A stretch of 64,000 bases of DNA, taken from Synergistaceae bacterium. Lineage in GTDB: Bacteria; Synergistota; Synergistia; Synergistales; Aminobacteriaceae. The DNA lies in the NCBI GenBank assembly GCA_018436595.1, contig JAHDLC010000016.1:1-64000 (forward strand). Reading direction: 5' to 3'. Each line of letters starts with the position of its first letter. Position 1 is the first letter of the stretch. A model generated the notes under the pieces. That model had not been told where the DNA came from and searched no databases. It saw only the letters and a list, made by a program, of their open reading frames with translations. The position numbers and the translations under genes were made by a program. Shown piece after piece: positions 1 through 64,000 of this stretch.

Positions 1-141
1 ATGGCGGCGCGTGTAGTGCAGCGTGTGGCCCAGAAGGAGAGCCCCGGGAACTTCCTGCTCATGCACGCCATGGGCCCCAACGTGGCGGGCGTCATCGGCA
101 CCGCCGTGGCCGCCGGCGTCATGCTCACTCTCCTGAGCTGA
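1..141 (+). CDS. Na+-translocating decarboxylase beta subunit (C-terminal fragment)
   Basis: The first 46 codons are open and end at a TGA at 139-141. The peptide carries a [15 protein letters not shown] stretch followed by a hydrophobic end, which is the typical C-terminus of the membrane beta subunit of oxaloacetate, glutaconyl-CoA or methylmalonyl-CoA decarboxylases. That subunit couples carboxybiotin decarboxylation to Na+ export across the cytoplasmic membrane. The codon at position 1 happens to be ATG, but the family is about 370-430 residues long, so the true start lies upstream of the window. Which substrate complex it belongs to cannot be told from this fragment. A terminator follows directly. 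Confidence 0.8.
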
Positions 142-165
142 GAAAATAAGAACCGTAAAAACAGG

Positions 166-197
166 GCCCCTTTCCTTATTCGGGAAAGGGGCTTTTT
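166..197 (+). terminator. Rho-independent terminator after the decarboxylase gene
   Basis: A perfect 10-bp stem (166-175 with 183-192) closes a 7-base loop and is followed by a run of five T residues and a further T pair. It ends the transcript of the decarboxylase subunit and separates it from the next gene. Confidence 0.9.
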
Positions 198-242
198 GTT
201 CATCTGCCGGGGGACTTTTCTATATGCCTTTCAATGGGCAAG

Positions 243-251
243 TGTTATTAT
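243..251 (+). promoter_or_regulatory. Candidate extended -10 promoter for rpiB-upp
   Basis: A TGT triplet directly precedes TATTAT at 246-251, which fits an extended -10 element. No good -35 hexamer is found 17 bases upstream. The site lies between the upstream terminator and the fused gene, where a promoter is expected. It would give a leader of roughly 70 bases. Confidence 0.4.
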
Positions 252-269
252 ATCGGATGGAAAATATAT

Positions 270-290
270 CGCCGGTCCTGATGACCGGCG
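270..290 (+). other. Leader hairpin upstream of rpiB-upp
   Basis: Bases 270-277 and 283-290 form a perfect 8-bp GC-rich stem with a 5-base loop. No T-run follows, so it is not a terminator. It sits in the predicted 5' leader about 40 bases before the start codon. It could stabilise the message or bind a regulator; I recognise no known riboswitch or PyrR site. Confidence 0.4.
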
Positions 291-329
291 TAAAGATGCA
301 GTGATCTTCAACGGGGGAGGAGATTTTAC

Positions 330-1430
330 GTGAAAATCGCCATAGGTTCAGACCATGCAGCGTTTCCGCTGAAAAGCATCCTGGTGTCCCATCTCAGGGA
401 CGAGGGATTCGAAGAAATAATCGACATGGGAACGGATACGGATTCCCTGCCCTGCGATTATCCGGATATAGCGCTGAAGGTCGGCGAAATGGTGGCCCAG
501 AGAAAAGCCGACAGGGGGGTGCTGCTGTGCGGGACCGGGGTGGGAATGTCGATCGCGGCCAACAAAATGCCCGGCGTGTATGCGGCCCACTGTCATGATG
601 CTGAAACTGCGAAAATGAGCCGTAAGCACAATAATTCCAATGTGCTCACCATGGGCGCCCGGATTCTTTCCCCCGAAAAAGCGGCCGAAATTCTTGACGT
701 TTGGCTTTCAACTGAATTTGAAGGTGACCGGCACTCAAGGCGGCTGAGTAAAATTGCCGACTACGAACAGAAGATCTGCCCGAGCTGCTGCATCTCTGAC
801 AAGGGCAAAACTGTCGTATTTGATCACCCCCTCGTACAGCACAAGGTCAGCATCATCAGGGACAAGAACACATCGGTAAAGGAATTCCGGGAACTGGTCC
901 AGGAAATTGCGGGACTCATGGTGTATGAGATCACACGAAATCTTCCCCTTGTCAAGATACAGGTGGAGACCCCTCTCGCCCTCACTGACGCCTATGCACT
1001 GGAGGGCAAAAAGCTGGCCATTGTCCCCGTTCTACGGGCAGGCCTCGGAATGGTTGACGGAATCCTCCAGCTCGTTCCGAATGCCAAGGTGGGGCACATC
1101 GGTCTGTACCGCGATCCCGAAACGCTGATGCCTGTGGAATACTACTGCAAGCTTCCGGGCGACATCAGCGAGCGGGATATTCTCATTCTCGACCCCATGC
1201 TGGCCACCGGCGGCTCGGCTTCGGCCGCCATAAGCCTGGTGAAGGCTCGGGGCGGAAAGAAAGTCTCCCTTGTGTGCATCATCGCTGCCCCTGAAGGCGT
1301 ATCGAAAGTTCACGGAGATCATCCGGATGTGGACATCTTCGCGGCAGCCCTGGACAGCCATCTGAACGACCACGGTTACATCGTGCCCGGCCTCGGCGAC
1401 GCGGGAGACAGGCTTTTCGGCACAAAATAG
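330..1430 (+). CDS. Fused ribose-5-phosphate isomerase B / uracil phosphoribosyltransferase
   Basis: One 366-residue reading frame encodes two complete enzymes. Residues 1-148 are RpiB: the GSDHA start, catalytic Cys67 in CGTGVG, and His100 before NNSN are all present. Residues about 163-366 are UPRT: a PRPP-binding segment [13 protein letters not shown] at 289-300 and the uracil-binding [13 protein letters not shown] near 349-361. A linker of about 15 residues with three cysteines joins them. The first half interconverts ribulose- and ribose-5-phosphate; the second makes UMP from uracil and PRPP, which itself derives from ribose-5-phosphate. The GTG start has a strong GGGGGAGG site 9 bases upstream. 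No stop or frameshift separates the domains, so a true fusion is the simplest reading. Confidence 0.93.
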
Positions 1431-1439
1431 GCCATTCCC

Positions 1440-2333
1440 GTGGAATTCGCGCTGAAGAATTTCTTTGTTGCGGCCCCGCTGCTTCTGCTTTGGGGGCTCT
1501 GTGTCACGCCCCTTTCCATAAGCCTGGCGAACCGCTACCGCATCGTTGATCATCCCGGGGAGCGAAAGATTCATACGTCGGTTACCCCCCGGGGAGCGGG
1601 AATTGTTCTCTGGCTTGGTTTTCTTCTCTGGTGCCTTTTCGCCGCCGGAGAACACCCGGTTGTCAGGTTTATCGGTACGGGGAGCACCATGGTTTTCCTC
1701 AGCGGATACAGGGACGATATGAAGAGCCTTGCTCCCCTTGTGCGGCTTGGTGTGCACCTTTTTGCCGCCGTTTTCTTTCTTGTGCCGGTACGGCTGCCTG
1801 CGGCGCATCTTGCTGTCTGTCTTTTCTGGATAACGGGAATGACCAATGCCTACAATCTTATCGACGGCGCCAACGGGCTCTGCCTTCTCATGTTCATATC
1901 GGCGTGCCTTCTCTCCTCACCCCTCGGGAACACCACGGTTTTCCTCTCTCTCGCCTGCCTCGCGGGAGGAGTTCTGTACTGGAATTTTCCGAAGGCCAGA
2001 ACCTTTCTCGGAGATGGCGGGACAACGCTTCTCGGCTACCTTTTTTCGTGCTTTTTCATTTATACTGTGGCACCGGGACTTGGATCCGTAGGGGTGATCG
2101 AACTTCCCTTCCTGCTGCTTCTTGCCGGCGGCGTTCCCGTAGCGGATACCCTTTTTGCCATCCTGCGCAGGGTGTGGAAAGGAAGGTCTCCCTTCCTGCC
2201 TGACAGGGGGCACATACATCACCGTCTTCTCGACAGGGGAATCACACCATTCTGGACGGTTCTTATTCTTGCTTTCATACAGTGCCTTATCGTTGGTTCA
2301 GGGATTTTCCTTTTCACTGCCAGGCTCTCCTAA
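1440..2333 (+). CDS. WecA/TagO/MraY-family undecaprenyl-phosphate sugar-1-phosphate transferase
   Basis: This polytopic membrane protein of 297 residues belongs to glycosyltransferase family 4. It keeps the family signatures: Asp92-Asp93 in GYRDD, the NAYNLIDGANGL loop near 136-147, FLGDGGTT near 188, and HIHHRL near 257. Members transfer a sugar-1-phosphate, commonly GlcNAc-1-P, from a UDP-sugar to undecaprenyl phosphate on the cytoplasmic face, starting an envelope polymer. It is distinct from the true MraY encoded at 59307-60263. The next gene is a UDP-GlcNAc 2-epimerase, which supports a GlcNAc/ManNAc-containing glycan. The GTG start lies 9 bases after the previous stop and has only a weak ribosome site. 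Confidence 0.85.
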   Translation: MEFALKNFFVAAPLLLLWGLCVTPLSISLANRYRIVDHPGERKIHTSVTPRGAGIVLWLGFLLWCLFAAGEHPVVRFIGTGSTMVFLSGYRDDMKSLAPLVRLGVHLFAAVFFLVPVRLPAAHLAVCLFWITGMTNAYNLIDGANGLCLLMFISACLLSSPLGNTTVFLSLACLAGGVLYWNFPKARTFLGDGGTTLLGYLFSCFFIYTVAPGLGSVGVIELPFLLLLAGGVPVADTLFAILRRVWKGRSPFLPDRGHIHHRLLDRGITPFWTVLILAFIQCLIVGSGIFLFTARLS

Positions 2334-2375
2334 ATGTTCTTTTTCCCTGAACAGTAAAAGATCGCAGCGGACACC

Positions 2376-3524
2376 ATGAAAGACGGAGTTGTTTCATTCA
2401 TGAAGAAAAAAATAGCATGCGTAATAGGAACACGCCCGGAGGCCATCAAAATGGCGCCGGTGATTTCCGCCTTGAGGAAAAAAAATCTGGACGTCACTGT
2501 CCTGGCCACGGGCCAGCATTCCTGGATGCTCGACCAGGCCCTTGCATTTTTTGAAATCAGGGCTGACGTGAACCTTTCCGTCATGGAGGAACGACAGCCT
2601 CTGGATCTTCTCACATCACGGGTACTTCTCGGCGTGGGCAGCTTTCTGGACAATTCTCCCCAGGATCTCCTGCTTGTTCACGGAGACACGACGACCACCA
2701 TGGCTGCCGCGATGGCCGCGTTTTACAGGCATATCCCCGTAGGCCACGTTGAAGCGGGGCTTCGGAGCGGCGACATGGGGCGCCCTTTCCCCGAGGAGGC
2801 AAACAGGATCATAACGGACAGGCTCTCTACGCTCTGGTTCGCCCCGACGGAGGGAGCGGCGGAGAACCTGCGCAGGGAAAAACTTCCGGTTTCTTCCAAA
2901 ACCCTGTTCGTAACAGGCAATACCGTCATCGATGCCCTGTTCGGCACCCTCAGGAAAAACCACACGCCGTCACCGGAACTTGCACCGCTGGCCCAGGAAA
3001 ACTTTCCGGTCATCCTGATGACCGCCCACAGGAGGGAATCATGGGGAAGTCCCCTCGAATCCATCTGCCGTGCCATAAAGGACATTCTGGAGGCTGACGA
3101 CCGCGTCCGAGTCCTTATTCCCCTTCACAAGAACCCGTCGGTACGGGATGTGATTCAACGCATTCTCGCAGGCGAACGGAGAATCATCCTCTGTGAACCT
3201 CTCAATTATCCGGATTTTGTCTGGGCGATGAACAGGAGCATTCTTATCCTCAGCGACAGCGGAGGAGTTCAGGAAGAAGCGGCGGGATTGAAGAAGCCGG
3301 TGCTTGTCATGCGGGATCTTTCCGAACGCCCGGAGGCTCTCGAGACCGGGACGGCTCTCCTTGTGGGAACGGACCGCGAAAGGATAAAAGAAACCACATT
3401 GAAAATCCTTTCCGACGGAGCTTTTCGGGAGAAACTGCTGAACAGGGGAATAAACCCTTTCGGTGACGGATCGGCATCGCTGAGGATAGCCGACAGCGTT
3501 CTCGGTTATTACGAAGGCAAATAA
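2376..3524 (+). CDS. wecB: UDP-N-acetylglucosamine 2-epimerase (non-hydrolysing)
   Basis: The protein interconverts UDP-GlcNAc and UDP-ManNAc in the cytoplasm. The family start GTRPEAIKMAPV, the HVEAGLRSGD loop, TAHRRE, and SDSGGVQEEA near the end are all visible, and the length of about 380 residues is normal. It follows the WecA-like transferase, so the two probably supply one surface polymer pathway. Two in-frame ATG codons (2376 and 2400) are possible; the second begins MKKKIACVIGTRPEA, the usual family N-terminus. Neither has an ideal ribosome site. Confidence 0.92.
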   Translation: MKDGVVSFMKKKIACVIGTRPEAIKMAPVISALRKKNLDVTVLATGQHSWMLDQALAFFEIRADVNLSVMEERQPLDLLTSRVLLGVGSFLDNSPQDLLLVHGDTTTTMAAAMAAFYRHIPVGHVEAGLRSGDMGRPFPEEANRIITDRLSTLWFAPTEGAAENLRREKLPVSSKTLFVTGNTVIDALFGTLRKNHTPSPELAPLAQENFPVILMTAHRRESWGSPLESICRAIKDILEADDRVRVLIPLHKNPSVRDVIQRILAGERRIILCEPLNYPDFVWAMNRSILILSDSGGVQEEAAGLKKPVLVMRDLSERPEALETGTALLVGTDRERIKETTLKILSDGAFREKLLNRGINPFGDGSASLRIADSVLGYYEGK

Positions 3525-3529
3525 AATCG

Positions 3530-3538
3530 TGGTATAGT
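3530..3538 (+). promoter_or_regulatory. Candidate extended -10 promoter for murA
   Basis: A TGG triplet directly precedes TATAGT at 3533-3538 in the 58-base gap between wecB and murA, 44 bases before the murA start. No clear -35 is seen. It may give murA a supply of transcript independent of the upstream genes. Confidence 0.4.
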
Positions 3539-3582
3539 AGCTTAATATGATTTCCCACCAAAATTTCGGGAGGAATTGACCA

Positions 3583-4905
3583 GTGGAATCCAAGATGGAA
3601 ATAATCGGCGGTACAGCCCTCAGGGGAGTTGTCGAAGCCCAGGGAGCGAAGAACGCGTCCCTTCCGGTAATGGCCGCCGCTCTTCTTCTAAAGGACAGTA
3701 CTCTCCATATTTCCCGCGTGCCTGATCTTCTCGACGTGAACACCATGGCGGACCTGCTCAGAAGCCTCGGAGCGGAAGTCGCATTCAGCAGCCACAACAT
3801 GAAGATCTACACCCCCGCAGAAATATCCTGGGAAACCCCCCCGGATCTCGTGAGAAAAATGCGAGCCTCGTCCCTTGTTCTGGGGCCTCTTCTCGCCCGA
3901 TGCGGCAAGGCCGTCATGCCTCTGCCGGGGGGATGCTCCATCGGGAGCAGGCCCATTGACCTTCACCTGAAAGGGCTCACGAAGATGGGGGCGACCATCG
4001 AACTGGTGCACGGAGCAGTACACGCTCACACCACCGGGTTGACCGGATGCCGCATTTACCTGGATTTTCCCTCGGTAGGAGCCACGGAGAATCTTATGAT
4101 GGCCGCAGTTTTTGCCCGAGGGGAGACTGTGCTTGAAAATACAGCCCGGGAGCCGGAAATCTACAACCTTGTGGATGCCCTGAAATCAATGGGAGCCCAG
4201 GTGGAAGCGGACGGCACGGGTGTCATCCGCATCCAGGGAGTGGACGTACTCGGAAGCGCCGAATCAAGGATCATTCCAGACCGCATCGAGGCCTGCACTT
4301 ACATACTCGCCGGAGCCGCCACCAACGGTGAGGTGACGGTGACCGGCGTCATACCCAACCACATTGATTCTCTCCTCGCGAAGCTGGAGGAAGCGGGCGC
4401 CTCTCTCACGGTGAACGAAAGCGAGGTTACCATCCACCCTTCTTCCAGGCTGAAGGGAGTAACCCTAAAAACTCTCCCATATCCGGGATTCCCCACCGAT
4501 CTTCAGCCCCAGATCATGGCTGCCCTGTGCCTGGCCCAGGGGACCAGCGTGGTCCAGGAGAGTGTTTTTCAGTCCCGGTTCCTTCATGTCAGTGAACTGA
4601 ACAAAATGGGAGCGAAAATTGACATCCAGAGCAACTCGGCCATCGTCACAGGCGTCGACAGGCTTACAGGAGCCGATGTGGTAGCCACCGACCTGCGGGC
4701 GGGAGCAGCCCTTGTCATTGCGGGACTGGCTGCCGGTGATTCCACCTATGTGTATCACCTCGGGCATATTTTCCGCGGATACGAGGAAATGGACAGAAAA
4801 CTTCGGGACCTCGGCGCCCGTGTGAGAGTGCTGGCAGATGATTCAGGTGACGGTGATGGAACCGAGAAAAACGTCCGGGGGAGTTCTCCCGCTTCCGGAA
4901 ACTGA
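3583..4905 (+). CDS. murA: UDP-N-acetylglucosamine 1-carboxyvinyltransferase
   Basis: MurA carries out the first committed step of peptidoglycan synthesis, adding enolpyruvate from PEP to UDP-GlcNAc. Lys23-Asn24 in GAKNASLPV and the active-site cysteine, Cys118 in GGCSIGSRP, are present; a cysteine here is the fosfomycin-sensitive form. The two inside-out alpha/beta repeats cover the expected 415 residues and a hydrophilic tail of about 20 residues rich in Asp, Gly and Ser follows. The GTG start is preceded by GGGAGG with 8-base spacing, better placed than the internal ATG four codons later. Confidence 0.96.
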   Translation: MESKMEIIGGTALRGVVEAQGAKNASLPVMAAALLLKDSTLHISRVPDLLDVNTMADLLRSLGAEVAFSSHNMKIYTPAEISWETPPDLVRKMRASSLVLGPLLARCGKAVMPLPGGCSIGSRPIDLHLKGLTKMGATIELVHGAVHAHTTGLTGCRIYLDFPSVGATENLMMAAVFARGETVLENTAREPEIYNLVDALKSMGAQVEADGTGVIRIQGVDVLGSAESRIIPDRIEACTYILAGAATNGEVTVTGVIPNHIDSLLAKLEEAGASLTVNESEVTIHPSSRLKGVTLKTLPYPGFPTDLQPQIMAALCLAQGTSVVQESVFQSRFLHVSELNKMGAKIDIQSNSAIVTGVDRLTGADVVATDLRAGAALVIAGLAAGDSTYVYHLGHIFRGYEEMDRKLRDLGARVRVLADDSGDGDGTEKNVRGSSPASGN

Positions 4906-4943
4906 TATGCCGGTTTCTCAGGCTCTCCCGAAGGGATATTTTC

Positions 4944-5792
4944 TTGGCGCCTGATATGATGAAGTCTGCTGCACCGGGAGGTTTCCGCGTTATCGCTTTT
5001 GTCGGGCCTGCTGGCACGGGGAAGAGCCAGAGAGCCCAGATGGTGGCCCAGGAAAACGAAATGGATTTCCTGATCGACGACGGGCTGGTGATCTCCAAGG
5101 GAAGGATAATGGCCGGAAAGAGCGCCAAATCTGAACGGAACCTTGTCAGGGCCATACGCAGAGCTCTTTTCCAGTTCCCTGACCACAGGAAAACAGTCCG
5201 TTCCTTTCTGCAGAAGTCTGCTCCCTGCAAGATCATGATCATAGCCACCTCCATCTCCATGGCGGAAAAGATAACCAGGGCCCTGGAACTGCCTTCCCCC
5301 GAGCTCATTATCGACATAACCGAAGTGGCCTCTCCGGAAGAAATAATCAATGCCAGGAGAGAGCGACATGAAAAGGGGCAGCACGTAATTCCCGTCTCAA
5401 GGACCCAGTTGAGGAAAAATTTCGCAGGCAAGCTGGTGGGGCACCTGAGAGGTCTTTTCAAAAGCGTGGACAGGGAAGAGGGGGAGCGGACCATCGTGAG
5501 GCCTCCCTTCAGCTTTTTCGGGGCGCTTACCATCGACTCGACCGCTATAGAGGATCTGGTGCGCCATGTGGTATCGCTGAGTGCCCAGGTTGATGCCGTG
5601 AAAGACATTCGCGTGCGCTCGTCGGAGGATGAAATTTCTTTGGAAATTACTGTGAACGTGACACCGGGAAAGTTCAATTTCCGGCAGCTGGGAAAAGTGC
5701 AGCAAAAGCGGGTTGCTTCCGCTGTCCGGTATTTCACGGGTATGGATATCGGAAGCGTTGATATCAGCATAGCGGAGGTGGTGTTGCCGTGA
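4944..5792 (+). CDS. Uncharacterised P-loop NTPase with Asp23/Gls24-like C-terminal domain
   Basis: The 282-residue protein opens with a Walker A motif, GPAGTGKS at 21-28, and a segment reading FLIDDGLVISKGRIMAGKSAK that resembles a conserved family block. From about residue 190 the pattern changes: a short alpha-helix, alternating beta strands and the closing TGMDIGSVDISIAEVV recall the Asp23/Gls24 fold found in Firmicutes envelope-stress proteins. I know of no established function. It sits between murA and a uracil-DNA glycosylase, and its stop overlaps the next start. A TTG start with AAGGGA upstream is chosen; ATG codons at 4956 and 4959 are alternatives. The domain reading of the C-terminus is pattern-based inference. 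Confidence 0.7.
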   Translation: MAPDMMKSAAPGGFRVIAFVGPAGTGKSQRAQMVAQENEMDFLIDDGLVISKGRIMAGKSAKSERNLVRAIRRALFQFPDHRKTVRSFLQKSAPCKIMIIATSISMAEKITRALELPSPELIIDITEVASPEEIINARRERHEKGQHVIPVSRTQLRKNFAGKLVGHLRGLFKSVDREEGERTIVRPPFSFFGALTIDSTAIEDLVRHVVSLSAQVDAVKDIRVRSSEDEISLEITVNVTPGKFNFRQLGKVQQKRVASAVRYFTGMDIGSVDISIAEVVLP

Positions 5793-6418
5793 CCCTTTTT
5801 CAGAGCAGCGCGGACAGGGAGGAAGCCTGGGCGGAGCTGCAGAAAAAAGTGGAATGCTGCACCAGGTGCGGCCTGTGCTCCTCAAGAAAAAAAACCGTTT
5901 TCGGACAGGGGCATCGGAACACTCCCCTCGTATTCATCGGTGAAGGGCCGGGGGCGGAGGAAGATGAACAGGGGGTCGCTTTCGTCGGAAGGGCGGGACG
6001 TCTGCTTACCCAGATTCTTGCCTCGGTGGGCATACGGAGAGAGCAGGTCTTTATTTCGAACGTGGTGAAATGCAGACCGCCGGACAACCGGGTGCCTGCC
6101 CCTGATGAAATGATGGCCTGCAGTCCATACCTGGAAGCCCAGCTGGCTCTTCTTCGTCCGCGAATCGTTGTCTGTCTCGGGAATACTCCGACGAAGTGGC
6201 TCCTGAGGACTTCAGAAGGGATCACGGCTCTTCGGGGGAGATGGTTCCCCTGGAGGGGAGCCCTTCTGCTTCCCATGTTCCATCCGAGTTTTCTGCTGAG
6301 AAACGAATCACGGAAAAAGGGAAGTCCGAAGGAACTGACGTGGAGGGACATCAATGCCGTCCGGGAGAAGCTCTCTGAACTCCAGACCCGGCTGCCTGAA
6401 GAGGAGGGGAATCCGTGA
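5789..6418 (+). CDS. Family 4 (Fe-S) uracil-DNA glycosylase
   Basis: This enzyme removes uracil from DNA as the first step of base-excision repair. The cysteine pattern of the 4Fe-4S type is visible: a CCTRCGLC cluster at 23-30, Cys95 in KCRPPDNR and Cys111. The active-site GEGPGAEED loop at 51-59 and HPS at 165-167 are intact. The 209-residue length is usual for thermophile-type and many anaerobe enzymes. The GTG start overlaps the preceding stop (GTGA) and has GGAGGTGG upstream, so it is translationally coupled to the P-loop gene. Confidence 0.93.
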   Translation: MTLFQSSADREEAWAELQKKVECCTRCGLCSSRKKTVFGQGHRNTPLVFIGEGPGAEEDEQGVAFVGRAGRLLTQILASVGIRREQVFISNVVKCRPPDNRVPAPDEMMACSPYLEAQLALLRPRIVVCLGNTPTKWLLRTSEGITALRGRWFPWRGALLLPMFHPSFLLRNESRKKGSPKELTWRDINAVREKLSELQTRLPEEEGNP

Positions 6419-7116
6419 AGGCTTTCCCTGTCCCTTCCCCTTTTCATGTGGCCCTCATCATGGACGGCAACGGGCGGTGGGCGAAGAAACGGTTTCTTCC
6501 CCGCCTTCTGGGGCACAGGGCCGGAGTAAAGGCCCTCGAAAGAACCGTGCGGGCCGCAGGAAACATGGGAGTGACCCACCTTTCGGTGTATGCCTTTTCC
6601 ACGGAAAACTGGAAGCGGCCGGAAATGGAGATCAAGGGACTCATGAGCCTCTTCCGCTTTTCACTCCGCCGGAAGGTTGATGAAATCAAGCGGGAGAACG
6701 TCCGGCTCAGGTTTGCAGGAAAGCGGGACAACCTGCCTCCCGATGTGGCGGACCTCATGGACTGGGCAGAGAAGGAGACCGGCATGAATACAGGGCTCAC
6801 TCTCGTTGCCTGCCTGAATTACGGAGGGCGGCAGGAAATCCTTGACGGAGTGAATGAGCTGATTGCGGAAGGCAGGAGCAGGCCGCTCACGGAGGAAGAC
6901 CTGGACAGGAAGATGTACCTTCCCGACCTTCCTCCGCCGGATCTTATCATCCGGACGAGCGGAGAGCAGCGGTTAAGCAATTTCTGGCTTTGGCAGTGCG
7001 TCTACAGCGAACTGTATTTTACCGATGTCCTTTGGCCCGACTTCGGACCGGGCGATCTCGAAAAGGCCATAGGACAATTCACCGGCAGGGAGAGACGATA
7101 TGGCGCAGTCAAATGA
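6415..7116 (+). CDS. uppS: Isoprenyl (undecaprenyl) diphosphate synthase
   Basis: This cis-prenyltransferase condenses isopentenyl diphosphate onto farnesyl diphosphate to make the lipid carrier for cell-wall precursors. The catalytic Asp17 lies in IMDGNGRWA; STENWKRP, CLNYGGRQEI and the RTSGEQRLSNF block near 180 are all present. The length of 233 residues is normal. Its GTG start overlaps the glycosylase stop. It heads the uppS-cdsA-dxr-rseP-ispG order common to many bacteria, though frr and pyrH do not precede it here. Confidence 0.96.
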   Translation: MKAFPVPSPFHVALIMDGNGRWAKKRFLPRLLGHRAGVKALERTVRAAGNMGVTHLSVYAFSTENWKRPEMEIKGLMSLFRFSLRRKVDEIKRENVRLRFAGKRDNLPPDVADLMDWAEKETGMNTGLTLVACLNYGGRQEILDGVNELIAEGRSRPLTEEDLDRKMYLPDLPPPDLIIRTSGEQRLSNFWLWQCVYSELYFTDVLWPDFGPGDLEKAIGQFTGRERRYGAVK

Positions 7117-7924
7117 AGCATTGAAAGAACTTATGGTCAGGGGAGGTGCCGGGGCTGCCGTCGTGGCTGTCGTGCTGGGGAGTCTCTATGTGGGGGGAAT
7201 GACCTGGACGGTCCTGGTCTCCGTTCTTGCCCTTGTTTCCCTCGGAGAGTTCTACAGCATGCTTTCAAGGAAATTCAAGATTTCCCGGGGAGTCGGCTTT
7301 CTTGCCGGCGGGCTCATTCTCTTCACGGCTTCCGACGGCATCCACCCCATTTCCCTGGTGCTCACCCTGAGCATTACGGCCTTCGTCATCCTTTTCGTGG
7401 AAATACTGCGGAGGCAGATCAAGGGGGAGAGCTTTGCCATCTGGAATATGGGAGGCACCCTGGGGGGCATCCTGTACATCATCATCCCATGGACCTTCAT
7501 GATCCTGCTCCGGCGGCTTCCCTCCGGAGCCATCCTCCTTTTCTCCATGTTTCTCTGCACATGGTGCTGTGACGTGTCGGCATACCTTATCGGTTCGAAG
7601 TGGGGGAGGATCCGGCTCTGTGAAAACGTCAGCCCGAAAAAAACCTGGGAAGGATTTCTCGGGGGGCTTTCCGCGGCTCTTCTCGCGGGTGTGTCCGTGG
7701 CGTTCGTTCTGGAGACGCCTCCTCTTCCCTTTCTTTTCGTCGGCCTCATCTGCGGCGTGGCCGGCCAGATAGGCGATCTTGCGGAATCAGTCATCAAGCG
7801 GGAAACAGGGGTAAAGGACAGCGGAAGCGTCATCCCCGGCCACGGCGGAATACTGGACCGTTTCGACAGCGTTCTTGTCAGCGGCCTCCTTGTATACGTT
7901 CTTTTCGGAGTCATTCTCAGATGA
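7100..7924 (+). CDS. cdsA: Phosphatidate cytidylyltransferase
   Basis: CdsA makes CDP-diacylglycerol from CTP and phosphatidic acid for phospholipid synthesis in the cytoplasmic membrane. Hydrophobic segments fill most of the 274 residues. The family signature near the C-terminus is clear: GDLAESVIKRETGVKDSG followed by PGHGGILDRFDS. The ATG lies 17 bases inside uppS, with GGGAGA as ribosome site, so the two are coupled. Confidence 0.95.
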   Translation: MAQSNEALKELMVRGGAGAAVVAVVLGSLYVGGMTWTVLVSVLALVSLGEFYSMLSRKFKISRGVGFLAGGLILFTASDGIHPISLVLTLSITAFVILFVEILRRQIKGESFAIWNMGGTLGGILYIIIPWTFMILLRRLPSGAILLFSMFLCTWCCDVSAYLIGSKWGRIRLCENVSPKKTWEGFLGGLSAALLAGVSVAFVLETPPLPFLFVGLICGVAGQIGDLAESVIKRETGVKDSGSVIPGHGGILDRFDSVLVSGLLVYVLFGVILR

Positions 7925-9105
7925 AGAGAACCCGGCTTTTTGTCATCGGATGTACCGGGAGCGTCGGCGGCTCCGTCCTTTCCGTATGCCGCACTTTCCC
8001 TGATTATTTTGAAGTTCGTGCCCTGGCGGCTCATTCTTCCTCCGCGGAAACCGCAAAGCTTGCGGGGGAATTCCAGGCTGACCGGGTGGTGCTTTCCGAT
8101 CCCGCAGCGGCAGCGGATCTCAGAAGATCCTGTCCCGGCGGGCTGAAGGTCCTCGAAGGCGCAGAAGCTCTTGAGGAGACCGCCTCGAGTCCCGACATCG
8201 ACCACGTGGTCGTGGCGTCCACGGGGACAGGAGCCATCGGCGCCCTTATGGCAGCCCTGAGGAGCGGCAAGGATGTTTCACTTGCCAACAAGGAGAGCAT
8301 CGTGGCCGCAGGGCAGTGGATTCTCCCGCTGATCGGCCGGAAAGGGCAGCTCAGGCCCCTTGACAGCGAACATAACGCCGTGTGGCAATGCCTGGCCGGC
8401 AGGGATCCGGCTTCGGTTTCCCGGATCATCCTTACGGCATCGGGGGGACCTTTCCGCACTTTTTCCAGGGAAGATCTGGAGACAGTGACTCCATCCATGG
8501 CGGTACGCCACCCGGTATGGAGCATGGGTGCCAAAATCAGCGTGGACAGCGCCACGCTGATGAACAAGGGGATCGAGATCCTCGAGGCCATGGCGCTCTT
8601 CTCCCTTCCCGCCGAGAGGGTCGATGCAGTCATATGCCCTGATTCCTTCGTCCACGGCATCGTGGAGTTCAGAGACGGATCTTTTCTTCTCTCCGCCTCT
8701 TCTCCCGACATGCGCCTCCCCTGTGCCTCGGCCCTGTTTTTTCCCGAAAAAAGCCCCTTTCCCCCCGTGCCGGTCCCCTCTTTGCAGGGGAGGACAGTTT
8801 CCTTCCTTCAACCGGACGAACAGCGCTTTCCGTCCCTTCGCCTCGCGAAGGAAGCCGCCCGCAAGGGAGGGGCTTTCCCCGCTCTGCTGGTGGGGGCTGA
8901 CGAGGTGGCCGTGGACCGTTTTCTGGCCGGTGAAATCGGGTTTACCGGGATTCCGTCGGTGGTGGAATCGGTTCTTGAACAATGGAATGGACCGGTACCT
9001 GCTTCTCTCGCCGATGCCCTGGACATTCTGGACGAAGGAAGAAGGCTGGCCGCGGCGGTGTGCCGGCGGCTGAAATCTTTCCGTCCCGCAAGGAGATCGA
9101 TCTGA
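7921..9105 (+). CDS. dxr: 1-deoxy-D-xylulose 5-phosphate reductoisomerase
   Basis: Dxr rearranges and reduces DXP to MEP, the second step of the MEP isoprenoid pathway. The NADPH-binding GCTGSVGGS is at residues 9-17. The substrate and metal motifs LANKES, DSEHNAVWQ, ASGGPF and SATLMNKGIEILEA follow in order. Its ATG overlaps the cdsA stop. Together with dxs (29253) and ispG (10145) it shows that isoprenoids come from the MEP route. Confidence 0.96.
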   Translation: MKRTRLFVIGCTGSVGGSVLSVCRTFPDYFEVRALAAHSSSAETAKLAGEFQADRVVLSDPAAAADLRRSCPGGLKVLEGAEALEETASSPDIDHVVVASTGTGAIGALMAALRSGKDVSLANKESIVAAGQWILPLIGRKGQLRPLDSEHNAVWQCLAGRDPASVSRIILTASGGPFRTFSREDLETVTPSMAVRHPVWSMGAKISVDSATLMNKGIEILEAMALFSLPAERVDAVICPDSFVHGIVEFRDGSFLLSASSPDMRLPCASALFFPEKSPFPPVPVPSLQGRTVSFLQPDEQRFPSLRLAKEAARKGGAFPALLVGADEVAVDRFLAGEIGFTGIPSVVESVLEQWNGPVPASLADALDILDEGRRLAAAVCRRLKSFRPARRSI

Positions 9106-10140
9106 ATGGCGAGTCTGCTGTCGTTTCTTTTAGTCATAGGTATTTGCGTCATGGTTCATGAATACGGACACTACATCACGGCACGGTTTTTTGATGTCCA
9201 GGTGCACGAGTTCGCCTTCGGCATGGGGCCGGTAGTTTTCCAGCGAAAGGGGAAACATACCCTGTGGTCGGTCAGGGCTTTCCCCGTGGGCGGCTTTGTC
9301 CGCCTGGCAGGAATGGAGGAAGAGAACGAGGATGAGACTGTCGAACCGGGCAGGGCCTTCTACGACAAGGCTGCCTGGAAGCGTTTTCTTATCCTGGTGA
9401 ACGGCTCCGTCGCCAATGTCCTGCTTGCCCTTCTCCTGACGGCGTTCTTTCTTTCGGGACACGGCGTTGTCAACCTGGAGGAAACCGTCATCGGGGAAGT
9501 CATGGAAGGGTATCCGGCTCAGGCGGCGGGTATCGTGCCGGGAGACAGGGTCCTTTCCGTGAACGGCACCTCTGTGGAAACCTGGCGGGCCATGTCAGCG
9601 GAAATCCGTCAGGAAGCCCCGAAAGGACCAGTTCTTTTTTCCGTCCGCAGGGGAGAGGAGATCCTTTCCATATCGGCGGTTATACTTCCTGACAGGGAAC
9701 AGGGGATTCCCCTTTTCGGAATCCGCCCCGGCATGAAACGGTTCCCCCTAGGGGAGGCTTTTTCATCTGCCCTTTCGTACACGGTGAATATGAGCGTAGA
9801 GATGATCAGGGGAATAGTGCGGTGGATTTCGGGTACAGAGAAAGTGGACGTCACCGGGCCGGTGGGCATTGCCTCCATGGCGGGTGAAGCGGCCAGGAAG
9901 GGGCTGTGGACGTTTCTTTCCTTCCTGGCGCTCATCAACCTCAACCTGGGACTGATCAACCTTCTTCCTTTCCCTGCCCTGGATGGGGGGCGGCTCTTCT
10001 TCACCGCAGGGGAAATGCTCCTCAGGAGGAGACTTCCGCCGAAGATCGAGAATTACATCCACATGACAGGCTTTTTCCTCCTGATCACGCTCATACTCTA
10101 TATCACGTGGCAGGATGTCGTCCGCCTGTTCAGGGGGTAG
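9106..10140 (+). CDS. rseP: RIP-type zinc metalloprotease (site-2 protease)
   Basis: This intramembrane protease has HEYGH at 18-22 in its first membrane helix and the second active-site motif LLPFPALDGG near 285. A PDZ domain lies between, around residues 125-200. The family cleaves membrane-bound anti-sigma factors or remnant signal peptides. ATG follows the dxr stop directly, with AAGGAGAT upstream. No anti-sigma factor is encoded nearby, so the substrate cannot be told from the context. Confidence 0.93.
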   Translation: MASLLSFLLVIGICVMVHEYGHYITARFFDVQVHEFAFGMGPVVFQRKGKHTLWSVRAFPVGGFVRLAGMEEENEDETVEPGRAFYDKAAWKRFLILVNGSVANVLLALLLTAFFLSGHGVVNLEETVIGEVMEGYPAQAAGIVPGDRVLSVNGTSVETWRAMSAEIRQEAPKGPVLFSVRRGEEILSISAVILPDREQGIPLFGIRPGMKRFPLGEAFSSALSYTVNMSVEMIRGIVRWISGTEKVDVTGPVGIASMAGEAARKGLWTFLSFLALINLNLGLINLLPFPALDGGRLFFTAGEMLLRRRLPPKIENYIHMTGFFLLITLILYITWQDVVRLFRG

Positions 10141-10144
10141 GATT

Positions 10145-11212
10145 TTGGCAGAAACGGTCATCATTGGCGGCCTTTCCATCGGAAACGGCCATCCCGTGCG
10201 GGTTGAGAGCATGCTCAAAATACCCCTCTCCTCAAGGGAAGAGTGTCTCGAACAGTGCCGCTCCCTTGCCTCCTGCGGATGTGAGCTGGTCCGGGCAGCC
10301 TTTCCTTCCCCTGAACTCGCCGGGGATCTTGCATGGCTGAACGATAAATCACCCGTTCCCCTCATGGCGGACATTCATTTTGATCCGGCCCTCGCCCTGG
10401 CGGCCCTGGAAGCGGGAACGCCGTCCATCCGGATCAACCCGGGGAATATGGCCCGGGCCCGCCTCCGGGAGGTTGTCGCTTCGGCACGGGAGAAAAAGGC
10501 GGTCATACGGATAGGTGCCAACGGCGGATCCCTGAATTCCGCCCAGCTGGAGAAGGCAGGAGGAGTCCGTTCCGACGCCCTTGCGGCAGCGGTGGAAGAA
10601 CAGCTCCTGATTCTCCTGGATGAAGGCTTTCAGGATATAATATTGTCCGCCAAGTCCACATCCGTACATGAAACGGTCCGGGCGAACTCTCTTCTCGCCC
10701 TGAAATATCCCGGCTATCCGTTTCACATAGGGATCACGGAATCGGGATGTGGACGGGACGGTTTGGTGAAAAGCGCTGCGGGGTTGGCCCTGCTTCTCGG
10801 TCAGGGTATAGGGAATACCATCCGCATCAGCCTTACGGAATCTCCTCTCGAGGAGGTCCGGGCAGGATATTCCCTGCTCAGGGCCCTGGACCTGAGACAG
10901 AGGGGCGGAAGCCTTATTTCATGCCCGACCTGCGGGCGGAAAAGGATTGAGGTCAGGATGATCGTCGACCTGGTGACGCCCTTCCTTGAGAGTCTGCCGG
11001 ACGGTGTGACCGTGGCCGTGATGGGCTGTGAAGTAAACGGACCTCGGGAAGCCATGGACGCCGATTTCGGGATTGCCGGATCTCCCCGGGGTGCGGTGGT
11101 CTTTTCGAAGGGGACCGTTTTGAAGGAGGTTCCCCTGGAGATGGTACCGGAACTTCTGGAACAGATGGCCGAGGAAACACGACGGCAAAAAGGAAATGAA
11201 GAGGACAATTAA
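10145..11212 (+). CDS. ispG: 4-hydroxy-3-methylbut-2-enyl diphosphate synthase
   Basis: IspG converts MEcPP to HMBPP using a 4Fe-4S cluster. The cluster ligands are visible as CPTCGR near residue 260 and the Cys in MGCEVNGPREA near 300, whose final Glu is also conserved. The usual GPGEA reads GPREA here, a single change. The TTG at 10145 gives the standard family N-terminus and has AGGGGGTAGG 6-8 bases upstream. An in-frame ATG at 10115, inside rseP, would add ten atypical residues. Confidence 0.92.
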   Translation: MAETVIIGGLSIGNGHPVRVESMLKIPLSSREECLEQCRSLASCGCELVRAAFPSPELAGDLAWLNDKSPVPLMADIHFDPALALAALEAGTPSIRINPGNMARARLREVVASAREKKAVIRIGANGGSLNSAQLEKAGGVRSDALAAAVEEQLLILLDEGFQDIILSAKSTSVHETVRANSLLALKYPGYPFHIGITESGCGRDGLVKSAAGLALLLGQGIGNTIRISLTESPLEEVRAGYSLLRALDLRQRGGSLISCPTCGRKRIEVRMIVDLVTPFLESLPDGVTVAVMGCEVNGPREAMDADFGIAGSPRGAVVFSKGTVLKEVPLEMVPELLEQMAEETRRQKGNEEDN

Positions 11213-11245
11213 TAAACTGGGTAAATGGAAAGGGGAAAGAGCACA

Positions 11246-12196
11246 ATGCCGGTGAACCTGAAAGGAAGAAGCTTTCTTACGCTTATGGATTTCTCGAAGG
11301 ATGAAATCTATTATCTGCTTGACCTTGCTGCGGACCTGAAGGCGAAAAAGAGGGCGGGGATACGGGGCAATGCACTCCAGGGAAAGAATATCGCGCTGCT
11401 GTTTGAAAAAGCGTCCACCCGAACCCGCTGCGCTTTTACTGTCGCCTGCATCGACGAGGGGGCCCACCCGGAATTCCTCGGCAAAAACGACATCCACCTC
11501 GGTGGCAAGGAAGATGTAAAGGACACAGCCAGGGTCCTGGGGAGGATGTTTGACGGCATCGAATACCGGGGCTTCAAGCAGTCCATGGTGGAAGAACTTG
11601 CGGAATACGCCGGAGTTCCCGTCTGGAACGGACTGACCGACGTGGACCACCCGACCCAGATTCTCGCCGACTTCCTCACCCTTCAGGAGAATTTCGGCAG
11701 GATTCTGAAGGGAGTGCGTCTCGTGTACTGCGGCGACGGAAGAAACAACATGTCCAACGCTCTGATGATCGGGTGCGCCAAACTGGGAATGCATTACGTG
11801 GTGGCCTCCCCGGCGTCTCTCTTCCCGGATGCGGGCCTTCTGGAACAGTGCAGGGCACTTGCCGCGGTTTCCGGCGGCTCGGTCACGGTTTTTGAAGACC
11901 CCTTCGAGGCCGTGAAGGGAGCCGATGCGGTGTACACCGACGTATGGGTTTCCATGGGCGAAGAGGAAAAGAAGAAGGAGCGGGAATCCCTTCTGAGGCC
12001 CTTCCAGGTTTCCATGAATCTCATGAAGGCTTCGGGAAAGGACGGAACCATATTCCTTCACTGCCTTCCTGCGGTTAAAGGACAGGAGGTCACGGAAGAC
12101 GTGTTCGAAGCTCCTTTCTCGAAGGTATTCGATGAGGCGGAGAACAGGATGCACACCATTAAGGCGGTTATGGTCGCCACCATCGGCAACCAGTGA
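11246..12196 (+). CDS. argF: Ornithine carbamoyltransferase
   Basis: The enzyme joins ornithine and carbamoyl phosphate to make citrulline, in arginine synthesis or, in reverse, in the arginine deiminase pathway. The carbamoyl-phosphate motif [14 protein letters not shown] and the ornithine-site [10 protein letters not shown] are present. The ATG at 11246 gives the usual short N-terminus and has AGGGG ten bases upstream; an ATG at 11225 is also in frame. No other arginine gene is adjacent, so whether it is anabolic or catabolic is open. Confidence 0.93.
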
Positions 12197-12221
12197 TTTT
12201 TCAGGCATGGAGGTGAGAGGA

Positions 12222-12398
12222 ATGGAAAACTCGCGGCTTTTCCGCTGCGCCTCCTGCGGTGAGGAGTTTCGCCTGGGAGAGGGAGAGCGTACGCTCCGGT
12301 GCCCTTCCTGCGGAAGCAAAGTGCTGATTCTTCTCGAGGGCGAAAGCCTGTCGAGGAGAAAGTGCGGAGGATGCTCGGGCGGTTCCTGCTCCACCTGA
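12222..12398 (+). CDS. Small zinc-ribbon protein
   Basis: The 58-residue product has two CxxC pairs (CASC at 9-12 and CPSC near 27-30) forming a likely zinc ribbon, then a Cys/Gly/Ser-rich end, CGGCSGGSCS. The closing pattern recalls FmdB-type regulatory ribbons, but the function is unknown. The start ATG has GGAGGTGA five bases upstream; reading from an ATG at 12207 is possible but lacks such a site. It lies 25 bases after argF and is followed by a strong terminator. Confidence 0.75.
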   Translation: MENSRLFRCASCGEEFRLGEGERTLRCPSCGSKVLILLEGESLSRRKCGGCSGGSCST

Positions 12399-12411
12399 GG
12401 GGGATGAATAA

Positions 12412-12437
12412 GGGCAGCCGGCGGCTGCCCTTTTTTT
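12412..12437 (+). terminator. Rho-independent terminator of the 330-12398 operon
   Basis: An 8-bp GC-rich stem (12412-12419 with 12423-12430) with a 3-base loop is followed by seven T residues. The T-run overlaps the last codon of the convergent nikR gene. Confidence 0.92.
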
Positions 12438-12843
12438 ACAAGATGGCTGAAATGGAAATATCGATGGTTTTTATTCCCCGGACCGAAGAGAGGGCATCCT
12501 CGAATTTTTTGATGGTTCGCGCGTCTCCCTTCAGGACAATGCATTCCAGGCAGTTGTCATGATCAACATGTACGTGGGTAGTACAGATGATCGCATCGCC
12601 GAAATCGTGCTGCAGGGAAGTAAGGGAACCCGTGGCGTCCTTGATGTGGTGGTCGTACATGATGGTTACGGTGCCGAAAACGATGCCGTCTCCCCTGGAC
12701 CACCTTTCCCTGGATAGCCGTTCCCGAATGAGCTGCCGCAGGGCCTCGGATCTGTTCTGCAGGCCCTTGCCCCTGATGTAGAGGTCGAATTCCGAAAGAA
12801 GCGATGCCGGAACGGCGACGCCGAATCGAACGAGCGAATCCAT
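12436..12843 (-). CDS. nikR: Nickel-responsive ribbon-helix-helix regulator
   Basis: The N-terminal 45 residues form a ribbon-helix-helix DNA-binding domain. The C-terminal ACT-like domain carries the high-affinity nickel ligands: His79 in LQHD, His90 and His92 in THVHV, and Cys98 in NCLE. Members repress nickel uptake genes when nickel is plentiful. None of the known nickel transporters, nor a nickel enzyme, is next to it, so its targets lie elsewhere. The ATG has AGGAGGGG upstream. It is transcribed away from the nitrilase-like gene and ends inside the neighbour's terminator. Confidence 0.93.
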   Translation of the reverse strand: MDSLVRFGVAVPASLLSEFDLYIRGKGLQNRSEALRQLIRERLSRERWSRGDGIVFGTVTIMYDHHIKDATGSLTSLQHDFGDAIICTTHVHVDHDNCLECIVLKGDARTIKKFEDALSSVRGIKTIDISISAIL

Positions 12844-12877
12844 ACAAACCCCTCCTGTTCGTCATGTCTCCGGGGAG

Positions 12878-12883
12878 TATAAT
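12878..12883 (+). promoter_or_regulatory. Candidate -10 in the nikR / nitrilase-like divergent region
   Basis: The 73-base gap between the two divergent starts holds a perfect TATAAT on the plus strand. The same AT-rich patch offers TATACT on the minus strand toward nikR. No convincing -35 is found on either strand. One promoter could therefore exclude the other. I found no clear NikR inverted repeat. Confidence 0.35.
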
Positions 12884-12916
12884 AAACTGAAATTCCCTGT
12901 TTGGGGGAGGATTCTT

Positions 12917-13537
12917 TTGGAAAAATTCTTCTGTGTCAGGCTTCTGCCCGGGAAAGGGCAAAAAGGACCCGCCATTGGGGGCGACCGGAAGGGAGAAGCG
13001 TGTCTTGTCCTGTCCGGGCGAGGTGCCGTGTGCTCTCCGTCATGCTGTCCTGACGCAGGTGCCTTTATCGGTATTGGCGGCGACAGTACCGTCATTCTCC
13101 GGGATGACGGCGGCAATGTCCTTCACCGGTACAGGGGCATGCACGGCGAGGGGGCCGGATCCGAATTTGCCCTTTTCCCTCTGGGCCGGTTTCTCTGCGC
13201 CCTTGCCACCGGTTCTGATCTTATGGTGCCGGAACATGCACGGTGTCTCTCTCTTGCAGGAACGGACCTTCTCCTGGCATTCCTTTTGCCCGGGGAGGGC
13301 GAAAAGGCCCCCTTCGAAGCCGTCGCAAGAACCCGGGCGGCGGAAAACGGCATGTTCGTGATTCTAGCGGGTTGTTCCGCTCCGCCCGCAGCCTTCGGCC
13401 CTGACGGGTGTGACGTGCTTCCGGTCCCGGGGGTGGACGGAGGTGCGGAATTCCGCCTTTCCGGGGATGTACTGTCCCAGGAAGGATATGATCAGGTTCG
13501 AAGAAAGGATCTCTATTATTCCCTTACTGCCCTGTGA
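12917..13537 (+). CDS. Degenerate nitrilase-superfamily-like protein
   Basis: The 206-residue protein resembles the second half of a carbon-nitrogen hydrolase. It reads PEHARCLSLAGTDLLLAFLLP, matching the usual FPE-AR-LA-GADLLL block after the catalytic cysteine. Later it has EAVARTRAAENGMFVILA, matching the RA-EN helix, and it ends with the typical RRKDLYY. The position where the nucleophile cysteine normally sits, six residues before the PE, holds glycine instead, and I cannot place the Glu and Lys of the triad. It is therefore probably a non-catalytic relative. The TTG start has GGGGGAGG six bases upstream. The family assignment is inference from pattern. Confidence 0.55.
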   Translation: MEKFFCVRLLPGKGQKGPAIGGDRKGEACLVLSGRGAVCSPSCCPDAGAFIGIGGDSTVILRDDGGNVLHRYRGMHGEGAGSEFALFPLGRFLCALATGSDLMVPEHARCLSLAGTDLLLAFLLPGEGEKAPFEAVARTRAAENGMFVILAGCSAPPAAFGPDGCDVLPVPGVDGGAEFRLSGDVLSQEGYDQVRRKDLYYSLTAL

Positions 13538-13551
13538 GAGAAGGTTCTCTG

Positions 13552-13560
13552 TGCTACAAT
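13552..13560 (+). promoter_or_regulatory. Candidate extended -10 promoter for yebC-ruvCAB
   Basis: TGC directly precedes TACAAT at 13555-13560, an extended -10 arrangement. It lies just after the stop of the nitrilase-like gene and would give a leader of about 105 bases before yebC. Bases 13564-13600 of that leader hold an imperfect GGCGGTG/CACACGCC hairpin followed by six T residues, possibly a weak terminator or attenuator. Confidence 0.4.
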
Positions 13561-13673
13561 ATCGGGGCGGTGAACATCCACACGCCGGATCTTTTTTGGC
13601 GGTGCACAATGTCTTGTTTCCGGTTTCATGAAGCAGTGCAGTGATTCTTTTGATCTATAGAGGGGTGAGTTTC

Positions 13674-14426
13674 TTGTCCGGACATTCAAAATGGGCAAAC
13701 ATCAAGCACAGGAAAGCGGCACAGGATGCCAAGCGGGGCAATCTGTTCCAGAAACTCGTGAAGGCGGTTATCATCGCAGCCAAGGAGGGCGGCGGGGATC
13801 CTGCCATGAACATGCGCCTCAAGGCAGCGATTGATCGGGCCAAGGCCGCGAGCGTGCCCAATGACAACATCATCAGGGGGATCAAGAGAGGTACCGGAGA
13901 AATCGAGGGAGCCCAGTACGAAGAAATCACCTACGAAGCCTACGGGCCGAACGGAGTGGCCATCCTTATCGATGTCCTGACGGACAACAGGAACAGGGCG
14001 GCTTCGGAAATACGGGCCGTGCTTACGAGAAACGGCGGTTCTCTCGGCGAGGCCGGAAGCGTCGCCTGGATGTTCGAGCGTAAGGGAACCATCGAAGTCA
14101 GCGGAAAGGATCTTGACGAGGAAGCCCTCATGACCGTCGCCCTTGAAGCAGGAGCTGAGGATCTTGAGCAGCAGGATGAAGGATATGCTGTGTACACCGA
14201 TCCCGCATCCCTGCCGGACGTAAGGGACGCCCTGGAAAAGGCCGGCTATTCCATCGAAAGGGCGGAAACGGAGATGGTCCCCAAGAACACGGTCCAGATC
14301 AGCGATCCGGAGAAGGCACGAAAGGTGCTCCGCCTCATGGATCTCCTCGAGGAGAACGACGACACCCAGAATGTCTACGGGAACTTCGATATTCCTGATG
14401 AAATTATGGAAAGCCTGGAAGGATAG
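13674..14426 (+). CDS. yebC: YebC/TACO1-family regulator or translation factor
   Basis: The product starts MSGHSKWANIKHRKAAQDA, the hallmark of the family, and has about 250 residues with the normal three-domain layout. Members have been described as DNA-binding regulators (for example of quorum-sensing or ruvC genes) and more recently as translation factors that relieve stalling at proline stretches. The TTG at 13674 is the true start: it has AGGGGTGA upstream and gives the conserved N-terminus, whereas upstream in-frame ATGs add unrelated residues. It precedes ruvC, as in many genomes. Confidence 0.94.
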   Translation: MSGHSKWANIKHRKAAQDAKRGNLFQKLVKAVIIAAKEGGGDPAMNMRLKAAIDRAKAASVPNDNIIRGIKRGTGEIEGAQYEEITYEAYGPNGVAILIDVLTDNRNRAASEIRAVLTRNGGSLGEAGSVAWMFERKGTIEVSGKDLDEEALMTVALEAGAEDLEQQDEGYAVYTDPASLPDVRDALEKAGYSIERAETEMVPKNTVQISDPEKARKVLRLMDLLEENDDTQNVYGNFDIPDEIMESLEG

Positions 14427-14436
14427 AGAAAGAACA

Positions 14437-14964
14437 TTGCTCAAATGTATCGGCATTGATCCCGGGCTGGGAAGAATGGGGTTTGCTTCGGTGGTCCGCG
14501 AGGGGCAGATTTTTCGCTCCCTTTCCTACGGCTGCATCGAAACCCCTCCTTCCGAGACTATTCCTGTCCGGCTGAACATGATCTATGAAAAGCTCGGGGA
14601 GCAGATTGCGTGCTGCTCCCCCGATTTTATGTCGGTGGAAAAGCTCTTTTTCGGGAGAAACATCACCACTGCGGAGTATGTCTGGCAGGCGAGGGGAGTG
14701 GCCCTCCTTCTTGCCGCCCGGCACAAACTGCCTGTTTTTGAGCCCAAACCTTCCCAGATCAAGCTGGCTGTCTGCGGTTACGGAACGGCGCCGAAGGAGC
14801 AGGTGCAGAAAATGGTCCAGCGCATCCTGAACCTTGACTGCATCCCGAAACCTGACGATGCCGCCGATGCGATTGCTGCCGCCGTTACCGGCTTTTTCCT
14901 TTTTGCGGAGGAGAAGAGAACCGCTCCTTCAGGAGGACGTCATGCTGCGATTTCTTTCGGGTAA
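14437..14964 (+). CDS. ruvC: Holliday junction resolvase
   Basis: RuvC cuts Holliday junctions as a dimer. The acidic active site is visible: Asp8 in GIDPGLGRMG, Glu in SVEKLFFGRN, and the aspartates in PDDAADAIAAA. The TTG at 14437 gives the standard N-terminus MLKCIGIDPG; an ATG at 14371 would overlap yebC by 56 bases and add 22 odd residues. The C-terminal tail extends into ruvA by 23 bases in another frame. Confidence 0.93.
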   Translation: MLKCIGIDPGLGRMGFASVVREGQIFRSLSYGCIETPPSETIPVRLNMIYEKLGEQIACCSPDFMSVEKLFFGRNITTAEYVWQARGVALLLAARHKLPVFEPKPSQIKLAVCGYGTAPKEQVQKMVQRILNLDCIPKPDDAADAIAAAVTGFFLFAEEKRTAPSGGRHAAISFG

Positions 14965-15544
14965 GGTCGTTTCCGTTTCTGATGGCCTGGTTGTCCTCGA
15001 CGTTGCCGGGTTCGGCTTCGAGCTTTTCTGCACCGGAAGAGCGGCCGCCATGTGCAGTGAAGGGGAGCCCGCCATGCTGGTGACCCATCTTCAGTTTGCC
15101 GAAACAGGTCCGTCCCTGTTCGGATTCGCCGACGAGAGGGAGCGGGGGCTCTTCCTGAAACTCACCACGGTAAAGGGCGTGGGGGGGAAAATGGCCATGA
15201 ACATACTGAAAGCCGCATCTGCCGACAGGGTGATCAACTGGATCGTCTCCTCCGATATCGAGTCTCTCGTCAAAATTCCCGGAATCGGCCGGAAGACGGC
15301 GGAACGGCTCTGTTTCGAGATGCACCGCCATCTTGCAGGGGAGCACGCCGACCTCACCCTCGAAGGAGTGCTCTCTGGAGGGAGGAGCATGGATCTTGCC
15401 ATGGAAGGGCTTCGCTCCCTCGGTTTTTCCCAGGGTGACGTGGCAGCCGTTTTCAGAAAACTGAAGAACGAGGGAGCAGCAGAAGATGAATCCACGGCGG
15501 AGCAGCTCATCCGCATGGCCCTGAAGGAACTGAAGCGGAATTGA
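14942..15544 (+). CDS. ruvA: Holliday junction branch migration protein RuvA
   Basis: RuvA binds the four-way junction and recruits RuvB. An OB fold occupies residues 1-65, two helix-hairpin-helix segments follow (VKGVGGKMAMNIL and IPGIGRKTAERLC), and the RuvB-binding three-helix domain ends the protein after a short flexible link. The ATG at 14942 has AGGAGG five bases upstream. Total length of 200 residues is normal. Confidence 0.96.
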   Translation: MLRFLSGKVVSVSDGLVVLDVAGFGFELFCTGRAAAMCSEGEPAMLVTHLQFAETGPSLFGFADERERGLFLKLTTVKGVGGKMAMNILKAASADRVINWIVSSDIESLVKIPGIGRKTAERLCFEMHRHLAGEHADLTLEGVLSGGRSMDLAMEGLRSLGFSQGDVAAVFRKLKNEGAAEDESTAEQLIRMALKELKRN

Positions 15545-15555
15545 GGTGATTCTCG

Positions 15556-16599
15556 GTGACAGAGGAAATCAAACGTTTCCTGGATCCTTCCGGCGGAGCC
15601 GGTGAGGACGATACCTCGCTCAGGCCCCTGTCGCTCGGTGAATTCGTGGGGCAGGATAAACTCAAGGAAAAACTATCCATCTTCATCCAGGCTGCCCGGC
15701 AGCGGGGAGAATCCCTGGACCACTGCCTGTTTTACGGTCCTCCTGGCTTGGGGAAGACGACTCTCGCGAGCATCATCGCGAGGGAGATGGGGGGGCAGCT
15801 TCGGGTCACTACCGGACCGGCTCTCGAGAAGACGGGTGACCTTGCGGCCATATTGTCGAACCTGGAGCCCAACGATGTGCTCTTTATCGATGAAATCCAC
15901 CGCCTTCCCTCGAACGTGGAAGAGATCCTCTACCCGGGAATGGAGGATTTTTCCCTGCACATCATCGTTGGAAAGGGCCCCCTGGCGAACAATATCTGTC
16001 TGACCCTTCCAAAATTCACTCTCGTCGGTGCGACAACCCGCCTGGGGCTTCTGACGTCACCTCTTCGCGCACGGTTCGGAATCGTGGAGCAGCTTTCTCT
16101 TTATGACGAAACGGAACTTGCGGGGATCGTGGCCAGAGGGGCGAAGGTTTTGGGTATTACTCTCCAGAAAGAAGCGGCCGTCGAAATAGCCAGGAGGTCC
16201 CGGGGGACTCCCAGGGTCGCTCTCCGGCTTCTCCGCAGGGTTCGTGATGTGTCTGAGGTTCGGGGCAATGGTCCGGTGGACGGAGCTGTCGCCATAACCG
16301 CTCTCGAAATGCTCGGTCTTGATTCGAACGGGCTGGACGAGGGCGACAGAAGAATCCTGAGGATTATCGTCGATCTTTTCGACGGCGGGCCTGTGGGCCT
16401 GTCGACCCTCGGTGCGGCCCTGAACGAGGAAGTCCAGACAATTGAAGACATCTACGAACCATACCTTATTCAAAAAGGATTTCTTGAGAGAACCCCCAGG
16501 GGAAGAAAAGCTACGAGGAACGCATGGCTTTATCTCGGAAAAACTCCGCCTGCAGAGAAAATGGAACAATGGCAGCTTCAGTTTTCTGAGGAGGAATAA
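15556..16599 (+). CDS. ruvB: Holliday junction branch migration helicase RuvB
   Basis: RuvB is the AAA+ ring motor that drives branch migration. Walker [11 protein letters not shown] near residue 58, Walker B FIDEIHRL, sensor 1 [18 protein letters not shown] and the winged-helix C-terminus with TPRGRKAT are all visible. GTG start, 11 bases after ruvA. The length of 347 residues is normal. Confidence 0.97.
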
Positions 16600-16602
16600 A
16601 CC

Positions 16603-16827
16603 GTGACGGGAACGGGAAAAATTCTCATGGCCGCCGGTGTTGTTCTCCTTGGGGCGGGTGCCCTTCTGTATCTCCTGGGCACGTTTTTCCCAATGCTCGG
16701 GAAGCTCCCCGGGGACATTGCCGTGACAAGAAAAAACGTCACCCTTTTTTTCCCTTTGACTACAATGATCATTGTCAGCGTCGTTCTGACGATCATCATC
16801 AACCTGATTTCCAGGTGGATCAAATAA
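16603..16827 (+). CDS. Small membrane protein, DUF2905-like
   Basis: The 74-residue protein has two membrane helices joined by a loop reading LPGDIAVTRKNVTLFFPLTT. This loop-helix pattern matches the DUF2905 family, often found beside ruvAB. The function is unknown. The GTG start is three bases after the ruvB stop, with GAGGAG upstream, so it is coupled to ruvB. Confidence 0.8.
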   Translation: MTGTGKILMAAGVVLLGAGALLYLLGTFFPMLGKLPGDIAVTRKNVTLFFPLTTMIIVSVVLTIIINLISRWIK

Positions 16828-16851
16828 AGAAGAACGACTGGAGGTTGCCTT

Positions 16852-18240
16852 ATGTTTCAAAGACTGCGAGTTCCATTCTTTGCACTGATCTTCCTTTTCA
16901 TGCTTTTTCCGTCCTTCCGGGCCGATGCAAGGATGGTGTCTGTGGGCCTATCCATCGGCCAGTCCACGCTCAAAATTTCCTCGGCATCGGCGATGACCGC
17001 CACTGACGGGGCGGGGAAACGCCATTCCATCGGCGGAACCGCAGAATTCCGGGCAGCGGGTGCAGGGACTGTAAAGGCCGGGAACCATTCATTCCGGCTT
17101 CCCGTCACCATTTCGGGGAAAGCCCCTCTTTCCTTCAACGGAAGGCGGTACAGGGGGACCTTCAGGATCATTTCCTCCGGATCGGGGATTACCCTGGTCA
17201 ATGTGCTCGATCTTGAAGAATACCTGAGGGGTGTCCTCAAGATGGAAATCAACCCCTCCTGGCCCATGGAAGCCGTCAAGGCGCAGGCCATTGTGTCAAG
17301 GACCTACGCCTTGAGAAGCATCCGGCAGAATAACGGAAAGAATGGATACGACCTGCGTGATTCCGTTCTCTCCCAGGTGTACCGGGGAATCAACGCCGAG
17401 GATAAAAGGGCGGACCAGGCGATCTCCGCGACAAGAGGCATCGTGGTGCTCCACGGAGGTGCCCTTGCCTTCACCCCTTTTCATTCTGACAGCGGGGGAG
17501 CCACTGCCGATGTTGCCGCCGTATGGGGGGGCAACATGCCCTATCTCAGGGGAGTGAACGAACCGTATCCGCCTTCCTCGCCGAACGCCCTGTGGGAGGT
17601 TCATCTTTCCTCCGCCCAGGTTGAGGACGCTCTCCGGCAGGCCGGTGCCGATGTGGGACCTCTCCGGGAAATCCGCATAGGCGAGACCGATGCCTTCGGA
17701 AGGGCAAATACCCTGGTAGCCGTGGGCGCAAGAGGTAGCAAGGCGGTAAAAAGCCATGCTTTCAGAATGGCTGCCGGAAGCAGCGTCATCAAAAGCACCT
17801 CTTTCTCTATCGTGTCCAGGGGAGGGAGGCCCTCAGGCTCAATGCCCCTGCCCTTGCCCTCACGGCCGTCCTCGCCTGCAGCAGGAGGGGGAAAGGATGT
17901 GCCTACCTCGAACACTCCCATGTCCGCCTCTGAGGAACGGCAGCTCACAGCCCTCACGGAGCAGGGAGTTTTCAACTCGGAAGAGCTGATGGATATGCTT
18001 CTGAACCCGGAAAAGCGGAAGGGATACCTTGTCCGCGCTCTCAGAACCAGGAAGCCCGAAACCCCCTCCCGCCCTTCTGTCCCCCAGTCGCCTTCGGGAG
18101 GCTTCGTCTTCCGAGGCAAGGGTTGGGGGCACGGTGTCGGCCTTTCTCAGTGGGGAGCGAAAACACTGGCCGAGAAGGGCTGGGATCACAAAAAAATCAT
18201 CCGGTTTTACTTCCCCGGGGTCACTCTCGGAAAAATGTAG
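16852..18240 (+). CDS. SpoIID/LytB-domain secreted protein
   Basis: A signal peptide covers residues 1-25 (cleavage likely after RADA). The SpoIID core follows: LEEYLRGVLKMEINPSWP, EAVKAQAIVSRTYALRS, HSDSGGATADVAAVWGG, and GKGWGHGVGLSQWGAK near the end. SpoIID enzymes are lytic transglycosylases acting on denuded peptidoglycan strands. A Pro/Ser-rich low-complexity insertion occupies about 320-420 and splits the core from its C-terminal motif. The gene alone is not evidence for sporulation, as SpoIID-like proteins are widespread. It lies 24 bases after the DUF2905-like gene. Confidence 0.88.
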   Translation: MFQRLRVPFFALIFLFMLFPSFRADARMVSVGLSIGQSTLKISSASAMTATDGAGKRHSIGGTAEFRAAGAGTVKAGNHSFRLPVTISGKAPLSFNGRRYRGTFRIISSGSGITLVNVLDLEEYLRGVLKMEINPSWPMEAVKAQAIVSRTYALRSIRQNNGKNGYDLRDSVLSQVYRGINAEDKRADQAISATRGIVVLHGGALAFTPFHSDSGGATADVAAVWGGNMPYLRGVNEPYPPSSPNALWEVHLSSAQVEDALRQAGADVGPLREIRIGETDAFGRANTLVAVGARGSKAVKSHAFRMAAGSSVIKSTSFSIVSRGGRPSGSMPLPLPSRPSSPAAGGGKDVPTSNTPMSASEERQLTALTEQGVFNSEELMDMLLNPEKRKGYLVRALRTRKPETPSRPSVPQSPSGGFVFRGKGWGHGVGLSQWGAKTLAEKGWDHKKIIRFYFPGVTLGKM

Positions 18241-18252
18241 CGAGGGACTCCC

Positions 18253-19293
18253 TTGGATCTTTTCGATCTCGCTGCCTATGATTACCTTCTGCCGGAAGAG
18301 CTTATCGCCCAGAACCCGGCCGAACCGAGGGACTCCTCCCGCCTGATGGTCCTCTCCAGGGATAGGGGAGAGGTCCTTCACGGCACCTTCGGCTCCCTGG
18401 GAGATTTTCTTGATGAGGGCGACCTCCTTGTGCTGAATGACACCAGGGTTATTCCCGCGCGGCTTTTCGGCTCGAAAACAAGGGGCGGCGGGAGGGTGGA
18501 AATACTGCTTCTCAGGGCACTGGACGCCGCTTTTCTGGAGTGGGAAGCCCTGGTGAAGCCCGGAAGGAAAAATCCTCCGGGGACGAGGATTTCCCTTGCC
18601 GACGGGACGGAAGTCATTATCGGCTCCCGGTGTGAGGAAGGCGTCAGAAAAGTCGCTTTTCCGGAAGACACAGCTGTGCTTCCCCTCCTTGAGCGAATCG
18701 GGGAGACCCCTCTTCCTCCGTATATTACCTCATCCTCGGCTCCCCGATCGTCGTACCAGACAGTTTTCGCCCGAAGAGACGGTTCGGCGGCAGCCCCGAC
18801 GGCAAGCCTGCATTTCACCCCCCGGCTGCTCGGAAAACTCGAGCGGGAAAGGGGCGTCCGCCTGGGCTGGCTTACTCTCCATGTGGGACTCGGCACCTTC
18901 CGCCCGGTGAAATGCGGGGACATAAGAGAACATAAAATTCACGAAGAATACTGCGTCCTTCCCGCAGAAACAGCAGAACTCATCCTCGAAACGAAACGGA
19001 AAGGACGGAAAGTAGTCGCCGCCGGTACCACGGTGGCGAGAACCCTTGAATCCATGTCCGCCGATGACGGATCCCCGGAGTCGGGCGAGCGGATGACCCG
19101 GTTGTTTATTTATCCGGGGTACAGGTTTAAAATTATCGATGGGCTGATAACGAACTTCCATCTTCCAAAAAGTTCACTCCTTATGCTGGTTGCCGCATTC
19201 GCAGGGTATGAATTCACCATGAGGGCCTACGAAGAGGCGGTTTCCCGGAGGTACCGGTTTTTCTCCTTCGGCGACGCCATGTTCATTCGGTAG
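18253..19293 (+). CDS. queA: S-adenosylmethionine:tRNA ribosyltransferase-isomerase
   Basis: QueA transfers the ribose of SAM to preQ1 in tRNA, making epoxyqueuosine. Typical family blocks are DYLLPEELIAQ-PAEPRD-SRL at the start, LNDTRVIPARL, FTPRLL, TLHVGLGTFRPV, and ITNFHLPKSSLLMLVAAFAG. Length of 346 residues is normal. The TTG start is supported by the conserved N-terminus and GAGGGA upstream. No tgt gene follows. Confidence 0.95.
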   Translation: MDLFDLAAYDYLLPEELIAQNPAEPRDSSRLMVLSRDRGEVLHGTFGSLGDFLDEGDLLVLNDTRVIPARLFGSKTRGGGRVEILLLRALDAAFLEWEALVKPGRKNPPGTRISLADGTEVIIGSRCEEGVRKVAFPEDTAVLPLLERIGETPLPPYITSSSAPRSSYQTVFARRDGSAAAPTASLHFTPRLLGKLERERGVRLGWLTLHVGLGTFRPVKCGDIREHKIHEEYCVLPAETAELILETKRKGRKVVAAGTTVARTLESMSADDGSPESGERMTRLFIYPGYRFKIIDGLITNFHLPKSSLLMLVAAFAGYEFTMRAYEEAVSRRYRFFSFGDAMFIR

Positions 19294-19308
19294 AAAGAGG
19301 TGAACCCT

Positions 19309-20619
19309 ATGTGGTCATGGGAATGCTTCACTCCTCACCCCCCGGTGCTCGTGCCCCAGGTGGGAAGGGGAAGGGAAGAGGAGGCCCGGCAATCCGCCGA
19401 GGCCATGAAGAAACTCGGCCGGGTTCTGGGAGAGGAAATGCCTTCACTGCTCCTGGTTCTCTCACCCCATGCCCCCTTTGCGGGAGGGATCACCTTTTCC
19501 GTGGCGGAAAGCTACGGAGGGGATTTCTCCATGTTCGGTGCGCTAACCCCGCAGTTCTCCTTTCCCGGAGATCCTGAAAGGGGCCTTCGCCTTGCAGGAG
19601 ATCTTTCCTCGAGGTTCCCGGCGGTTGTGTCCAGGAAAAAGAAACTGCTTCTGGACCATGGAGCCCTCGTTCCCCTGAGCTTCCTCTCAGCCGGAGACGG
19701 AGGAAGGCAGCCTGGGATCATCCTCGCGAATCCCATAGGACTTTCTCCTTCCGGAGCCTTCGAACTCGGCACATACCTGGCTTCCCTCGCTGACGAAGAT
19801 CAATGGGGACTTGTGGCCAGCGGGGACCTTTCCCACAGGGTTACCAGGGAGGCTCCGGCAGGCTTTTCCCCTGCAGGAGCCCGATTCGACAGCTTGGTTG
19901 TGGAAGCGCTCAGGAGCAGCGATCCTTCAGCGCTCCTCAGGCTGGACGCAGGCCAGATTGAAGAAGCAGGTGAGTGCGGGCTCCGGTCGGCCCTTATTTT
20001 TCTCGGACTCGCCCGAAAAAGGAACGTCCGTCTTCTTTCCTACGAGGCCCCCTTTGGTGTCGGGTATGCTGTGGCATACGCTCCGCTGCATGCTGCGCCT
20101 GACCTGGCGAGAAAGGTGCTCGAAACGTTCTTCGCTGAAGGGGACGCACGGGCGAGAGACGAAGCGGCGCACCTTTCCGGCCTGCCTGAGATGGCTGAGA
20201 GGGCGGGCTGTTTCGTCAGCCTGAAGAAAAAAGGCGGTCTCAGGGGCTGCATCGGGACAATCCTCCCCAGGAAAGCGGACCTTGCTGAAGAGATTGCGGA
20301 AAATTCTCTCTCTGCAGCCTTCGGAGACCCAAGGTTTCCCCCCGTTGAACAACGGGAGCTCGAAGACATCTCCATAACGGTGGACATACTCTCCGTCCCG
20401 GAGGCAGTTTCCGATACCGCCCTCCTGGACCCGAAAAAATTCGGCGTGATAGTGGAAAAGGGCGGTGCCAGGGGAGTACTCCTTCCCGACCTGGAAGGCG
20501 TCGATACAGTGGAAGCCCAGTTGTCCATCGCCGCCCGAAAAGCGGGAATTGCCGACTGGCATAGCGCAGCGGTCAGGAAATTTTCCGTCCGGAGGGTCAG
20601 GGAGATGGGGCGTCCATGA
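19309..20619 (+). CDS. AmmeMemoRadiSam system protein: LigB-like domain fused to AMMECR1 domain
   Basis: Residues 1-260 resemble class III extradiol dioxygenase (LigB-type) proteins, with TPHPPVLVPQVGRG at the start, LSPHAPF, LLDHGALVPL and ASGDLSHR. Residues about 275-436 are an AMMECR1 domain with GCFVSLKKKGGLRGCIGT and the closing KFSVRRVREM. Homologues of this two-domain form accompany a radical SAM enzyme, here the next gene, which overlaps by four bases. The biological role of the system is not established. The ATG at 19309 has AGAGGTGA six bases upstream, better than the GTG at 19300. Confidence 0.87.
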   Translation: MWSWECFTPHPPVLVPQVGRGREEEARQSAEAMKKLGRVLGEEMPSLLLVLSPHAPFAGGITFSVAESYGGDFSMFGALTPQFSFPGDPERGLRLAGDLSSRFPAVVSRKKKLLLDHGALVPLSFLSAGDGGRQPGIILANPIGLSPSGAFELGTYLASLADEDQWGLVASGDLSHRVTREAPAGFSPAGARFDSLVVEALRSSDPSALLRLDAGQIEEAGECGLRSALIFLGLARKRNVRLLSYEAPFGVGYAVAYAPLHAAPDLARKVLETFFAEGDARARDEAAHLSGLPEMAERAGCFVSLKKKGGLRGCIGTILPRKADLAEEIAENSLSAAFGDPRFPPVEQRELEDISITVDILSVPEAVSDTALLDPKKFGVIVEKGGARGVLLPDLEGVDTVEAQLSIAARKAGIADWHSAAVRKFSVRRVREMGRP

Positions 20620-21635
20620 CGGACGGTTGCCATGAGGCCCTCTGGTGGCGACGTGAACAGGAGAGAATCCGTTGTCTTCTGTGCCCTCACTGCTGCCTTC
20701 TTGAAGCCGGAGAAACGGGAAAATGCCGTGCCAGAAAGCATGAACGGGGAAGAGGACTCGTCACATTGAATTACGGAAAAATATCCTCAGCGGCAGTTGA
20801 CCCGATTGAAAAGAAGCCCCTCTATCACTGGAATCCCGGAACGTCCATCCTGTCCCTCGGAACGGTGGGCTGCTCCATGGACTGTCCGTTCTGCCAGAAC
20901 TGGCGGATCGCAGGGTGGGACCCGGCTCTTTCTCTTGCTTCAATGGAACCGGAGGACGTGGTCCGCTCGGCGGAAAAAACGGAAAGCAGGTCTGTCGCCT
21001 TTACTTACAACGAGCCCATGGTGTGGTTCGAATTCCTTCTCGATGCATCCCGGGCTCTCCGGGAAGCGGGGGTTTCAACGGTGCTCGTGAGCAACGGGAT
21101 GATCCTTCCGGAACCTCTCGGAGAACTGCTTCCCTTTGTTTCAGCGGCCAACATCGATCTGAAGGCCTTTACTCCGGAGGCGTACCGTTTTCTTGGAGGA
21201 AACCTGGAGGCAGTAAAAAATTCGATCCGGATCCTTATATCCGGCGGTGTTCACGTGGAGGTCTCCTTCCTCCTGGTACCCGGCATAAACGACGACATGG
21301 AGGCCTTCGGCCGCATGGTCCAATGGCTTGCTTCTCTCGACCCCCGGCCCGTTCTTCATGTCTCCCGGTACTTCCCCGCCAGGAAATGGTCCGCGCCGCC
21401 CCCGTCGAATAAGTTGGTGGGGGAGTACTGCACCCTGGCCCGGAAGGAGCTTCCCTGGGTCTATCCCGGCAATACGGGAGAGCGAACCGAAACGAGATGT
21501 CCTTCCTGCGGAGGTCTTCTTATCGCCAGAAGAGAGTATTCCATAACCGGGAACAACCTCGATTCCCAGGGAAAATGCAGGGCATGCGGCATGCAGTCTC
21601 AGATCATCATAACCGAATACTCTGGAGCTGATTGA
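20616..21635 (+). CDS. amrS: AmmeMemoRadiSam system radical SAM enzyme
   Basis: The radical SAM cluster motif CSMDCPFC lies near residue 88. An N-terminal CLLCPHCCLL pair and a C-terminal CPSCGG/CRACGM zinc-finger-like pair supply further cysteines. The family is the radical SAM partner of AMMECR1/MEMO-like proteins; it is related to pyruvate formate-lyase activases but its substrate is unknown. ATG overlaps the previous stop, so the two proteins are translationally coupled. Confidence 0.88.
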   Translation: MTDGCHEALWWRREQERIRCLLCPHCCLLEAGETGKCRARKHERGRGLVTLNYGKISSAAVDPIEKKPLYHWNPGTSILSLGTVGCSMDCPFCQNWRIAGWDPALSLASMEPEDVVRSAEKTESRSVAFTYNEPMVWFEFLLDASRALREAGVSTVLVSNGMILPEPLGELLPFVSAANIDLKAFTPEAYRFLGGNLEAVKNSIRILISGGVHVEVSFLLVPGINDDMEAFGRMVQWLASLDPRPVLHVSRYFPARKWSAPPPSNKLVGEYCTLARKELPWVYPGNTGERTETRCPSCGGLLIARREYSITGNNLDSQGKCRACGMQSQIIITEYSGAD

Positions 21636-22658
21636 ATGAAAAAACGATTATTCCTCCTTTTCTTCGCTCTCGCAGCTGCTGCCCTCGGGTTTGCCTACCG
21701 GACAATCTACTATCCGGCGGAATGGTGGCACGAATATCTGCCCGCCGGTGAGGGAGAGCCGATCCCCGTCTTTGTGCGGCAGGGCATGAACGCCAGGAGG
21801 GCGGCCGATGAATTTGAATCCGCCGGGGTTCTGGCGGGAGGAAAGGCTTCCGACCTGGCGAGATGGATGACCCGGTTTTCCATTGACCGGCGGCTGAAGC
21901 CCGGAATGTACTCCATACGAAGGGGATCTCCCTGGGAAGTGGCCAGGCAGCTGGAAAAAGCGGAACCCTCCGTATCATCCGCCACCATTGTGCCGGGAAC
22001 GGATATTTTCTCTTTTCCCGGTATTTTTGCACCTCCTCTTGCTCCTGAGGCCATGGAGAAGATCCTTGCACGAAACGACCTGTTCCCGAAGGAGGTTGCT
22101 TCCCTGCTGCCTTCCGAACAGGAGGGAAGGATCGCATTCCTGTTGCCGGAGACCGTCCAGACTTCGGAAAACAGCGGCGAGGAAGTCGTGTCGTCAGCTG
22201 CGCGCCTGTGGTGGAACAGGATAGGATCACGAATCCCCGAAGAAAAGAGAACGGCGGAATATCTCCTGGAAATGGCGATCATTTCCTCCCTCATAGAACG
22301 GGAGGCCCTCTGGGATGAAGAACGGGCACTCATCGCCGGAGTCATTGAAAACAGGAGAGAAAAGAAAATGCCTCTCCAGATCGACGCCACCGTGGTGTAT
22401 GCATGGAAGAAAGAGGGAAGGAACCTGACTCGTGTTCTCTACAAGGATCTGGAAATTGATTCTCCCTACAACACCTATAAAATAGCGGGACTGCCTCCCG
22501 CACCTATCTGCATGCCGTCGGAGGAGTCGTGGCTCGCCGCTCTCAGCCCGGAAAAGACAAAATATCTGTATTACGTAGCCGGTCAGGATGGACGGCATCT
22601 TTTCTCCGAAACCCTCAGAGGTCATCAGCGGAATATTCGGAAGGTGCGGGGCAAATGA
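21636..22658 (+). CDS. mltG: Endolytic murein transglycosylase
   Basis: A single N-terminal membrane segment (about 4-24) is followed by a LysM-like subdomain and the YceG catalytic fold. The catalytic glutamate is in IISSLIEREAL, followed by GVIENRREKKMPLQIDATVVYAW and SPYNTYKIAGLPPAPICMP, all typical of MltG. Members cleave nascent glycan strands and set their length. It starts directly at the previous stop and ends with an ATGA overlap. Confidence 0.93.
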   Translation: MKKRLFLLFFALAAAALGFAYRTIYYPAEWWHEYLPAGEGEPIPVFVRQGMNARRAADEFESAGVLAGGKASDLARWMTRFSIDRRLKPGMYSIRRGSPWEVARQLEKAEPSVSSATIVPGTDIFSFPGIFAPPLAPEAMEKILARNDLFPKEVASLLPSEQEGRIAFLLPETVQTSENSGEEVVSSAARLWWNRIGSRIPEEKRTAEYLLEMAIISSLIEREALWDEERALIAGVIENRREKKMPLQIDATVVYAWKKEGRNLTRVLYKDLEIDSPYNTYKIAGLPPAPICMPSEESWLAALSPEKTKYLYYVAGQDGRHLFSETLRGHQRNIRKVRGK

Positions 22659-23020
22659 CCTTCGCCGGCAGAAAGGATATCGCTCCCGACATGGGAAGGC
22701 TGCTTCTGGCTCTTCCCAGGGATTCCATCGTGGTTTTCAGCTGGACCGTTTCCGAATACGACGGCCTCGGATTCGTAACGGCGGAAAACGGAGATGAGAA
22801 GGCCGGCGGAAAGGAATCCCGAAGGCGGATTAGGGGCGGAGAAGAGGGGCGGGACGTTGTCTCCCTCTTCTTCCCTTCGGAGAAACGGCAGGACGTGTTA
22901 GAATTGATTGATGCCCTGAAAGCAGAAGGGATGAGCCTGGAGCTTCTTCGCGAGGAGGAGCCCGACTTTCCCCATGGGGCAAAAACAGAAGACAATCCGG
23001 AGGAATTCGATTCGATATGA
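22655..23020 (+). CDS. Hypothetical protein, DUF4911-like
   Basis: The 121-residue protein has a likely alpha/beta fold. The segment IVVFSWTVSEYDGLGFVTAEN followed by VVSLFFPSEKRQDVLELIDALKAEG fits my memory of DUF4911, a family of unknown function in anaerobes. A charged insertion of about 25 residues separates the two halves, and the acidic tail looks unstructured. The ATG overlaps the mltG stop; tldD overlaps its own stop. No function can be proposed. Confidence 0.65.
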   Translation: MTFAGRKDIAPDMGRLLLALPRDSIVVFSWTVSEYDGLGFVTAENGDEKAGGKESRRRIRGGEEGRDVVSLFFPSEKRQDVLELIDALKAEGMSLELLREEEPDFPHGAKTEDNPEEFDSI

Positions 23021-24378
23021 GTGTCAACGCCAGGCTGGGAAAAGCCCTGAAGTCCCTCCTCGCAGAAGGTGCGGATTTCGCCGATCTTTATTTCGAAACA
23101 TCCTCTTCCCATTCTTTCGTGTATGAGGAAGGAGCCTTCGAAGAAATTTCCTCTTCCAGTTCCGAGGGAACGGGCGCCAGGGTCGTCAGGGGAGAATCCA
23201 CTTCTCACGTCCATGCGCCCGGTGTGGGTACCGCGACGGGCTTTTCATGTCTCGATAGGGCCGCCTCGAATAGCGGTCTCCTTCTTCCTCCCTGCGGGGG
23301 GAGCGATGTCCGGGTGGTCGGCGTGGAAGAAACCCTGGCTCCGCCGGACTTCACCTTTTTCAGGGATGTTGACGGAAGGATCAGAAACGGCTCTATGTGG
23401 GTGAAGCAGGTTTCCATGCATCTTGAGACAGCCTGCAGGAGTTTCGCCGTGTTCAACAGCGAGGATACCTTTGCTGGGGACAGGAGGCAGTACACCCTTT
23501 TCAGCGTGGAAGTGGTGGTGGAGAAGGGAGGAGTGCTGCAGACAGGCTACGAGTCCGAGGCCCTTTCCCTTGGCAGTTCCGATTTTTTCCGGAAGGTTTC
23601 CCCCCTGAAAGTCGCTGAAGAGGCGCTGGCTCGGGCTCTTCTCATGCTTGACGCACCGGAATGTCCTGCGGGAACCATGCCTGTCCTGCTTTCCGGCGAG
23701 GCCGGAGGGACCATGGTGCATGAAGCCTGTGGCCATGGGCTTGAAGCTGATATCATCCGGAAGGACTTTTCTGTCTACAGGGGGAAGATCGGGCAGGCGG
23801 CGGCGAGTCCCCTGGTGACCCTCGTTGACGACGGTTCGCTTCCCGGACTTCTTGGAAGCGGAACCTGCGACGACGAGGGAACACCCTGCAGGCGCAACGT
23901 TCTCATCGAAAACGGTGTGCTGAAAAGCTACCTTACTGACAGGACGTCGGCGCGGATGGACGGCCTTCCCCTTACGGGCAACGGCAGGAGGAGTTCCTTC
24001 CGTTCCATTCCTCAGCCCCGAATGACGAACACCTATATTGAGCCCGGCGAAACCTCTCCCGAGGATATGCTCAGGGGCATGAAACAGGGGCTCTTCGTCC
24101 GGAAGATGGGAGGAGGAGAAGTGGACCCCACCTCCGGCGATTTTGTTTTTCATGTCACAGAAGGATACCTGGTACAGGACGGGCGAATCCTTCATCCCGT
24201 TCGTGGAGCCGTCCTCACTGGGAATGGTCCCGACGTTCTGTTCAAAATCGAAGCGGTGGGGAACGATCTCCACTTTTTGCCGGGGATGTGCGGGAAATCG
24301 GGACAGAGCGTTCCTGTTTCAGACGGACAGCCGTCCCTGCTGCTCCACAGCATGGTGATAGGAGGCGCGGGAGCCTGA
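23017..24378 (+). CDS. tldD: TldD-family metalloprotease
   Basis: The zinc-binding HEACGHGLEAD motif lies near residue 240. The C-terminal half has GTCDDEGTPCRR and MTNTYIEPGETSPEDM, which are typical of TldD rather than TldE/PmbA, which lacks the zinc site. TldD normally works with TldE to process modified peptides such as microcins or to degrade unfolded peptides. No partner gene is in the window, so TldE is encoded elsewhere or is absent. Length of 453 residues is normal. Confidence 0.9.
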   Translation: MSVNARLGKALKSLLAEGADFADLYFETSSSHSFVYEEGAFEEISSSSSEGTGARVVRGESTSHVHAPGVGTATGFSCLDRAASNSGLLLPPCGGSDVRVVGVEETLAPPDFTFFRDVDGRIRNGSMWVKQVSMHLETACRSFAVFNSEDTFAGDRRQYTLFSVEVVVEKGGVLQTGYESEALSLGSSDFFRKVSPLKVAEEALARALLMLDAPECPAGTMPVLLSGEAGGTMVHEACGHGLEADIIRKDFSVYRGKIGQAAASPLVTLVDDGSLPGLLGSGTCDDEGTPCRRNVLIENGVLKSYLTDRTSARMDGLPLTGNGRRSSFRSIPQPRMTNTYIEPGETSPEDMLRGMKQGLFVRKMGGGEVDPTSGDFVFHVTEGYLVQDGRILHPVRGAVLTGNGPDVLFKIEAVGNDLHFLPGMCGKSGQSVPVSDGQPSLLLHSMVIGGAGA

Positions 24379-24379
24379 C

Positions 24380-26830
24380 ATGAGTTTTTTCGGAAATAAA
24401 GAAGCAGCCCGCGAGCGCAGATCAAGAGGAAAAAGAAAAAGAAACGGCGGGGGCATCCTGTCCCTCTGGATAGAAGTCTTTGCTTTTCTCGTCCTCGCCT
24501 TTCTGCTCTATGTGCTCGCATCGATTTTCTCGCTCCGGACGGGAGCCTGGGGAGAGCAGATACGGTTTTCCCTGCTGAGAAACTGGGGAGGAGCAGTCAT
24601 CATTCCCGTTCTTTTCGGAGGATACCTCTGCGTCTCCTATCTCCTGAAGACGGGAGCAAAGGGCATTATCCGGCAGTTTCTGGGCACGGCCCTCCTGTTT
24701 TTCTGCTCAGCCCTCCTCTTCGGGCTCTTCCGGATGGCCGCGGTATTCCAGGGAGTGGCCGTCCTGTCCCCGGGATACCTGGGTGACGGCCTCGCCATTT
24801 TTTTCACCCGCAACATAGGGTCTCTTGGAACCCTGCTTCTCGGCGCAGCTTTTCTGGTTCTTTCAGCAAGCCTTTACGGTTTTTTCCAGCCTGCGGCGGT
24901 GATACGGAAAGTATCCCTTCTGGTGAAGACCATTTCGAGCGAAAAATGGAAGCGTATGCCCTTCCCCGAGGACGAGACGCCTCATCCCTCTCCGACACCG
25001 GCAGAGGAGGAGCCTGAATGTCCTGGTGGAAACCGGCCTTCGCCGTCGTGGTCCTTCTTCTCTCCGGCCGGGCAGGTAGAGTCTGCGGCAGATCCGGATC
25101 CCGGAGAAAATCCTCTCCCGGAAAATGCCGTGGCTGGAGAAGCCGTCCCTTCGTTTCAGGAAGAGACAGATGAAACTGCTGGCGACGACGATGATTTCTT
25201 TCCGGGAAAACGCGGCGGGGAGGAAGAGACTCCCTTTGCCGGAACTGCCGGTGAGGACACTTCCGGATCATCTCCTGACGGGGAGGGACAGCCGGCCTTT
25301 GAAAAAGAGCCGGAGTCAGAGGAGAAGGATCCCCATGCCCTTCCGGAGATCGAATTCAACGAGCTGGAGGGAACAGAGAAAAAGGTGCGTGGTGCCGCTT
25401 TCCCCCCTCCCCTGGATCTTTTCGGACCGAAGCAGCTTCTCGATTCCCAGGAGTCCAATGAAACGGTACGGGAGCAGGCGGCTTCCATCATTGCCACCCT
25501 CGGTGATTTCGGCGTGAGTGCCGAGATGGCGGACGTGGTCATCGGCCCGACGGTCATCCAGTTCCAGATGCAGCTGGCTCCCGGAATAAAAGTCAGCAAG
25601 GTGGCCGGTCTGAGCAATGACCTGGCGGTTGCCCTGACCGTCCCCTCCCTGCGGATTGAAGCGCCGATACCGGGAAAGCCCTACGTGGGAGTGGAGATAC
25701 CCAATCCGAAGAGGCGGGGCATATCAATCCGTACCGTATTGGAATCCCAGATATTTCAGGACAACGAGTACGACCTGCCTCTGCCCATGGGCGTGAGGGT
25801 TGATTCGCGGCCCCTCGTGGTGGGCCTCGAGGATCTGCCCCACCTTCTGGTAGCCGGGACGACCGGGTCCGGCAAGAGCGTTTTCGTGACGAGCTGCATC
25901 ACCGGTCTCTGTTCATACCGCTCGCCCGAGGAACTCCGGCTTATCCTGATCGACCCGAAGAGAGTGGAAATGAGCATGTACGAAAATCTCCCCCATGTAC
26001 TGGCCAAGCCGGTGGTCTCCCCCAAGAAGGCGGTGCAGGCCCTCGCCTGGGCGGTACGGGAGATGGAGCACAGGTACGAGATCTTCGCCCGAGCCAGGGT
26101 AAGAAACCTGAAGTCCTACAACCAGTGCGTTCTGCCGAAAGCGCAGCTTCCGTACATTGTGATCGTGGTGGACGAGCTGGCTGATCTCATGTTCACCGCC
26201 CAGAAGGAAGTTGAGGATTACATCTGCAGGCTTGCCCAGATGGCCAGAGCGACAGGGATTCACCTTATCCTCGCTACCCAGCGTCCATCGGTGAACGTCA
26301 TCACCGGACTCATAAAGGCGAATGTACCCGCGAGGGTTGCCTTTACCCTCCCGTCACAGACCGACTCCCGGACCATCATTGATATTTCCGGTGCAGAGAG
26401 GCTTCTCGGGAAGGGGGACATGCTCTTCGTCAGCTCGAGATACCCGAGGCCCCTCAGAGTGCAGTCCCCGTTCATCGATGACGGAAAGAGCATCGAAATA
26501 ATCAACTATCTCAGGAACGTCTTCGGGGATCCCGAATACGTGGATATCGAAGACCAGGGAGGAGAATCCCCTTCAGGAGGAGATACGTCATACGCTGACG
26601 ATCCCCTTCTGGAGGAGGCCGTTGATATCGTTCTGGATACGGGCATCGCTTCGGCAAGCAGGCTGCAGCGCCAGCTGCGGGTCGGGTTCACCCGGGCCGC
26701 GCGGCTGATCGACACCATGGAGCAGATAGGCATAGTAGGGCCCCCGGAAGGCTCAAAACCGAGAGAAATCCTTGTGGATGACGACAGGGCAAGGGAAATG
26801 CTCCGGTCCGCCTCCGGCCTGGGTGACTGA
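24380..26830 (+). CDS. ftsK: FtsK/SpoIIIE DNA translocase
   Basis: The 816-residue protein has about four N-terminal membrane helices (residues 30-175), an acidic Pro/Glu-rich linker (190-340), then the motor. Walker A is GTTGSGKSVF and Walker B IVIVVDELADLM; LILATQRPSV and the gamma winged-helix domain (from about 740) close it. It pumps chromosomal DNA through the septum and brings the dif sites together. It starts one base after the tldD stop. Confidence 0.96.
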   Translation: MSFFGNKEAARERRSRGKRKRNGGGILSLWIEVFAFLVLAFLLYVLASIFSLRTGAWGEQIRFSLLRNWGGAVIIPVLFGGYLCVSYLLKTGAKGIIRQFLGTALLFFCSALLFGLFRMAAVFQGVAVLSPGYLGDGLAIFFTRNIGSLGTLLLGAAFLVLSASLYGFFQPAAVIRKVSLLVKTISSEKWKRMPFPEDETPHPSPTPAEEEPECPGGNRPSPSWSFFSPAGQVESAADPDPGENPLPENAVAGEAVPSFQEETDETAGDDDDFFPGKRGGEEETPFAGTAGEDTSGSSPDGEGQPAFEKEPESEEKDPHALPEIEFNELEGTEKKVRGAAFPPPLDLFGPKQLLDSQESNETVREQAASIIATLGDFGVSAEMADVVIGPTVIQFQMQLAPGIKVSKVAGLSNDLAVALTVPSLRIEAPIPGKPYVGVEIPNPKRRGISIRTVLESQIFQDNEYDLPLPMGVRVDSRPLVVGLEDLPHLLVAGTTGSGKSVFVTSCITGLCSYRSPEELRLILIDPKRVEMSMYENLPHVLAKPVVSPKKAVQALAWAVREMEHRYEIFARARVRNLKSYNQCVLPKAQLPYIVIVVDELADLMFTAQKEVEDYICRLAQMARATGIHLILATQRPSVNVITGLIKANVPARVAFTLPSQTDSRTIIDISGAERLLGKGDMLFVSSRYPRPLRVQSPFIDDGKSIEIINYLRNVFGDPEYVDIEDQGGESPSGGDTSYADDPLLEEAVDIVLDTGIASASRLQRQLRVGFTRAARLIDTMEQIGIVGPPEGSKPREILVDDDRAREMLRSASGLGD

Positions 26831-26831
26831 C

Positions 26832-27554
26832 GTGGGGGAGATTGTCCTTCCGGGAGTGCGGGCGGTCGTCAGCGCCGAAGAGCCCGGTGAACCATTGGCC
26901 ATTGTTGCCGGCGGGAGGGAACCTTCGCCGCAATGGCTGCGGGAGTTCCTTCCCGGAAAGGATTTATGGTGTGCCGATTCAGGGCTTATTCCCTGCATGA
27001 AGGCAGGGTTCACCCCTTCCAGGCTTCTCGGAGACGGTGACAGCACGCCGGATACCCTCTGGGAAAAGGTCGTGTCCGCCGGCACAACGGCAGTCGAGTC
27101 TTTTCCCGCCGACAAGGATTATACCGATCTCCAGCTCGCCTTCTTTCGGGCTGCCGGGGAAGAACGGCGGTCAGTCATTGTTTCCGGGTGCTGGGGCGGG
27201 AGGTTCGATCACCTCTGGTCCGCAGTTCATTCCGCTCTCTGGGCTGCTGAAAGGGGAGTCAGGGTTCTCGCTTTTGCCGATCACCTGGAGATTCTCTTCC
27301 TGGTTTACGGCGGGGAGGAATGGATACTGGAAATAACGGACGTCAGGTATTCCGTCCTTTCTCTTCTGCCTCTTGGAGGTGAATGCGGGGGAGTATTTCT
27401 TGAAGGGACGAAATGGACCCTGAACAACGCGGTTCTTGTTCCGTGGCGGCCTTTTGCCGTCAGCAACAGCCTGCGAGAAAAAGAAAAGCCCAGAATCTCC
27501 GTCAGGGAAGGGATCCTGGGCGTTTACCTCGGGACAGGAGAAAAAGCGGACTGA
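26832..27554 (+). CDS. Thiamine pyrophosphokinase
   Basis: The enzyme converts thiamine to thiamine pyrophosphate with ATP. GDGDS, PADKDYTDLQLAF and GCWGGRFDHLWS correspond to the family's substrate and Mg2+ motifs, and the C-terminal half has the thiamine-binding beta-sheet with NNAVLVPWRPFAVSNSL. Length of about 240 residues fits. The start is uncertain: GTG at 26832 is used, while GTG at 26823 overlaps ftsK. The stop at 27552-27554 lies within a hairpin shared with the convergent rpmB. Confidence 0.88.
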   Translation: MGEIVLPGVRAVVSAEEPGEPLAIVAGGREPSPQWLREFLPGKDLWCADSGLIPCMKAGFTPSRLLGDGDSTPDTLWEKVVSAGTTAVESFPADKDYTDLQLAFFRAAGEERRSVIVSGCWGGRFDHLWSAVHSALWAAERGVRVLAFADHLEILFLVYGGEEWILEITDVRYSVLSLLPLGGECGGVFLEGTKWTLNNAVLVPWRPFAVSNSLREKEKPRISVREGILGVYLGTGEKAD

Positions 27555-27569
27555 ATCAGACAGCCCGCT
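27541..27569 (-). terminator. Terminator shared by the convergent thiamine kinase and rpmB genes
   Basis: Bases 27545-27553 and 27561-27569 pair over 9 bp with one G-U, around a 7-base loop. On the minus strand the stem is followed by five T residues, making a good terminator for rpmB. The stop codons of both convergent genes lie inside it: the kinase TGA at 27552-27554 and the rpmB TGA at 27556-27558. On the plus strand the T-run is poor. Confidence 0.75.
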
Positions 27570-27750
27570 TCACTCTTCCGGCTTTGAGGCATCGTGTGCA
27601 GACTCTCATCCTGAGAGACTCGCCGCCGCCGACATCGGCTTTCACACTCCGGAGATTGACGAGCCACCGTCTGCGGGTGTGGCGGTTGGAATGGCTTACG
27701 GCGTTCCCTGTCGCAGGGCCCCTTCCGCAGCATTCACATACTCTGGCCAT
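27556..27750 (-). CDS. rpmB: 50S ribosomal protein L28
   Basis: The 64-residue protein has the L28 pattern: [21 protein letters not shown], then VNLRSV. It is the zinc-binding form, with Cys5 and Cys8 in the CECC group and Cys51 and Cys54 in CTRC. Zinc-containing forms are often replaced by zinc-free paralogues in low zinc. The ATG has AAGGGGGCGA upstream on the minus strand. It is a single-gene unit with its own promoter and terminator. Confidence 0.96.
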
Positions 27751-27804
27751 GATTTCGCCCCCTTGTTGCGATATATTTCGATTAGGATTCGACCAAACGG
27801 AAGA

Positions 27805-27833
27805 ATTCTAGCACAGAGGGGAGCAGGGAGCAA
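27805..27833 (-). promoter_or_regulatory. Promoter of rpmB
   Basis: On the minus strand TTGCTC (27833-27828) and TAGAAT (27810-27805) are 17 bases apart, and TGC directly precedes the -10 to give an extended -10. It lies about 55 bases before the rpmB start. The match is good enough to be the main promoter. Confidence 0.7.
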
Positions 27834-28060
27834 ATGCTTTTCTTCAGGAAAAAGAAAAAACAGAGGGAAAAACATGAAAGCCGGGAAAAAGGATGAGTTC
27901 CCGAAAGGGAAGGTGCCCCCCTCCATCCCCTTGTTCTCCCTATACTGCAGAAGAAGCCTTTTTCTTTTCTCCAATGAACGATATACTGTAAACGCTTGCA
28001 TGGCCCGTTCCCCAAAAGACGGACTGAAAGGGGTCCGGTTGTTTTTTTGCGGTCATGTGG

Positions 28061-28069
28061 TGGTATACA
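28061..28069 (+). promoter_or_regulatory. Candidate extended -10 promoter for xseB-recN
   Basis: TGG directly precedes TATACA at 28064-28069, about 56 bases before the xseB start. A weak TTGTTT lies 19 bases further upstream at 28039-28044. The arrangement resembles the candidate in front of murA. Confidence 0.4.
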
Positions 28070-28124
28070 TTTTCAATCGGTTTTACTGCATATTTTCTGT
28101 AATCCTTCAGGGAGGAGCGAGCGT

Positions 28125-28352
28125 ATGAAATTCAGCGAAAAAATGGCCGAAATCGAGAATATCGTCGGGCGGCTTGAAAAGGAAGCCCTTCCCCTTGAAG
28201 AAGCGTTGTCCCTGTTTGAAAAGGGAGTGGCCCGGATCAGGGAATGCCAGGCCTACCTCAGGGAGGCAAAACGGCGGGTGACTCTTCTTTCATCCGACGG
28301 AAAGGAAGTGCCTTTTTCCGATGGGGCGGCGAACGAGGAGGACGGGGAATGA
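28125..28352 (+). CDS. xseB: Exodeoxyribonuclease VII small subunit
   Basis: The 75-residue, mostly helical protein has the family pattern FSEKMAEIENIVGRLEKEALPLEEALSLFEKGV. It binds the large subunit XseA to form an exonuclease for single-stranded DNA. GGAGGAGCGAGCGT precedes the ATG. Unlike in many genomes, xseA is not next to it; the large subunit must be encoded elsewhere. It overlaps ispA by four bases (ATGA). Confidence 0.93.
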   Translation: MKFSEKMAEIENIVGRLEKEALPLEEALSLFEKGVARIRECQAYLREAKRRVTLLSSDGKEVPFSDGAANEEDGE

Positions 28353-29251
28353 ACAGGGGAGAATTCAAGCTTCAATATGACCGGGCCAGGGTTTTTATCG
28401 AAGAAAGCCTGGAAGGCCTGTGCTCCAGCCCGGTCTCCCTGGTTCCCCCGAGGCTCATGGAATCCATGGCGTATTCCCTTCGGGCGGGAGGGAAGCGCCT
28501 GAGACCGGTTCTGTGCATACAAGCAGGAGAGACTTTCGGGCTCGACAGGGAAAAGACGGTGCCCCTCGCTCTCGCTCTCGAAATGATCCATACCGCGTCG
28601 CTGATACATGACGACCTGCCTGCCATGGACAATGACACTCTCAGGAGGGGAAAGCCCACCAATCATGTGCTTTTCGGTGACGCTCTCGCCATTCTTGCGG
28701 GAGACGCTCTCATGGCCTGGGCTTTCGAGTATCCTCTTGCCGTCCTTCCCGACACGGGGCTGCCCTGTGACAGGATCTGCAGATCCATGCACGTCCTGGC
28801 GAATGCCCTGGGTCCGGCGGGAATATGCGGCGGACAGGTTCTTGATACCGACGGGCAGAGCATGGACGATTCACCGGATTTCCCCTGGAAGGTAACCCGG
28901 CAGAAGACCGCGGTCCTTCTTCGGGCCTCCATCCTTTCGGGGGCCATCCTTGCCGGAGCCGACGGGAAATCTCTGGCTGCCCTCGGCGCTTACGGAGATC
29001 ATCTCGGCTCCGCCTTCCAGATAGTAGATGATATCCTCGACGTCACGTCCACGGCGGAAGAGCTGGGAAAAACACCGGGAAAGGACGAGTCGCAGAACAA
29101 GCGGACCTTTGTCGCCGCATACGGCCTGGAAAAAGCCCGGGAGCTTGCTGCCCGCGAGAGCCGGCTCGCTTCGGTGGCCCTTGAAGGCGTTCGGGGCGAC
29201 ACGGCCTTTTTCTCCGATCTCTCGGACTATCTGTGCGAACGGACGAAGTGA
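28349..29251 (+). CDS. ispA: Farnesyl diphosphate synthase (polyprenyl synthetase family)
   Basis: This trans-prenyltransferase elongates DMAPP with IPP to geranyl and farnesyl diphosphate. The first aspartate-rich motif is DDLPAMDND, the second is DDILD in FQIVDDILDVT; GGKRLRP and the helix HTASLIHDDL also match. Length of 300 residues is normal. Its product is the primer for UppS. Confidence 0.95.
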   Translation: MNRGEFKLQYDRARVFIEESLEGLCSSPVSLVPPRLMESMAYSLRAGGKRLRPVLCIQAGETFGLDREKTVPLALALEMIHTASLIHDDLPAMDNDTLRRGKPTNHVLFGDALAILAGDALMAWAFEYPLAVLPDTGLPCDRICRSMHVLANALGPAGICGGQVLDTDGQSMDDSPDFPWKVTRQKTAVLLRASILSGAILAGADGKSLAALGAYGDHLGSAFQIVDDILDVTSTAEELGKTPGKDESQNKRTFVAAYGLEKARELAARESRLASVALEGVRGDTAFFSDLSDYLCERTK

Positions 29252-29252
29252 C

Positions 29253-31157
29253 ATGGCGATTCTTGATATTTTGAAAGACTACAGCGAACTCAGAGACCTT
29301 TCCAGGGAAGACATAAGTGCGCTCTCCGGCGAACTGCGGGAGCGGATCACGTCCGTCGTTCTGAAAAACGGGGGGCATCTTGCATCTTCCCTTGGAGCGG
29401 TTGAACTCATCCTCTCCCTTCTTCGTTCCTTTGACCCGTCGGAAGACCGGATTCTCTTCGATGTGGGGCACCAGGCCTACGCATACAAGCTCCTCACCGG
29501 AAGGCTTGACCGGTTTGACACTCTCAGGCAGTGGGGAGGGGTCAGCGGTTTTCCGAGAAGGAGGGAAAGTCCCTTCGACCATTTTGACGCCGGACACAGC
29601 AGCACCTCTCTCTCAGCCGCCCTTGGGTTTGCCAAGGCGAGGGATGTTCTTGGACAAAAGCACCACGTGGTAGCCGTAATCGGCGATGCCTCCCTGCTCA
29701 ACGGCCTCGCCTTCGAGGCGCTGAACTATACTCGGGAATCACGGACGAAAGTGATTTATGTTCTCAACGACAACACCATGTCCATCAGCCCCAGGGTGGG
29801 AGGCATGGCAACCCACCTGGCCCGACTGAGCTCCAGCTCCGCTTACAACTGGCTCAAGAAGGCCATCAAGGATTCCTGCGCGTCTCTTCCCCGGGGGCAG
29901 GCTCTTGAGAATGTCCTGGGAAAGATGAAAGACCATATCAAGACCATCGTCAAGCCCGTCAACATTTTCGACGAGATGGACATAAACTACTGGGGCCCCT
30001 TCGACGGCCACAATACGGAAGAACTTGAGAACGTCTTCGAGCTGGCAAAAAAATACGACCGGCCGGTGCTTCTCCACGTGGTGACTGTCAAGGGAAAAGG
30101 GTCTGAACAGGCTGAGAAGGATCCTACCGCTTTCCACGGCGTTTCTCCCGCCCGGCCGAAAGAATGCTGTGCAGCCGTGGGAAGGTCCTGGAGCGAGGCA
30201 GCCGCAGGCATCGTGCTCGACATGGCCGAAAATGACAGCCGGATTGTCTGCCTTACTGCGGCCATGAAATGCGGCAGCCGGCTGGACGAGTTTGCCTCCC
30301 GGTTCCCTGACAGATTTTTCGACGTGGGGATCGCCGAAGGCCATATGGTGACCATGGCGGCGGGAATGGCCGCAGGAGGGCTGAAGCCGGTGGTTTTCGT
30401 CTATTCAACCTTCCTTCAGCGGGCCATGGACCAGGTGGTGCATGATGTCTGCATGCAGAATCTTCCCGTTGTCTTCGCCGTGGACAGGGCCGGCCTTGTC
30501 GGGGAGGACGGAGAGACCCACCAGGGGCTTTTGGACATCCCTTGGTCCAGACCTGTGCCGAACCTTGTCCTGACTGCTCCCCGGGATGAGGAGGCCCTTC
30601 GGCGCCTCTTCCTTTTCGCGGGGAAACATGACGGACCAATGATGATCCGCTTTGCCAGGGGGACGGCAGTTCCCTGTCTGAAAAAGGGAAACTCCCTGCT
30701 TGCCCCTTCAGCTCCTGATATTCTGAAGCCGGAAATACTGGAAAAGGGAAGCGAATGGGCTCTCATCGGATACGGAAAAACAGTGGAGCTCATGCTCAGA
30801 GCGAGAGAAACCGCCAGGAGCCTTGGAATTTCCCACCTTCCCACGGTAATGGATCTCAGGTGCCTGAAACCCCTTCCCGAACAGGAACTGCGGGAACTCC
30901 TCACGACCCACTCCTTCACGGTCATTGCGGAGGACGGATATGTTGCAGGCGGCGCCGGAGAGGCCATAGCCGCCATGGTGCGGAATATGACGGAGGAAAG
31001 ACCCGCGGAGATTTCCCTGATGGGGGTCCCCGACATCTTCGTCCCTCAGGGAAGAATCCGGGAACAGGAGGAGCATTGCGGCCTCACTCCGGGGAAAGTG
31101 GTGAACTGTTTTGTCGAGTTCCAAAAAAGAGCGTATCGACAGGCTGCTCGTATCTAG
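29253..31157 (+). CDS. dxs: 1-deoxy-D-xylulose-5-phosphate synthase
   Basis: Dxs condenses pyruvate and glyceraldehyde-3-phosphate with TPP, opening the MEP pathway. The 634-residue protein shows GHLASSLGAVEL, DVGHQAYAYKLLTGR, LNDNTMSI, the transketolase pyrimidine-domain block DRAGLVGEDGETHQG and a transketolase C-terminus. The Mg2+/TPP motif usually reading GDG reads GDA here (IGDASLLNG at about residue 149), which is unusual. The ATG at 29253 starts MAILDILKDYSELRDL, the normal N-terminus. Confidence 0.94.
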   Translation: MAILDILKDYSELRDLSREDISALSGELRERITSVVLKNGGHLASSLGAVELILSLLRSFDPSEDRILFDVGHQAYAYKLLTGRLDRFDTLRQWGGVSGFPRRRESPFDHFDAGHSSTSLSAALGFAKARDVLGQKHHVVAVIGDASLLNGLAFEALNYTRESRTKVIYVLNDNTMSISPRVGGMATHLARLSSSSAYNWLKKAIKDSCASLPRGQALENVLGKMKDHIKTIVKPVNIFDEMDINYWGPFDGHNTEELENVFELAKKYDRPVLLHVVTVKGKGSEQAEKDPTAFHGVSPARPKECCAAVGRSWSEAAAGIVLDMAENDSRIVCLTAAMKCGSRLDEFASRFPDRFFDVGIAEGHMVTMAAGMAAGGLKPVVFVYSTFLQRAMDQVVHDVCMQNLPVVFAVDRAGLVGEDGETHQGLLDIPWSRPVPNLVLTAPRDEEALRRLFLFAGKHDGPMMIRFARGTAVPCLKKGNSLLAPSAPDILKPEILEKGSEWALIGYGKTVELMLRARETARSLGISHLPTVMDLRCLKPLPEQELRELLTTHSFTVIAEDGYVAGGAGEAIAAMVRNMTEERPAEISLMGVPDIFVPQGRIREQEEHCGLTPGKVVNCFVEFQKRAYRQAARI

Positions 31158-31929
31158 GGGACTCGTTGAAACGAGATCGAAAGCCCAGGCTCTCCTTCTG
31201 GCGGGGAAGGTCTTCGTGGGCGGTTCCCGGGTGGACAAGACGGGTTCCCTGATTCCCGCGGATGCCCCGGTCGAAGTCCGGGACGACGGGGAAAAATGGG
31301 TCAGTCGGGGAGCTCACAAACTTCTGAAGGGGCTCGATTTTTTTGCCATATCCCCGGGAGGTCTGGTTTGTGTGGATATCGGGGCTTCTACCGGAGGATT
31401 CACCCAGGTGCTTCTTGAAAGAGGGGCCCGGAAAGTATATGCGGTGGATGTGGGATATGGTCAGCTTGCGTGGTCCCTAAGGAATGACGAAAGAGTGGCG
31501 GTCATGGAAAGGACCAACGCCCGGTCACTCACTCCGGATCTTTTCCGGGAAATCCCCGGTCTCGCAGTAGCCGATGCGTCCTTTATTTCCCTGAAACTCC
31601 TGATTCCCCCGATCAGCCTGATTCTCTCCCCGGAGGGGCAGGCCATACTGCTGGTGAAACCCCAGTTCGAAGTGGGAAAAGGCCGGGTCGGCAAAGGCGG
31701 AGTGGTCAGAGCGAAGGAAGATCATGTATCGGTTCTGAAGGATATTCTCGCCTTCTGCGAAGAGAACGGTAATTTTCGCCCGGAGGGCTTGACTTTTTCT
31801 CCGATTACAGGTCCCATGGGGAATATTGAGTATCTTCTTCACCTGGTCAGGGCAGCAGGACCCGGCAGATTGATTTCGCCGGAGGAAACAGTGGAAGAAG
31901 CCCATCACTTTTTCCGGAAGGATGGATAG
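31111..31929 (+). CDS. tlyA: TlyA-family rRNA 2'-O-methyltransferase
   Basis: An S4 RNA-binding domain (residues 6-65, RIDRLLVSRGLVETRSKAQA) precedes an FtsJ-like methyltransferase with the SAM motif DIGASTGGFTQVL and the segment LLVKPQFEVGKG. TlyA methylates 16S and/or 23S rRNA riboses, which affects capreomycin sensitivity in mycobacteria. The TTG start lies 47 bases inside dxs with a GTGGTGA site upstream. Confidence 0.93.
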   Translation: MSSSKKERIDRLLVSRGLVETRSKAQALLLAGKVFVGGSRVDKTGSLIPADAPVEVRDDGEKWVSRGAHKLLKGLDFFAISPGGLVCVDIGASTGGFTQVLLERGARKVYAVDVGYGQLAWSLRNDERVAVMERTNARSLTPDLFREIPGLAVADASFISLKLLIPPISLILSPEGQAILLVKPQFEVGKGRVGKGGVVRAKEDHVSVLKDILAFCEENGNFRPEGLTFSPITGPMGNIEYLLHLVRAAGPGRLISPEETVEEAHHFFRKDG

Positions 31930-31932
31930 GCA

Positions 31933-32814
31933 ATGGCTGATCCCCGCATCGGAATGCTTGTCAACACAAGAAAACCGGGAGCGCTGGCAATGGCCGGATC
32001 CCTCATCGAATGGGGAAAGGCGTCGGGCGTATCTTTTCTGTTCCCACCCCACGAGGCCTCTGTCCTGGGAATACAGGGAGTTGACGACGAGGAGTGGAAA
32101 AGGGCCGTTTCCATAGCGGTCGTCATCGGAGGCGATGGTACCTTCCTCAGGGCGGCCAGATACGTGCTTGGTGCCCCCATCTCTCTCTACGGCATCAACC
32201 TGGGCCATCTCGGCTTCCTCGCGTCCGGCAAGGCCGAGGAGGCGGAAAATGACCTGGAGGCAATTCTGAGAGGCCAGTATTCCCTGCTGTCTCACCGGGT
32301 TCTCGAAGGGAAAATCTGCAGGGACGGAAAAAACATCCATACCCTGTTCGCCCTGAATGACCTGGTCCTCGCCAAAGGCGCCATGGCCAGGGTGATGCAT
32401 ATCGAGGTGAGCATGGGCGACAAGGTGCTCAATACGCTGCCGGCGGACGGCATCATCGTTTCCACTCCCACGGGGTCCACTGCCTATGCCCTGTCTGCGG
32501 GAGGACCGATTGTTCCTCCCCACATCCCCTGCATGATCATCGTTCCCATCTGTGCCCACACGCTCTATACCCGTCCGGTGCTTGCCGGAGAGAATGATGT
32601 CATAACCCTGACCCCGAAGGGAAACCACAGGGATTTGCTTCTCACCCAGGATGGACAGCTCGGATATGAAATTCTTCCCGGGGACAGCATACGAATCTCC
32701 CTGAACGGTGAGAAGGCCGTCAGCGTGATTGCCCTGCCAACGAGAAACTACTTCGATCTTCTCCAGGAGAAACTCCAGTGGGGAAGGGGAATTGTCACCT
32801 TCGAAAAGGAGTGA
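31933..32814 (+). CDS. nadK: NAD kinase
   Basis: The enzyme phosphorylates NAD to NADP. GGDGTFLRAAR, the INLGHLGFL loop, ALNDLVLAKG and TPTGSTAYALSAGGPIV are all typical. ATG three bases after tlyA. Length of 293 residues is normal. The order tlyA-nadK-recN is common in bacteria. Confidence 0.95.
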   Translation: MADPRIGMLVNTRKPGALAMAGSLIEWGKASGVSFLFPPHEASVLGIQGVDDEEWKRAVSIAVVIGGDGTFLRAARYVLGAPISLYGINLGHLGFLASGKAEEAENDLEAILRGQYSLLSHRVLEGKICRDGKNIHTLFALNDLVLAKGAMARVMHIEVSMGDKVLNTLPADGIIVSTPTGSTAYALSAGGPIVPPHIPCMIIVPICAHTLYTRPVLAGENDVITLTPKGNHRDLLLTQDGQLGYEILPGDSIRISLNGEKAVSVIALPTRNYFDLLQEKLQWGRGIVTFEKE

Positions 32815-32821
32815 ATCCCCC

Positions 32822-34507
32822 ATGATCGAGGAAGTGACCATTCGGAACGTTGGGGGAGTGGCTTCAGCAGCCCTCCGTCTTGAAAAAGGACTGACCGTCA
32901 TAACGGGTGAGAGCGGAGCGGGGAAGAGCAGCCTTGTCCGTTCTCTCGAACTTCTGGGCGGCAAAAGGAGCCAGTCGGCATTCCTCCGTTCCGGCGAGGA
33001 AGAAGGATCCGTCGAGGCGGTGCTTTCAGGAGTTTCAGGTGACAGGGCAGGCAGTGCATACGCCGGGACGGATGACGGGTTCGTTCTTTTTGCCAGGAGA
33101 ACCTTTTCGAGAAACGGACGAAACCGGACGTACTTTCAGGACAGGGCCGTTCCCCTTTCCACTTTTTCCACGGTGATGAACGAAGAAATGCGCATCCAGA
33201 GCCAGTTTGCCCAGATCGAGCTGCTTGATCCAAAACGGCAGATGGAGATTCTCGACTTCTGCGGGGGAGTTGAGGTATCGAACCTGAAAGAGGCTTTGTC
33301 CGGAACCTTTGCCGGAGCTGTGGAATGCGACCGCTCCCTCCGGGCTGCGAAGAGCCGCGAACAGGAACTGAAAACCCGTTTCCGGGACGGTGAGGCTATC
33401 CTCACGGCGGCAAAGGGGCTGAAACTGGCCCCGGGGTGCGAAAATGAATGGGAATCGCAGATCCGGACCCTTTCACTCAGGGTCGACCGTATGAAAAAAG
33501 CCAGGGACAATCTTCTCCGGATGACGGGAGGAGCTGCGGGCCAGGGGTTGCTTGATCTGCTGGAATCAAGCGGTCTTGAACTGCTGCGGTGCCTTGAAAA
33601 CGATGAAGGCGGCCTCCCAAAACTCTTCAACGAAGGTCTGGAGAGGCTCCAGGCTTTCTCCAGGGAAGCGGCCCGGATGACGGCAGGGCAGTCAGTTGAA
33701 GAAATGGAAAGAGAGCAGGATCTCCTTGAGAAAAGGGGAGGTCTTCTGAGAAAGCTGAAAAGAGCCTCCGGGACGACCTCCGTGGAGGATTTTCTGGAAT
33801 GGTGCGATGAAGCGAAAAGAGCTTCCGAATGGATTCGGGAACAGGAACGGAATTTGGCTGAGCTGACCGAAAAAGGCCGGGGGTTCCGGAAAGAAGCTGC
33901 CGGGCTTGCGGCCGAATTGCGCTCCCTTCGCGCCGCTACTGCCTCAAGACTGGAGCGGGATGTCAACCGTCATCTCGCTGACTTGGCCATGGAGGACTGC
34001 CGGTTTTCCGTTCGTCTCACTGAACTGGAAAAAATCAGGAGCACCGGAGCGGATGATGTTTTTTTCACCCTGTCCACAGGCGGAAAAGGGGAAACTCCGG
34101 TGAACAAAACCGCATCGGGCGGTGAACTGAGCCGGATTCTCCTTGCTCTCCAACTGTCTCTCCCGGAATCATCCCTCCCGCCGACTCTTGTATTCGATGA
34201 AGTTGAGGCAGGCCTTGGCGGTCGCGCAGCCGTTCTTGCCGGATACAAGCTCCAGGAACTTTCCCGCAGATGCCAGGTCATTCTCGTCACTCACGAGGCA
34301 ACCATAGCGGCACTGGCTGAACATCACTACCTGGTGAGGAAAAACGGGGAATCGGTGGAGGCCGTCAAGTTAGGAAAAGAGGAGCGGGCCGCGGAAATTG
34401 CCAGGATGCTTTCCGGGGATGCCGGTCTTCCCGAGGCAATGGAACATGCGAAAAAACTTCTTTCCGGAAGGCCTGAATACCTGATTTCCGCTGATTCAAA
34501 AAATTGA
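32822..34507 (+). CDS. recN: DNA repair ATPase RecN
   Basis: RecN is an SMC-like protein that acts early in double-strand break repair. Walker A GESGAGKSSLV is near residue 30, a coiled-coil region fills about 150-390, and the signature ASGGELSRILLAL and Walker B TLVFDEVEAGLGG lie in the C-terminal head. The ATG at 32822 gives the standard N-terminus. The stop codon overlaps the -35 of the rplU promoter. Confidence 0.94.
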   Translation: MIEEVTIRNVGGVASAALRLEKGLTVITGESGAGKSSLVRSLELLGGKRSQSAFLRSGEEEGSVEAVLSGVSGDRAGSAYAGTDDGFVLFARRTFSRNGRNRTYFQDRAVPLSTFSTVMNEEMRIQSQFAQIELLDPKRQMEILDFCGGVEVSNLKEALSGTFAGAVECDRSLRAAKSREQELKTRFRDGEAILTAAKGLKLAPGCENEWESQIRTLSLRVDRMKKARDNLLRMTGGAAGQGLLDLLESSGLELLRCLENDEGGLPKLFNEGLERLQAFSREAARMTAGQSVEEMEREQDLLEKRGGLLRKLKRASGTTSVEDFLEWCDEAKRASEWIREQERNLAELTEKGRGFRKEAAGLAAELRSLRAATASRLERDVNRHLADLAMEDCRFSVRLTELEKIRSTGADDVFFTLSTGGKGETPVNKTASGGELSRILLALQLSLPESSLPPTLVFDEVEAGLGGRAAVLAGYKLQELSRRCQVILVTHEATIAALAEHHYLVRKNGESVEAVKLGKEERAAEIARMLSGDAGLPEAMEHAKKLLSGRPEYLISADSKN

Positions 34508-34532
34508 CATTCACTGAAGAACTTCGTATAAT
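34504..34532 (+). promoter_or_regulatory. Consensus sigma-70-type promoter of rplU
   Basis: TTGACA (34504-34509) and TATAAT (34527-34532) are exact consensus hexamers with 17-base spacing. The -35 overlaps the recN stop codon. It drives the rplU-prp-rpmA-obg-nadD-LCP-rsfS unit, with a leader of about 80 bases. Confidence 0.93.
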
Positions 34533-34561
34533 GCTACGGTTCGGTGTATATATCGCACGGG

Positions 34562-34593
34562 GCAGGTCATAAACCTGCACACACAGGTGCCTG
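34562..34593 (+). promoter_or_regulatory. Putative rplU leader with alternative hairpins
   Basis: Four short segments can pair in sequence. Segment 1 (34562-34567) pairs with segment 2 (34573-34578) over 6 bp. Segment 2 (34573-34577) can instead pair with segment 3 (34584-34588) over 5 bp. Segment 3 (34584-34587) can instead pair with segment 4 (34590-34593), but with only a 2-base gap, which is too tight for a stable loop. The ribosome site GGGAGGAGG follows at about 34604-34612. L21 leaders that autoregulate are known in other phyla; I cannot match this one to a described motif. Confidence 0.45.
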
Positions 34594-34618
34594 AACCCCC
34601 GGCGGGAGGAGGAAAAGA

Positions 34619-34936
34619 ATGTACGCTATCGTTGAAACAGGCGGCAAGCAGTATCGGATTCAGGAGGGAGACCTCCTGAAGGTTGAGTCTCTCGGGATTG
34701 CGGAGGGAGAATCAGTCGTACTCGACAAGGTTCTTTTCGTGGGTGGAGATGACGGTATATCCGTCGGGGCTCCCTATGTCCAGGGAGCTTCCGTAAAGGC
34801 TTCAGTGGTCACCAACGGAAAAGACCGCAAAGTTCTTGTCTTCAAGTTTAAGAGCAAGAAAAATTACCGTCGCCTGAGAGGTCACAGGCAGCATTTTACG
34901 GAGATTCGTATCGACTCCATCACCCCGGGTGCCTGA
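34619..34936 (+). CDS. rplU: 50S ribosomal protein L21
   Basis: The 105-residue protein starts MYAIVETGGKQYRIQEGD and ends with KKNYRRLRGHRQHFTEIRI, both typical of L21, which binds 23S rRNA. It leads the standard rplU-prp-rpmA-obg order. GGGAGGAGG precedes the ATG. Confidence 0.97.
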   Translation: MYAIVETGGKQYRIQEGDLLKVESLGIAEGESVVLDKVLFVGGDDGISVGAPYVQGASVKASVVTNGKDRKVLVFKFKSKKNYRRLRGHRQHFTEIRIDSITPGA

Positions 34937-34939
34937 GAA

Positions 34940-35281
34940 ATGACGGAAATCTCCGTCGGCCTGCAGGCCGGCCGGAAAGTTGCCATTGTGGCAGCCGGGC
35001 ATACGGGGTTTTCCGAAAGAGGTTCCGATGTGGTCTGCGCAGGAGTTTCCGCCCTTGTCCAGGCACTGTATTACGGGTTTCATGAGGTGTTGAAGCAGAA
35101 GGAGCTGAGGTCTTCCGTTGACAAAAAAAATGCGAAGATGTCCCTCGACTGGGCTGAATGTCCGGCCTCAGAGGGGGACGTTCTGGCGGAGACCATTATA
35201 GGCTCGCTGAAAGAAATTGCCCGGGTTTATCCCGATCATGTCCGAATTGTGGAGGTGCACGTAGATGAATTGGATTTTTGA
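34940..35281 (+). CDS. prp: Ribosomal-processing cysteine protease Prp
   Basis: The 113-residue protein has the catalytic histidine in AAGHTGFS and the catalytic cysteine in [14 protein letters not shown]. Prp removes the N-terminal extension of L27 in bacteria where that protein is made as a precursor. The next gene overlaps by 17 bases and encodes just such an L27. The assignment is therefore supported by both motif and context. Confidence 0.94.
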
Positions 35282-35550
35282 TCTGCAGTTCTTTGCCCAT
35301 AAAAAAGGCCAGGGAAGCAGCACGAACGGCAGGGACAGCGAAGGCAAGCGCCTTGGCATTAAAAAATACGCCGGCCAGGCTGTAAAGGCTGGAAACATTA
35401 TTGTCCGGCAACGGGGCACAAAGGTTCACCCCGGCAAAAACGTCGGCATCGGCAAAGATGACACCCTTTTCGCCACAAGTGCTGGTGTCGTCAACTTCGA
35501 AACGAAGGGCAGCAGGAAGTTCGTTTCAGTGGTTCTCGAACTGGCCGAAT

Positions 35551-35552
<2 letters not shown>
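35265..35552 (+). CDS. rpmA: 50S ribosomal protein L27 (with cleavable N-terminal extension)
   Basis: The mature sequence [15 protein letters not shown] is preceded by [10 protein letters not shown], which fits the Prp recognition pattern ending in FF before AHKKG. Cleavage exposes the N-terminal tail that reaches the peptidyl-transferase centre. The rest, including [20 protein letters not shown], is normal. The ATG has GGAGGT upstream, inside prp. Confidence 0.97.
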
Positions 35553-37722
<2,170 letters not shown>

Positions 37723-37726
37723 GCCG

Positions 37727-39007
37727 ATGAAAATAATGAAAATCGCCGCCATTCTTCTGCTTGCCGTTTCGTCAGCATTCGCGGGCGCTGCCATGCGGGT
37801 CCGCACCTTTGTTGATCCGAAGCCGCAGACCATAAAGGAATCAATCTCCTTCACGGAAGCTTCGGGAACGGCAAACATACTCCTCATCGGAATCGATGAC
37901 GTGGATGGAGGCAGAAGAGCCGATGCAATTGCCTTTGCCACCGTCGATATCGACAACAAGATCGTCAGGGTGATGTCGGTCCCGAGGGATACCAGGGTAC
38001 AGATTCCCGGCAAAGGATGGGACAAAATCAACCACGCCTATGCCTACGGAGGAGTGGAGAAACTCCGGGAAACAGTGGTCAATTTCCTGGGCCTTCCCGT
38101 AAACTACTACGTCCTTGTCAACTATGACACCTTCCCGTCCATCATCGACCTCATAGGCGGGGTAGAAGTGGATGTGGAACGGCGTATGGTCTACAACGAC
38201 TATGCGGGAAAACTCTTTATCAACATCCCGAAGGGGTTCCAGAAGCTCGACGGGAAAAATGCCCTTCACTACGTCCGTTTCCGTCATGATGCCATGGGGG
38301 ATATCGGAAGGGTGAAGCGCCAGCAGGAATTCATAAAGGCTGTCCTGAAAAAAGTTCAGACGCCGTCCATGATTCCCAAGATTCCAGAGCTGGCCCAGAA
38401 AGCCATCGAAATGGTGAACTCCGACATGACTCCCGCCCAGGCGCTGCAGCTTGCTTCCTACCTTGCCGACCTTTCGGGAGAGAACCTCCATTTCTTTACT
38501 CTTCCGGGAAAAGCTGCCTATATTTCCAACCTCAGCTACTGGATTGGGGATACTACCGAGGCGTCCGCCCTGCTGACCGGACTTCCGGAAAAGAAAGCAG
38601 ACGGACCAGTTTCAGGCGACCGGTCGCCTGAAGGACAGGATAGCCCCGCCCAGAACAGCGACATCGATCTTGAATCACTGATAGCTTCGGTGACGACACC
38701 GGTCTCGGTGCTCAACGGGGCGGGAAAGTCCGGACTCGGCAAAGACACCGCGACGGCTCTACAGAAAATTGGCATTGATGTGGCGCACATTGGAAACGCG
38801 AAGCATTTTGACTATCGGACCACGAGCATCCAGGTGCCTGAAAAAGGCGCCGAAGCGGTGCGGAATACGGCCCAGGCACTAGGGGAAATAGCAGGGGTGG
38901 GGAAGAACCTCATATCGAAGAGCTCGGCTGTCCCTCATGTTACAATCATCATCGGGAAGGATAGTGAAAAAGTTCTGGAGAGACTTGGCGGATTGGCCCG
39001 CCGATGA
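37727..39007 (+). CDS. LytR-CpsA-Psr (LCP) family protein with LytR C-terminal domain
   Basis: A signal-anchor (residues 4-24) precedes the LCP domain (about 50-200), with RRADAIAFATVD, VMSVPRDTRVQIPG and RFRHDAMGDIGRVKRQQEFI. A LytR_C domain (about 325-420) starts VSVLNGAGKSGLGKDTA. In Gram-positives LCP enzymes transfer teichoic acids or capsule from undecaprenyl carrier to peptidoglycan. The WecA-like enzyme at 1440 may supply such a polymer here; that link is inference. GGAGGT precedes the ATG. Confidence 0.9.
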   Translation: MKIMKIAAILLLAVSSAFAGAAMRVRTFVDPKPQTIKESISFTEASGTANILLIGIDDVDGGRRADAIAFATVDIDNKIVRVMSVPRDTRVQIPGKGWDKINHAYAYGGVEKLRETVVNFLGLPVNYYVLVNYDTFPSIIDLIGGVEVDVERRMVYNDYAGKLFINIPKGFQKLDGKNALHYVRFRHDAMGDIGRVKRQQEFIKAVLKKVQTPSMIPKIPELAQKAIEMVNSDMTPAQALQLASYLADLSGENLHFFTLPGKAAYISNLSYWIGDTTEASALLTGLPEKKADGPVSGDRSPEGQDSPAQNSDIDLESLIASVTTPVSVLNGAGKSGLGKDTATALQKIGIDVAHIGNAKHFDYRTTSIQVPEKGAEAVRNTAQALGEIAGVGKNLISKSSAVPHVTIIIGKDSEKVLERLGGLARR

Positions 39008-39051
39008 CCTGAAAGAATCAGACCTCAACCACTAAAGGAGAAGGTGAAGGA

Positions 39052-39408
39052 TTGAAGAAGGAAAACCGGCTCAGGGAATTTGAATACCTGTATAACGCCC
39101 TTGCTGACAAAAGGGGGCTTGATATTGTTGCCATGGATATGGAAGGATCGGCTGCCATCTCGGATACCTTTGTCCTGGTAACGGCCAATTCGGAAATCCA
39201 CATGGGAACTCTCAGGGATGCGGCCCTTGAAGCATTTCACACACAAGGTTTGCAGACCACCGTCGAAGGATATGACAGCTCCCAGTGGCGTCTCATAGAT
39301 GCGGGCGAAGTGGTGGTTCATGTCTTCAGCAGGGCCGGGCGGGACCATTATAAGCTCGAAAAGCTCTGGGGCGACGCGCCGACGTTCAATTTTACATACG
39401 AAGACTGA
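39052..39408 (+). CDS. rsfS: Ribosomal silencing factor RsfS
   Basis: RsfS binds L14 and blocks 50S-30S joining in starvation. The pattern KRGLDIVAMDME, SDTFVLVTANSEIHMGTLRDA and the closing SSQWRLIDAGEVVVHVF is typical. The TTG start has AAGGAGAAGGTGAAGG upstream. nadD-LCP-rsfS is a known neighbourhood. A terminator follows. Confidence 0.95.
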   Translation: MKKENRLREFEYLYNALADKRGLDIVAMDMEGSAAISDTFVLVTANSEIHMGTLRDAALEAFHTQGLQTTVEGYDSSQWRLIDAGEVVVHVFSRAGRDHYKLEKLWGDAPTFNFTYED

Positions 39409-39420
39409 AGTGACGACAAC

Positions 39421-39460
39421 AAATGCAGCTGCCGTACAAGACCGGAAGCTGCATTTTTTT
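39421..39460 (+). terminator. Rho-independent terminator after rsfS
   Basis: A perfect 10-bp stem (39421-39430 with 39447-39456) encloses a 16-base loop and is followed by T residues to 39460. It ends the rplU-rsfS unit. The same stem may act weakly from the opposite strand for tpiA, as A residues flank it only partly. Confidence 0.88.
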
Positions 39461-39521
39461 AAAGATTCAATGTGTCCTATAATATATCTTATGTTACGTT
39501 TTGCTGTGCATTGAGCTGTTT

Positions 39522-40298
39522 TTACCCAGCGAAGGCCTTCCTGTAGTTTTCGTAAATTGCCAGGAAAGAGTCCACTTTCAGCGACGCTCCGCCTACCAGC
39601 GCTCCGTGGATGTCCTGCCTGGAAAGAAGCTCCGCCGCATTTGAATCCTTGACGCTTCCTCCGTACAGCACGGGAATCAGTGACCCGCTGCCGAAAGCCT
39701 CAAGGGCCAGTTTCGCCGCAAAGGCACAGACTTCCTGGGCATCATCGGGGCTTGCGTTTTTTCCGGTCCCGATGGCCCATACAGGTTCATATGCAAGGAC
39801 GAGATCCCGGGCCCGGACTTCCGGCACGGACTGGAAAGCTGAAAGAAGCTGATCCTGCACCACCTGGATCGTTTTGCCCCCTTCCCGTTCTTCCAGGGTT
39901 TCCCCGAAACAAAGGACGGTCTTCAGCCCGGAGTTCAGGGCTTTTTCCAGTTTCCTGGCCACGACTTCATTGGTTTCTCCAAATATGTGACGGCGTTCAC
40001 TATGCCCCACCAGGACGTGAGAGCATCCAACGGACCGGACCATAGCCATTGACACGGCACCGGTGAATGCGCCCCTGTCCTCGAAATAGCCGTCCTGGGC
40101 TCCTGCCGAAACGGGACCGGCCGGGAGAGCCTTCAGAACTGCCGGGATAGCAAGGAAGGGCGGGAAAAGGCAGATGTCCACACAATCACTTCCATACAGT
40201 CTTCCGGAAATCCTGTCCGCCAGGGAGCGGCAGAACTCTTCCCCTTCTTCCGGGAGCATGTTCATTTTCCAGTTTCCGTAAAGATAAATTTTTTTCAT
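39522..40298 (-). CDS. tpiA: Triosephosphate isomerase
   Basis: TpiA interconverts dihydroxyacetone phosphate and glyceraldehyde-3-phosphate. GNWKMN holds the active-site Lys; GHSERR the His; YEPVWAIGTGK the catalytic Glu. ATG at 40298 has GTGAGGAGG six bases upstream; an earlier in-frame ATG adds five odd residues. It follows pgk by 29 bases. Confidence 0.97.
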   Translation of the reverse strand: MKKIYLYGNWKMNMLPEEGEEFCRSLADRISGRLYGSDCVDICLFPPFLAIPAVLKALPAGPVSAGAQDGYFEDRGAFTGAVSMAMVRSVGCSHVLVGHSERRHIFGETNEVVARKLEKALNSGLKTVLCFGETLEEREGGKTIQVVQDQLLSAFQSVPEVRARDLVLAYEPVWAIGTGKNASPDDAQEVCAFAAKLALEAFGSGSLIPVLYGGSVKDSNAAELLSRQDIHGALVGGASLKVDSFLAIYENYRKAFAG

Positions 40299-40327
40299 GT
40301 CCGGCCTCCTCACGGGATGTTTTCTTT

Positions 40328-41518
40328 CTACTCGGCAAGCAGGGGCATTATTCCCGGGAGCTGCCTGCCTTCGCAGAATTCAAGGCTCGCTCCCCCGCCG
40401 GTGGAAACGTGGGAAACGTTGCGGTCGAACCCGAGCTTTTTCGCTGCGGAAGCCGTGTCGCCGCCCCCGATAACCGTCAGTCCCCCGTTTTGCGTGCTCC
40501 GGGCGACTCCTTCGGCAACAGTTCGCGTTCCCTTCTCGAACAGCGGGTTTTCAAATACTCCCATGGGACCGTTCCAGAGGACTGTTCTGGCTCCTGCCGC
40601 CTTGTTTGCAAAGAGTTCCGCTGTCTTCGGGCCAATGTCGAGACCCATAAGGTCCTCGGGAATTTCGTCGGCAGGCACGATCCTCTCGCCCTGTGATGTG
40701 TCCGGGGAGGATCCTGCGACCACGTCGACGGGAAGAAGAATTTCGACACCTTGTTCCCGGGCTTTTTTCATCATTTCAAGCGCAAATCCGGCTTTCTCGG
40801 ATTCGAAAAGGGACCGTCCGATACCGGATCCCCCCGCCTTCAGAAAAGTGAAGGCCATACCTCCCCCTATGAGAATGGCGGTCGCCTTGTCCATAAGATG
40901 CTCCACCACTCCGATTTTATCGGACACTTTTGCCCCTCCGAGGATGAGAACGAAGGGTTTCTCCGGGGCCTCGCTCACTGCTGAGAGCATGTTGACCTCC
41001 CTCTCAAGCAGGAACCCTGAGAATGAGGGCAGAATCTTCATGATGGCGTTTGTGGACGCGTCTGCCCTGTGGGAGGCACTGAACGCGTCCATGACAAATA
41101 CGTCGAAGGGGGCTGCGAGAGATGCAGCAAATTGGGCGTCGTTTTCCTGTTCCTGGGGATGAAAACGAAGATTTTCAAGCAGCAGAAGATTTCCAGGGGA
41201 GAGGGATGCAAGGGCTGTTTCGACCTCCGGTCCGATGCACTCCCTGCAGAATTTGACAGGATGGCCGAGAACCTTTTCCACTGCTGCTGCGATGTGGGAA
41301 AGGGACATTTCGGGCACAATTTTACCCTTTGGCCTGCCGAGGTGGGAACAGAGGGCGACCTTCGCGTTTGACTTCAGCAGTGCGGAAATAGTGTCCCTGT
41401 GAGCCGATATCCTGGTGAAATCCGTTACTTCACCGTTTTTTACAGGTACGTTGAAATCCACCCTGAGCAACACCTTTTTTTCTGCGGTGCTCTGGTGGGA
41501 AAACAGACGGAGTTTCAT
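40328..41518 (-). CDS. pgk: Phosphoglycerate kinase
   Basis: The glycolytic enzyme makes ATP from 1,3-bisphosphoglycerate. VLLRVDFNVPV, CSHLGRPKG, LLLENLRFHPQE, VLILGGAKVSDKI and the nucleotide-site GGGDTASAAK are all present. Two starts are close: ATG at 41518 and TTG at 41524; AGGAGG is ten and four bases away respectively, so the ATG is preferred. No gap gene accompanies it. Confidence 0.97.
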   Translation of the reverse strand: MKLRLFSHQSTAEKKVLLRVDFNVPVKNGEVTDFTRISAHRDTISALLKSNAKVALCSHLGRPKGKIVPEMSLSHIAAAVEKVLGHPVKFCRECIGPEVETALASLSPGNLLLLENLRFHPQEQENDAQFAASLAAPFDVFVMDAFSASHRADASTNAIMKILPSFSGFLLEREVNMLSAVSEAPEKPFVLILGGAKVSDKIGVVEHLMDKATAILIGGGMAFTFLKAGGSGIGRSLFESEKAGFALEMMKKAREQGVEILLPVDVVAGSSPDTSQGERIVPADEIPEDLMGLDIGPKTAELFANKAAGARTVLWNGPMGVFENPLFEKGTRTVAEGVARSTQNGGLTVIGGGDTASAAKKLGFDRNVSHVSTGGGASLEFCEGRQLPGIMPLLAE

Positions 41519-41542
41519 GGACAACCTTCCTCCTTCCGATAA

Positions 41543-42463
41543 TCAATTCCTCTCGCCGCTCTCTGCGGCTGAACCCATAACATGTTCGAGCTTTTTCCAC
41601 CGATATTGTACAGTACTTTTGCTGATGGGAGGCGACTGCAGCTTCCCGAGTTCCTCGAGGGTGACGCTGGGATTGGTGATCCTCGACATCACGAGGTTTT
41701 TCAGGACATCGGGCAGGGATTCGAAACCCGGCGCGGAAACAGCCGCCCGGGCAAGGTCAAGCTGCCGCGTAGCAGCATCCAGGGATTTGCGGATGTTTGA
41801 CGAGTCACAATTCACCAGCATGTTCGCCCTGTTTCTCATGGATCGGACGATGGCTTTTTCCTCCATGCGGAGCGATGTTTTCACAAGGCCTATTCTGATG
41901 AGAAACGTGACGATTTCCTCCTGGTTGCGGAGGGTGATTTCATGTTTTCCCTGTATATGCCTCCTGCCGAAGGAGAAACCGCTTTTTTTCAGCATGGTGG
42001 CGGCGGTGAGTTCCGTTTCCCTGGAAGGAACCCTGAAACTAAGGTAATAGCCGCTTTTGGGAATGTAGAGTGCCCCGCAGCTTCCCCAGAGACCTCGCAG
42101 CCAGTCGGGCCGTTTCCTTTCAAAACGGGACATGTCATCCATCCGGTTTTCGTGCAGAAAGAGCAGCTTTTCGGGAAAGCGGAGAAAGACCTTTCCCTTG
42201 AGCGATCTCGGAATGCTCAGAAGGGGCGGAAATTCGTGAATGGAGCCGAGGTCCGCTTCTCCCCAGAGTTTGATCAAACGTCGGAAAAGCCACAGCCTGC
42301 TGCTGGAAAGGAGCAGCTCTTTTCCGGTTCTTTCGGTGATTCTCATTCCCTGGAGTATGCCGCGGATCTCGCCCAGGGCTTCTGTCCGGTCCTTGCAGGC
42401 TGCCGTGAGCCATTCATCCCACATAAAGGAAGAGAGTATTTTCCCTGAATCGGTGTTTGTCAA
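41543..42463 (-). CDS. whiA: WhiA-like DNA-binding protein
   Basis: The N-terminal and central part has a LAGLIDADG-like fold (LRGLWGSCGALYIPKSGYYLSF), and the C-terminal helix-turn-helix reads SRITNPSVTLEELGKLQSPPISKSTVQYRWKKL. WhiA regulates division and sporulation in actinobacteria and affects FtsZ ring formation in Bacillus. It completes the rapZ-yvcK-whiA cluster. The start is TTG, six bases after yvcK. Confidence 0.92.
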   Translation of the reverse strand: MTNTDSGKILSSFMWDEWLTAACKDRTEALGEIRGILQGMRITERTGKELLLSSSRLWLFRRLIKLWGEADLGSIHEFPPLLSIPRSLKGKVFLRFPEKLLFLHENRMDDMSRFERKRPDWLRGLWGSCGALYIPKSGYYLSFRVPSRETELTAATMLKKSGFSFGRRHIQGKHEITLRNQEEIVTFLIRIGLVKTSLRMEEKAIVRSMRNRANMLVNCDSSNIRKSLDAATRQLDLARAAVSAPGFESLPDVLKNLVMSRITNPSVTLEELGKLQSPPISKSTVQYRWKKLEHVMGSAAESGERN

Positions 42464-42468
42464 GGAGA

Positions 42469-43590
42469 TCAGTCCTCTTTCAGTTCGCGGCAGAGGCGGA
42501 TAAGGAGGTGGGACAATCCCTGCCCGTCATGCCGGAGAAGAGAGCCTTCAATGATGTGTACGAAATTCCCCTCGAGGAGGATGCATCCCATATCATCCAA
42601 TTCATCCCTGTCCCTGTCCGTTGCTACCAGTGGAACGGCCCCTTCGTTTCCGTACTTTTCCATGAGGTGGAGTGGGATTTCACCGGCATTGGCGATGACA
42701 TAATCAGGAGGAACGCCCATGGCGGCTGCAATCCACCGTACGTGTTCGGCCAGGGAAAAGCCTTCCGTCTCCCCCGGTTGGGTCATAAGATTGCAGATGT
42801 ACACTTTCGGGACCGCCGCTTTTCTCAGCCGTTCCGCTACCCTGGGAATGAGAAGATTGGGGATGACGCTGGTAAAAAGGCTCCCCGGTCCCAGGACAAG
42901 AATTTCGGCTTCGTCAATAGCCCGAAGGACATCGCCCACAGGGCGGGCATCCAGGGGTTCGAGCCAGATTTTCCTGATCTTGCTTCCGTGCTCGGAAATG
43001 GAAAGTTCTCCCCTGATTCTCTCTCCAGCAACGGTTTCGGCAACCAGGGACACGGCTTCCGTAGTCACCGGGAGAACCCGTCCCCGTATAGCGAGAAGGT
43101 TGTTCATCTCTTCGACCGCCCGTCGGAAATCACCGGTCTGTTCAGATATGGCCAGAAGCATGAGATTGCCGAGGCTGTGCCCGGCAAGGGCTCCCCTGTC
43201 GAAACGGAAATCGAGGAGCCGTCTAAGGGCGCTGTCGTTCTCCGCAAGGGCTACGATACAGTTCCTGACATCCCCCGGGGGGAGGACACCCCACTCTTCC
43301 CGGAGTCTCCCCGAACTTCCGCCTTCGTCGGTGACTGTGACCACCGCAACGATGTTCCGGGTAAAACTCTTCAGGCCGCGCAGGAGGGTTGAAAGGCCGG
43401 TGCCCCCTCCCAGGGCCGTCACATAGGGACCCATAGAAAGCCTGTATTCCACGGCCCTGGAAATGGCGGCCTTTTTTTTCCCGGAGGTGCCGTTGAAGGA
43501 AGAAAGTTCCCATCGTTCCCTGAAACGCAATAAAACAGCCATGACCAGTGCAGTCATTAAACCGAGGATGTAGGCCAGGATGCTGTCCAT
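42469..43590 (-). CDS. yvcK: YvcK/CofD-like gluconeogenesis factor with N-terminal membrane segment
   Basis: The core starts VTALGGGTGLSTLLRGLK and continues with TDEGGSSGRLREEWGVLPPGD, NLMLLAI and LGPGSLFTSVIPNLLIP, typical of YvcK, which binds UDP-sugars and is needed for cell shape on gluconeogenic carbon. Residues about 1-23 form a single membrane helix, an addition to the soluble form. ATG at 43590 has AGGG nine bases upstream; a GTG two codons earlier overlaps the rapZ stop. Confidence 0.92.
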   Translation of the reverse strand: MDSILAYILGLMTALVMAVLLRFRERWELSSFNGTSGKKKAAISRAVEYRLSMGPYVTALGGGTGLSTLLRGLKSFTRNIVAVVTVTDEGGSSGRLREEWGVLPPGDVRNCIVALAENDSALRRLLDFRFDRGALAGHSLGNLMLLAISEQTGDFRRAVEEMNNLLAIRGRVLPVTTEAVSLVAETVAGERIRGELSISEHGSKIRKIWLEPLDARPVGDVLRAIDEAEILVLGPGSLFTSVIPNLLIPRVAERLRKAAVPKVYICNLMTQPGETEGFSLAEHVRWIAAAMGVPPDYVIANAGEIPLHLMEKYGNEGAVPLVATDRDRDELDDMGCILLEGNFVHIIEGSLLRHDGQGLSHLLIRLCRELKED

Positions 43591-43592
43591 GC

Positions 43593-44480
43593 TCACCAGC
43601 CCTGTTCTCTCGCGATATCCCTGTGCCTGAGAGAGCACATGCCCCCGAAAGGCCGGAAATACGCCGCCAGCCTTTCGGCCACGGCCACCGATCTGTGGCG
43701 GCCTCCCGTACAGCCGATGCCGATGTGAAGGTGGGATTTTCCCGTGCTGAAATAGAGCGGAATGACGTGCTCGAGAAAGGAAACCAGTCGTTTCCAGAAC
43801 TCCTCAGCTTCCCCTGAATTCCAGATATGGCCTTGGACCTCTCCGTCCTGTCCTGAGAGATCCTGGAGTTCCGGTATATAGTATGGGTTTGAGAGGAACC
43901 GGACGTCGAAAAGGAAGTCGCAGTCCGCAGGAGGTCCGTACTTGAAACCGAAAGAGGTAAAGATGAGAACATCCTGCAGGGCAGGACCGCTCACTTCGGA
44001 AAGAAGTTTCTTCCTTATCTGCGGAAGAGAGAGGCCGGACGTGTCGAGTACCGTGTCGGAAAGGTCAAGAATCGGCCTTAGGCGAATCCGTTCCCTGGAG
44101 ATCCCGTCGAGAAAGGTGCCTTCGTCGTGGAGAGGATGCCGTCTGCGGGTCGCTTCGAAACGGGCAAGCAACGCTCTGTCCGAGGCGTCGAGAAAGAGAA
44201 TGCTGACCTCGGGAATCTGGGTCTTCAATGCCGAGACCGCCGTCGGAAAATCGTCGAGAAGAGTGTCTCCACGGACGTCAACTACAGCTGCTACCCCGTT
44301 CCTCACGGCGGCCCGGTGTTTTCCGAGGATGACCATAAGCTGGGAAAGCAACGCCGGAGGGATATTGTCGATGGCGAACATTCCCTGATCTTCAAGCACC
44401 TTCAGAGCAGTGGATTTGCCTGCTCCGGACATGCCGGTGAGAATGACGCATTTTTTCACGCCCTGGAATTCACTGTCCAT
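43593..44480 (-). CDS. rapZ: RapZ-like RNase adapter / nucleotide-binding protein
   Basis: Walker A GMSGAGKST is near residue 16, and the C-terminal domain ends with HIGIGCTGGRHRSVAVAERLA, as in RapZ/YvcJ. In E. coli RapZ guides RNase E to the GlmZ small RNA and so controls GlcN6P synthesis; that partner set may not exist here. The rest of the rapZ-yvcK-whiA cluster follows. GGGGGT precedes the ATG. Confidence 0.95.
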   Translation of the reverse strand: MDSEFQGVKKCVILTGMSGAGKSTALKVLEDQGMFAIDNIPPALLSQLMVILGKHRAAVRNGVAAVVDVRGDTLLDDFPTAVSALKTQIPEVSILFLDASDRALLARFEATRRRHPLHDEGTFLDGISRERIRLRPILDLSDTVLDTSGLSLPQIRKKLLSEVSGPALQDVLIFTSFGFKYGPPADCDFLFDVRFLSNPYYIPELQDLSGQDGEVQGHIWNSGEAEEFWKRLVSFLEHVIPLYFSTGKSHLHIGIGCTGGRHRSVAVAERLAAYFRPFGGMCSLRHRDIAREQGW

Positions 44481-44528
44481 GAAACTACCCCCGTTCCCCT
44501 TCTGCCGGAAACCTGAAGGTTCGCTTTC

Positions 44529-45344
44529 TTATGAAGGAGAGCCGCACTCCCCGTCCCAGCCGCGGAGTATCTCTACACCATGCCTCAGTGCCGGGGCTAT
44601 GGCATCGAAACATTCCGTCGCGGCCCTGGCGCTTCCAGGGAGGGACATTATAAGAGTTTCACCCCGGATGACGGCATTGCCCCTGCTCAGCATGGCTTTG
44701 GGCGTTATTTTCAGGGATGCCTGACGCATTGCCTCGCCGATTCCGGGGACTTTTCTTTCCGCAATAGCCTCCAGGGCTTCAGGTGTGATGTCCCTCGTGG
44801 AGAACCCCGTTCCTCCGGTGCACAGTATCAGGTGGAGGTCGTGTCGGTCTGTCCAGTCCTGCAGTGTCGTCACGATCGCTTCATGTTCGTCGGGGACGAC
44901 GGAAGAGGCGACGGTATCGCAGCCGATTCCCCTCAGCCGTTCGGCCAGGGCGGGGCCTGAAGTGTCTTCTCTTTCTCCCCTGCTTCCCTTGTCGCTGACA
45001 GTGAGTACCCCTGCATTGAGAGGACGTAAAAAATTCGCTTCTGCGGATACAGTGATGAATCCCCCTCTCTCCCCGCTGAGTTTCGGAAAGGGAAGGGACG
45101 GCAAAACAGCCCGAAAAAGAGCTTCTCCGGCGGAAAAGAAAAAGTCCTCGGGGAATTCTCCGGCCGGGAGTATGAATCCGGCTGCGTTATCAGGAAGAGA
45201 GGAGAAACCTCCGGGAGGAAGAAGAAAGAGCTCTTTTTCCGATCCGTTGAAAGACGTTTTTCCGGCCGCATTAATGCCGATGTAGCAGAGGGTGTGGACG
45301 AAGAGTTCTCCCCGTTCCTTTTCCAGAATTTCAAGAATCCGCAT
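44529..45344 (-). CDS. MogA/MoaB-type molybdopterin adenylyltransferase with unknown N-terminal domain
   Basis: The C-terminal 165 residues (about 105-271) form a MoaB/MogA fold: VLTVSDKGSRGEREDTSGP, VPDEHEAI, LILCTGGTGFSTRDITPEA and ISLPGSARA-like MSLPGSARAATE. This domain adenylates molybdopterin before metal insertion by MoeA. Residues 1-104 match no family I recognise. They are not a MOSC domain. The start has GAGGGG upstream and lies 14 bases inside moaC, so the gene is coupled to it. Confidence 0.85.
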   Translation of the reverse strand: MRILEILEKERGELFVHTLCYIGINAAGKTSFNGSEKELFLLPPGGFSSLPDNAAGFILPAGEFPEDFFFSAGEALFRAVLPSLPFPKLSGERGGFITVSAEANFLRPLNAGVLTVSDKGSRGEREDTSGPALAERLRGIGCDTVASSVVPDEHEAIVTTLQDWTDRHDLHLILCTGGTGFSTRDITPEALEAIAERKVPGIGEAMRQASLKITPKAMLSRGNAVIRGETLIMSLPGSARAATECFDAIAPALRHGVEILRGWDGECGSPS

Positions 45345-45867
45345 TGCCGTTCATCCCCTCCGCGATGTATGTACCGCTTTTGCCGCCCGTTTTTTTCAGA
45401 AGGCGTATTCCTTCGATGATCATGTCCTTGGAGATGCCCTTGCACATATCATACACCGTGAGGGCTGCAACAGACACGCCCGTGAGGGCTTCCATCTCCA
45501 CTCCCGTGACATCCCTCGCGGCGATGGTGCAGGAAATTCTGATCCTGCCCCTTTCCTCCAGGAAATAACATTTCACTTCCGCTCTATCTATGCGGATGCC
45601 ATGGCACAGTGGAATGAGTTCGGGGGTTTTTTTCACGGCCATAATGCCTGCGGTCTCTGCTATTTTCAGGACATCCCCCTTTTTTGAATAGCCGTCGGCC
45701 GAGAGTTGTTCGCACACTGCCCTGTCAAGGATAACCCATCCTTCAGCGACAGCGGTGCGAAGGGTTTCCGGCTTTCCGCTCACATCGACCATCCGGGGCC
45801 TTCCTTCGCCGTCAAGATGGGAAAAAACTGGTTCCTTATCCTGCCCGAAAAAAACGTCATCTGCCAT
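45331..45867 (-). CDS. moaC: Cyclic pyranopterin monophosphate synthase
   Basis: MoaC works with MoaA in the first step of molybdopterin synthesis, turning GTP into cPMP. IPLCHGIRIDRAEV, EMEALTGVSVAALTVYDMCKGISK and HLDGEGRPRMVDVS fit the family; the lysine in the last block is the catalytic region. Length of 178 residues is slightly over the usual 160, from an N-terminal extension. It starts three bases after moaA. Confidence 0.95.
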   Translation of the reverse strand: MADDVFFGQDKEPVFSHLDGEGRPRMVDVSGKPETLRTAVAEGWVILDRAVCEQLSADGYSKKGDVLKIAETAGIMAVKKTPELIPLCHGIRIDRAEVKCYFLEERGRIRISCTIAARDVTGVEMEALTGVSVAALTVYDMCKGISKDMIIEGIRLLKKTGGKSGTYIAEGMNGNADS

Positions 45868-45870
45868 GGG

Positions 45871-46884
45871 TTATCCTCCGATCTGGGACATGTGCCGTTC
45901 TTCCTGAAAGGCTTCCGCTCCTTCTTCTGAAGGAACGCCCGTTGCTCCCCTTCTGGGTTTCCTGGAAACGGCGTGCAGGATGCCTTCCCGTACAGCTCCG
46001 GCATCCTTGGCGCGAAGGCCTTCAAGGAGGGGAACACCGAAATTTCCGAAAAGGCAGGGCCGCACGACGCCTGTGGATGTCACCCGAAGCCGGTTGCAAA
46101 GATGGCAGAAATGGTCGGAGACCGCTGAAATGATGCCTACCCTCTGCCCGGTGACGCTGTTTCGGAAATAACGGGAGGGACCGCAAATGTTTGACCTGTT
46201 TTCCTTTGACGGGCAGCTCATCCACTGATCCGGGTCCGGAAGCCGGGAAAGAATCTCCTCAGCGGGGACAAACTGCGACTGGGACCAGACATCCTTGTCC
46301 AGGGGCATGAATTCGATAAACCTGAGAGTCGCGTCTTTTTCGGCTGCAAACCCGACAAGGGCCGCTATCTCGTCGAAGTTGAAGTCTCGCATGACAACCG
46401 AATTCAGTTTGACAGGAACTCCTTTTGTCTGCCGGACAGCATCTATTCCGCGAAGGACTCTTTGCAGATCTCCCGTGCGGGTGGTCTGAAGAAATTTTTC
46501 CGCGTTCAGGGTATCAAGGCTTACGTTCAGCGAATCCAGGCCCAGTCCGGAGATTCTTTCAGCCCATTTTTCGAGAAGGGAACCATTTGTCGTGACTGCA
46601 ATCCTGAGATGCGGATGGGCTTCTTTCACCGATTCAAGAAAAGGAACAAACCCCTTCCTCACGAAGGGCTCTCCGCCGGTGAACCTGATTTTCCTGACCC
46701 CGAGGTCAGTCAGAATGCTGCACAGGAAGAGCATATCTTCGTAGGTTAAAATTTTTTCATGCGGTATCCACTCAATGCCCTCCGCGGGCATGCAGTAAAT
46801 ACAACGAAAATTGCACCTGTCAGTTACTGAAATCCTCACATAATCAAGCACCCGTCCGAAAGAATCCTGCATTATTCCGGCCAT
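45871..46884 (-). CDS. moaA: GTP 3',8-cyclase (radical SAM)
   Basis: MoaA carries the N-terminal radical SAM cluster motif CNFRCIYC and the C-terminal cluster ligands CHLCNRLRVTSTG...C. It cyclises GTP with MoaC. The ATG at 46884 has GGGAGG six bases upstream and gives MAGIMQDSFGRVLDYVRIS; an earlier ATG at 46920 adds 12 residues. It overlaps the moeA fusion stop by 13 bases. Confidence 0.94.
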   Translation of the reverse strand: MAGIMQDSFGRVLDYVRISVTDRCNFRCIYCMPAEGIEWIPHEKILTYEDMLFLCSILTDLGVRKIRFTGGEPFVRKGFVPFLESVKEAHPHLRIAVTTNGSLLEKWAERISGLGLDSLNVSLDTLNAEKFLQTTRTGDLQRVLRGIDAVRQTKGVPVKLNSVVMRDFNFDEIAALVGFAAEKDATLRFIEFMPLDKDVWSQSQFVPAEEILSRLPDPDQWMSCPSKENRSNICGPSRYFRNSVTGQRVGIISAVSDHFCHLCNRLRVTSTGVVRPCLFGNFGVPLLEGLRAKDAGAVREGILHAVSRKPRRGATGVPSEEGAEAFQEERHMSQIGG

Positions 46885-48800
46885 CTGTAACCTCCCATGC
46901 GATCCACCATGGTTCTCCATCCTTCATCGTGGAGCGATTCCAGAAGAGCGGCCACTCCAGGGTGGTCCTCCATGCTCTTGAAGAAAACGAGTTCGTAGGG
47001 TTCTTCCGCAAGTGGAAGAAAATCAAGGCCGAGAGCGTCGGCGACAGATTTTATTCCCGCCGCTGCGTCGGCAAACCCTCTCAAAACTTTGTTGCCCGCG
47101 TCGAAATGGGTTGTGCTGCAGTTTTCGTAGCCCCGAACGTTCGTGGGGGAGATATTTTCCTTCCGGAAAAGAAAATCGAGAAGGACTCTCGTGCCCGCTC
47201 CCGGCTGACGGTTCACTATCACCACGTCTTCTCTCCGGAGGTCAGAGACGGTTCGGATTCCCCTGGGATTCCCTTTCTGCACCATGATGCCCTGCTGACG
47301 GAAGAAGACAGGGCGGCGGGCAAGAAGGGAATCAGCCTCGGGCCCGAACATTATTTCAATATAAGAAGTGTTGTAACTACCTGTTTCCGTGTCGAGCAAA
47401 TGACATGCCGCTGTGTGGCACTCTCCCCTTGAGAGGGCGGCGAGGCCTCCGAGGCTGCCCACTGATCTGAAAATTATCTCTCCGCCCCTTTTTTTGACAA
47501 AAGTGGCGATACGCTCGAATGCCGGGTCATTTGATCCCTGGAACAGAATTCTCTCCTTCCAGCGGATATCCCTGAGGAGCCAGAGGTTCACCGTCGTTCC
47601 CTTCGCTCTTTCCGCTGTTTCCAGCGGGAGAAGAGACAGCCCGTCGGTTTCGGAAAGAGACCACAGGGCGCTCGCTCCCGACGGGAGAGCGTAGGCTTTT
47701 TTCAGACCGTCGATTTCAACGCACTTGAACCTGACCCACTCCTCTTTTCCGTATGATGAGGAATAGGATGAAAGCAGGGTGACCTCCTCATTCCCTGATG
47801 CTCCGATCGCCATGGGGAGGACGGTCTTTTCGTCGAACTCCCCTCGGTGAAGCAGCTGAAGGATGGGGAAAACAATGGACCAGAGTATGACGGCGTTTGA
47901 CATGGGAAAGCCCGGCAGGTTCACGGCGAAGCATCCTCCGAGATCGGCCGCCGAGGCGGGGCGGCCGGGTTTCATGAGAAGCCACCTGAAGAGAGGGTGC
48001 CCAAGCTTCTCGAGAACGGAAAAGGTGTGATCCCGCTCCCCTTTCGCTGAACCAGCCCCGATGAGGATAATGTTATACTTTTTCCTGTTTTCCTCGAGGA
48101 AGGACATTAAAACGGCAGGGTCGTCGGGGATGCACGGAGCAATTTCCACAGGAAAGCCCCAGTTTCGAAAATACCCCCTGACCAGCAGAGAATTGCTCTC
48201 CCCCACAATCCCGGGGGGAGGGGTTTCCATCTCGAGCCATTCTTCCAGGGGAATAACTTCATCTCCTGTCGGAATGTAAAGCGTTTTCGGCAAGGCCGGC
48301 ATCCTGAGATTTTTCACTCCCGCGGTTGCGAGGAGGGAACAGAGGGCAGGCGTCACCCTGTCGCCTTCCCTGGCGATGACCTGTCCGAGGAAGACGTCTT
48401 CCCCGAGAGGACGGATGTTTTCTCCCGCCACGAGGGAGGAGACCACTGAAAGAGTTCCTGTTTTTTCGTCAAGGGAAGAGTCCTCGACCATCACCACGCT
48501 GTCGAATCTGGGGGAAATCTCGCCTCCCGTGTTGACCCATTCGAATTCACCCGCTCCGAAGAAAACCGGGGATGAAGGGGTTGCCCCCGCAGTCCGGGCC
48601 GAGGAAAGGGCGTAGCCGTCCATTGCCGAAGCGTTGTAGTGGGGCACATTTCTGCCGGCGATCACGTCCTCCGCGAGGATCCGTCCCAGGGACTCATGAA
48701 CGGTAACAGACTCCCCGGGGAGCTGCCGGCATTTTCTCCTGAGAATGTCCCATGCTTTCGAAAGGCTGATGTGGGTCGTTTCTTTATCTACCAGAGCCAT
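46872..48800 (-). CDS. MoeA domain fused to a periplasmic-binding-protein-like domain
   Basis: Residues 1-400 are a MoeA-type molybdopterin molybdotransferase (AMDGYALSSA, GGEISPRFDSVVMVED, GAGSAKGERDHT, and LPGFPMSNAV). Residues about 415-642 form a PBP_like domain (NLWLLRDIRWKERILFQGSNDPAF, RQPGAGTRVLLDFLF). The second domain has no signal peptide and so acts in the cytoplasm; it might bind molybdate, tungstate or a pterin. The family of fused MoeA-PBP proteins is known in anaerobes and archaea; the role of the domain is unsettled. It overlaps moeA at 48788 by 13 bases. Confidence 0.9.
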   Translation of the reverse strand: MALVDKETTHISLSKAWDILRRKCRQLPGESVTVHESLGRILAEDVIAGRNVPHYNASAMDGYALSSARTAGATPSSPVFFGAGEFEWVNTGGEISPRFDSVVMVEDSSLDEKTGTLSVVSSLVAGENIRPLGEDVFLGQVIAREGDRVTPALCSLLATAGVKNLRMPALPKTLYIPTGDEVIPLEEWLEMETPPPGIVGESNSLLVRGYFRNWGFPVEIAPCIPDDPAVLMSFLEENRKKYNIILIGAGSAKGERDHTFSVLEKLGHPLFRWLLMKPGRPASAADLGGCFAVNLPGFPMSNAVILWSIVFPILQLLHRGEFDEKTVLPMAIGASGNEEVTLLSSYSSSYGKEEWVRFKCVEIDGLKKAYALPSGASALWSLSETDGLSLLPLETAERAKGTTVNLWLLRDIRWKERILFQGSNDPAFERIATFVKKRGGEIIFRSVGSLGGLAALSRGECHTAACHLLDTETGSYNTSYIEIMFGPEADSLLARRPVFFRQQGIMVQKGNPRGIRTVSDLRREDVVIVNRQPGAGTRVLLDFLFRKENISPTNVRGYENCSTTHFDAGNKVLRGFADAAAGIKSVADALGLDFLPLAEEPYELVFFKSMEDHPGVAALLESLHDEGWRTMVDRMGGYRWPE

Positions 48801-50017
48801 ATTTCCGCCTCCTCACCCTGCCTGACGGTTTCCTGGGATGTGGAAAGCCTGAACAGACCGTCAGCCTCGGCCAGAGCTTTTGAAAATGAGGATTTGACGG
48901 GAAGAGGGAAAGCTCTGCCGTTTCTCAGAACGCAGGGGATAAATTCTTCGATGCCTGTATGGCCGAATACCGGTTCCTGCACCGGGACGAAAACCCGCTT
49001 CCATGGTCCTTCCGTTTTTCCCCAGAGAAGACCGTTCAGAAGAGGGAGAAGAACAGTATATGCCGAAATGAAACATGAAAAAGGATGTCCCGGAAGACCG
49101 AGAACGAGTTGCCTGTCTTCCTTCATTCCCGCGATCAGGGTCGGTTTGCCGGGAGACATGAGGATGCCCCTCACCAGGAGCCCGGGATGGGGAAGGTCTT
49201 CGAGAATGGATGAGCAGTGGTCTCTCGTGCTGACGGAGGATCCTCCGCTTATGACGACCACGTCGTTTTCTCTGAGCGCTTCCCTGAGCGATGCAGCGAG
49301 AGAGTCTCTGGTGTCTTCAGCTATTCCGTAATTCTGAACGGTATGGCCTTCTCCGGCGAGGAGAGCCGAGAGCATGGAGGCATTTACGTCTCTTACCTTC
49401 CCTGGAGGAAGCCGGACTGTGTCAGGAGGTGCTATTTCATCCCCTGTACTGATTATGCCGACCGCCAACCGGGCAATGACGGCATGCCTGATGCCGGCCA
49501 TCGCAAAAAGACCGGCTGTTCTGAAGTCAACCTTCTGCCCGGCCTTGAGCATGGTATCTCCAAGGGAAAACTCTTCACCCCGCCGTATCGTATTTTCCGC
49601 CTTTTGAACGGCCATTTTTACTTCGATCCAGTTTCCGGCGCTTTCTGTATCCTCCACCATCACAACGGAGTCTGCCCCTTCGGGAAGGATGCCTCCGGTA
49701 TGGATAAGGGCGCACTGTCCCGGTGCTAGGGAAAAGGACGGGGCCGCCCCCATGGGAATTTCTCCCGCGAGGGTAAGATACGCGGGGCTGCCGGAAGCGG
49801 CGCCGAGGCAATCAGCGCTGGATACGGCATACCCGTCCCGTGTGCTTCGGGAAAAGGGAGGATAATTTTCACCGGCAGTCACAGGCACGAGAATCCTTCC
49901 GGAGCAGGAATCCGCCGGAACGGACAATTTTCCTCCCCGCCATGGAAAACCGAAGGCGGCCGCTGCAGAAGAAAGGGCTTTTTCTCTTGGAGTGAGGGCT
50001 TCGACAAAACCTGCCAA
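48788..50017 (-). CDS. moeA: Molybdopterin molybdenumtransferase MoeA
   Basis: The 409-residue protein has the full MoeA layout: STRDGYAV, LIHTGGILPEGADSVVMVEDTE, GIISTGDEI, ISGGSSVSTRDHC and LGLPGHPFSCFISAY, with a C-terminal beta domain. It inserts molybdate or tungstate into adenylated molybdopterin. A second moeA copy follows as the fusion at 46872, so one may serve molybdenum and the other tungsten. The TTG start has AAGGAG upstream. Confidence 0.92.
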   Translation of the reverse strand: MAGFVEALTPREKALSSAAAAFGFPWRGGKLSVPADSCSGRILVPVTAGENYPPFSRSTRDGYAVSSADCLGAASGSPAYLTLAGEIPMGAAPSFSLAPGQCALIHTGGILPEGADSVVMVEDTESAGNWIEVKMAVQKAENTIRRGEEFSLGDTMLKAGQKVDFRTAGLFAMAGIRHAVIARLAVGIISTGDEIAPPDTVRLPPGKVRDVNASMLSALLAGEGHTVQNYGIAEDTRDSLAASLREALRENDVVVISGGSSVSTRDHCSSILEDLPHPGLLVRGILMSPGKPTLIAGMKEDRQLVLGLPGHPFSCFISAYTVLLPLLNGLLWGKTEGPWKRVFVPVQEPVFGHTGIEEFIPCVLRNGRAFPLPVKSSFSKALAEADGLFRLSTSQETVRQGEEAEIWLW

Positions 50018-50046
50018 TAGTATGAACGCTCCTTCTGAATTCGGTA

Positions 50047-50721
50047 TCAGCGCATGCCGACGACGAACACCGGGAATCCTGCTTTTTTCAGTCTTTCGGC
50101 AAGGTCATCCGCTTGCGTTCTGTTGTTTCCTGCAGGGACGGTGACCCTGTAGTACGTTTTCCTGTTGACAAGAGCTGATGATATGACTGATGAAAAACCA
50201 GCCTTGGCGGCCTGCTGCCTGACCGTTTCAGCTCCATCCCGCGCGGTGAATGAGCCGATCTGGACTCCCCATCTGCTGTTGGCGGCCGCAGGTGCGGGAC
50301 TCTGAACGGCAGGCCTGGCCTGGGAAGGGGGGGAAGCTTTCTTGACAGGCTGGGCTGCAGGAGGAGCCGCCACCGGCGAACTTTTCGCTCCAGAAGGGGC
50401 CGGAACAGCAGATACAGGCCGGCTCCCACCCACCGGAGCCGCGAGAAGCGGCCGGTTTTCCGGAGCAGACGGAGGAGTATCCTCAGACGGTGTTTCCCTT
50501 GTGTCTGACGGCACGGCGGCAGGACGCGCTTCCTGCTGCCGTGACGGTACTGAGGGTGAAATGGGCAAATACCCGGGAGTTTTCGGTCCCGACAGGAAAA
50601 AAAGTTTCACTCCGACTATCAGGAGTCCGACAGCCACCAGGCCGATGACCGGGAGCATGATATCCCCGAAAGGAATCATGGAGCGTTTTTCCTTGAGTCT
50701 TCTGCTCTCTCTCGTGGACAT
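50047..50721 (-). CDS. SPOR-domain membrane protein
   Basis: A single membrane helix (about 19-43) is followed by a Pro/Ala/Ser-rich linker (50-145) and a C-terminal SPOR domain (about 148-224; WGVQIGSFTARDGAETVRQQAAKAGF). SPOR domains bind denuded glycan strands at the division septum. The position next to ftsZ fits a division role like FtsN. GGAGGG precedes the ATG. The moeA gene follows after 29 bases, so it may lead that operon. Confidence 0.87.
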   Translation of the reverse strand: MSTRESRRLKEKRSMIPFGDIMLPVIGLVAVGLLIVGVKLFFLSGPKTPGYLPISPSVPSRQQEARPAAVPSDTRETPSEDTPPSAPENRPLLAAPVGGSRPVSAVPAPSGAKSSPVAAPPAAQPVKKASPPSQARPAVQSPAPAAANSRWGVQIGSFTARDGAETVRQQAAKAGFSSVISSALVNRKTYYRVTVPAGNNRTQADDLAERLKKAGFPVFVVGMR

Positions 50722-50751
50722 TCAAATCCCTCCTTTGCCTGTAAAGCGGCA

Positions 50752-50782
50752 GGAACAGAATCAGCCCCATCTTCTCTGTTCC
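50752..50782 (-). other. Leader hairpin upstream of the SPOR-domain gene
   Basis: Bases 50752-50758 and 50776-50782 pair perfectly over 7 bp with a 17-base loop. It lies between the ftsZ terminator and the SPOR-domain start. No T-run follows on either strand, so a terminator is unlikely. Its role is unknown. Confidence 0.3.
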
Positions 50783-50801
50783 CGAAAAACAACATATCCG
50801 A

Positions 50802-50838
50802 AACAAAAGGCAGGAATCCTGGTCAAGATCCCTGCCTT
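50802..50838 (-). terminator. Terminator after ftsZ
   Basis: On the minus strand an 8-bp stem (50838-50831 with 50814-50807) with partly paired interior is followed by TTTTGTTT. It separates the dcw cluster from the SPOR-moe genes. The T-run is interrupted by one G. Confidence 0.75.
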
Positions 50839-50906
50839 CAGCATTTTCGACCGAACAGAAAATCCGGCCCGAGGAATCTATTGAAAGGATTGTACGGGAA
50901 AGATAT

Positions 50907-52058
50907 TTATTTCCCGTTCTTCTGGCTTCTGCGGAGAATGGACGGGATATCGTAAGGATTTTTCGGCACTCCGCTCATGGTGAACAAATCCTCATCCTGT
51001 GCGGGAAGAACTTCTGTTTCTTCCAGCACCACTCCCGCAGTTTTGGCCTTTGGTGCCGCCTTGGTAAAATTGGTGACCGTCTTTTTTTCCCTTTCCGAGG
51101 AAAACCCGGTGGCAATGACTGTTATCTGAATCTTGTCCGACATTTCTTCCGAGACGGTATGTCCCCAAATGACGATGGCATCTTCGTCCGCAGTTTCGGT
51201 GATGATCTGTGCAGCCTTCCGGATTTCATGAATGCCGAGGTCCGATCCTCCAGTAATGTTGAAGAGTATTCCCTTGGCACCCTTCATCGGGATGGACATG
51301 AGAGGCGATTTGATCGCCGTCTTGGCGGCCGCTTCCGCCCGGTTTTCGCCTTCTCCGGAGCCGATTCCCATGATTGCGGAGCCTGCGTTCTGCATTACCG
51401 TTCTCACGTCGGCAAAGTCGACGTTGATCAGGCTGGGTTTCAGAATAAGGTCGGTCACTCCCTGAACTGCCTGGCGCAGAACTTCGTCTGCAAGGCGATA
51501 GGCATCGGCGTGTTTTGTTTTTTCATCAGTCAGTTCAAGGAGGCGGTCATTTTCAACCACGAGAAGGGCGTCCACTTTTTCCTTGAGTGTTGCTATTCCC
51601 GTCATGGCCTGCTTTCTCCGGCGGTTCATCTCGAAGGAAAAGGGAAAGGTAACTACCGCAACGACGAGGGCTCCCGCTTCTTTCGCAACTTCCGCGATTA
51701 TGGGCGATGCCCCTGTTCCGGTACCGCCTCCCATGCCTGCGGTGAGAAAGACCATGTCGGCCCCCGTGACGACTTCCCGTATCTTGTCGATCGATTCCTT
51801 TGCGCTGTTCATGCCGACTTCGGGATCGGAACCCGCTCCAAGCCCTTTGGTCAGTTTTTCTCCGAGGGTTATCTTCGTCGTGGCCTGAGAGAGCTGAAGA
51901 GCACCCACGTCCGTATTGGCTGAGATAAAGTGAACTCCTGACACACCGCTTCTGATGATATGGTTCAGGGCGTTTCCGCCGCCGCCGCCGACGCCGATGA
52001 CCTTGATTTCCTCCCGGTGGGGCCTCGGAGTGTCATTAACCTGAAATACATGCTCCAT
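50907..52058 (-). CDS. ftsZ: Cell division protein FtsZ
   Basis: FtsZ is the tubulin-like GTPase that forms the division ring. The GTP-binding GVGGGGGNAL, GGGTGTGASP and the synergy loop NVDFADVRTVMQ are intact. The C-terminal peptide NPYDIPSILRR, which binds FtsA and other partners, is present after a short linker. ATG with GGGGAGG upstream. Length of 383 residues is normal. Confidence 0.98.
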   Translation of the reverse strand: MEHVFQVNDTPRPHREEIKVIGVGGGGGNALNHIIRSGVSGVHFISANTDVGALQLSQATTKITLGEKLTKGLGAGSDPEVGMNSAKESIDKIREVVTGADMVFLTAGMGGGTGTGASPIIAEVAKEAGALVVAVVTFPFSFEMNRRRKQAMTGIATLKEKVDALLVVENDRLLELTDEKTKHADAYRLADEVLRQAVQGVTDLILKPSLINVDFADVRTVMQNAGSAIMGIGSGEGENRAEAAAKTAIKSPLMSIPMKGAKGILFNITGGSDLGIHEIRKAAQIITETADEDAIVIWGHTVSEEMSDKIQITVIATGFSSEREKKTVTNFTKAAPKAKTAGVVLEETEVLPAQDEDLFTMSGVPKNPYDIPSILRRSQKNGK

Positions 52059-52090
52059 TTTCTTGTCCTCCCCGATTGCGGAATGCGGCT

Positions 52091-53407
52091 CTAGAAAAGT
52101 TCCTTGACGGATTTTTTAAGGTATTCCATGAGACCACGAAACCCCTCTCCATGGGAATTCCCCTGTTTTCTGGGAGGTTTTGTCCCGGGAAGTCCCGGCG
52201 AAATGATGGATGTGCCGGAACGGAGCTGGGACACGGGGGTTTCGATGAAACGGTACGGATTTCTTTCCTTGCTGGTCATATACCGCACAATTCCTGCGGC
52301 AGTAGTATATTCGCAGTCATTTCTTCCCGGAGGCATCTGGTACATGTCAAGGGGTTCCGCGATGCGGACGGGAAGGTTGAGAAGCTCGGAAGCGAAAAGC
52401 TCGATTCCCGGTGTCTTGGCGACACCTCCTGAAAGGACGACGCCTGCGGGGAACATGTGCAGGGTGTATTCGGAAAGCTGATGGAGCACGTGTTCTCCGA
52501 ACAGCTCTTCGAGCCGGCAGTTCACTACTTCCGAGGCTTCATGAATGTTGAAGGTTTTCGTTCTTCCCCTTACGTCGATGTCAAGTTCCTGTTCCTCGTC
52601 ATCATCCGGGGCGAGAGAGACCATTTTCTTTATTTCCTCTGCCTTGCTTATAGGAATTTTCATGACGTATGCAAGGTCGTTGGTTATGTGATCTCCTCCG
52701 ATGGGAATGATGGAAAGCTTCACGGGACGCCCGTCGGTGTAAAGAGCGACACCCGTCGTCCCTCCGCCGATGCAAAGGGAAATGACTCCTGCTCTCGTTT
52801 CTTCGTCTGTCAGCGCACCAAGGGCGCTCGCGAGCGATTTGATTACAAGTCCGTTCACTTCCACTCCGGCGGTTTCAACACAGTTGATGATGTTCTGAAC
52901 CACAGTTGTGGGTATAATAACGGACTGAAGCTCCATTTCGAGCCTGATGCCAGTCATCCCCAGAGGATCGTCAATTCCCGAATTGCCGTCGATGGAATAT
53001 TTAACCGGTATGGTATGAAGGGTAACCCTGTTTGAAGGAATGGACAGCTCACTTTGGGCCGCCTCGATGACTCTTTCCACGTCCGAGATGGAAACCTGGC
53101 GGGGTGTTCTGCCCAGGGAAATCATCCCGCGGGACGTTACGGAGGCAACATCGATGCCGCTGAAAGAGACGGTAGCTTCCGTTATTTCGAACCCCACCAT
53201 GTTTTCAGCGTCTTTGACCGCTTGGCGTACAGAGCGGACCGCCTGCTCCAGGTTTATGATCAGGCCTTTTCGTATTCCCTGGGAGGGAGCGAACCCGACA
53301 CCGATTATTTGAGCTTCCTGGAAACGGGAATCTCTTTCCGCCACTACAACGGCGATTTTGCTCGTGCCGAGATCCAGCCCAACGAGAATTTCCGGCTCTT
53401 TGTACAC
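52091..53407 (-). CDS. ftsA: Cell division protein FtsA
   Basis: FtsA is an actin-like ATPase that ties FtsZ to the membrane. LVGLDLGTSKIAVVVAE, the 1C domain, GGGTTGVALYTDG and LSGGVAKTPGIELFA are present. The C-terminal GLMEYLKKSVKELF is the amphipathic membrane-targeting helix. GTG start directly follows the ftsQ stop. Confidence 0.97.
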   Translation of the reverse strand: MYKEPEILVGLDLGTSKIAVVVAERDSRFQEAQIIGVGFAPSQGIRKGLIINLEQAVRSVRQAVKDAENMVGFEITEATVSFSGIDVASVTSRGMISLGRTPRQVSISDVERVIEAAQSELSIPSNRVTLHTIPVKYSIDGNSGIDDPLGMTGIRLEMELQSVIIPTTVVQNIINCVETAGVEVNGLVIKSLASALGALTDEETRAGVISLCIGGGTTGVALYTDGRPVKLSIIPIGGDHITNDLAYVMKIPISKAEEIKKMVSLAPDDDEEQELDIDVRGRTKTFNIHEASEVVNCRLEELFGEHVLHQLSEYTLHMFPAGVVLSGGVAKTPGIELFASELLNLPVRIAEPLDMYQMPPGRNDCEYTTAAGIVRYMTSKERNPYRFIETPVSQLRSGTSIISPGLPGTKPPRKQGNSHGEGFRGLMEYLKKSVKELF

Positions 53408-54211
53408 TTATCTCCCGCTCCCTTCCTGACCGCCGCCGGCCACATTACGGACAATGATTCTGTCGGTGTACGTGGTATCTATTATAAGGTTTCCACCAGA
53501 AAATTGTAACTGGTGAAGAATCTGAGAGACGGCGGAGGCTATTTCTTTCCACCGTGCCTGGTCACCCCGAAGGAGGATATGCACGGTCCTGTCCCTGACA
53601 TTCAGATTCAGCTTTAGCAGGTAGTTTCCTTCCCTTCTGGAAACTTCCACGCTACGAGTATGAGGCATCCAGCCGCTTGTTTCAATACCACTGACCCATT
53701 CAGAAAAGAACGTGACAGGAAAAACGCTGTTCATCACCACGATTCCTTCTTCCGGAATGCCTGCCGGTGACGGAAGGCTGTCGGAAAGCAGAAAGGTCGG
53801 AGTGGAAGGCGGCCGGATTCCCGCAAGCCGTGTATTGAGGGGGTGGCCTGATTCCCATATGCGTCCGTCACGGGTGAGAAAAAAAACTGTCTTCTTCCAC
53901 CGCAGCGTGAGCCAGGGCTGTAAAGGTTCTATTTCGATAAAGAAATCCGATAAATTCTCCCGTCTCAGAGAAATGAGAAGAGGAGATTCCGACTCGATTT
54001 TTTTCTTCAGGTCCGCCGACCTGAAAAGAAAAACCGGCCAGTAACGCAACTCTTCGGGGCCAAGGTTTTTCCAGAAAAGTGCTTCCGCCTCGGGATCCCC
54101 TGTTCGAACCGAAATACCGTCAAGGCTCAGAAACTGGGTATACCCCTCGTAGGAGAATAATGAACCGAGGAACAGGGAACACGCAAGAAGAAAAAAAAGA
54201 AATTTTCCCAT
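53408..54211 (-). CDS. ftsQ: FtsQ/DivIB-like cell division protein
   Basis: The protein has a short N-terminus, one membrane helix (about 3-22) and an extracytoplasmic part of about 240 residues. Sequence similarity to FtsQ is weak by eye, but the layout, a POTRA-like start followed by LRWKKTVFFLTRDGRIWES, and the place between murC and ftsA fit. The ATG at 54211 gives a short cytoplasmic end; the ATG at 54268 has a ribosome site that is too close. I call it FtsQ mainly on context and topology. Confidence 0.75.
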   Translation of the reverse strand: MGKFLFFLLACSLFLGSLFSYEGYTQFLSLDGISVRTGDPEAEALFWKNLGPEELRYWPVFLFRSADLKKKIESESPLLISLRRENLSDFFIEIEPLQPWLTLRWKKTVFFLTRDGRIWESGHPLNTRLAGIRPPSTPTFLLSDSLPSPAGIPEEGIVVMNSVFPVTFFSEWVSGIETSGWMPHTRSVEVSRREGNYLLKLNLNVRDRTVHILLRGDQARWKEIASAVSQILHQLQFSGGNLIIDTTYTDRIIVRNVAGGGQEGSGR

Positions 54212-54283
54212 GGAATCGCTACCCCGGCAACGGAGGGAAAACACCGGCACCTGAAGGCCGTCCGGCATCCCCTTTCATACCGG

Positions 54284-55705
54284 TCAGGCGTGGACAACCT
54301 CCACTCTTGCCTTTTCCATGAACATTTCCCCGACATTGGAAATATCTCCGGCACCGATTGTCAAAACGATATCCCCCGGCAGGCATTGTTTCTCGAGCTC
54401 CGAGGCCGCTTCTTCAAGAGAGCCGCACATAATGCTCTTTGAATATCCGTTTTCGTTCAGGAGAGCATCGATGAGTGCGGAGGAAACCCCTTCGATCGGC
54501 TCTTCGTCCGCCTGGTACACGGGGAGAAGCACAACGGAATCCGCCGAAGAAAGAACCGCTGCAAAATCCCTGTACAGAGCAAGCGTTCTGGTGAACCTGT
54601 GAGGCTGAAAAGCGACGAGAAGCCGTTTTTCAGGGAACATCCTGTCGATGGCGCTCAGGGTTGCCGCGATCTCCCTGGGATGGTGTCCGTAATCGTCATA
54701 AACCTCGACTCCGTTGATCTGTCCCAGGTGCTGAAGGCGTCTTTTGGCGCCCTTGAATTCTTTCAGGGTTTTCTTGATCATGGTGAAGGGAATCCCCAGA
54801 GTGTGGGCTACGGCACAGGCGGCCAGGGCATTGAGAATATTGTGGTCTCCGGAAACGGAGAGTTCCATGTCGTCAATATGGACCCCCTTGTGGGCGATGG
54901 AGAAACTGACTCCTCCTCCATGATTGTGCTTCACGTCGAAGGCCCCCCATGTCCATCCCATCCCCCAGCCGTAGGTTACCGCCTCCCTGGGGAGCGATCC
55001 TGCAGCCATGATTTTGCCGAGGCCGGCGTCTTCTCCGCAGAGCACGAGAAGACCTCCGTCCTTCGGATTGGATGTAAATCGTGTGAAGGCCTCAAGAACG
55101 CTTTCAAATGTGGGGTAATGATTGACATGGTCCCAGTCGGCGTTGGTGACCACTGCAATGTTGGGATGAAATTTTTCGAAGGAGCCGTCGCTCTCGTCGA
55201 GTTCAGCAACCATGTATGGGCCGTCACCGAGTTTCGCGTTTACGCCGATGTCGCACAGTTCTCCCCCAATGGCGAGGGTCGGATGAAGCCCGGCCTGTTC
55301 CAGGATGAGAGCTATCATGGAGGATGTGGTTGTTTTCCCGTGGGTTCCGGCAACGCCTATGCCGAACCGGGAATCGAAGATCCAGCTCAGGACCTCTCCC
55401 CTTTTGGCTACTGCAATTCCGCGCTCCTTTGCCGCGGCTATCTCCTCGTTTTCCTCGGGGATGGCGCTGCTGTAAACGAGAAGCTCAGGAAGGAATTTAT
55501 CCATATGGGCCTTTCCATGCCCGAGCACAACGGCGATTTCTTCTTTCAACACCTTATCGACATAGGAGGTGTGGCTCATATCGCAGCCGCTGACCTCGTA
55601 GCCAAGTTCTGCGAGAAGAAGAGCAAGTCCGCTCATCCCTGCGCCTCCGATGCCCATAAGATGAATCCGGCGTATACCCTTCAAGCTTGCGATGTAATTA
55701 TCCAA
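54284..55705 (-). CDS. murC: UDP-N-acetylmuramate--L-alanine ligase
   Basis: MurC adds L-alanine to UDP-MurNAc. GIGGAGMSGLALLLAE near the start, the ATP site GVAGTHGKTTTSSM, ELDESDGSFEKFHPNIAVVTN and DDYGHHPREI are family hallmarks. The TTG at 55705 gives MDNYIASLKGIRRIHLMG and has GGGAGA upstream; a TTG seven codons earlier is also in frame. No murB gene follows, though the two are adjacent or fused in many bacteria. Confidence 0.96.
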   Translation of the reverse strand: MDNYIASLKGIRRIHLMGIGGAGMSGLALLLAELGYEVSGCDMSHTSYVDKVLKEEIAVVLGHGKAHMDKFLPELLVYSSAIPEENEEIAAAKERGIAVAKRGEVLSWIFDSRFGIGVAGTHGKTTTSSMIALILEQAGLHPTLAIGGELCDIGVNAKLGDGPYMVAELDESDGSFEKFHPNIAVVTNADWDHVNHYPTFESVLEAFTRFTSNPKDGGLLVLCGEDAGLGKIMAAGSLPREAVTYGWGMGWTWGAFDVKHNHGGGVSFSIAHKGVHIDDMELSVSGDHNILNALAACAVAHTLGIPFTMIKKTLKEFKGAKRRLQHLGQINGVEVYDDYGHHPREIAATLSAIDRMFPEKRLLVAFQPHRFTRTLALYRDFAAVLSSADSVVLLPVYQADEEPIEGVSSALIDALLNENGYSKSIMCGSLEEAASELEKQCLPGDIVLTIGAGDISNVGEMFMEKARVEVVHA

Positions 55706-56792
55706 GATTCGTAATCTCCCTTCCAATACTGGACGAGATCAGCCGCCATAAACGTTCAGACTCATCTCCCTCCGAAAATTCTTTCCTGACGGTTTGTGCC
55801 TTTCGAAGGACGCGCAGTATCTTTTCTTTCAAGAATTCCAGAGGTTCATCTTCTCTCCAGATTTCTCCGGAGGCAATTTTTTCAAAACATTCGGCGTTTC
55901 TTTGCTGGTGGTTGTCCGCAGCCTGCTTCCAGGGAACAATAACGGCAGGGATCCCCCAAAGCATCAGCTCGGAAAGCGTCGATGCCCCTCCCCGAGCTAC
56001 GGCTCCGTCGATGACGGAAAAAAAGTCGGTCATATCCCACTGCTTCTCTACAAAAATCACGTTTTCCGGATAATCCCCGGCAAAAAGAACGGATTGAAGC
56101 TGCTGCGACGCTCCAAGCAAAAGAAAGGTATGTTTTTGTAATACCTTGTCTCTTACCACACAACTCAATAATTGTATCAGCCGTTCGCTCATAAGTGAAC
56201 CGCCCAAAACTCCGATTATGTTGTTTTCTGGAAAAGTTCTCCCTGTTTGGAGTCTCAGCCAGGCATCCCTGGGATCCCGGGCTGTAAAGGAGCGAACGGG
56301 GACTCCGGTGGGAACGAATGTGCCGGGAGTGAAGGGAAGACACTCGCTCCACCCGGTGGCAATTTTCTTCTTCAGCCGGGAAGCGAGCCGGGTCACTTTT
56401 CCTGCTGCTGCATTCTGCTCATGAACGATGACAGGCACTCCGGCAAGATGACATGCGAGCAGCGGCACGAAGGACACGTATCCGCCGAAAAGAAGGCAGC
56501 AATCGCATTCCTCCTTTCGTAAATAAGTCCTGAAGGATAAGAACGATGAAAGGGTTTCCTTCCACCTGACAATCCGGGGGCCGATGCCGGGTGTTCCGAA
56601 AGGAGAACCTGAAAGAGGCAGGGAGAAGGGGGCAATCCCCCGGGAAGCATAAATTTCCTGTTCCAGGGGGCGTGACCCGCAGACAAAGGAGAGTGTCACG
56701 TCTGCTTCAGAGGCAAGCAGCCATTCCGCGAAGGCGAGAGCGGGGAAGATATGACCTCCGGTTCCTCCGGCGACGATGCAGAGACTGGTCAT
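55698..56792 (-). CDS. murG: Undecaprenyl-PP-MurNAc-pentapeptide GlcNAc transferase
   Basis: MurG adds GlcNAc to lipid I to give lipid II at the inner face of the membrane. GGTGGHIFPALA lies at residues 9-20; HEQNAAAGKVTRLAS and RGGASTLSELMLWGIPAVIVPW follow. The ATG at 56792 has GGGAGG ten bases upstream and gives the standard N-terminus. Confidence 0.96.
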   Translation of the reverse strand: MTSLCIVAGGTGGHIFPALAFAEWLLASEADVTLSFVCGSRPLEQEIYASRGIAPFSLPLSGSPFGTPGIGPRIVRWKETLSSFLSFRTYLRKEECDCCLLFGGYVSFVPLLACHLAGVPVIVHEQNAAAGKVTRLASRLKKKIATGWSECLPFTPGTFVPTGVPVRSFTARDPRDAWLRLQTGRTFPENNIIGVLGGSLMSERLIQLLSCVVRDKVLQKHTFLLLGASQQLQSVLFAGDYPENVIFVEKQWDMTDFFSVIDGAVARGGASTLSELMLWGIPAVIVPWKQAADNHQQRNAECFEKIASGEIWREDEPLEFLKEKILRVLRKAQTVRKEFSEGDESERLWRLISSSIGREITNLG

Positions 56793-57910
56793 GGGAGTGA
56801 TGCCTCCCTGCAGACCCGCAAAAGGAGTCCGATTTTTGCCCACATGAAGAGGAGAGAGCTTCCTCCGTAGCTGATGAAGGGAAGAGGAATTCCTGTGAGG
56901 GGCATGAGCTTGAGTACTCCACCGAGATTAATGAACAGCGGAATAAGGACGGAGACCGTAAGAGCCCAGATGAGAGTCGCCCTGAATCCCTCGGCTTTTT
57001 TGTAGGCTGAGCAGGCCCGTATCGTCCATAACAGGAAAAAGAAGAGGATAAAGAATGTGCCGATAAAGCCGAACTCTTCTCCCACGGTGGCGAAAATATA
57101 GTCGGTATGGGCTGCGGGAAGGTAATTCAGTTTCTGAAGTCCCTTCCCCACTCCTACGCCGAAGAGACCGCCGTTGGAGAAGGCCACCAGTCCCTGGATA
57201 ACCTGGAATCCGCTGTCCATGGGCTGCTCCCACGGATCGAGAAAAGCAATGTATCTTCTGAGACGATATCCTTCCCTGATGATAAACATGAAAAAAAACG
57301 GAAATCCTGCAGCACCGGCGATGAAAGGCCAGCTCCATCCCCTGGACTGGACATGAATCGCCATGGATAAAGTGAAAATGAGGATGGTTCCACCCATGTT
57401 CGGCTGGAAGAGGAGGGGAATCACCGAAAGAAAGAGGACGGGGACCGTGATGGTGAGAAACGCCGATAGTCCTCTTTTTTCCGATGTGGTCAATAGCCTT
57501 GAAAGATGTACCGCCAGGGCCAGGTTCAGGAATTCTATGGGCTGAAAGCGGAGCCCGGCAAAGCCTATCCATCTCCTTGCACCACCAGCCTTGATGCCTA
57601 TGCCGGGAATAAGAGTCAGAACGAGGAGAACAAGGGAAAAGAGCCAGATTGTCCCACTGGCTTTTTTCCAGAAAGAAAGGGGGATCATGTACATCACCAG
57701 CATCCCCGCTATTCCGACCAGCAACCAGTGTACCTGTTTCATCCCGAGGGTGAAGGGTGAACCGTACTCTTCAAGGGATGTATGGGACGTAAGGGAGAAA
57801 ATCATGAGGATGCCGAAAATAGCAAGCAGGAGCGGGATGATCCAGAGGAAAGGATCACCCTGGGGGCGTCCGGCAGGAACTTCTGCGGAAAGCATAGATT
57901 CTTCTCTCAT
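56789..57910 (-). CDS. ftsW: FtsW-type lipid II glycan polymerase (SEDS family)
   Basis: The protein is polytopic, about ten membrane helices, with SEDS family blocks GGARRWIGFAGLRFQPIEFLNLA, HTDYIFATVGEEFGFIGT and LPLTGIPLPFISYGGSSLLFMW-like text near the end. Position between murD and murG and next to ftsI marks it as the septal FtsW rather than RodA. Its ATG overlaps the murD stop. Confidence 0.95.
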   Translation of the reverse strand: MREESMLSAEVPAGRPQGDPFLWIIPLLLAIFGILMIFSLTSHTSLEEYGSPFTLGMKQVHWLLVGIAGMLVMYMIPLSFWKKASGTIWLFSLVLLVLTLIPGIGIKAGGARRWIGFAGLRFQPIEFLNLALAVHLSRLLTTSEKRGLSAFLTITVPVLFLSVIPLLFQPNMGGTILIFTLSMAIHVQSRGWSWPFIAGAAGFPFFFMFIIREGYRLRRYIAFLDPWEQPMDSGFQVIQGLVAFSNGGLFGVGVGKGLQKLNYLPAAHTDYIFATVGEEFGFIGTFFILFFFLLWTIRACSAYKKAEGFRATLIWALTVSVLIPLFINLGGVLKLMPLTGIPLPFISYGGSSLLFMWAKIGLLLRVCREASLP

Positions 57911-59277
57911 GAGCTTCCCTCCAGGGACAGAACGATACTCTTGAAGTGTTCTCCCCTTTTCTTGTAATTCGGATAAATGTCCCAGCTGGTGCATGCAGGG
58001 GAAAGGAGGACCACGCCTTTCCCGGGAAGGGCTGAAGCGGCCTTTTTCACGGCATCTTCCATCCCCTCGGCTTCAATGATCGCTCCGTACCCGGCTTTCT
58101 TGAGAGCGCTGACGATTTTTTCCCGCTCCTCCCCCATCACCACTGCCACGAGAGCTTCTTTCCGCACCGTTTCCGCCAGGGGGGCGTAATCTTCGCCTTT
58201 TCCCTGCCCCCCAAGGATGATGGCCTTCGGACCTTCAATGGAGGTCAGGGCGGTACAGGTGGAGGCTACGTTCGTTCCCTTGGAGTCGTCAATGAAGAGA
58301 ACACCCCCGATGTCGGCAACCATTTCGCACCTGTGGGGCAGCCCGCTGAATCCTGTGAAAAGGCCGGGCATGTCCTTCTCCCCGAGGAGACGAAGAACGC
58401 CCGCCGCCATGGAAGCGTTTTCGATGTTGTGCCTTCCTATGAGGGGAAGATCATCAAAACCGAAAAGTTTCTCATCCTCATTCCCGGTTCTGAAATACAC
58501 GGACCTGGTTCTTTCGTCGGCAAGAATCGCCTTTTTGCACCGGCCGGAAAAGTCCTCTTTCCACGAGAAGCACACGAACCGGTCATCAGCAAGGTCCAAA
58601 CCAAGGACAGTCCTGTCTCTCTCCTGGACGACCGCTATCCCGCACTCCCTTTGGGTGCTGATGATCCTGGCCTTTGCCCGGACATATTCTTCGTAGCTTC
58701 CATGCCAGTCAATGTGGTCCGGTGCCAGGTTGGTCACGACAGCCACACTGCAGGACAGGCGGGAATTCCAGTGGAGCTGGAAACTGCTCAGTTCCACCAC
58801 GATATAATCCCAGTTCCTGAAAGCGGAGTCGGCAAGGGAAGTCCCGATGTTTCCGGCGACAGAAACAGCAAAACCTTTTCTGGTGAGCATATGCCCGAGG
58901 AGTGCGGTGGTTGTGCTTTTGCCGTTGCTTCCCGTTACCCCCAGCACTTTCCCCCGGAGAAAAGGGGCAAGAAAGTCGAGTTCTCCCGTGACCGGTATAC
59001 CCCTTTTTCGTGCCTCGATAACCACCGGAGCCGCAGGAGGGACACCCGAACCTGCCACAACCATGTCGGCATCGCAGGCCCGGCCTGAATGGCCGTCTTC
59101 CTCCCAGGCAATCCCCTTTTTCCTGAACATGGCCCGGGCCTCTTCATCCAGGTGTTTTCTCTCGGTGACGAAAACCGATGCGCCCAGCCCGGCAGCGAGT
59201 GAGGCCAGGCCTTTGCCGCTGACTCCGGATCCGATGATGGTGATTTTTTTTCCCTGAAGATTATTCGCTGGTTCCAT
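57907..59277 (-). CDS. murD: UDP-N-acetylmuramoylalanine--D-glutamate ligase
   Basis: MurD adds D-glutamate. The N-terminal Rossmann segment IIGSGVSGKGLASLAA, ATP site GVTGSNGKSTTTALL, AGNIGTSLAD, ELSSFQLHW and NLAPDHIDWHGSYEEY are typical. ATG has AGAGGTG upstream, 29 bases after mraY. Confidence 0.97.
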   Translation of the reverse strand: MEPANNLQGKKITIIGSGVSGKGLASLAAGLGASVFVTERKHLDEEARAMFRKKGIAWEEDGHSGRACDADMVVAGSGVPPAAPVVIEARKRGIPVTGELDFLAPFLRGKVLGVTGSNGKSTTTALLGHMLTRKGFAVSVAGNIGTSLADSAFRNWDYIVVELSSFQLHWNSRLSCSVAVVTNLAPDHIDWHGSYEEYVRAKARIISTQRECGIAVVQERDRTVLGLDLADDRFVCFSWKEDFSGRCKKAILADERTRSVYFRTGNEDEKLFGFDDLPLIGRHNIENASMAAGVLRLLGEKDMPGLFTGFSGLPHRCEMVADIGGVLFIDDSKGTNVASTCTALTSIEGPKAIILGGQGKGEDYAPLAETVRKEALVAVVMGEEREKIVSALKKAGYGAIIEAEGMEDAVKKAASALPGKGVVLLSPACTSWDIYPNYKKRGEHFKSIVLSLEGSS

Positions 59278-59306
59278 GGCTATACACCTCTAAAGACCGG
59301 GGAACG

Positions 59307-60263
59307 TCAGTTCCCGAAATATGACGAAAAAAGGACCGCCGTAATGGCCAGGCCGACTCCGTGAACAAGCCAGAACCTGGTGACGATATGGTTTTCTCTC
59401 CAGCCCAGCAGCTCGAAATGGTGGTGCACAGGGCTCATGAGAAAAACCTTTTTTTTGAAACCGTAAATCGCCGTCAGCTGCGCGGAAACCGAAAGGATCT
59501 CAAGCCCGTAGACAAACCCGAGAGGAATGAGGGCGACAAGGCAGTCGCCGTGTATGGCAGTGCTGACGATGAGACCTGCTATAAAATGGGATCCCACATC
59601 CCCCATGAAGACTTTTGCCGGATAGGCGTTGTGCCAGAGAAAAGCGGCACAGAGGCCGAGCCCGGTGACGGCGCCGTAAAATGCGGAGCCCCGGAGTGGA
59701 AGCCAGAGAAGTGCGCCTGCCATGGAAATGACACACGCCCCTGCAGCGAGGCCGTCAAGGCCGTCGGTCACGTTGACCGCATTGAGCATACCTATGGAAA
59801 GAAAGGCTGCAAGGGGGACGGCAAGCCACGGAGAAATAAGGATCCCGGGCCAGATGCTAATTCCCCGGGAAAGGGAAATCCATATTACCCAGGGAAAGAC
59901 GATGAAAACCTGAAAGGCGAGCTTGTAGAGGCTTGGAAACCCTTCACTTGACTTTTTGCTGAATTTTATCCAGTCGTCCGCAAATCCCACTGCGGCGGAA
60001 AGAATGGGAAAAAACCAGAAAAGTGCCAGTTCACCCGGAGCAGCGTCTGAGAACCATCCGGCCAGGAGGATGGATGCAAGAGCCGTGGCGATGAACACGA
60101 TGCCTCCCATGGAAGGAGTGGATGACTTGGTCTCCATGTGGCTCTGGATGCCGTAGGCCTTCTGGGCGAGGGTTATCTGCCGGCGGTTTAGGGCGTGAAT
60201 CCACCTGGACTGAAGGAAAATTTCGAGAATAATGACCACTGAAAAAATAAAAATGAATTTCAT
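59307..60263 (-). CDS. mraY: Phospho-N-acetylmuramoyl-pentapeptide transferase
   Basis: MraY makes lipid I on undecaprenyl phosphate. The ten-helix protein has TPSMGGIVFI, ADDWIKFSKK, NAVNVTDGLDGLAAG, GDVGSHFIAG and the HHHFELLGWRE loop, all MraY-type, unlike the WecA relative at 1440. ATG overlaps the murF stop. Confidence 0.97.
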   Translation of the reverse strand: MKFIFIFSVVIILEIFLQSRWIHALNRRQITLAQKAYGIQSHMETKSSTPSMGGIVFIATALASILLAGWFSDAAPGELALFWFFPILSAAVGFADDWIKFSKKSSEGFPSLYKLAFQVFIVFPWVIWISLSRGISIWPGILISPWLAVPLAAFLSIGMLNAVNVTDGLDGLAAGACVISMAGALLWLPLRGSAFYGAVTGLGLCAAFLWHNAYPAKVFMGDVGSHFIAGLIVSTAIHGDCLVALIPLGFVYGLEILSVSAQLTAIYGFKKKVFLMSPVHHHFELLGWRENHIVTRFWLVHGVGLAITAVLFSSYFGN

Positions 60264-61648
60264 GATGACCCCTCCCGGCAGAGAATATCTACAAGCCTGT
60301 CGAGCCGGTTGCCGTGGGATCCCTTGATTACGATGGCGTCACCTTTACCCAGTTCCTTCCCGAGACAGTCTCCCAGCTTTTGGAGACTGTCGCTCCAGAG
60401 GACAAGGCGAGGTCCTGCCTGACCGTCGAACGGGGCAATCCTTTCCCAGGTTTTGCCCACAAGCCAGACGGTATCGAAAGAACGGAGAAGGGGCAGCAGA
60501 TCCCGGTGGAAATCATCGCCTCTCTCCCCGAGTTCAAGCATTTCACCGACGACCGCATAAGTGCGGCGCGTCTCCATTTCGCCTGCTGCCCTCAAAACGG
60601 CCGACATGGAGGCGGGATTAGCATTGTAGGAATCGTCGATGAGGCATGCTCCTGAATTGAGGGTTCTGATGAGTCCTCGTCCTTCAAGGGAATGGGTCCC
60701 TTTTAGAGCTGCAGCGGCTTTCTCTCCGGGAACTCCGAGCCGGGTGCTTATGCCGATTGCAAATGCCATCGGGTAGGCTGCGTGTTTTCCGAAAGCCCCG
60801 GATTGTACGGCGAGGATATCCCCCCCGGGGATTTCAAGGGAAAAGGAAAGTTCAGGGATGCCTTTTTCGATGGAAAAAACCGGGGCAAGTATGCGGTAAT
60901 CGCACTCCCCCGTTCCTGCGGAGAACCCGGCAATTCCTGCCGGAAGCCGTGAAGCCGCCCTGACAAGAAGAGGATTGTCTCCGTTGAAGAAAAAGGACTG
61001 GAGAGCAGATGATCCGGCGATCTCCATTTTGGCCTCGAGCACACCCTCCACCGATCCGAACCCCTCGAGGTGGGCGGGCGCCACTTCAGTGATCACGGAA
61101 ATGGTGGGAGGGAAGAAGCGGACCATTTCCCCGATTTCTCCGGGGTGGTTGGTGCCCATTTCAAGCACGAGAACCTCTGACTCTTCCGGAAGGGCAAGGA
61201 TGGTCATGGAGCACCCGATGAGAGTATTGTAGCTGTGTTCCGCTGAATGGACCTTCATGGAAGTTTTCAGACATCTCACAAGATAGTCCCTCGTGGTTGT
61301 TTTGCCTACGCTTCCGGTAATTGCTATGACGTGCAGTTTTTTACCATGGCGGGAAAGCCGCTTTTCCGCCATGGCGGGAAGGGCCTTGTAGGTATCGCTG
61401 ACCTTTACCGAGGCGACCGGGGAGGGAATGTCCCGGTCTTCCTCGCAGATGATGAGGGATGCTCCGCGGGCTATGGCATCGGGTATAAAGGTGTGCCCGT
61501 CTGTGTTTTCTCCCCGGAATGCGACAAAGGCGTCTCCTTTCCGGACCAGCCTGCTATCGGCGAGCAGTCTGCCGGAAAAGACACCGTCGGGGCCCCGCAG
61601 TTTGGAACCTGCGAGTTCAGCGATAAAAGAAAATGTGTTCATTCCCAC
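60260..61648 (-). CDS. murF: UDP-MurNAc-tripeptide--D-Ala-D-Ala ligase
   Basis: MurF adds the D-Ala-D-Ala dipeptide. ATP site AITGSVGKTTTRDYL, VLEMGTNHPGEIGEM, DDSYNANPASMSAVL and VIKGSHGNRLDRLV fit the family. A GTG start at 61648 has GAGAGG six bases upstream and overlaps murE; an ATG two codons later is possible. Confidence 0.96.
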   Translation of the reverse strand: MGMNTFSFIAELAGSKLRGPDGVFSGRLLADSRLVRKGDAFVAFRGENTDGHTFIPDAIARGASLIICEEDRDIPSPVASVKVSDTYKALPAMAEKRLSRHGKKLHVIAITGSVGKTTTRDYLVRCLKTSMKVHSAEHSYNTLIGCSMTILALPEESEVLVLEMGTNHPGEIGEMVRFFPPTISVITEVAPAHLEGFGSVEGVLEAKMEIAGSSALQSFFFNGDNPLLVRAASRLPAGIAGFSAGTGECDYRILAPVFSIEKGIPELSFSLEIPGGDILAVQSGAFGKHAAYPMAFAIGISTRLGVPGEKAAAALKGTHSLEGRGLIRTLNSGACLIDDSYNANPASMSAVLRAAGEMETRRTYAVVGEMLELGERGDDFHRDLLPLLRSFDTVWLVGKTWERIAPFDGQAGPRLVLWSDSLQKLGDCLGKELGKGDAIVIKGSHGNRLDRLVDILCREGSS

Positions 61649-63147
61649 GTCAAGCCTCTCTCCTGAACCCAGTCAAGGACAGTCTCTCTGTCTGAATAGG
61701 GTATGGTCTGATTTCCGATGATGAGATATTTTTCCGGCCCTTTCCCGGTGACGGCAACCACATCTCCGGCCCGTGCTTCATCAAGGGCTCTTCTGATTGC
61801 CGCTTTTCTGTCGAGGATAATTTCCGTTTCAGGTTCCCTTTCTGAAGAACGGATGCCTTCGCAAATCTGATCCGCAATATCGCCGGGATCTTCGCTCCTC
61901 GGGTTGTCCATGGTGACGATGATCCTGTCGCAGAGCCGGGCGGCGGTCATGCCGAGAGAATGGCGGTTCGGCTGGAATCGCTCCCCTCCGTGGCCGAAAA
62001 CGGCGAAAAGTCTGCAGGCGCACATGTTCCGGAGTTCGGACAGTACATTTCCCAAGGCCGCAGGGGTATGGGCGAAATCAATTATCACGCAGACTCCGCT
62101 GGAAAGATAATACCGCTCCAGTCTTCCCGGAACCTGGGGCATGGTTCTGAGCGCGGCGGCTGTCCTTTCGGGATTCTCCACAAACGGCTGAAGAATAGCG
62201 ATCGAGCCCAGTGCATTATACACATTGAACCGCCCCGGAAGAGGAAGAAAAACCTTCAGATCTTTCTGCCTGCCGGGCAGGCGGACAGAAAATTCATTTC
62301 CTGAGGGTGTTGCGGAAAGAATACTTCCCCTGACGCCTTCGGCGCTGTTCTCTCCAAGGCCGAAAGGGATGAGTTTTCCCGGAAAGGCGGAGAGCAGCAT
62401 CCTTCCATGAAGGTCATCCATATTGGAAGCTCCGTGCCAGCCGTCCTTCATATACTGTGAAAAAAGACGGCTTTTCGCCTGAAAATAATCCTCAATGGTC
62501 TTGTGATAATCCAGGTGCTCTTCGCTGAGATTCGTGAAGACGGCACCGTCGAAGGAGCAGCCTTCGAGTCTTCCGAGAGACAGTCCGTGGGATGACGCTT
62601 CCATGACGCAGGCCCCGCATCCGTTTTTCACCATGGATGCAAGGGAACGCTGGATTTCATAGCTTTCCGGGGTTGTTCTTCCGGCATCTTTCTCAACGGC
62701 GCCGTCGTTGTATACAATGGTTCCGAAAAGGCCGGTCCTGATTCCCAGGGATTGAAGGATATGCCGTATCATCCACGTCGTGGTGCTTTTTCCGTTGGTT
62801 CCGGTAACGGCGAACATTTTCATACTTGAGGAAGGATATCCGTACACGATCGAAGCGAGGCGGCCCATGTCCCTTCGGACATCGGAGGTCAGCAGCTGGG
62901 GGACAGGGAAGGGAATCTCCCTGTCGGTCAGGATGGCGCATGCCCCCTTTTCTACCGCTGCAGCCGCAAAATCAAGCCCGTCTCTCTTTTCTCCCCTGAC
63001 ACAGCAAAAAACGGAACCTGGAACGACTTCCCTGCTGTCTCCCGTGACCTGCTCCAGTAATGGCGGGTTCACCGGAAAATTCCGGACGGCCGGCGATGAA
63101 CCGTATTTTTTTCCGAATTGATCCAGAACCGAGTTCAAGAACGGCAT
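61639..63147 (-). CDS. murE: UDP-MurNAc-tripeptide synthetase (meso-diaminopimelate type)
   Basis: MurE adds the third residue of the stem peptide. TGTNGKSTTTWMI, EASSHGLSLGRLEG, NLSEEHLDYHKTIEDYF and the substrate-selecting DNPRSEDP are present; DNPR is the diaminopimelate signature, so the wall should be of the mDAP type. The ATG at 63147 has GGGGAGG eight bases upstream; an earlier in-frame ATG overlaps the penicillin-binding protein gene. Confidence 0.96.
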   Translation of the reverse strand: MPFLNSVLDQFGKKYGSSPAVRNFPVNPPLLEQVTGDSREVVPGSVFCCVRGEKRDGLDFAAAAVEKGACAILTDREIPFPVPQLLTSDVRRDMGRLASIVYGYPSSSMKMFAVTGTNGKSTTTWMIRHILQSLGIRTGLFGTIVYNDGAVEKDAGRTTPESYEIQRSLASMVKNGCGACVMEASSHGLSLGRLEGCSFDGAVFTNLSEEHLDYHKTIEDYFQAKSRLFSQYMKDGWHGASNMDDLHGRMLLSAFPGKLIPFGLGENSAEGVRGSILSATPSGNEFSVRLPGRQKDLKVFLPLPGRFNVYNALGSIAILQPFVENPERTAAALRTMPQVPGRLERYYLSSGVCVIIDFAHTPAALGNVLSELRNMCACRLFAVFGHGGERFQPNRHSLGMTAARLCDRIIVTMDNPRSEDPGDIADQICEGIRSSEREPETEIILDRKAAIRRALDEARAGDVVAVTGKGPEKYLIIGNQTIPYSDRETVLDWVQERGLTWE

Positions 63148-63151
63148 ATGG

Positions 63152-64000
63152 CTATCCTCCCCAACCGATGCATGCAAAAAGACCGGTCTGGAACATATCT
63201 TCCACTATCCGGCGGAAAACAGGGGCGGCAACATCGCCGCCGTAATATTTCCCCTTTGAGGGTTCTCCTATGACCACAAGCATGACATAGTCCGGGTTTT
63301 CCTCAGGCCAAAAGCCGGCAAAAGACGAAACCCACTTTCCCTTTTTGTATTCTCCCTTTTCCGCCACCTGGGCCGTCCCTGTTTTTCCGGCGATGGAAAC
63401 ATAGGGAAGCCTTGCCATCTTGCCTGTACCGCTTTTTACCGATTCCTTCATAATCGATGAGAGCCAGGAGGCGGTTTTCGGAGAGAGGACTTCGCGAACG
63501 AGTTTACGTTCACCCTTGTAGATAATCCGGCCTGTCGAATCCTTGACTTCGGATACAATAAAGGGCCTGAGGAGAAAACCTCCGTTGGCTATAGCCGCCA
63601 TGGCGTTGGCCAGGTGGAGAGGCGTGACCGCAAGTCCCTGGCCTATTGAAATATTCGAAGGAACAACCCCTCTCCATTGTTCCGGTGTGGCGAGAAGGCC
63701 GTCTTCCACTCCGTTGAGCTCCACTTCAAGTGGTTTGCTGAAGCCCCATTCCCGTACTCCATGGTACATGTCGAAAGGCTTGACCCGCAGGCCGATCTGG
63801 GCCATGCCCGTATTCGAGGATTTGATGAGGATTTCGGAAACGGAGAGTCTTCCGTAACTTCTGTTGCTTGCTTCGGAAATATGACCATCAGCAACCTTGA
63901 TTCTGTAAGGACAGTTGAAACTTTCGGATCCTCTGACGGAACCTTTTTCTATGGCAATCCCCAGGACGATGGGTTTGAATGTGGACCCCGGCTCGTACGT
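63152..64000 (-). CDS. ftsI: Penicillin-binding protein, FtsI type (C-terminal part; cut by window edge)
   Basis: The frame is open to the right edge, so the N-terminal part is outside the window. The transpeptidase motifs are present: SxxK as STFKP four residues in, SSN in IKSSNTGMAQ, and KTG in AGKTGTAQ. Residue spacing fits class B PBPs of the FtsI/SpoVD kind, which make septal crosslinks with FtsW. It is placed directly before murE, as in a standard dcw cluster. No PASTA repeat follows before the stop. Confidence 0.93.
   Translation of the reverse strand, partial: TYEPGSTFKPIVLGIAIEKGSVRGSESFNCPYRIKVADGHISEASNRSYGRLSVSEILIKSSNTGMAQIGLRVKPFDMYHGVREWGFSKPLEVELNGVEDGLLATPEQWRGVVPSNISIGQGLAVTPLHLANAMAAIANGGFLLRPFIVSEVKDSTGRIIYKGERKLVREVLSPKTASWLSSIMKESVKSGTGKMARLPYVSIAGKTGTAQVAEKGEYKKGKWVSSFAGFWPEENPDYVMLVVIGEPSKGKYYGGDVAAPVFRRIVEDMFQTGLFACIGWGG

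Follow-up and report, generated by a model that had tools for sequence, protein, structure and literature searches.

A conserved hairpin leader ahead of rplU in Synergistota shares its core with the predicted L21 leader of Firmicutes

The window analysed here (the whole stretch of DNA, 64,000 nucleotides long, from a member of the Synergistota) carries the genes for ribosomal proteins L21 and L27 on its forward strand, with a hairpin leader standing directly ahead of the first of them. The locus is made up as follows:

34505-34507: stop codon of the recN frame, the direct 5′ neighbour of the leader region
34504-34532 (+): sigma-70-type promoter of rplU, with TTGACA at 34504-34509, a 17-nt spacer and TATAAT at 34527-34532
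34554-34604 (+): leader hairpin with an L21-leader-like core, matched by models R1 and R2 (see below)
34605-34612 (+): Shine-Dalgarno sequence GGAGGAGG, as read from the sequence, adjoining the end of the outer stem at 34604
34619-34936 (+): rplU, ribosomal protein L21 (bL21), ATG at 34619 (Pfam PF00829, E 1.7e-40)
34940-35281 (+): prp, cysteine protease Prp (Pfam PF04327, E 1.6e-16)
35265-35552 (+): rpmA, ribosomal protein L27 with an N-terminal extension (Pfam PF01016, E 1.4e-38)

The promoter matches the consensus at 12 of 12 positions and is the sole promoter-like site within 34300-35800. Judged by its placement, transcription of rplU should start near 34539-34541, such that the 5′ end of the mRNA would lie some 15 nt upstream of the hairpin and the leader would run to roughly 78 nt. 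Downstream of the leader the gene order is rplU, prp, rpmA and then obg, and from their position prp and rpmA presumably share one operon with rplU. The extension of L27 (35265-35552) precedes the Pfam L27 domain, which begins at residue 11. Prp trims L27 in Firmicutes, where an extended L27 is likewise encoded beside the protease gene, making this arrangement another Firmicutes-like trait of the window operon.

A first-pass annotation of this DNA had marked four short segments ahead of rplU, all of which are present (GCAGGT at 34562-34567, ACCTGC at 34573-34578, CAGGT at 34584-34588 and CCTG at 34590-34593), and had proposed that they alternate in pairing, with only one set able to form at a time. 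The minimum-energy fold of 34554-34604 (-24.8 kcal/mol) tells otherwise, as segments 1 and 4 and segments 2 and 3 pair simultaneously, the one helix nested within the other:

34554-34562 (+): 5′ strand of the outer stem P1 (CGC, bulged A34557, CGGGG), pairing with 34597-34604; from the fold, and from covariation at the corresponding columns
34563-34567 (+): 5′ strand of P2, CAGGT, within segment 1, pairing with 34589-34593; from the fold
34568-34572 (+): 5′ internal loop CATAA; from the fold, and the counterpart of UuuuAA in the RF00559 consensus
34573-34588 (+): terminal hairpin P3 (ACCTG, loop CACACA, CAGGT; segments 2 and 3), with 34573-34577 pairing to 34584-34588; from the fold
34589-34604 (+): 3′ strands, namely GCCTG of P2 (which holds segment 4), unpaired AAC, and CCCCG and GCG of P1; from the fold

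Pair probabilities for this nested fold range from 0.81 to 0.998. Pairing of segments 1 and 2, put forward as the competing state, is a poor competitor: the best structure in which it is forced reaches -20.8 kcal/mol, 4 kcal/mol worse, and its pair probability is about 0.002. Segments 3 and 4 are complementary, as had been said (CAGG with CCTG), but a helix between them would close a 2-nt loop. The outer stem (34554-34562 with 34597-34604) was absent from the original list of segments; it ends at 34604, immediately followed by the Shine-Dalgarno sequence at 34605-34612, which bears out the placement of the element just before the ribosome site. In the window species, the 5′ end of the leader (34543-34551) can also pair with the start-codon region (34619-34627), a helix that would enclose both hairpin and Shine-Dalgarno sequence. 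Start-codon sequestration by this route was considered and set aside, as the duplex is worth -10.2 kcal/mol here but averages -4.1 kcal/mol over the leaders tested, against -3.9 in shuffles.

Taken by itself, the folding energy of the single sequence stands out only modestly (z -1.95; 12 of 200 shuffles fold equally well), and the case for a leader is made from conservation. Counts for the phylum refer to the genomes of the window genome’s phylum group (n=185), in 169 of which L21 was found; rplU leaders were fetched for 130 of these 169. A covariance model, R1, built from 28 diverse leaders of the phylum that had been aligned by sequence, matches the window at 34550-34613 with 58.6 bits (E 4.1e-13), the next best match in the window scoring 13.6 bits. 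Over the 130 loci R1 gives 127 matches at E<=1, comprising 126 upstream of rplU, each in a different locus, and one stray second match; 117 of the 130 loci match at E<=1.2e-4 (the 28 seeds being included in these counts), and all 126 leader matches end 5-14 nt before rplU. Searched against whole genomes, the model matches 142 of 185 at E<=0.01, once in each. A structured rplU leader beside the ribosome site, as first suggested, is thus conserved across relatives.

The covariation analysis over rplU leaders of the phylum, which had been named as a check, yields compensatory changes in one nested hairpin. In the sequence-based alignment of 28 leaders, 85.2% of cells are paired, as against 34-47% when the partners are slid, the covariation score is 0.325 compared with 0.171 (sd 0.015) in shuffles, and 9 of 15 pairs have two-sided changes; two larger leader sets, fitted to R1 and hence biased towards it, give 85.7% and 85.9% paired. 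The weak part is the terminal stem P3, which is paired in only 53-55% of cells and varies in sequence and length among relatives. An anchor filter (CGC, GGY, GCG) was run on 125 of the 130 loci, and the 112 leaders that passed underlie the counts of 1-2 stems, the Shine-Dalgarno offsets and the base frequencies given below; frequencies at the three anchors are therefore partly due to selection, as with the 5′ CGC and 3′ GCG found together in 112 of 112 leaders that were selected for them. Loss of the CAGGT/ACCTG repeats in close relatives had been offered as grounds for rejecting the element, and here the outcome is divided: segments 2 and 3 are not kept, whereas segment 1 retains its GG and segment 4 its CC, and these remain paired. 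Indeed, 107 of 110 folded leaders have the two G’s of segment 1 paired with two adjacent C’s in the nested register (two long leaders among the 112 being omitted from this count).

Among the 13 leaders that failed the filter, several show an element that is visibly displaced or lengthened, and three, belonging to family f11, are without it. These three (L066, L084 and L095, from outside the window’s order) and L120 gave no leader match with R1 (E<=1) or with the joint model R3 described below; in L066, L084 and L095 another sequence, with a run of G’s, precedes the rplU start codon. One further leader, L007, is truncated by the end of its contig and its R1 match is partial. By eye, many leaders carry GGTT, GGCT or AGCT some 12-18 nt before CGC (34533-34553 in the window, and equivalents), near the expected transcription start; column frequencies at a fixed distance fail to show such a motif. 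Further copies of the leader were sought in the window’s genome, where the next best R1 matches, in L139 and L140 (E 0.06 and 0.09), show no rplU motif in their 3-kb loci; the former (L139:1501-1568, 21.5 bits, E 0.06) sits mostly between two opposite-strand frames and is probably a chance match. Elsewhere, at L132:1904-1990, a strong hairpin rich in GC leads into a T run; the site has weak scores to unrelated sRNA families and looks like an intrinsic terminator.

Rfam has a predicted L21 leader family, RF00559, yet the Rfam search of the window gave no match over the gathering threshold (36 bits for RF00559), and none at E<=10 in 34480-34700. None of 100 genomes of the phylum has RF00559 over its cut-off in the same search that detects the leader in B. 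subtilis, and the family has no match at E<=10 in 20 of the fetched rplU loci. Seven weak RF00559 matches do occur in the phylum: six lie on a different contig from rplU, and the seventh on a different contig from the R1 match of its genome. It was from one such weak match, elsewhere in the genome of L131, that the family’s consensus and structure were read: CGC-a-C......GGu-UuuuAA-G-hairpin-C-aCC......G-GCG.

Set beside this consensus, the leaders of the window’s phylum share the gene (rplU), the position directly upstream of it, the CGC/GCG stem with one bulged base after CGC, a Y at position 5 paired to an R before GCG, a 10-nt strand ending in GGY, the RCC opposite, a U/A-rich 5′ internal loop and a variable terminal hairpin; the 14-nt register from CGC to GGY, the bulge, the loop and the gene are the same in Bacillota and in the window’s phylum. 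The suggestion that this leader looks different and may form a new structural class is accordingly not supported, as it has the same core as the L21 leader of Firmicutes. The differences lie around and within that core. The Firmicutes flanks UaCAAC (before) and AGUCUuAGU (after) are absent from the phylum, where, in the window and in the leaders inspected, AT-rich sequence leads into CGC and GCG runs straight into the Shine-Dalgarno sequence. Position 5 is mostly U (85%), compared with C (90%) in Bacillota (60 of the 80 outside loci described below, those passing the strictest anchor score), and G6, unlike in RF00559, is found in 112 of 112 selected leaders. The stem lies 0-3 nt from the Shine-Dalgarno sequence in 103 of 112 leaders, as opposed to 9-21 nt in 70 of 72 Bacillota leaders (72 of the 80 outside loci being used), with no such sequence detected in the other two. 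Plausibly, it is the absent flanks and the U for C at position 5 that cause RF00559 to miss the phylum, and this suggests that the family has been fitted too tightly to Bacillota flanks.

The likeness was also approached with models from each side. For the outside set, 80 rplU loci were taken from other organisms; by title, 75 belong to Bacillota or one of its classes and five to Gamma- or Deltaproteobacteria. R1, which contains leaders of the window’s phylum only, gives 22 matches at E<=10 over these 80 loci; 19 fall in the leader, including all of the top 12, and RF00559 likewise matches 13 of these 19 at E<=0.5, nine of them over gathering. A reciprocal model, R2, was built from 28 Bacillota cores only (its alignment of the RCC strand is imperfect); on 29 loci of the window’s phylum it gives 19 matches, 19 of 19 in the leader, and in the 64-kb window its sole match at E<=10 is 34554-34604 (21.7 bits, E 0.049). 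The scores are themselves modest, with E<0.01 in 3 of 80 loci for R1 (61 of 80 have no leader match at E<=10) and in 2 of 29 for R2, and the cross-phylum case is therefore made from the fact that the matches fall in rplU leaders. In joint counts over both phyla, on an alignment fitted to R1, 85.4% of cells are paired and 11 of 15 pairs have two-sided changes.

A joint model, R3, gives 62 matches in 84 loci, all 62 of them in leaders of the 80 outside loci; 19 of these 62 loci were included in its training and 43 lay outside it. It has no match in the five loci titled Gamma- or Deltaproteobacteria. At genome scale R3 matches 88 of 149 genomes in the phylum of L218’s genome (‘Bacillota bacterium’), with 3 of 3 checked matches sitting at rplU, and, at the same settings, 0 of 150 in the phylum of the gammaproteobacterium Pontibacterium; the B. 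subtilis leader is found by R3 in its locus (17.5 bits) and missed at whole-genome scale. Among seven genomes searched with R3 that were reached by way of their loci, two gammaproteobacterial ones gave weak matches (E 0.03-0.5), which are taken as chance. That the leader also occurs in the phylum of a deltaproteobacterial MAG was rejected, as 2 of 95 genomes match and the two loci, L224 and L225, show no rplU motif. Nor did we retain the idea of a mimicry of 23S rRNA that R3 could detect, since the model did not match either of two 23S rRNAs from the window’s phylum, a result with which three-dimensional mimicry would be compatible; a 23S search of the window’s own assembly gave no match.

Synthesising these findings, we consider it likely that the window leader is a divergent L21 leader, spread through its phylum, by which L21 regulates its own synthesis at the level of translation, with binding and repression being the parts that we infer. 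Folding and covariation establish the structure, and the analysis also shows that the hairpin is conserved, that it stands upstream of rplU and that its core agrees with that of Firmicutes L21 leaders. In the model that we propose, free L21, when in excess over 23S rRNA, would bind the region of the GGY and the internal loop, and so stabilise the outer stem; with 0-3 nt between the 3′ strand of that stem and the Shine-Dalgarno sequence, the 30S subunit would then be held off, and rplU, prp and rpmA could be repressed together. Control is most likely translational, because there is no terminator-like site in the leader region and the stem touches the Shine-Dalgarno sequence. What Rfam misses here is thus probably a self-regulating ribosomal leader and not a new kind of switch.

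The original reading was of just such a switch or attenuator, in which hairpins 1-2 and 2-3 are alternative states that turn expression on or off. GCAGGT and ACCTGC taken alone do form a 6-bp hairpin worth -9.0 kcal/mol, which appears in the best fold of transcripts ending at about 34578-34587 and may therefore form briefly during transcription, but the full hairpin favours 1-4 plus 2-3 by 4 kcal/mol. Moreover, the 1-2 stem is not conserved: 11 of 112 leaders can form one of at least 6 bp, with about 10 expected from shuffled controls; the longest 1-2 stem over the 112 has the same distribution as in those controls; and the 6 bp of the window shrink to 3 and 4 bp in its same-genus relatives L002 and L003. 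A terminator-like site was sought in 34480-34640 and none was found. Transcription attenuation, which needs both an intrinsic terminator and conserved, mutually exclusive helices, was rejected with neither of these in evidence, and we regard the switch as a whole as very improbable. A reading of the segments as chance complementarity without function could appeal to the z score of the single sequence, but phylum-wide conservation with compensatory changes leaves it a negligible probability.

Two further readings accept the structure and differ over its ligand or its origin. A conserved leader might respond to something other than L21 (L27, Prp or another factor), or might simply act as a hairpin at the 5′ end, setting the stability of the mRNA or its basal translation; L21 as the ligand is, after all, deduced here, prp and rpmA come after rplU in the same run of genes, and RF00559 is itself described as ‘predicted’ (PMC3766115). 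Letters and register that are fixed across two phyla (CGC, bulge, GGY, U/A loop, for which the leaders were partly selected) point instead to a protein site, and with rplU directly downstream in 126 of 126 matched loci we hold a ligand other than L21, or none, to be improbable. The second reading concerns how the likeness arose. It is possible, and we offer this tentatively, that there is one L21-sensing core, older than the split between Bacillota and the window’s phylum or passed early from one to the other, to which each phylum has attached its own expression platform, the stem being welded to the Shine-Dalgarno sequence here and standing about 12-16 nt away in Bacillota. The alternative, that the two groups of leaders arose independently and look alike since L21 binds the same RNA shape, draws on the precedent of structurally unrelated leaders for one protein (L31, S4; PMC7247131) and on flanks and Shine-Dalgarno distances that differ between the phyla; it sits less easily with an identical 14-nt CGC-to-GGY register, bulge, loop and gene, and with models from each side finding the leaders of the other, and we think it unlikely. 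Should the single-core reading be true, L21 feedback would extend far beyond the range that Rfam annotates.

No report of an L21 leader in Synergistota was found in the open-licence papers searched. A 2013 survey, which gives RF00559 as ‘predicted’, placed L21 motifs in Firmicutes and Thermotogales only, among 24 lineages, and proposed that lineages with apparently missing motifs be re-examined for weakly conserved ones; the string ‘Synergist’ does not appear in the text of that article as available (PMC3766115). The main text of Stav et al. 2019 (PMC6429828), who scanned the genome of the Synergistetes member Thermovirga lienii, names neither rplU nor L21, the main text of Eckert and Weinberg 2020 (PMC7247131) contains neither ‘L21’ nor ‘Synergist’, and the accessible text of PMC7160235 mentions the L21 leader in Streptococcus only. 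A phylum in which RF00559 passes its cut-off in 0 of 100 genomes, and at least 142 of 185 have the leader, offers a second, divergent alignment for locating the bases that L21 contacts, as well as a test of whether two expression platforms can share a single sensor core.

Finally, the leader can be placed among known systems. E. coli, like the window species, has rplU and rpmA in one operon, and this operon is reported as unresponsive to its own products (review PMC10931766, on the authority of Aseev et al. 2016); R3 having no match in 150 genomes of the phylum of Pontibacterium agrees with this. Other ribosomal-protein leaders, as presented in the main text of Eckert and Weinberg 2020 (PMC7247131), are likewise hairpins standing just upstream of the gene for their presumed ligand. 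The rplU leader of the window is best placed as a variant of the known predicted family RF00559 and not as a new structural class.
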